From a virus: 23,568 nt of DNA. The notes below the pieces were generated by a model. The model was not told the origin of the DNA. It was given only the letters and a program-made list of their open reading frames with translations, and made no database searches. The stretch's first letter is position 1; the number at the start of each line of letters is the position of its first letter. Where the stretch lies: IMG/VR virus record IMGVR_UViG_3300049595_002351, positions 1-23,568 of that record; one strand, 5' to 3'. Shown one piece after another: positions 1 through 23,568 of this stretch. Both the position numbers and the translations under genes were made by a program.

Positions 1-1
1 T

Positions 2-31
2 GCTGCTAGCCGTAAGTACGGAGCTACCTAA
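2..31 (+). CDS. C-terminal end of an upstream gene (partial)
   Basis: Nine sense codons (AASRKYGAT) followed by TAA, open to the left edge of the window. The frame is inferred only from its position just upstream of the head-tail adaptor. In phages with this gene order the preceding gene is usually a capsid or capsid-accessory gene, but nothing in nine residues identifies it. Positions 32-88 hold no further gene. Confidence 0.4.
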   Translation, partial: AASRKYGAT

Positions 32-88
32 TAGTAGAGTAGGGAAGGCGTGGGCTTTCGAGTCCACGCCGACTCTTTTGAGGAAAAA

Positions 89-652
89 ATGTTACTATCA
101 CTTGCACAATATAAGCTACAAAGAGGCATCAACAGTACAACTGATGATGCTAAACTAAATACTATTCTAGCTTCTATCAGTGCTTTAGTTAAAAATTACT
201 GCGGTAGATCCTTTATTGACTATTATAGCGTTAATAAAGTTGAGAAGTTCTCTTTAAAGTGGGAACAAAAAGCAGTATTTCTAAGTGAAACACCTATTGT
301 AAATGTAGTAACTGTTAAAGAACTAGATGAAGGTACTAATAATACCTATACAACATTAACTAGCAGCCAGTTTGTAGTAGATAATAATATGGACGCCATT
401 TACAGAGTTGAAAATGGCGAATTTGAGTATTTTCCTACAGGTATTAATGCTGTAGAAGTTACTTATACTGGTGGATATGCTACTACCCCTGAAGATCTAA
501 AATTAGCACTAGTTGATTTAACCACTTATTACTACAAAGATGAGTATAAGCCAGAGTTAAATCATTCTAGTTTTACTATTAGAAATCCTACTAGTGCAGC
601 AGATTTTCCAGAACACATTAAGCGCGTGTTGGATCTTTATAGGAGTGTTTAG
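89..652 (+). CDS. Head-tail adaptor protein (HK97 gp6-like connector)
   Basis: Predicted 187-residue connector protein that would form a ring under the portal and join the head to the neck. The layout is that of the gp6-like adaptor family: an N-terminal helical part with a CGRSF motif (residues 38-42), a central beta part with ETPIVNVV (67-74), then VEVTYTGGYAT (122-132) followed by a proline and a C-terminal helix rich in tyrosines. Start choice: the frame is open from a GTG at 50, but the ATG at 89 has a clear Shine-Dalgarno, GAGG at 80-83, five bases upstream, while the GTG has purine-rich sequence directly against it. The protein therefore probably begins MLLSLAQYK. The stop overlaps the next start by one base (TAGTG). 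Family assignment rests on motif pattern and position. Confidence 0.8.
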   Translation: MLLSLAQYKLQRGINSTTDDAKLNTILASISALVKNYCGRSFIDYYSVNKVEKFSLKWEQKAVFLSETPIVNVVTVKELDEGTNNTYTTLTSSQFVVDNNMDAIYRVENGEFEYFPTGINAVEVTYTGGYATTPEDLKLALVDLTTYYYKDEYKPELNHSSFTIRNPTSAADFPEHIKRVLDLYRSV

Positions 653-2793
653 TGGCTAAAGGTTTATTTGAATATTTAAAAGAGATAACTGGTTTAGAAG
701 AAAGCTTGGTTTCATTAAAAACGGTAAAAGCAAGAGAACCTGTTGAAAAGCAGATTAAAAAACTTAAGTTAGAACGGCAATCACGATTTGATAAACTTGT
801 AAGCGATCCTGCGGTATTTAGTGAAGAACTTGAATTAAATATTAGAGCAGCCGCGGCTAAAAGGCTTAAGGGAGAATCAATAGAAGAATACGAAGTATTT
901 TTTGATGATTTGATAAAGAAATTATGGGAGCAATTTAAACTAAGAGGGCCCAGTAGAGCTTTATTACAGCCACCTCTTGTTCCTATATATAATGATAATG
1001 GAACGGTTAGAGTTTTAACTTTACAAGAATTAGAAGAATTAATTAAGGATAATATAGAAAATATTGCAGAATTATCTGCTAATTTGGGATTTAGATTTTC
1101 AAATCCCAATGATCCTAACAGTATACGTTGGGCAAAACTAACTGAAATGCTTGGTCTAGCTGGGGGTAGACCTCTCGAACGAGCTACTGATGCCGAAAAA
1201 GAAACTCAACGTACTTATGCAACTACTATTAATCTTTATAAAAATAAAACTATACAAATAAATGGTACATTTAATCCTAATAATAAAGATGAATATATGG
1301 CTATAGCAGAGCCAGAACTTATGAGCAAATTAAGAACAGCCTTAGGGAATAAGGCTACCATAAAATTTCTTTTAAATTTTTCAGGTGATGGCAGTACAGG
1401 AGAACATGCTGTAGTTATAACGGCGGATATAGTAAGAAAAACCTCTACTGCAGGTGTTAAAATTTTTGGTGTATCTATTAAAGAATGGGATCAAAATATA
1501 ACATATAATAGTGCAGGCCAAGGACCTAATCCGGGTCTTGTTGCATATAATAATAAAGTTTACCATATAAAAGAAGGTATAAATAATACTATAGAAAAAC
1601 CAGATAATTTGGAATACTGGGATGAATTGAAATTAAATTTTAATAAACATAGCAGCTTTGTAATTTTTAAAAATCAGGAAATTTTTAACTTACAGTTAGC
1701 TCATGTTTTTGGTGTACTAAATAATATATTTGATAGTTTACCTGGACAGGAAAGAACTACGATAATACCTTTTTTAGAAAGTACTCTAAATGAATTAAGT
1801 AAGAGCGTTAAAGAAGTAACTGCTACAGCAGAAACTTTAACTATAAATCAAGCAGAAGATAAGGCAGTTAATGAAGCTGTTATAAGTTTAAATAAACTTA
1901 TTACAAGTTCAAAAGAACATTTAAAATTAGCAAAAAACCTATCTACTGTTGTGCCTAGAGATTATGATAAGGACAGTCTTTTAGTACAAGAAGATTTAAG
2001 ACGTACAATGGCACAAAATTTTACCACTAAAATTGAACAGGGAAAACTTGCTTATGGTACTCCTATTGATTTTATGTCACAACTCGTAGTAAGTGATAAA
2101 AGCTTTATACAAGTAGTAGCAAATATGGATGTTACTGTACAATATGGTAGAATTAATGGAGGTTTTCAAAGTACTATAGAAAAAGCTTTTTATACATTTT
2201 TTACAGAGTTTATTCAAAGTAGTATTAAAGCTATTATAGTTAAAGGACAATCGCCTTCTATAACTTCTAGATTAGTAATGGAATCTTTAGCTAAAGTTTA
2301 TAAGGATAAAAATTTTGTAAAAAACTTAAAAAATACAAAGAAAAGGGCAAAGTCACAATTAATAATGCCTTTATATCAAACAAAATTAAGTAAAAAACCT
2401 AAAAAGAATCCAAAAATTAAAAAATTAAGTGCTAAAAATACTCGTAGTAGTGCAAAAACAACCTCTAGAAGAAGTACTACTATCAACTCTAGAAATATTC
2501 CTAGTATAACTAGTAATTTAAATGCTAATATTAAAAATGCTGTAATTGCACAAATGAACGGTGAAGCTCTTAGAAATAGAAGCGGAAAATTTGCATCTAG
2601 TGTTAGAATTTTAGATAATAGACAAAGCGATATAATTAGATATACTTATGAAAAAAATCCTTATGTAATATTTTCTCAAAATTTAGGTAAAAGTCCTTGG
2701 AATTCAGTACCTCAAAGAGATCCTACTACTATAATTAATAAAGCTATTTTAAGCTTAGTTGGTAATAAAAATATAAGGACACAAGTAGTATGA
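652..2793 (+). CDS. Large putative neck / tail-completion protein with gp10-like C-terminus
   Basis: A 713-residue protein lying exactly where tailed phages carry the small neck (HK97 gp10-like tail-completion) protein, between adaptor and tail terminator. Only the C-terminal ~80 residues resemble that family: GEALRNRSGKFASSV at 637-651, then a segment ending in an aromatic YVIFSQNLGKSPW region. The first ~150 residues are charged and helical. Residues ~290-327 contain a short beta motif (LVAYNNKVY, then YW at 322-323) resembling carbohydrate-binding modules of the CBM5/12 type. Residues ~555-620 form a Lys/Arg-rich linker that could touch DNA. Start GTG at 652 with AGGAG at 641-645. Usual gp10-like proteins are about 110-170 residues, so most of this protein is extra. 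It could instead be an unrelated virion protein. Confidence 0.55.
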   Translation: MAKGLFEYLKEITGLEESLVSLKTVKAREPVEKQIKKLKLERQSRFDKLVSDPAVFSEELELNIRAAAAKRLKGESIEEYEVFFDDLIKKLWEQFKLRGPSRALLQPPLVPIYNDNGTVRVLTLQELEELIKDNIENIAELSANLGFRFSNPNDPNSIRWAKLTEMLGLAGGRPLERATDAEKETQRTYATTINLYKNKTIQINGTFNPNNKDEYMAIAEPELMSKLRTALGNKATIKFLLNFSGDGSTGEHAVVITADIVRKTSTAGVKIFGVSIKEWDQNITYNSAGQGPNPGLVAYNNKVYHIKEGINNTIEKPDNLEYWDELKLNFNKHSSFVIFKNQEIFNLQLAHVFGVLNNIFDSLPGQERTTIIPFLESTLNELSKSVKEVTATAETLTINQAEDKAVNEAVISLNKLITSSKEHLKLAKNLSTVVPRDYDKDSLLVQEDLRRTMAQNFTTKIEQGKLAYGTPIDFMSQLVVSDKSFIQVVANMDVTVQYGRINGGFQSTIEKAFYTFFTEFIQSSIKAIIVKGQSPSITSRLVMESLAKVYKDKNFVKNLKNTKKRAKSQLIMPLYQTKLSKKPKKNPKIKKLSAKNTRSSAKTTSRRSTTINSRNIPSITSNLNANIKNAVIAQMNGEALRNRSGKFASSVRILDNRQSDIIRYTYEKNPYVIFSQNLGKSPWNSVPQRDPTTIINKAILSLVGNKNIRTQVV

Positions 2794-3245
2794 TAGAAGC
2801 TAGAATATATTCTACAAGAAGATATGCTATAGTTAATGCATTAGTAGAGCTTTTTAAAACAATTAATGGAACTGGATTATTTACTAGTAACTTAAGTAAT
2901 AATGTTTTTAATAAATTAAAATTCTTTGATGATGTGTCAGATTTTCCTGCTGTATGCGTAACAGCAGGAAATGAGACCAGAGACTATCAGGGAGGCGGGT
3001 ATAGGGATAGATACCTAGATATTAGGATCATGATTTTTATACACGAAGAAAATCCTTTAGAAAAGTGTGAATCAGTTTTAGAGGATTTAGAAACGCTTAT
3101 AGAAAGTAATGGTCGATTAGCTTATACAGATAAGCAAGGAAATACACAGTATACACACGATATAATCGTGCTTTCAATCTCTACAGATGAAGGTACACTA
3201 GACCCGGTTTCTATAGGCGAAATGTCTATTAGGGTCCATTACTAG
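2790..3245 (+). CDS. Tail terminator protein
   Basis: A 151-residue protein matching the pattern of tail terminators (lambda gpU / HK97-type), which cap the growing tail tube and dock the tail on the head. Visible hallmarks: an N-terminal helix (RRYAIVNALVELFKTI), a DFPAVCVTAGNE strand near residues 51-62, a strand-rich core DRYLDIRIMIFIHEE, and a helix LEKCESVLEDLETLIES. It overlaps the preceding gene by four bases (ATGA), suggesting translational coupling, with AAGGA at 2775-2779. Position directly before the tube protein supports the call. The first ATG fits the family's start. Confidence 0.75.
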   Translation: MIEARIYSTRRYAIVNALVELFKTINGTGLFTSNLSNNVFNKLKFFDDVSDFPAVCVTAGNETRDYQGGGYRDRYLDIRIMIFIHEENPLEKCESVLEDLETLIESNGRLAYTDKQGNTQYTHDIIVLSISTDEGTLDPVSIGEMSIRVHY

Positions 3246-3269
3246 GAGACTAGTTAGGAGAATATATAA

Positions 3270-5000
3270 ATGTCTTTATTCTTAAAAAGAGATACAAAAG
3301 TTTATCTTGAGAAAGTAGGAGCAACTACCGAAATCTGGGAAATCCCAGTAATGGATGGTTTTTCTTTTTCTCAGGCTAACACAACATCCGAGATCACAGT
3401 AAATGAGATGGCTACTGCTGCAGGCGTAACTCGTCGTGGTAGAAAAGTTTTTAATGATGCTCTAGCTCCTGCAGAGTGGAGTTTTTCTACTTATTTACGC
3501 CCATTCGTTTCGCCAACAAATACGGCTACTGTTGTTACAACAGCTTTAGTTGCTGCAAACTCTGGTACAAGGTATAAAATTGTATCCCCTGGTACTACTG
3601 CTTTTGCTGGTTTAGGGCTAAATACTATTGCTACAACTGCTGTAAATGGTACGGGTACAACTGCTACTATTACATTTGCAACACAGGCTGCAGCTCCATT
3701 TGCTGTTGGTTCTAGTATTGTTGTAGAAGGTGTAACAGCAGCTGGCTATAATGGTGTTTATACAGTTACTGCATGTACAACAACAACTGTTAGCTATGCT
3801 AACGTTACTACGGGTGCTGCTACAGTACAAGGTGTTGTTGCTAATGCTTGCTTTACTTATAATGGAGCAACTGCAACAGGCACGGGTACAGTTATTCCAG
3901 CTGGTATTGTAGATAGTGCAGCTAACCATCATGCTATCGAAGAAGTACTTTGGGCTAACTTTGTGGGTTTAGGTACTTATACAAGAAGTACTTATAGTTT
4001 TGCCAATATTACAGCAAATACTACCGCTAGCACTATTGCATTTACAGGTGGTACAAATATTACGCTTGGCACATTTAACCTTTACTTTGTAATGGGAGCT
4101 GCTTTAGATGCTGACTATCGTTATGATAATCCATCATCAACAGAAGTCTTAGTGTATAAAATCACAGACTGTGTAGTTGATCAGGCTACTGTTAATTTTG
4201 ATGTTGATGGTATTGCTATGGTAGAGTGGTCAGGTATGGGCTCACTTTTAGCAAAAGTTACAAATTTTGATGCACATTGCGCTATTACAGAAGGCATCAA
4301 TGCAACATCTAACTTTATTCGTAATAAACTTACCGCCCTTACAATTGCAGCAGGTCCTGCTTGGACAACTACAGAATTTACTGCATTCCCAGGTACAGCT
4401 GTTACTGTAACCGCTGCAGCTGCTGGAACAAATGGATTAATTACAGGTAATCGTTATAGAATTAATACAGCTGGTACAACTAACTGGACTGGTATTGGAG
4501 CAGCAGCAGCCACTGTTGGAACAGTATTTACTTATAATGGTGTTACAACTACGGGTACCGGCGGTATTGTAGATACAGGTGGATACACAATTACACTAAC
4601 AGGCGGGTCTACTAGCTTTGCAAACAATATTAACTTCTTAACACCAGAAGTTTTAGGTATTGTTAACACACCAATTGGCCATGTTGCTGGTAATAAAAAT
4701 ATTAGCGGTAATTTTACAGCTTATATTGATGAAACAGCCTCTATTGATACATCGGCTGAATTTATTGACCGCATGCTTAGAAATACAAGCAAAACATCAA
4801 ATCAGTTTAAGCTAGTATTTACAATTGGTGGTACAGGCAATACACCGCGTGTGGAAATTACATTCCCAACTGCTCACTTAGAGATCCCAGTTGTTCAAAC
4901 CGATGACATTATTGCATTAGATGTTGCATTCCACGGCCTACCGTCTGATATTTCTTCTTCTAACGAAGCAACTATTGTATATACGGGACGAGCCCTGTAA
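3270..5000 (+). CDS. Major tail tube protein with inserted surface modules
   Basis: A 576-residue protein predicted to polymerise into the tail tube. The core fits tube proteins: N-terminal strands (VYLEKVGATTEIWEIPVMDG), NEMATAAGVTRRGRKVF near 45-61, ALAPAEWSFSTYLRPF (65-79), and a C-terminal part (RVEITFPTAHLEIP, DIIALDVAFHGLPSD) typical of these beta-sandwiches. The core is interrupted by Gly/Thr/Ala-rich modules: residues ~98-213 (one module containing another) and ~389-435 (the same outer module, uninterrupted). These would sit on the tube surface. Start ATG has AGGAG at 3256-3260. The gene is followed at once by a strong terminator, which fits the need for many tube subunits and fewer copies of later proteins. 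Typical tube proteins are about 200-350 residues, so the excess is roughly the modules. Confidence 0.8.
   Translation: MSLFLKRDTKVYLEKVGATTEIWEIPVMDGFSFSQANTTSEITVNEMATAAGVTRRGRKVFNDALAPAEWSFSTYLRPFVSPTNTATVVTTALVAANSGTRYKIVSPGTTAFAGLGLNTIATTAVNGTGTTATITFATQAAAPFAVGSSIVVEGVTAAGYNGVYTVTACTTTTVSYANVTTGAATVQGVVANACFTYNGATATGTGTVIPAGIVDSAANHHAIEEVLWANFVGLGTYTRSTYSFANITANTTASTIAFTGGTNITLGTFNLYFVMGAALDADYRYDNPSSTEVLVYKITDCVVDQATVNFDVDGIAMVEWSGMGSLLAKVTNFDAHCAITEGINATSNFIRNKLTALTIAAGPAWTTTEFTAFPGTAVTVTAAAAGTNGLITGNRYRINTAGTTNWTGIGAAAATVGTVFTYNGVTTTGTGGIVDTGGYTITLTGGSTSFANNINFLTPEVLGIVNTPIGHVAGNKNISGNFTAYIDETASIDTSAEFIDRMLRNTSKTSNQFKLVFTIGGTGNTPRVEITFPTAHLEIPVVQTDDIIALDVAFHGLPSDISSSNEATIVYTGRAL
3561..3908 (+). 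repeat. Surface module, copy 1 (interrupted) inside the tube protein
   Basis: Residues 98-213 of the tube protein. The outer module begins SGTRYKIVSPGTTAF and ends ACFTYNGATATGTGTV. It is split by about 70 residues (nt ~3630-3839) of a second module with GTGTTATITFATQ, GYNGVYTVTAC and TTTVSYANVT. The outer module occurs uninterrupted at 4434-4574. Confidence 0.7.
4434..4574 (+). repeat. Surface module, copy 2 (uninterrupted) inside the tube protein
   Basis: Residues 389-435 of the tube protein: GNRYRINTAGTTNW, IGAAAATVG, then VFTYNGVTTTGTGGIV. It shares the pattern G-x-RY-x-I, GTT-x-(F/W), FTYNG, TGTG with copy 1 and with the C-terminus of the gpJ-like protein. The copies match as protein, not obviously as DNA. 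Confidence 0.7.
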
Positions 5001-5010
5001 AATATTTTAC

Positions 5011-5039
5011 TTGACAAAATAGGTATCCTATATTAAAAT
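5011..5039 (+). promoter_or_regulatory. Sigma70-type promoter upstream of the tail chaperone
   Basis: TTGACA at 5011-5016 (perfect -35) and TAAAAT at 5034-5039 (five of six bases of the -10) separated by exactly 17 bases. The spacer contains a short palindrome, ATAGG-TAT-CCTAT (5019-5031), which could be an operator. Transcription would start near 5046, inside the terminator hairpin, so the new transcript would lack the hairpin's left arm and read on into the chaperone and tape measure genes. Confidence 0.55.
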
Positions 5040-5073
5040 AGGGGTATAGCTAAGACTATATCCCTATTTTTTT
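5035..5073 (+). terminator. Rho-independent terminator after the major tail protein
   Basis: Arms 5035-5049 and 5056-5070 pair over up to 15 base pairs, with one G-T wobble and a six-base loop (CTAAGA). The core is ATAGGGGTATAG against CTATATCCCTAT. A run of T continues to 5073. It would stop or attenuate transcription arriving from the capsid/tube genes. Confidence 0.85.
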
Positions 5074-5095
5074 ATAGCTAGAAAGGAAATTATTA

Positions 5096-5497
5096 ATGAG
5101 TTTACTAAATTCGTACATGACAGATAAGTTAGAGGCATGGGTTCCATTTGATGGGCTACCTGGTTTTGAAGTGAAGTTGCTTCACTTATCTCGTCCTGAA
5201 ATGCAAAAACTTCAAAAAGCTGCTACTAGAATTACTTTCATAGCAAGACAAAAAACAGAAGAGCTTGATAGCGATATGTTTGTGAAGGCTTTTGCCAAAA
5301 ACTGTATTCTAGATTGGAAAGGTCTAACTTTAGAGTACGCAATGAAACTTCTTCCAATTGTACCCCCAAAAAATACAGATTTAACACAAGAAATTCCCTT
5401 CTCTGAAGAAGATGCAATTAACCTAGTTAAAAATTCTACAACATTTGATCAGTGGATCAATGGGATTGTGTTTGACCTAGACTCTTTTCGTAAGTGA
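5096..5497 (+). CDS. Tail assembly chaperone, short form (lambda gpG-like)
   Basis: A 133-residue protein upstream of the tape measure gene, the fixed place of the G/T-type chaperones that keep the tape measure protein soluble and help recruit tube subunits. Family-like features are an N-terminal strand region (VPFDGLPGFEVKLLHL), helical middle, the DWKGLTLEYAMKLLP motif (residues ~82-96), and a C-terminus IPFSEEDAINLVKNS followed by FDQWINGIVFDLDSF. The phrase ending in DL-x-(S/N)F is where related proteins shift frame. The RBS AAAGGA lies at 5082-5087. A second open frame, +1 relative to this one, begins at 5481 and runs to the tape measure gene, so a longer fusion product is expected. Confidence 0.8.
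   Translation: MSLLNSYMTDKLEAWVPFDGLPGFEVKLLHLSRPEMQKLQKAATRITFIARQKTEELDSDMFVKAFAKNCILDWKGLTLEYAMKLLPIVPPKNTDLTQEIPFSEEDAINLVKNSTTFDQWINGIVFDLDSFRK
5486..5490 (+). promoter_or_regulatory. Putative +1 programmed frameshift site (TTT C G)
   Basis: The short-form frame reads tct ttt cgt aag tga. The downstream frame is closed by TAG at 5478-5480 and open from 5481, so the shift must fall in 5481-5497. Slipping forward one base moves the phenylalanine tRNA from TTT (5486-5488) to TTC (5487-5489), which keeps full pairing, and reading resumes at GTA 5490. A -2 shift at the same codon would pair with CTT, a first-base mismatch. No -1 solution joins these frames. Confidence 0.5.
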
Positions 5498-5882
5498 AGA
5501 AATAGATCAACTAAAAGTAGATTTAGAGAAATTTTTAAAGCAAAGTTCTAGTAAAATAGACAAAGCAAAATATCTTGCTTTAATGGAGCAAGTAGGAAAA
5601 GAACCTGATCCAGATAAAATTCCTATAGGTATAGAAGATCTTGCTTTTGATGCTCAAATAGCAATATCTATTTATAATAGATTAGGGAGTAGAATTTATG
5701 GAGATGTAGGATTTGTAGGTAAAGACTACACTAACTTACCTATACTAATAGAAGTCTATTCTATTAAAAACAAAGAGTTGCTTATAGATTTATTAAATAT
5801 TATAGATACGTTTAATATTCAAAAATCTCAAGAAGCTATCAAAAAAGAATTTGATAAGCTTAAAAAGAAATCTACGCCATGA
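5490..5882 (+). CDS. Downstream part of the tail chaperone fusion (lambda gpT-like)
   Basis: A 130-residue reading frame (VSEEIDQL... to KKKSTP) that would be joined to residue 131 of the short chaperone by a +1 frameshift, giving about 261 residues. An internal ATG at 5583 exists but has no Shine-Dalgarno upstream, while the frame stays open and protein-like back to 5481 (Glu/Lys-rich helix), which favours expression as a fusion. The middle contains GIEDLAFDAQIAISIYNRLGS, and the C-terminus is a Lys-rich helix. The end overlaps the tape measure start by four bases (ATGA). In lambda the equivalent T region contacts the tape measure protein. The assignment here is by position and layout. Confidence 0.65.
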   Translation, partial: VSEEIDQLKVDLEKFLKQSSSKIDKAKYLALMEQVGKEPDPDKIPIGIEDLAFDAQIAISIYNRLGSRIYGDVGFVGKDYTNLPILIEVYSIKNKELLIDLLNIIDTFNIQKSQEAIKKEFDKLKKKSTP

Positions 5883-8800
5883 AGTTAAGCGCGATATTTA
5901 ACCTAAATACTGTTGCAAATACATCGGGAGCGCAGTCAGCAATGTCTGCGCTTACGGATAAAGTAAAGGCTACTGCCAATAGTCTTGGTGTTGCTGCAGC
6001 TAATGCGGCTAAATTAGCGCGTTCTGGTATTGCAAGTCGTTTTGGCGGTGGCGGAGGTGGCGGCGGCGGTGGTGGCGGCGGAGGATTTGATCCTGGAGAA
6101 CATCGCCAATCTCGTGGTGTAATAGGGAGTAGAGCAGCTGCTGGTAGAGATTTTGCAGGTATGGCATCTGCAGGAAATACTAGCGGATTTGTTGCTGCTT
6201 ACGCTACTCTTGCTTCTAACATCTTTGCTTTAACAGCAGCTTTTCAGGCTCTTTCTAATGCAGCTAAAACTGAAGAACTTGTTAATGGTTTAAAACTTGT
6301 AGGTGCTCAAGCAGGTACAACATTAACTGTTGTAGCAAAAAATCTGCAGGAAGTTACTGGCTTTGGTATTACAGCAGCAGATGCTATGAGAACAGTTGCA
6401 CAAGCTAGTGCTAGTGGTATTACTAATGATGAAATTACTCAATTAGGTGCAGTTGCACGTGGTGCATCTGTGGCATTAGGTAGAGATCTTAGTGATTCTA
6501 TGGATCGTCTTATTCGAGGTGTTGCAAAATTAGAACCAGAACTTATTGACGAATTAGGTATTATGACGCGTCTAGACGATGCTATGCGTGCCTATGCAGA
6601 TGCAAATGGAAAAACAGTACAGTCTCTTACTAGAACTGAAAAAAGTCAAGCTTTCTTAAATGCAGTTTTAGAAGAAGGTAAAAAGAAATTTGGAGATGTT
6701 GCAGATCAATTAGATATTAATCCATATAATAAACTTGCTGCATCTGTTAGGGATCTTGGCACTTCAGTATTGACTATAGTAAATAAAGTTTTAGCTCCTG
6801 TAGCCGAAATTTTAGCAGCTAATCCTGCTGCTGCTTTAATTCCTGCTCTATCAATTTTAACTATGGCATTTAGTAAAGTATTACCTAATGCAGTTAATAT
6901 TAATAAAGAATTAGCAAGAGAACTAGATTATAGAACACAATTAAGAAAAGCAACTGCAGACCAACTCGCAGAAGAAATGGCTCTAGCTGCTAGTGGAGAT
7001 GCTGATGCTGCAAAAAGAATAAAAAATCTTGAAAGAGAATTAACCTTTCTTAAAGCAAGAGAAGAGGTAATTCGTGCTACAACCATGGCTGTAGATCGTA
7101 CACGACTAGAAGGTGGAGGTATAGTTACAGCTGTTAGTGCCGTTAAAGAGGCTAAAGATACTTTAGGACAAGATAAAAAACTAGGAATAGGTAATACCTT
7201 TAAAATTATAGGTTCTTCATTGCTCGGTATTGTATCAAGCATGATGTTCTGGGTTAGTATTGCTACAGTACTTGTAGGTATTGCTAAAGGAATTTATGAC
7301 TATTTTGATAGAGCAAATAAACCTATAAAAGATGCAAAAAAAGAACTTGGTGAAATGGCAGATAGAGCCAAAGAAACAAGAAAGCAAGTTCAACTTATGG
7401 CAGAAAGTAATCCTGCTAAAGCTTTTGATGCTTCTGTTAATTCTGTAACGGAACTTTATAATAAACTTGTTGCCATAGAAGGTATTGTAGCTGAAATAGA
7501 AAAAAAGAAAGTTTTAGAAGATTTAGGAAAAATAAAAGTAGAAATTCCTAACCCAAACCTATCTAATAGAGGTGTAGCAGGTTCTCAAGGTATTACACTT
7601 TTTGAGAATTTAAGGGCGGGTGTAGGAGAAGATACTGCAAAATCATTACTTGAAATAGCATCGGCATCTGATGTTTTAGGAGAAGGTTTTAAAAATAGTG
7701 CAATTGAAGCTTTAAAGTTAGTTAAAACAAAAGAAGATGCTGTAGAATGGGGAAAAAAGTTTGGGAAACCTATTGCAGATATTACCGGAAGATTACAAGT
7801 AGTACAGCAGTCTTTTGCAGAGACAAGTACAGAACTACAAAAACTTTTTAATCCTAAAGATTATGATACAACTTTATCTCCCGTAGTAGAAGCTTTTTCA
7901 TCGGCAGGTAAAGAAATACAGCAAATTAAAAAACAAATAGAAGAAACAGAAGGAGCAGATTCTATTAAATTTTACGCTGGATTACAAAAAACTTTAGAAA
8001 GTTTAGGTTCAACAAATCTAGATCAACTACAAAAACTTACAAAAACCGATTTAGGTGTTAAAAATATAAAATATTTAGAAAGTACAGTTGCAAAGTTACG
8101 AAAAGATCTTAAAGATGATCCATTAAATATACGTATCAAAGGTACTCTAGAATTAAATGAGACAAAATTAAAACTAGCTTGGAAGACATTAACAGAAAGA
8201 TTTATAGAACAAAATCCTATAGATATTTTAGAAGGTTTACAAAAAAAGGAAAGAGCTTTAGAAATTGAAAAAGAATCACTAAATATAACAGTTCAAACTG
8301 CTCAAATTAATGCAGATATGAATAAAAAGCGTCTTGATGCAGAGATGACTTTATTAAAGATGCAAAAAGATAGGCGTCTTGCAGGTTTCAGTTTATCTAA
8401 AGAATTCGATATAGGACAAGAAATACTAGATAAAACTAAATCTTTAAATCTTGATAAAACAGCAAATAAAGAAAAAATTAAACAGTTAAATAATGAATTA
8501 GCTATTGCTCAATCAAACTTAAACCTTAAAAAAAGCATGGAAAACCAAGAAAAAGGTAGCCAAGCTATAATAGAAGAACAAAATAAATTTAATACATTAA
8601 GTCTTTCAATTACTGCTAAAAAAGCACAAATTACTCAAGAAGAAACACTAGCACAAGAATATTTAGTAAATTTAGGCAAAGAACTTGTAGATAGACAAAA
8701 TGATGAAAATTATCAAAAACTACAGACTATTCAAAATGCACAAAAACTTTTAGACTTAGAAAAAGAAAGAGTAAGTGTACTTCAGAGAGGAGCACAGTTA

Positions 8801-10021
8801 GGGTTAGACTTAAAAGAAGCTCAGTTAAATCTTCAAAACGCAAGACTAGGTAGAACTATGTCTCAAGAAGACACGTTTAAGTTAGAGCAAGAGCGTTTTG
8901 ATATTGCTATTCAAAATCTTAAAATAGAAGCTGGCTTTTTAATGCAAGAACATCTCTATAAAATGCAACTTTTAGACTTAGAACAAAAAATAAAAGATGC
9001 AGAAATGGTAAATGTAATTGAAGAACTAAGAAAAAATGGTAAAACTGTAGAAGCTAATGCATTAGAAACAGAACGTCAGGGACTAAAATCAATATTTGAA
9101 AATTTACGTGGTACAATAGAACAAACTACAGCACAAGCACTCCTTAATTATTTAACAGAAATTGATATTTTAAAGATACAAAAACAAACTAGTGCAGCTG
9201 AAAGAGAAAATCAAATAAATGCCCCTGCAACAGCTATGCGGCAAAATAGGTTAATGAACGGAGCAGGAGTTCTATCCTCTCTAGGAGGATTCTCTGAAGA
9301 ATTTAAAACAGCTCTTCAAAATGAAAGCACACAGAGTGGTAGAAATATTATAGAAATTCTTTCTGACCCTAAGACAGTACAACAAATAAACGAATCAGCA
9401 ATAGCATTAAAACAGGTAGCTTTAGAAGGTGAACTATTAAATACTGTAGGACAAGGCTTTAATGATTTATTCACTAAAGGCTTTGAAATGATAATTACAG
9501 GTGCCGAAGGTGCTACAGAAGCCTTTAGAAATATGGCTAAAGATATGCTAGTACAAATTGCTGCAGTAATCGCTAAAATGATTGTATTAAAAACAATTGA
9601 ATTAGGATTAAATACAATAGCACCAGGTGCGGGTACCGCATTTATGCAATTCATGAAACCTACACCAGGTGCTGCAGGCGGTATTATGCCAATGGCCAAT
9701 GGCGGTATTATGGACAGGGCCCAAGGATTACAAGGAATTATCACAAAACCAACATATTTAGTTGGGGAAGGTAAGCATAATGAAGCAGTAGTTCCTCTTC
9801 CTAATGGCAGAGAAATTCCTGTACAACTCCAGGGCAACTCTTCAAATTCTAACAATATACAAGTAAACGTAAATATGTCCGGCAATGGAGGACAAGCTAC
9901 AACAGAAACTCAGGGTCAAGATATGGATCAACTGGGCCAAGCCATCGCTGTGGCAGTCCAAAGAGAACTTATCAACCAAAAGCGCCCAGGTGGAATCCTA
10001 AGTAGGTATGGAGCAGCATAA
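5879..10021 (+). CDS. Tail tape measure protein
   Basis: A 1380-residue protein that sets tail length and is expelled into the host at infection. Seen in order: a Gly/Ala-rich N-terminus with an unbroken run of 14 glycines (residues 56-69); a conserved-looking globular part (~100-340) with hydrophobic stretches at ~105-122 and ~303-333; a strongly hydrophobic probable membrane segment at ~443-472 (SSLLGIVSSMMFWVSIATVL); a long Lys/Glu/Leu/Gln-rich helical coiled-coil region (~480-1130); and the C-terminal signature of tape measure proteins, GGIMPMANGGIM then YLVGEGKHNEAVVPLPNG (near 1280-1325). It starts inside the chaperone stop (ATGA) without a strong Shine-Dalgarno, so translation is probably coupled. 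It is the longest gene here, as expected. Confidence 0.93.
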   Translation: MKLSAIFNLNTVANTSGAQSAMSALTDKVKATANSLGVAAANAAKLARSGIASRFGGGGGGGGGGGGGGFDPGEHRQSRGVIGSRAAAGRDFAGMASAGNTSGFVAAYATLASNIFALTAAFQALSNAAKTEELVNGLKLVGAQAGTTLTVVAKNLQEVTGFGITAADAMRTVAQASASGITNDEITQLGAVARGASVALGRDLSDSMDRLIRGVAKLEPELIDELGIMTRLDDAMRAYADANGKTVQSLTRTEKSQAFLNAVLEEGKKKFGDVADQLDINPYNKLAASVRDLGTSVLTIVNKVLAPVAEILAANPAAALIPALSILTMAFSKVLPNAVNINKELARELDYRTQLRKATADQLAEEMALAASGDADAAKRIKNLERELTFLKAREEVIRATTMAVDRTRLEGGGIVTAVSAVKEAKDTLGQDKKLGIGNTFKIIGSSLLGIVSSMMFWVSIATVLVGIAKGIYDYFDRANKPIKDAKKELGEMADRAKETRKQVQLMAESNPAKAFDASVNSVTELYNKLVAIEGIVAEIEKKKVLEDLGKIKVEIPNPNLSNRGVAGSQGITLFENLRAGVGEDTAKSLLEIASASDVLGEGFKNSAIEALKLVKTKEDAVEWGKKFGKPIADITGRLQVVQQSFAETSTELQKLFNPKDYDTTLSPVVEAFSSAGKEIQQIKKQIEETEGADSIKFYAGLQKTLESLGSTNLDQLQKLTKTDLGVKNIKYLESTVAKLRKDLKDDPLNIRIKGTLELNETKLKLAWKTLTERFIEQNPIDILEGLQKKERALEIEKESLNITVQTAQINADMNKKRLDAEMTLLKMQKDRRLAGFSLSKEFDIGQEILDKTKSLNLDKTANKEKIKQLNNELAIAQSNLNLKKSMENQEKGSQAIIEEQNKFNTLSLSITAKKAQITQEETLAQEYLVNLGKELVDRQNDENYQKLQTIQNAQKLLDLEKERVSVLQRGAQLGLDLKEAQLNLQNARLGRTMSQEDTFKLEQERFDIAIQNLKIEAGFLMQEHLYKMQLLDLEQKIKDAEMVNVIEELRKNGKTVEANALETERQGLKSIFENLRGTIEQTTAQALLNYLTEIDILKIQKQTSAAERENQINAPATAMRQNRLMNGAGVLSSLGGFSEEFKTALQNESTQSGRNIIEILSDPKTVQQINESAIALKQVALEGELLNTVGQGFNDLFTKGFEMIITGAEGATEAFRNMAKDMLVQIAAVIAKMIVLKTIELGLNTIAPGAGTAFMQFMKPTPGAAGGIMPMANGGIMDRAQGLQGIITKPTYLVGEGKHNEAVVPLPNGREIPVQLQGNSSNSNNIQVNVNMSGNGGQATTETQGQDMDQLGQAIAVAVQRELINQKRPGGILSRYGAA

Positions 10022-10377
10022 TGTATTTTATCATCCCTACCTACGTAGGAGGTCCTCCAACAAGCCAAACTATTTACGTAGATAACGGAGTATCTATCTC
10101 TTATGACACCCCAAGAAGGGTAAATAAATTCGGAGATGGATACTCCCTATCTATTCCAATAGGTCCAATTAAAAGATCCTTTCAAGCAACTTTCTCAAAC
10201 AGACCAGTAACACAAATAGACTATATAGATAACTACTTTGAGTATATGAAAGGTGGTATTATTGTAGTTAATATATTTGGCACTAATGGAAATTTCGAAG
10301 TTATTGATTGGTCTAAAGTATATATAAATCAAGAACTTTATAGTATTCAGGCCACCTTTACGGAGACGTTCAGATGA
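10021..10377 (+). CDS. gpM-like minor tail protein, copy A
   Basis: A 118-residue tail-tip protein of the lambda gpM type, expected to sit at the junction of the tail tube and tip. The pattern is characteristic: an N-terminal strand region with a GDGYSLSIPIGP segment, then FSNRPVTQIDYIDNYFEYMKG, a VIDW motif and a C-terminus ending in YSIQATFTETFR. It resembles the next gene over its last ~65 residues. RBS GGAG at 10010-10013. Its start overlaps the tape measure stop by one base (TAATG). The gpM family call comes from this pattern plus the position right after the tape measure gene. Confidence 0.7.
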   Translation: MYFIIPTYVGGPPTSQTIYVDNGVSISYDTPRRVNKFGDGYSLSIPIGPIKRSFQATFSNRPVTQIDYIDNYFEYMKGGIIVVNIFGTNGNFEVIDWSKVYINQELYSIQATFTETFR

Positions 10378-10742
10378 TAACTTTTACAGTCCCAGGAGGA
10401 TATCCAATAACTACAGGACAAACTGTTACAGTAGATCGTTATCCTAATCTTAGTAAACAAGTCTCAGTACAAAGGCAGGGTGTAGCAGAAAGTCCCCTAG
10501 AACAAGTACTTGCAGACGGTATAAATCCTCTAGTAGAAAAGTTCTCTTTCTCAATCAATAATAGACCAGCAGCAGATATACAGGCCCTAATAAGCTGGTT
10601 TACTTCTATGAAAGGGACTACCAAAGTAACTTTTACATTCCCAGAAGAAACAAAGAATCTAGTTATAACAAATTGGACTGTTTCTCTAGGTTCTTCTAAA
10701 TTTTATTCCATGCAAATTGAAACGGAGCTTGCCTATCTATGA
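10374..10742 (+). CDS. gpM-like minor tail protein, copy B
   Basis: A 122-residue protein related to the gene just before it. Shared positions include NRP, a helix ending in a (Y/W)F-x2-MKG motif, (V/L)VI-x2-W, and YS(I/M)Q-x-(T/E) near the end. It differs at the N-terminus (TVPGGYPITTGQTVTVD, QRQGVAESPLEQVL). It could be a second tip ring or a diverged duplicate with its own role. It overlaps its neighbours by four bases on each side (ATGA) and has GGAG at 10362-10365. Which of the two is the true lambda gpM counterpart cannot be decided from sequence alone. Confidence 0.65.
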   Translation: MITFTVPGGYPITTGQTVTVDRYPNLSKQVSVQRQGVAESPLEQVLADGINPLVEKFSFSINNRPAADIQALISWFTSMKGTTKVTFTFPEETKNLVITNWTVSLGSSKFYSMQIETELAYL

Positions 10743-11869
10743 GTAACTTAGAAGTTAATAAGCAAAGAGTTAGTTCCGATTTTGTAGAGCTATTTCGTAT
10801 TACTAAAAATGGTAATACGTATTATTTTACTAGTTATTATCAAGATGTTACTTTTAGAGACGAAGCGTCACCTTTTACTCAAAGAACATATGTAAAACTT
10901 CCAATAGAATTTTCTGGCTATAGTCAATCAATGGAGGGTACTCTAGCCCGTCCTACTCTTACAGTTGCTAATATTCTCACTACTTTTGGTGATGCTATAA
11001 ATATGAGCAATGACTCTTTTGTAGGGGCAACACTTACTAGACGTAGGACATTAGCATCTCAAGTAGGTATTTCCCCTGCGGCAGCACCTGGATCAGGAGC
11101 GCCCACAGAATTTCCCCTACAAGTATTTATAGTTGATAGACTGCAAACAGAGACTGCATTAGCTGTTGTTTTTGAACTTGCCAATCCATTTGACTTAGAT
11201 GGCGTTACGATACCTACTAGGCAAATTGTTCCTAATAACTGTTCATGGGCTTATCAAGGTTTAAATTTTGCAACTCCCACTGGAGCTTGTGGTTGGAATA
11301 ATACTACAAACGGTGTAACCGCCTACTTTGATATTAGAAATAATTTACTACTTTCTAATGCTAATACTTTTGCAGCCTGGACTTCAGGTGCTATAGTTTT
11401 AGATAATCTATACAAAACAGCAAAAGCATTAAATAGATATAATGTAGATGGAACAGTAACAGCTGTGCCTTCTGGTATGTTTGATTATTGGCAGGCTCGT
11501 TCTAGTACTACTCCAGCTTCTTTAACGACTGCTAATTGTAGACGCGTTAAAGTTTATAGTACTTCTTGGAGCAGTGTCACAACTTACTATTCCTATAAAG
11601 AAGGGGATATTTATAATGATCTAGTATCTCATAATGGGTCTATATGGTCTTGTATTAGAAGTAATGTAAATCAAACTCCTGCATATGGTAGCAATTACTG
11701 GAAAAGAGCAGATATTTGTGGAAAGAAACTTTCTAGTTGTGCATCTAGATATAGAGCTAAACCTTTTACTACAGCACAGCCAATAACAATAGCTTCAACA
11801 GTGGAGAATAAAGATGCAATACTTCCATTCGGAGGATTCCCAGCTTCCCGTAGACTTAACACTTATTAA
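10739..11869 (+). CDS. gpL-like minor tail protein with probable Fe-S site
   Basis: A 376-residue tail-tip protein of the lambda gpL type. The N-terminal half (YYFTSYYQDVTF, then PIEFSGYSQSMEGTLARPTLTV) matches the family's beta domain. The C-terminal half keeps four cysteines in the family arrangement, C168 and C184 (NNCSWAYQG ... GACGW) and C327 and C334 (ICGKKLSSC), which in lambda gpL hold an iron-sulphur cluster. The ending PFGGFPASRRL is also typical. Between the two cysteine pairs lie about 140 extra residues. Residues ~276-325 of that insert resemble a carbohydrate-binding module (WSSVTTYY, YKEGD, NGSIW, P, NYW) and add C305. C267 also lies in the insert. GGAG at 10724-10727 serves the start. 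The end overlaps the next gene by 56 bases. Confidence 0.75.
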   Translation: MSNLEVNKQRVSSDFVELFRITKNGNTYYFTSYYQDVTFRDEASPFTQRTYVKLPIEFSGYSQSMEGTLARPTLTVANILTTFGDAINMSNDSFVGATLTRRRTLASQVGISPAAAPGSGAPTEFPLQVFIVDRLQTETALAVVFELANPFDLDGVTIPTRQIVPNNCSWAYQGLNFATPTGACGWNNTTNGVTAYFDIRNNLLLSNANTFAAWTSGAIVLDNLYKTAKALNRYNVDGTVTAVPSGMFDYWQARSSTTPASLTTANCRRVKVYSTSWSSVTTYYSYKEGDIYNDLVSHNGSIWSCIRSNVNQTPAYGSNYWKRADICGKKLSSCASRYRAKPFTTAQPITIASTVENKDAILPFGGFPASRRLNTY

Positions 11870-12569
11870 AGAACACGCATTAACAGAATTTCCTAGAGAA
11901 GCTTGTGGTCTTATTGTAGTAAAAAAAGGAAAAGCAAAGTATTATCCTTGCACTAATATAGCTGAAGGAGAAGATAGCTTTGTAATACAGCCAAGAGAAT
12001 TTACTAAACATTCTCTTTCTGGCGATATTATTTATGTAGTTCATAGTCACCCTACGGGACAGGAACCTAGTGAACACGATGTAACTATATGTAATTCTTT
12101 AAAAATTCCTTATCTTATTTACTATGTAGAACACAATACTTTTTCTATCATCTATCCAGAACAGTATAATTCTTTAATTGGTAGAGATTATGAGTTTGGT
12201 ATTCGTGATTGTTTTGAAGCAGCCCGAGACTGGTATATGTTAGAAGGAATAATTACTCCACCTAGAGCATCTCATTGGAAAGATGACTGGTGGGAATTAG
12301 GCGAAGATTATATAGGAAAAGAACTTACTAGTTGGCCATTTAAAAAAGTACAAGATATACAATATGGAGATCTTCTTACATTTAAAGTTCAATCTTCAGT
12401 AGCAAATCATTTAGCAGTATTTATTGGCAATGATTTAATTTACCACCACGCCTTTGGAAGACTATCTTGTAGAGAAAATCTTTATCCACTTTGGGCACCA
12501 CATTTAGACGGGATTTATAGATATGAAGGAAGTGATATTAGAGGGATTTCTAGCGGAAAAATATGGTAG
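11814..12569 (+). CDS. gpK-like tail-tip peptidase / peptidoglycan hydrolase
   Basis: A 251-residue two-domain protein like lambda gpK. Residues 1-~115 form a JAMM/Mov34-type metalloprotease: a helix with PREACGLIV (Glu29) and the zinc motif HSHPTGQEPSEHD (His77, His79, Ser86, Asp89) complete. Residues ~120-238 form an NlpC/P60 cysteine hydrolase: RDCFEAARDW (nucleophile Cys133), a YGDLLTF strand (184-190), ANHLAVFIG (catalytic His199) and IYHHAFG (possible third residue His211 or His212). The second domain probably cuts peptidoglycan cross-links during DNA entry. The start has GGAG about eight bases upstream, so the 56-base overlap with the gpL-like gene looks real. Confidence 0.88.
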   Translation: MQYFHSEDSQLPVDLTLIKEHALTEFPREACGLIVVKKGKAKYYPCTNIAEGEDSFVIQPREFTKHSLSGDIIYVVHSHPTGQEPSEHDVTICNSLKIPYLIYYVEHNTFSIIYPEQYNSLIGRDYEFGIRDCFEAARDWYMLEGIITPPRASHWKDDWWELGEDYIGKELTSWPFKKVQDIQYGDLLTFKVQSSVANHLAVFIGNDLIYHHAFGRLSCRENLYPLWAPHLDGIYRYEGSDIRGISSGKIW

Positions 12570-13326
12570 AAATTGGAATATAAATGCTTCTATGCCTAGC
12601 GAAATATTTCAATGTATAGAAGCTAATTATCCTAGCATACGAAAAGATATTATAGAACTAGCTGAAAGTGGTGGTGGTTTTACTATACAAATGGGGGATG
12701 AATTTGCTGATGTAGAAGATTTACTTATTCCTATTACTGCTGATACTATTATTATTTCTCCAGTTGCTGCGGGTAGTAGTGGTAAAGGTACTGGTAAGAT
12801 TATAGGTGCTATAGCCCTTTTTGCATTATCATTTTATATGGGACCTTTAGTTAGTGGAGTAGTTAATACATTTATGAGTTCTGGTCAAATATTGGCTAAT
12901 ATTGGTACTATTATAAAGACTGCTCAAGTACTACAGTTAGCAACAGCAGCAATAGGTGTTAACCTTGCGCTAAAAGGACTGGGAGAACTTATGGCCCCAG
13001 ATCCTGCTAAAGATGAGGCAGAGGTCTATTCTTTTAATGGTCCTGAAAATATCAAAGCTGGCGGCAACCCTGTGCCAATTCTTTGCGGAGAAATGATAAT
13101 TGGCGGCATTACAATGAGCTCTGGTACTGTAGGTGGAATTCATAGAAATTTAGGCACATATGCACAATCATATAGAAATCTTCTAAATGGTGTAATTAAT
13201 CCAGGAAGCCCGGGCTACGAGTTAGATACGTTTAATCCTCCTAGATTTGGTTCTGCAGCTATTACAGGTAATGCTAATATTGTAACTCAGATATTAGAAG
13301 ACGAAAGAGAAAATAGGTATGTATAA
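12523..13326 (+). CDS. gpI-like tail assembly protein
   Basis: A 267-residue protein of the lambda gpI type, part of the tip assembly with gpJ. The N-terminus is the family's ubiquitin-like fold ([12 protein letters not shown], then [19 protein letters not shown], residues 4-42) leading to an [17 protein letters not shown] segment (75-91) that parallels lambda's Pro-Val-x-x-Gly-x-Lys turn. Residues ~92-160 are Gly/Ala-rich and hydrophobic. After that comes a [14 protein letters not shown] segment (181-194). The gene overlaps the gpK-like gene by 47 bases and the gpJ-like gene by eight. Its Shine-Dalgarno is weak, so it is probably translated by coupling. Confidence 0.8.
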
Positions 13327-16300
13327 TCAATCTACAGGAATAGTTTTCGATCTTCTTAGCGAAGGTGAAATAGAATTAAAAGAAGGAATTGCATCAGTAT
13401 TTCTTAATCGAGTACCTATTGCAAATAGCAATGTACTTCAAGATGCTCAATCTAATTATTATACAGGAACAGTTAATGCTACCGGCACAACTATTACAGC
13501 AACACATTCTCTAGCTTCTGGAACAAAAAGAGGCATACTAATAGAACGTGGTTACGCTGCTAGTACTTGTACAGTATCAGCAGGTGCTACAACTATTACT
13601 ACAGCAGGCAGTTTCTTTAATGAAAATGCTATGCGTAAAGATATTACAGAAGGATGGTCTGGCCTAGATCAAAAAATAAGAATCGTAGGCGCAGGACCTA
13701 ATGGTACAGATTATGAAGGGTACCTAGTAGGTTATACTAGCGCTACTCAAGGCAATGTGCTGCCTGCAATTAGTACTGCTGTAACAAATGCTTCTATTAC
13801 TTTTGACCACTATAGTTATGCTACTGTAGGTGCTAATAATTTTACTCTTGATGTTGCATGTCCTAGAGTTAGCCAAAGTTTTAGAATTTGGGTTGGCCCA
13901 GTAACTAATATAGCCTCAGATGATCCTTCAAATACTAATTGGAAATTTGCAAGAGTATCTTTTAGGCCCGGTACTTTAAATCAATCACCTATTGAAAATA
14001 TTCCTGGGTTTAGTAGTGCTAGCTATGGGGTAAGTTCTGGTACTGCAATTACTCAGTATAGTACATGGTTTAGTGCAAACACTGGCAAACTTAGAATGAA
14101 TAAAGATACTGCTGTACTTCCTAATGGAGCTACAGGAGGACCAGAAGTTGCAGTTACTTCTGGACAGTTACTTTCTGCAGGTGGCGGTGTTCCAACCGAA
14201 ATAGACGAAATTATGGTTACTATAACGGCAGCCAGTCTTTATAGTATGAGAAGTAGTACCCAGCAAAAAGGTGGAGCAGGCGTATCTTTTCAAATTATTT
14301 TTGAATATAATAATACTGGAAGTACTACAGTTTATGACTCTAAAAGAGTTATGTTTGGTCCTACCGATACTGAAGTAAATGCTGCCCCTTATTGGATTTG
14401 GGGAGGTAGTAATTTTGCTCCTAGTTTTAATACTAGTGGAAACATTTCTGGGCAGTATGAAAAGTCTACGGATTTTGAGTTTAGATTTAGTATTGAAGAA
14501 TTTAAACCATTTACAAATTTTAGGGTAGTTGTTCGTAGGGTAACTCCTGTTAACTATACACTTGATGCTATAAACTACTACAACGAAACTTCCTTAAAAA
14601 GTGTACAAGCTTATATTACAGATAAATTAAACTATCCATATAGTGCATATGCTGCTGTTATGTTTGATAGTGAAGAATTTAATCAAGGATTTCCTGAAAG
14701 GGCCTATCATTGCTATGGTATTAGATGTGAAGTTCCAGATAATTATATTACTAGAAGAGAAGCTAGTGATGGTATAGCAAAATATACTAGAAATTCTAGT
14801 ACTGGAGCAGATACTGGAACATATCAGGTTTGGGGCGGTACATTTAGAAAAGTTTATTGTGATAATCCAGTTTGGGTTCTTAGACAGCTATTAATTGAAA
14901 ATAGATTTGGGTTAGGAGATTGGATTAATTCAGCACTAATAAATAAGTGGGCATTATATGCTCAGGCTAGATATTGTGATGAATTAGTGCCCGATGGGTT
15001 TGGAGGACTTGAGCCTAGGTTTATTTGTGCAGCGTATCTTACTGAACCTGTAGAAGCCTATAAGATTATAAAAGACTTTTGCACTATTATGTTGGCAAGC
15101 CATTATTTCTTGGAGGGCCAATTAGTAATAGATGGAGATAGACCCAAAGAACCAGTATATACTTTTACAAAAGGTAATATTATTGATGGTTTATTTGCTT
15201 ATGAAGGTACTGGCAATAAAACTCGTGCAAATCAAGTAGCTGTACAGTTTAATGATAGAAGTAATTTTTATGAACAGGACATTGAACTAGTAGATGATAT
15301 AGAAGGTATTGTTTCTAGCGGTAAAATAATTCAAGATTCCGTACAAGCTTTTGGGGCTACTTCTAGAGGACAAGCTAGACGTTATGGGTTATGGAAACTA
15401 CTTAGCAATAAAATGCAAAAAGAAGTAGTGTCATTTAAAACAGGCGAAAATGCTGGATTTATTAGACCAGGTGATGTTATAAATGTCCAAGATGCTGATA
15501 GATATGCTTTAAGATACTCAGGGCGTATTGTTAGTGCTACCACCACTACAGTTACACTAGATAAAGCAATTGATTTAACAGCAGGTTATACATATACTTT
15601 ATATGCGCTTATTGACGGGGCCGCCGCTGTAGTTGGAGAAACTAGTGTTGTAATTGGTGGTGTTACTTATAAAGCTGGAGATATTCTTACCAGTATTACA
15701 ACAGAAGAAGGTGCTTCTAACGTAAAAGATGATAGCGGTAATTTTGTAAATGTAGTCTGGCAACCAGATATGCACTTAGAGGCTAGAACGGTTACTACTG
15801 CTTCTGGCACTGGTATTAGTACATTAACAGTTAGTTCTGCATTTAGTGCCGCTCCTCAATCGGAGCATATTTGGGGATTAAAAGCTCAAAACTCAAATGG
15901 TTTATTTTTAACAGATGGTGTAAAACAGTACAAAGTATTTGCTATAGCTGAAGATAGTCCTGGCACTTATGATATTAAAGCTGGAGAGCATTATAATATT
16001 AAATTTGATTTAATTGATGAAACTTTTATTGCAGATGCTCCTGCATATATAACAAACTACGTATCTCCAGTACGAAATTTTCTTGGAAACTTAACATATT
16101 CTAGTGCCAATAGAGAGAGCGAAAATTCTCCTGCAGCAAGACAAATAGATGTTAATTTATCCTGGGATAAACCTTTAGTAGGAGCAGACACAGACTTTAA
16201 AGAATATAAAATAACTTATGTATCTGAAGGTATACAAACTATAACTACCACTGCAACAAATTATAAAATTACTAATATGCTAGAAGGAACGTATGAGTTT

Positions 16301-16882
16301 TCTATTCAAGCAGTATTAGCTAATAATACTACATCTACTCCTACGTATACTGTAGTTACTGTTGTTGGAGAAAATGATATAGCAGGAAAAGTTACAAAGC
16401 TTAATTTATCTAAAGGTGGATCTATTAGTGTGCCTCTTATTGTAAGTGGAAGCTCTATTACAACAGGAGGTAATGCTTATACATTTATTGGAGCATCTGG
16501 TACAGAATTAAACATCGTACAAGCAGGAAGTTTAATTGTAGGTAGAGTTTATACAATTTTAACACTTGGTCAAGCTAACTTTACTGGCACAATCTCAGGT
16601 ACTACTTTAACAGTAAGTGCAGTTTCTAGTGGGAGTATAACAGTTGGTAGTTTAATTACAGGTACTGGAGTTACAGGTAACTCTATTGTAACTGCTTTTG
16701 GTACGGGTACTGGCACAACTGGAACATATACTTTAAGCCAAAGTTCTACAGTTGGTACTGCTACTGCAATGATTTCGGCAACACCTTGGACTGCTGTAGG
16801 TGCTGCTTCTAACACAGTTGGGGTTCAATTTACTGCAACAGGAATAGGTGCCGGATTAGGTACCGCTACAGAGGTTCGATAA
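13319..16882 (+). CDS. gpJ-like central tail-tip / host specificity protein
   Basis: A 1187-residue hub protein like lambda gpJ, forming the central tip and often carrying receptor specificity at its C-terminus. Visible in order: the family start [16 protein letters not shown] with SVFLNRVPI (8-34); an inserted beta-rich module at ~78-165; the resumed core ([13 protein letters not shown], ~213-225); [14 protein letters not shown]; the very characteristic [35 protein letters not shown] block (~518-575); a fibronectin type III-like domain (~935-1020; [23 protein letters not shown]); and a C-terminal Gly/Thr-rich module (~1065-1187) that contains another module. The C-terminus differs from lambda's. 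The stop overlaps the next start (TAATG). The core call is firm, the receptor role inferred. Confidence 0.88.
16520..16879 (+). repeat. Nested modules at the gpJ-like C-terminus
   Basis: The outer module starts with [14 protein letters not shown] and continues with [27 protein letters not shown]. It matches the modules in the tube protein. Between N/F and W sits an exactly 204-base (68-residue) segment, 16583-16786, starting [17 protein letters not shown] and ending in ISATP, a separate beta module. Confidence 0.65.
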
Positions 16883-19800
16883 TGCCATCATATTTTAGCT
16901 TAACTATAAATAACCTTTCTGTTGGAGAAGAAGGATTTCTAGTATTTGATACTACTTCTGGTTTAAAACTTCTTAAAGAAGTTACAGCTGCAGGTAATTC
17001 CGCAATTCGTTACTATTGGGATATTACAGATGCTTCTCCTAGTGCAGAATTTACAAATTTAGCAACAACTATTACTGTTAATGGTACTTTATTAACAGTA
17101 GCTAGTGGTACTAATTTTTCTTTTCTTGCACAAAAAGAAGGTCATCCACTTAGAATTTATAATGGAACTAGCTATGAGTGGTGTGTATTAAATAGATATA
17201 TTTCAGCTACTCAAATTATAGTAAATAAAGTTATAACTAATACAGGACAAGTATCTACTCCCACATACTTTCCAAATAATAGTATTGAAACTATTATTGG
17301 CAAAGTAACAAGAGAAGCTACAACTATTTATACTATTGATGCTTACTATGATTTAATAGCAAATAAAAATGTGCAGATAGAATATTTATCTGCGCTACCA
17401 AGTATTTCCGATGTTGCTAACTTTGAAGGTAGAACAGTTTTACTTAGTACAGATGGCTATATTTACACTTATAGAAGTGGAACTTGGGTAATTGGAAAAT
17501 CCGCAGAAGTTATTAGATCTGCTACAGCACCTGTAAGTCCTACACTAGGTACACTATGGTTTAGAACTACAGATTCTAGAATGTTTCTATGGAACGGTTC
17601 TCAGTGGGTTCAAACTATTTCTGGCTTGTCAGGTACACGTTCTATTAATATTACAACAGAAGTTGGTATATATAATGGCGAAACAGTAATCCATACTTTA
17701 GATAATAATCTTTATAGATGGAATAGTTCTACTAGTACTTGGGTTCTTGTTATAGATGGAACTAGAATTGACTTAAGTAATGAAAATCATACAGTTAGTG
17801 CTAACTCAGATGGCTCAAGTCCGGTGTTAACTAATGCTAATACTTTAATTAGCGTATATTCTGGAGATACAAATGTAACTAGTTCTTGGACTATTTCAGC
17901 GAGTCCTAGTGCTGGTATAACTGGATCTTTGACCGATAGTGCTCCAAATAAATTATATACTGTTACAGGATTTACTACAGATACGGGCACTGTTACTTTT
18001 ACTGCAACTAGAGCTGGGTATGCTTCTAGACAAGCAGTATTTTCTCTTTCTAAAAGTAAAGCTGGGACTGCAGGTGCTGGTACAGTTTATCAGATAACTC
18101 CTACCGTTGGAGCTGTACGAGAAGTTGCTGGTGTATTTACACCTGCGTCAATTCAATTTAATGCTACTTCTACAACAGGAGCAGCAGCCCCAGTAACTTA
18201 TAGCGGTAGATTTAGAATTTATACTTCTACTGATGGAGTAAACTTTACTCTCCAATCAAGTAGTACTGTAGACGAATCTTCTAGATCTTATACGGTTCCT
18301 GCTGGCACAAAATTCTTAAGAGGTGAATTATACCTTGCTGGAGGATTTACAAGTTTAGCAGATACAGAAACAGTGCCTACTATTAAAGATGGTACTGATG
18401 GGAGTTCTGGATCTACAGCTATTAGATTAGATTTAAATAATGAAACTCAATCTATTCCTGTAGTTAATGGATCTCCTGTATTAACCTATGCTACTACAAA
18501 TATAAAAATCTATGAAGGTGTTACAGATGCTACGGCTTCTTGGAGTATTAGTGCATCTCCTGGTACTGGGGTAACAGGTACTTTATCTGGTAATGGAACC
18601 AGTAACGTATCTTATACGGTTAGTGGATTTACTGTAGATAGCGGTACTGTAACATTTACTGCAACTAAAGCAGGTTTTGCTACATTAACAGGTATATTTA
18701 CTTTAAGTAAAGTTTATTCTGCTAATTTTTATTATGTTTCTCCATCTGTTGAAGCTATTAGAAAAAATACTTCTGGTACTTTTGTGCCAGCTAGTATAAC
18801 TTTCTCTAGTTATTTAGTAGACGGTAATAGTACTCCTGCAGCTTATGCCGGTAGATTTATTATTGCTACAAGTACAGATGGAACAGCTTTTACTACACAA
18901 TATACAAGTAGTGTAAATGAATCTTCAAAACTTTATACATTACCTGCTGGTATTGTAGCTGTACGTGTTTCTTTATATCAAGCAGGAGGTACTACTACAT
19001 TATTAGACACAGAAACAGTTCTAGTTTTATCTGATGGTTTAGATGGCACAAATGGTACAAATGCTAGAGGTGTAGATTTAACCTCTACTTATGAAGTATT
19101 TATTTATGATGCGATAACAGGTGGAAGTCCTAATCCTGCATCTGCTACTATAACTGCAACAGCTTTAAATACTTCTGGTACTGTATATTATGATTTCTTA
19201 AAAAATGGTACGTCAGTACAAAATACAACATCAGCTACTTATTCTTATACTCCACAATCTGCATATAGTGCAATGCCAGATAAAGTAGAAGTACAAATTA
19301 GAGAAGGTTCAAATAGTAATCCAGTTCTTGCTAGATCGCAGATTACTTTAGCAGGTATTAAACCCGGCATTAATGGAGATAATGCTAGAATAGCGTATGT
19401 TGTAGCTACAACAACACCAGCTAGTACTCCTGCAAGTGTAGTAGTATCTGGGCCTAGTGCTTATCCTCCTTCTGGTACCTGGTATACGGGGTTAACTTGG
19501 ACGGCAAGTCCATCTACATTAACTGTTGGACAATTCTTATATCAAGTAGATGGTATTTATAATAACTCTACTAATCAAACAACTTGGTATGGTCCTCCTT
19601 ACTTAAGTGCTCTTAGGGTGGGGGAGTTATCTGCAATAACTGTCAATACTGGTGCACTTAGCGTAAGTAACACTCTTACTATTGGTACTACGGGAAAAAT
19701 TGTAAGTGCTAATAACTCAGGTTATAATAGTGCAGGTATTTTTTTAGGATACGATAATACTGCGTATAAATTTAGTATTGGCAACGGTACTAATAATTTG

Positions 19801-20328
19801 TCATTTGACGGCACAAATTTAAGTATTCCTGGACAATTTTTAGCTACTGGTTCTGTTGGTACAACAGCTATAGCTACAAATGCAATTACAGTAGCATCAA
19901 TATCTGAAGTAGATGCTAGTCTTGGACTTACTACAAGTTGGCAAGATGCTGCAACAGCAGGCATAACTGTTCCTTCGGGGGCAGAAGTAGATATTTATTT
20001 TAGCTTAGCTGTATCAGGTTCAGTATCTTCAGCTGCTACAACTGGTGGATCTGCTTTTGTTCGTATATTAAGAGATGCTACTGAAATCTATAGTTCTACA
20101 ACTATAGGTAGTATAGCAGCTTATGATGGTACTGCAGAATATTATGTGGGAGGTGTTCTTACTTTATCAGATTTTAATAGTCCAAAATCTACAGCATCTC
20201 TTGCTTCTGGTATGGATTTTGATTCTCCAGGAGCAGGAACTTATACATATAAAGTTCAAGTTCAAAAAGATGCAGGAGTGTGGGCTGTAGAGAAACGAAA
20301 GTTAAAGCTTGTATTAAGAAAAAGATAA
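16882..20328 (+). CDS. Large tail fibre-like / receptor-binding protein
   Basis: A 1148-residue, Ser/Thr/Gly-rich protein after the gpJ-like gene, where fibres and receptor-binding proteins usually lie. The N-terminal ~300 residues would attach it to the tip and include the fibre motif PTLGTLWFRTTDSRMFLW-N-G-x-QW (220-242). Then come two tandem ~205-residue repeats (residues 296-504 and 515-719) with Ig-like strands, each ending in a D-G-x-D-G linker, and a partly similar third unit (~730-885). Residues ~885-990 (WTASPSTLTVGQFLYQVDG, TTWYGPP, RVGELSAITVNTGALSVS) resemble the region before the tip of gpJ-type fibres. The C-terminal ~160 residues, probably the globular head, are not recognised. 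GAGG at 16871-16874 precedes the start. No enzyme motif was seen. Confidence 0.7.
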   Translation: MPSYFSLTINNLSVGEEGFLVFDTTSGLKLLKEVTAAGNSAIRYYWDITDASPSAEFTNLATTITVNGTLLTVASGTNFSFLAQKEGHPLRIYNGTSYEWCVLNRYISATQIIVNKVITNTGQVSTPTYFPNNSIETIIGKVTREATTIYTIDAYYDLIANKNVQIEYLSALPSISDVANFEGRTVLLSTDGYIYTYRSGTWVIGKSAEVIRSATAPVSPTLGTLWFRTTDSRMFLWNGSQWVQTISGLSGTRSINITTEVGIYNGETVIHTLDNNLYRWNSSTSTWVLVIDGTRIDLSNENHTVSANSDGSSPVLTNANTLISVYSGDTNVTSSWTISASPSAGITGSLTDSAPNKLYTVTGFTTDTGTVTFTATRAGYASRQAVFSLSKSKAGTAGAGTVYQITPTVGAVREVAGVFTPASIQFNATSTTGAAAPVTYSGRFRIYTSTDGVNFTLQSSSTVDESSRSYTVPAGTKFLRGELYLAGGFTSLADTETVPTIKDGTDGSSGSTAIRLDLNNETQSIPVVNGSPVLTYATTNIKIYEGVTDATASWSISASPGTGVTGTLSGNGTSNVSYTVSGFTVDSGTVTFTATKAGFATLTGIFTLSKVYSANFYYVSPSVEAIRKNTSGTFVPASITFSSYLVDGNSTPAAYAGRFIIATSTDGTAFTTQYTSSVNESSKLYTLPAGIVAVRVSLYQAGGTTTLLDTETVLVLSDGLDGTNGTNARGVDLTSTYEVFIYDAITGGSPNPASATITATALNTSGTVYYDFLKNGTSVQNTTSATYSYTPQSAYSAMPDKVEVQIREGSNSNPVLARSQITLAGIKPGINGDNARIAYVVATTTPASTPASVVVSGPSAYPPSGTWYTGLTWTASPSTLTVGQFLYQVDGIYNNSTNQTTWYGPPYLSALRVGELSAITVNTGALSVSNTLTIGTTGKIVSANNSGYNSAGIFLGYDNTAYKFSIGNGTNNLSFDGTNLSIPGQFLATGSVGTTAIATNAITVASISEVDASLGLTTSWQDAATAGITVPSGAEVDIYFSLAVSGSVSSAATTGGSAFVRILRDATEIYSSTTIGSIAAYDGTAEYYVGGVLTLSDFNSPKSTASLASGMDFDSPGAGTYTYKVQVQKDAGVWAVEKRKLKLVLRKR
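17767..18393 (+). repeat. Fibre internal repeat, unit 1
   Basis: Residues 296-504 of the fibre-like protein. Landmarks shared with unit 2: GSSPVLT, SW-T/S-ISASP, YTVTGFTTDTGTVTFTAT, V-x-AVRE, FTPASI, GRFRIYTSTDG, DESSRSYTVPAG, LYLAGG and LADTETV, then D-G-T-D-G. Confidence 0.8.
18424..19038 (+). repeat. Fibre internal repeat, unit 2
   Basis: Residues 515-719 of the fibre-like protein. Matching landmarks: NGSPVLT, SWSISASP, YTVSGFTVDSGTVTFTAT, V-E-AIRK, FVPASI, GRFIIATSTDG, NESSKLYTLPAG, LYQAGG and LLDTETV, then D-G-L-D-G. The order and spacing are the same as in unit 1, so this is a tandem duplication that has since diverged. Confidence 0.8.
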
Positions 20329-20331
20329 AAT

Positions 20332-20359
20332 AAACCCCGTAGATTGCTCTACGGGGTTT
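20332..20359. terminator. Bidirectional rho-independent terminator
   Basis: AAACCCCGTAGA (20332-20343) and TCTACGGGGTTT (20348-20359) pair perfectly over 12 base pairs around a TTGC loop. On the + strand a T-rich tail (TTTCTTTTAT) follows. On the - strand the stem is followed by ATTTTATC. It lies between the + strand tail block and the - strand operon, so it can end both transcripts. Confidence 0.93.
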
Positions 20360-20362
20360 CTT

Positions 20363-20524
20363 TTATCTTATCTCAGCAGTCTTAGCGGTTTCGTACTCAC
20401 TAAGTTGTTTTTGCAATTTAGTAATGATTGCAGATGCTTGGGCTAGTTGATCTAGCGCTTGATTTCTCTGCATCTGTAAACTTTGAATAATTGCATTAAC
20501 TTCATCTTTTTCAGCGTCGCTCAT
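20363..20524 (-). CDS. Small 53-residue coiled-coil protein
   Basis: A short gene read from ATG at 20524 to TAA at 20363: it starts MSDAEKDEVNAIIQSLQMQR and continues NQALDQLAQASAIITKLQ to the end ETAKTAEIR. An excellent Shine-Dalgarno (GGAG at 20533-20530) sits six bases before the ATG and directly abuts the nrdB stop (TAAGGAG), so it is the last gene of the nrd operon. The protein is Gln/Ala/Leu-rich with heptad-like spacing of hydrophobics (I, L, L, I, L), implying a single amphipathic or coiled-coil helix. It has no signal peptide, membrane segment or cysteine. The terminator starts four bases beyond its stop. The function is not recognised. Confidence 0.8.
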   Translation of the reverse strand: MSDAEKDEVNAIIQSLQMQRNQALDQLAQASAIITKLQKQLSEYETAKTAEIR

Positions 20525-20533
20525 ATAATCTCC

Positions 20534-21487
20534 TTAAAATATATCATTCCAATTGCCGGTAGTGGCAGATTTTGCGTATTCTGTAGGTCTATTCTCGAAG
20601 AAATTCGTATGTTCTACGGCATTGATCATAGCATCAACCCATGGAAGAGGATTCTTTTCTACATTAAATATATTCTTTAATCCTAGTTGATTAAGTCTAC
20701 GACCTGCAATATACCTAATATATCCTTTTACTTCTTCAGGAGCTAGTCCTTTTACAGCATTGCCCTCAAAGCATGTATCAATGAAAGCATCTTCTAGCTC
20801 TACTACTTTTTCTGCAATACTATATAGTGCACTTTTTAGTTCGTCAGTCCAAAGTTCGGGATGCTCTTCAATGTAGGTTCGGAATAGTTTAGTCATTCCT
20901 TGTACATGCAAGTTTTCATCCCTTACGCTCCATGAGACAATTTGTCCCATATTCTTCATAAGGTTATGCCTAGGAAAGTTAAGTAGGATTGCAAATGAGG
21001 AAAATAGCTGCACTCCTTCTGTAAAGCCTGAATAAACTGCAAGTGACTTTGCGATTTCCTTAGGTGACTCCATACTAAATTGTTCAAGATATTCATGCTT
21101 TTCTCGCATTGCCTTGAAGTTACTAAACATTTTATATTCTTCATCAGACAATCCTAGTGTTTCAATAAGCAATGAATAAGCTTGAATATGCACTGCTTCC
21201 ATACCTACAAAAGCTGCCATCATCATACGAATTTCTGGAGCTTTAAAAGTAGGAAGATAATGTTGAGAATAACCTCCAGCTACGTCTACATCGCTTTGAG
21301 TAAAAAATCTAAAAATTTGAGTAATTAGTTTCTTTTCTTCTGGCGTAAGTTTAGTGTTATAATCTTTAATGTCATCAGCAATGGGTACCTCATCAGGATT
21401 CCATTCCATCTGTCTCTGGGCTTTGAACATATCAAAAGCCCAAGGATATTTAAAAGGTTTAAAGTAGTCTCTTTTTTCAGTTAGCAT
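20534..21487 (-). CDS. nrdB: Class I ribonucleotide reductase small (beta) subunit
   Basis: A 317-residue radical-generating subunit that works with NrdA to reduce ribonucleotides to deoxyribonucleotides. All key residues can be placed by the E. coli pattern: Asp66 (FFTQSD), Glu97 and His100 (GMEAVH), radical Tyr104 (IQAY), Glu157 (GFTEGV), and Glu191 with His194 (RDENLH), giving a complete dimetal site plus tyrosine. Trp29 (EWNPDEV) fits the tryptophan of the radical path. The C-terminus ends NWNDIF, probably the tail that docks on NrdA. The start lies two bases past the nrdA stop, with AGGG in that stop region as ribosome site. Length is near that of the shorter phage NrdB proteins. Confidence 0.95.
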   Translation of the reverse strand: MLTEKRDYFKPFKYPWAFDMFKAQRQMEWNPDEVPIADDIKDYNTKLTPEEKKLITQIFRFFTQSDVDVAGGYSQHYLPTFKAPEIRMMMAAFVGMEAVHIQAYSLLIETLGLSDEEYKMFSNFKAMREKHEYLEQFSMESPKEIAKSLAVYSGFTEGVQLFSSFAILLNFPRHNLMKNMGQIVSWSVRDENLHVQGMTKLFRTYIEEHPELWTDELKSALYSIAEKVVELEDAFIDTCFEGNAVKGLAPEEVKGYIRYIAGRRLNQLGLKNIFNVEKNPLPWVDAMINAVEHTNFFENRPTEYAKSATTGNWNDIF

Positions 21488-21488
21488 A

Positions 21489-23276
21489 TCACCCTTCGCA
21501 AGCTAAGCACTCTTCCCCAGTAATAGGGGCTTCAAAATTGAATTTATGTTTTTCAGTTTTTTTACTTAAATCATCTGATCTTTTAATAGCTTCACTACGA
21601 AGATAGTAAAGAGTCTTAACTCCTTTTTTCCACGCAAGCAAGTGAATGTAATGTAGTTCTTGCTTACTTACGTCTGGAGGAAAAAATAGGTTTAAAGATT
21701 GTGCTTGGCAGATATACTCAGTTCTATCTGCTGCTAACTCTACGATCCATCTTTGATCAATTTCGATCGCAGTTTTAAATACAGCTCGCTCATAGTCAGA
21801 AAGAAATTCAAGATGAGCAACACTGCCCCCACTAGCAATGATCGAAGCCCATGTATGATCGTCGTTTTTATCATAGTCTGCCAATACTTTCTCTAGGTAT
21901 TTATTTTTCATCATTGAAGTTCCGCTCATTGTTTTCTGATTGAAAGCATTAGCGCGGAAAGGTTCAATGCCTGGACTTGTATTACCACAAATAATACTAC
22001 TAGAGGCATTAGGGGCAATAGCTAATAGATGTGCGTTTCGAATGTTTTCTACACCTTTAGCATCTGGACAAGGTCCTCTTTCGTCAGCTAGACGTATAGT
22101 TTCTTCTTTTGCTTGTTTCTTAATATGACTAAAGATTTTCTTGTTGATACCTTTAGCCATAGGAGACTCTAGAGGAATCATTTTGCTTTGTAGATAAGCA
22201 TGGAATCCCATAAGTCCAAGACCCAAAGATCTTTCTCTAGTTGCTGAGTAGATAGCTTTGTAAAGTTGTTCAGGTGCATTATCAATAAAGACCTGAATAA
22301 CATTATCTAGCATACGAATAAGATCAGGAATAAAATTAGGGTCATCTTTCCACTCATCAAATTTCTCAGCATTTACAGAAGATAGGCAGCAAACTGCTGT
22401 TCTATTTGCATCTGTAGCTAGAGTAATCTCTGAGCAGAGATTTGATTGCCTAACTTTAAGTCCCAGCCGCTGCTGGAAGTCTGGAAGAGCATCATTAACT
22501 GTATCTCCAAACATAATATAAGGTTCGCCAGTTTCTGCACGATTCTGGATAATTTTAATCCACAAAGCTCTAGCAGATACAGTTTTAACAACCTCTTTCG
22601 TGTGAGGATCTATCAGAGGCCATGAGTCATTGAAATCTTCTCCTTTAGCTTTTGCTTCAGTAGCTCTTTCAATAAGTCTCATGAATTTATCAGAGATAAT
22701 TACTCCATGATGCAAGTTTAAGCACATGCGATTTACATCGCCAGTAGGCTTACGGATATCTAAGAACTCACCAATTTCTGGGTGAGAAATATCTAGATAT
22801 GCAGCATTAGAACCTCTACGAGTAACTCCCTGAGAGAATGCAAGCATTAATCCATCAGTAACTTTCATAAACGGAATAACGCCCGTACTCTCCGAACCAG
22901 AAGAAGTTTTGATCCCTGTAGATCTAACATCCCCCCAGTAAGTACCGATTCCCCCTCCTACAGATGATAGGAAAGCATCTTCAGTAAAGACCTCTGTAAT
23001 TCCGTGCCTGCTGTCTTCAACGTAGTTTAAAAAGCAGGAAATAGGGAGTCCACGAGAACTTCCTCCATTAGAAAGCAAAGGAGTAGCAAACATAAACCAA
23101 TGTTTACTAGCATAGTCATATAGTCTTTGTGCATGAGCATCGTCATCAGCAAAAGTTAATGCAGCTCTAGCAAAAGCTTCTTGAGGCGAAGTCTCGTGAG
23201 GAAGAAGGTATCTATCTTTTAGTGTTTTAATACTAAATTCTTCTAGTAAATTATCTCGGCTATAATCAATAATCAT
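21489..23276 (-). CDS. nrdA: Class I ribonucleotide reductase large (alpha) subunit without ATP-cone
   Basis: A 595-residue catalytic subunit of class I ribonucleotide reductase. Catalytic positions visible: Cys81 (GLPISCFLN), the active-site run SNLCSE with Asn279, thiyl Cys281 and Glu283, a second redox Cys at 296 or 297 (TAVCCLSSVN), the radical-transfer pair Tyr557-Tyr558 (KTLYYLRS), and a C-terminal swinging pair Cys590/Cys593 (ECLACEG). The phosphate/substrate loop NASSSIICGNTSPGIEPF (423-440) is intact. The protein begins almost at the catalytic core: there is no room for the ~90-residue N-terminal ATP-cone of E. coli NrdA (761 residues), so dATP feedback at that site is probably absent. 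It overlaps the exonuclease stop by four bases. AGGA lies about nine bases upstream of the start. Confidence 0.95.
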   Translation of the reverse strand: MIIDYSRDNLLEEFSIKTLKDRYLLPHETSPQEAFARAALTFADDDAHAQRLYDYASKHWFMFATPLLSNGGSSRGLPISCFLNYVEDSRHGITEVFTEDAFLSSVGGGIGTYWGDVRSTGIKTSSGSESTGVIPFMKVTDGLMLAFSQGVTRRGSNAAYLDISHPEIGEFLDIRKPTGDVNRMCLNLHHGVIISDKFMRLIERATEAKAKGEDFNDSWPLIDPHTKEVVKTVSARALWIKIIQNRAETGEPYIMFGDTVNDALPDFQQRLGLKVRQSNLCSEITLATDANRTAVCCLSSVNAEKFDEWKDDPNFIPDLIRMLDNVIQVFIDNAPEQLYKAIYSATRERSLGLGLMGFHAYLQSKMIPLESPMAKGINKKIFSHIKKQAKEETIRLADERGPCPDAKGVENIRNAHLLAIAPNASSSIICGNTSPGIEPFRANAFNQKTMSGTSMMKNKYLEKVLADYDKNDDHTWASIIASGGSVAHLEFLSDYERAVFKTAIEIDQRWIVELAADRTEYICQAQSLNLFFPPDVSKQELHYIHLLAWKKGVKTLYYLRSEAIKRSDDLSKKTEKHKFNFEAPITGEECLACEG

Positions 23277-23568
23277 TTATAAATTTCCTGTAATCTTTGC
23301 CGCAAAGCTGGCAACTGCTCGCCTATAGCATCTTCGTGAAAAGATCTAAGGTCTATCAATTGATAAGACTGTAGTAGTTGATCTTTGGCAGCATTTAAAG
23401 TTTGAATATATTTAGCTTTACCAGACAAAGGCAAGGCGGCAATAATATCAAACACAGAGCCATATTCTTCGATAAGTTTAGCAGCTCTAACTGGGCCAAC
23501 ACCTTCTACACCAGGAATATCATCACCCTTATCTCCCATAAGAGTTTTTAGATGAACATAATCTTCGA
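23273..23568 (-). CDS. 5'-3' exonuclease (FEN family), C-terminal part
   Basis: The last 97 residues of a gene that continues past the right edge of the window. The frame stays open before the internal Met of TLMGDKGDD, with EDYVHLK upstream. GDKGDDIPGVEGVGP-V-RAAKLI is the helix-three-turn-helix DNA-binding signature of T7 gp6, T5 D15, T4 RNase H and the Pol I 5' nuclease domain; the nuclease acidic residues would mostly lie upstream of the window. The rest is helical and ends LRQRLQEIYK. In phages these enzymes remove RNA primers and flaps or degrade host DNA. The four-base overlap with nrdA (ATGA) puts the two in one transcript. Confidence 0.85.
   Translation of the reverse strand, partial: EDYVHLKTLMGDKGDDIPGVEGVGPVRAAKLIEEYGSVFDIIAALPLSGKAKYIQTLNAAKDQLLQSYQLIDLRSFHEDAIGEQLPALRQRLQEIYK

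Follow-up and report, generated by a model that had tools for sequence, protein, structure and literature searches.

A conserved UUU_C site as the likely +1 frameshift signal joining the tail assembly chaperone frames of T5-like phages

In phage lambda, the tail assembly chaperones G and GT are produced through a ribosomal frameshift (Xu, Hendrix and Duda 2004, described in PMC5009743). Two overlapping ORFs between the tail tube and tape measure genes give a short and a long form, and the same arrangement is found in the siphophage tail module of a 23.6-kb IMG/VR virus fragment (hereafter the window, meaning the whole stretch of DNA analysed). Lambda slips by −1, however, whereas the two frames of the window fit only a shift of +1 (or −2). 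The question raised by this locus is how ribosomes would pass from the first frame into the second. Based on a comparison of related loci, we propose, with a probability of roughly 0.9, that ORF1 and ORF2 of this T5-like siphophage encode a chaperone pair of the lambda G/GT type, joined by a +1 slip at UUU_C. The features of the window that bear on this reading are as follows.

2790-3245: tail terminator
3270-5000: major tail protein
5096..5497, + strand: ORF1, short tail assembly chaperone of 133 aa with a lambda gpG-like role (PHROG 313 'Tail assembly chaperone', E 4e-17)
5481..5497, + strand: overlap of 17 bases in which both frames are open
5486..5491, + strand: proposed +1 slip site UUU_CGU, with UUU 5486-5488 in the P site and CGU 5489-5491 in the A site (from UUU_C conservation and the frame switch of constraint)
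5490..5882, + strand: ORF2, C-terminal domain of the long chaperone, 130 aa post-shift, with a lambda T-like role (PHROG 3914, E 6e-18)
5583..5585, + strand: the only ATG in ORF2, without a Shine-Dalgarno (SD) sequence
5879..10021, + strand: tape measure protein (PHROG 3779, E 1.5e-54)

ORF1 starts at ATG 5096, downstream of a strong SD, AGAAAGGAAA (−4.9 kcal/mol anti-SD pairing), and stops at TGA 5495-5497. Both ORFs are related to known tail assembly chaperones through their PHROG matches, and they lie between the major tail protein and tape measure genes, the position of a gpG/gpGT-type pair. Isolates matching both chaperone halves are T5-like phages, at up to about 40% identity, with 29-38% identity between ORF1 and its counterparts in members of the Demerecviridae. 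Since the window is a fragment that groups with uncultured contigs, we describe it only as T5-like and claim no membership of the Demerecviridae. Elsewhere in the window, a 713-aa ORF among the head-tail connector genes (652-2793) has no PHROG match, the N-terminal region of the tape measure protein contains a run of 14 glycines encoded by GGN repeats (6047-6084), and no tRNA genes were found. Two − strand ORFs adjoining the tail genes (20534-23276) resemble the small and large subunits of ribonucleotide reductase.

The initial annotation had placed ORF2 (open 5481-5882) at an offset of +1, equivalently −2, from ORF1, with a 17-base overlap containing TCT TTT CGT AAG TGA; every coordinate was recomputed and both statements are exact. 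The frame-0 codons that end ORF1 are TCT (5483), TTT (5486), CGT (5489), AAG (5492) and TGA (5495). The third frame, the target of a −1 slip, is open for only 3 codons across the ORF1 stop, so that a −1 slip could not reach ORF2. The frames are thus incompatible with −1, in agreement with the earlier claim that no −1 heptamer could join them, and the heptamer usual for a gpG/gpGT-type pair is absent from the window. ATG 5583 is, as had been noted, the sole ATG of ORF2 and lacks a ribosome site (anti-SD pairing of +0.9 kcal/mol, versus the strong pairing at the ORF1 start).

Uncultured relatives were added to phage records from IMG/VR by three profile scans; a scan with a single window protein found none, whereas the profile scans did, and a profile built from six ORF2 sequences was too variable for scanning. 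In all, there were 252 loci with both ORFs, corresponding to 186 distinct junctions, with five loci lacking one ORF left out. The shift is +1 in 157 of the 186 junctions and −1 in the other 29. Each of the 157 +1 junctions contains an in-frame TTTC, exactly one inside the usable overlap. The site reads TTTCGT in 131, TTTCGC in 10, TTTCGA in 9, TTTCAA in 4, TTTCAC in 2 and TTTCCA in 1, so that UUU_CGN is present in 150/157, including the window (TTT CGT). In the remaining seven, Arg is replaced by Gln, His or Pro (CAA, CAC, CCA) with the C retained, and this C is the base required for re-pairing on UUC. The same pattern was seen in 15 phage records chosen to span the Demerecviridae (including T5, phiR2-01, My1, Sugarland, Stubb, pVp-1, JSF12, KIT04, Brizo and VspSw_1), in which, as in the window, ORF2 is always in +1 and the overlap holds an in-frame TTT CGT or TTT CGA.

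The initial annotation had suggested aligning homologous loci, and the alignment showed both TTTC and the +1 relation to be conserved in all 157 junctions. It had also pointed to a one-base indel restoring −1 in close relatives as evidence against a +1 shift. None was found, the nearest relatives (61, 60 and 59% identity) all being +1 with TTTCGN, and −1 in a more distant clade goes with a canonical heptamer of its own. Separately, the record of Aeromonas phage AhP_Mru1 (L013, PV190393) annotates the tail-gene region as many very short ORFs, and ORF2 was recovered there only in part; the record may contain sequencing indels.

Substitution patterns locate the point at which the reading frame changes. 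Upstream of the site the most variable position is the third base of frame-0 codons; downstream it is the frame-0 first base, which is the third base in +1. The four TTTC positions between them show 0.00 mismatch in 4890 pairs. In the 60 bases before the site, dN/dS is 0.08 in frame 0 and 2.1 in +1, and in phages with a long overlap the values for the part of the overlap after the site are 1.5 in frame 0 and 0.22 in +1. In +1, dN/dS is 0.093 for the codons separating the ORF1 stop from the first ORF2 ATG, versus 0.074 after the ATG. The downstream ORF is thus under selection in the +1 frame from the site onward, as expected of a UUU_CGN site, and we conclude that +1 reading starts at the site, and neither at the stop nor at the ATG. 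The first ATG of ORF2 lies 4-115 codons past the site among relatives (31 in the window), and these ATGs lack an SD (median −0.2 kcal/mol, compared with −2.1 at random places and −6.8 at ORF1 starts). Comparison therefore shows ORF2 to be without a start signal of its own and, as in gpG/gpGT-type pairs, read as an extension of ORF1, with the switch of frame placed at UUU_C by the substitution data. Because the tested chaperone features are present and the −1 heptamer is not, the locus appears to be a chaperone pair with a different recoding signal.

Structure prediction, with the two chaperone halves folded separately, gave an ORF2 domain with a pLDDT of 90 whose first helix lies entirely before the only ATG in the window. 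The ORF2 model had no significant PDB match. The only PDB match of the ORF1 model is YqbN, at a Z of 5.2 that could stem from a widespread structural arrangement, although a weak Pfam match below the cut-off is likewise to YqbN-like (XkdN) proteins. The ORF1 model further matches predicted tape measure chaperones, with E down to 8e-14.

Codon choice at the site is strongly skewed. Phe is never encoded by TTC there (0/157), although TTC makes up 27% of Phe codons elsewhere in these genes and occurs in 27/157 at a matched conserved Phe position. Similarly, the Arg codon at the site is never AGR, which accounts for 51% of Arg codons elsewhere in these genes. If a single phage is kept from each of the 13 clusters at 50% identity, uniform TTT would arise by chance with a probability of about 10^-3.4 and uniform CGN with one of about 10^-4.4; for the 51 clusters at 70%, the corresponding values are 10^-10 and 10^-18. 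These figures serve as guides because they treat clusters as independent, which they are not fully. Codon use in the window (per 1000) is lower for CGU (7.4) than for AGA (23.0), and is 34.2 for GUA, the codon gained by the slip. CGU is common in E. coli (20.2 per 1000; table of PMC3498833), and its rarity therefore cannot fully account for CGN; nor is slow decoding in the A site an obvious explanation in that host.

These data favour the slip from TTT to TTC by the Phe-tRNA that the initial annotation had put forward, with DSF-VSEEIDQL at the predicted junction. The mechanism that we infer extends to the direction of the slip (+1 and not −2), the behaviour of the tRNA, how often the slip occurs and what the product does. 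In it, most ribosomes would terminate at TGA 5495 and release the short chaperone. A minority would slip by +1 with Phe-tRNA on UUU 5486-5488 and the Arg codon CGU waiting in the A site. The Phe-tRNA would move from a wobble pair on UUU to full pairing on UUC 5487-5489, GUA 5490-5492 would enter the A site, and reading would go on as far as the stop at 5880, so that the fusion (...LDSF-VSEEIDQL...) would have 261 aa. If the roles are as in lambda, the short form would coat the tape measure protein and the minor long form would recruit the tail tube protein.

The distance from the A-site codon to the ORF1 stop varies from 0 to 28 codons across the +1 junctions, so the stop codon is not part of the signal. 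No 3' stimulatory structure was found, since 70-nt segments there fold with an energy no lower than in other parts of these loci (mean z +0.37 over 51 representatives), and an SD-like element upstream of the slip site was sought in the related loci and not found. The efficiency may therefore be low. Transcriptional slippage was considered and rejected, since slippage by the polymerase needs a longer run than the three conserved T. The tape measure ATG overlaps the ORF2 stop as ATGA (5879-5882) without an SD (−0.2 kcal/mol), and an overlap of this type also occurs in near relatives of the window (L098, L178, L181, L018 and L101). Synthesis of the tape measure protein may be coupled to the frameshifted ribosomes, in which case its level would follow that of the long chaperone.

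ORF2 could instead be translated independently, as a gene in its own right, from its ATG (5583 in the window) or from another start codon. Most T5-like records do annotate two genes, some with a proposed ribosome site, and GTG is the first +1 codon in 23/157 junctions. Purifying selection in +1 nevertheless acts between the ORF1 stop and the first ATG, and already in the overlap before the stop, where dN/dS is 0.22. The first ATGs lack an SD and in some relatives sit 63-115 codons in, the first helix of the window model precedes the only ATG available, and the invariant UUU_C would be left unexplained. Together, the selection, ATG position, SD and helix data argue strongly against separate initiation as the main route, and we regard this explanation as improbable.

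A −2 slip, as in phage Mu, would satisfy the frame relation equally well and add one residue to the fusion. In its favour is the record of Salmonella phage Shivani (KP143763, 93207-94038), in which a joined chaperone CDS of 832 bases encodes 277 aa, as a −2 join would; the product of a +1 join would be 276 aa long. The Mu gpGT frameshift serves the same chaperone function with the same net frame change, but re-pairing of a tRNA two bases back, on which it depends, is impossible at any codon of the window overlap, since CTT, TTC or GTA would need to pair with the Phe, Arg or Lys tRNA. The initial annotation was therefore correct that a −2 slip would mispair. The bases before UUU also vary among relatives (AAC, AAT, ACT, TCT, GGG, CGA, TAC and others), and a −2 slip has no need of the invariant C after UUU. 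We consider it unlikely that the fusion is made in this way.

Short overlaps such as this one are typical of coupled genes, and ribosomes terminating at the ORF1 stop could in principle re-initiate in ORF2 at a nearby non-standard codon. The stop, however, moves over the 0 to 28 codons given above, yet constraint in +1 begins at the site and not at the stop, making re-initiation very improbable. An assembly error of one base, conceivable for a metagenomic contig fragment, has a negligible chance of explaining a +1 relation shared by 157 distinct junctions, including those of the complete isolate genomes T5, My1 and pVp-1.

In 28 of the 29 −1 junctions the short chaperone ends with the canonical A_AAA_AAC followed by UAA; the clade with A_AAA_AAC_UAA comprises loci L021-L064 and L097. 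In the 29th, L171 (1338-1365), the position equivalent to the +1 site reads A_AAU_UUU_ACG, and judging from these motifs a one-base change near UUU could separate the −1 and +1 modes. In an unrooted tree of 78 representatives, without two long outgroups, one branch separates −1 from +1 with support of 98/92, although the tree program warns that long branches meet where L171 joins the −1 clade. The direction of the shift changed about once in the chaperone family. An arrangement that looks like −1 is also seen in two more distant loci, L093 and L096, a hint that −1 preceded +1; when they are included, there are two direction changes, on very long branches.

The proposed site closely resembles motifs from eukaryotic RNA viruses. 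In influenza A PA-X, experiments have established UUU_CGU, within UCC_UUU_CGU, as a site of +1 slippage; the transframe product was shown there by protein sequencing and the role of the A-site CGN codon was called uncertain (PMC3498833), and a UUU_CGN +1 motif has been proposed for plant amalgaviruses (PMC5052127). The chaperone site shares with these the hexamer, the P-site change from UUU to UUC, an ORF in +1 and the lack of an evident stimulator, and the junction of Pectobacterium phage My1 is the full UCC_UUU_CGU of influenza. It differs in belonging to a bacterial DNA phage, a 70S ribosome and a structural-assembly gene, and in the seven junctions that keep only UUU_C. There is perhaps an even chance that the ribosome and tRNAs themselves make UUU_CGN a +1 site, that DNA phages of bacteria and RNA viruses of eukaryotes came to use it independently, and that in this phage lineage it and a −1 heptamer changed places at the chaperone junction while the fusion was kept.

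Among bacterial and phage systems, prfB (RF2) likewise involves a +1 slip of the P-site tRNA, but the window has neither its upstream SD-like element nor its A-site stop codon. Phage +1 shifts are described for Tsh of Listeria phages and of SPP1 (PMC3498833), and the HSTV-2 tail chaperone is probably +1 (PMC5009743). Tsh and HSTV-2 resemble the window in shifting by +1 in tail genes; Tsh is the major tail protein and not a chaperone. According to the authors of PRFect, no general forward motif has been identified, and their method demands that the A-site codon gained by the slip be more frequent than the one it replaces (PMC10885494). T4-like phages are reported, according to a title cited in PMC12846349, to make such chaperones by a non-frameshift route.

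Earlier statements on T5-like phages conflict. The joined CDS of Shivani means that the fusion is not wholly unannotated, though its genome announcement makes no mention of a frameshift, and the Sugarland paper (2018) reported no predicted frameshift signal in T5 or Sugarland. In the open-licence literature, judged by title, we found no report of a UUU CGU frameshift in phages, and no ribosome-profiling paper on T5 was found there; the amalgavirus paper (PMC5052127) does not mention phage or bacteria. What appears to be new is the UUU_C signal across the family, together with the evidence for it, and the +1 site in T5-like phages appears undescribed in open-licence papers.

If correct, a +1 slip at UUU_C would account for the long tail chaperone of the textbook phage T5, and the gene pair would need correction in many of the 887 public records containing the first chaperone. 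The junctions would provide a large natural set for +1 frameshifting in bacteria and, in E. coli, a model in which to study what the A-site CGN codon does, and would document a phage family in which the direction of the frameshift changed while the fusion was kept.
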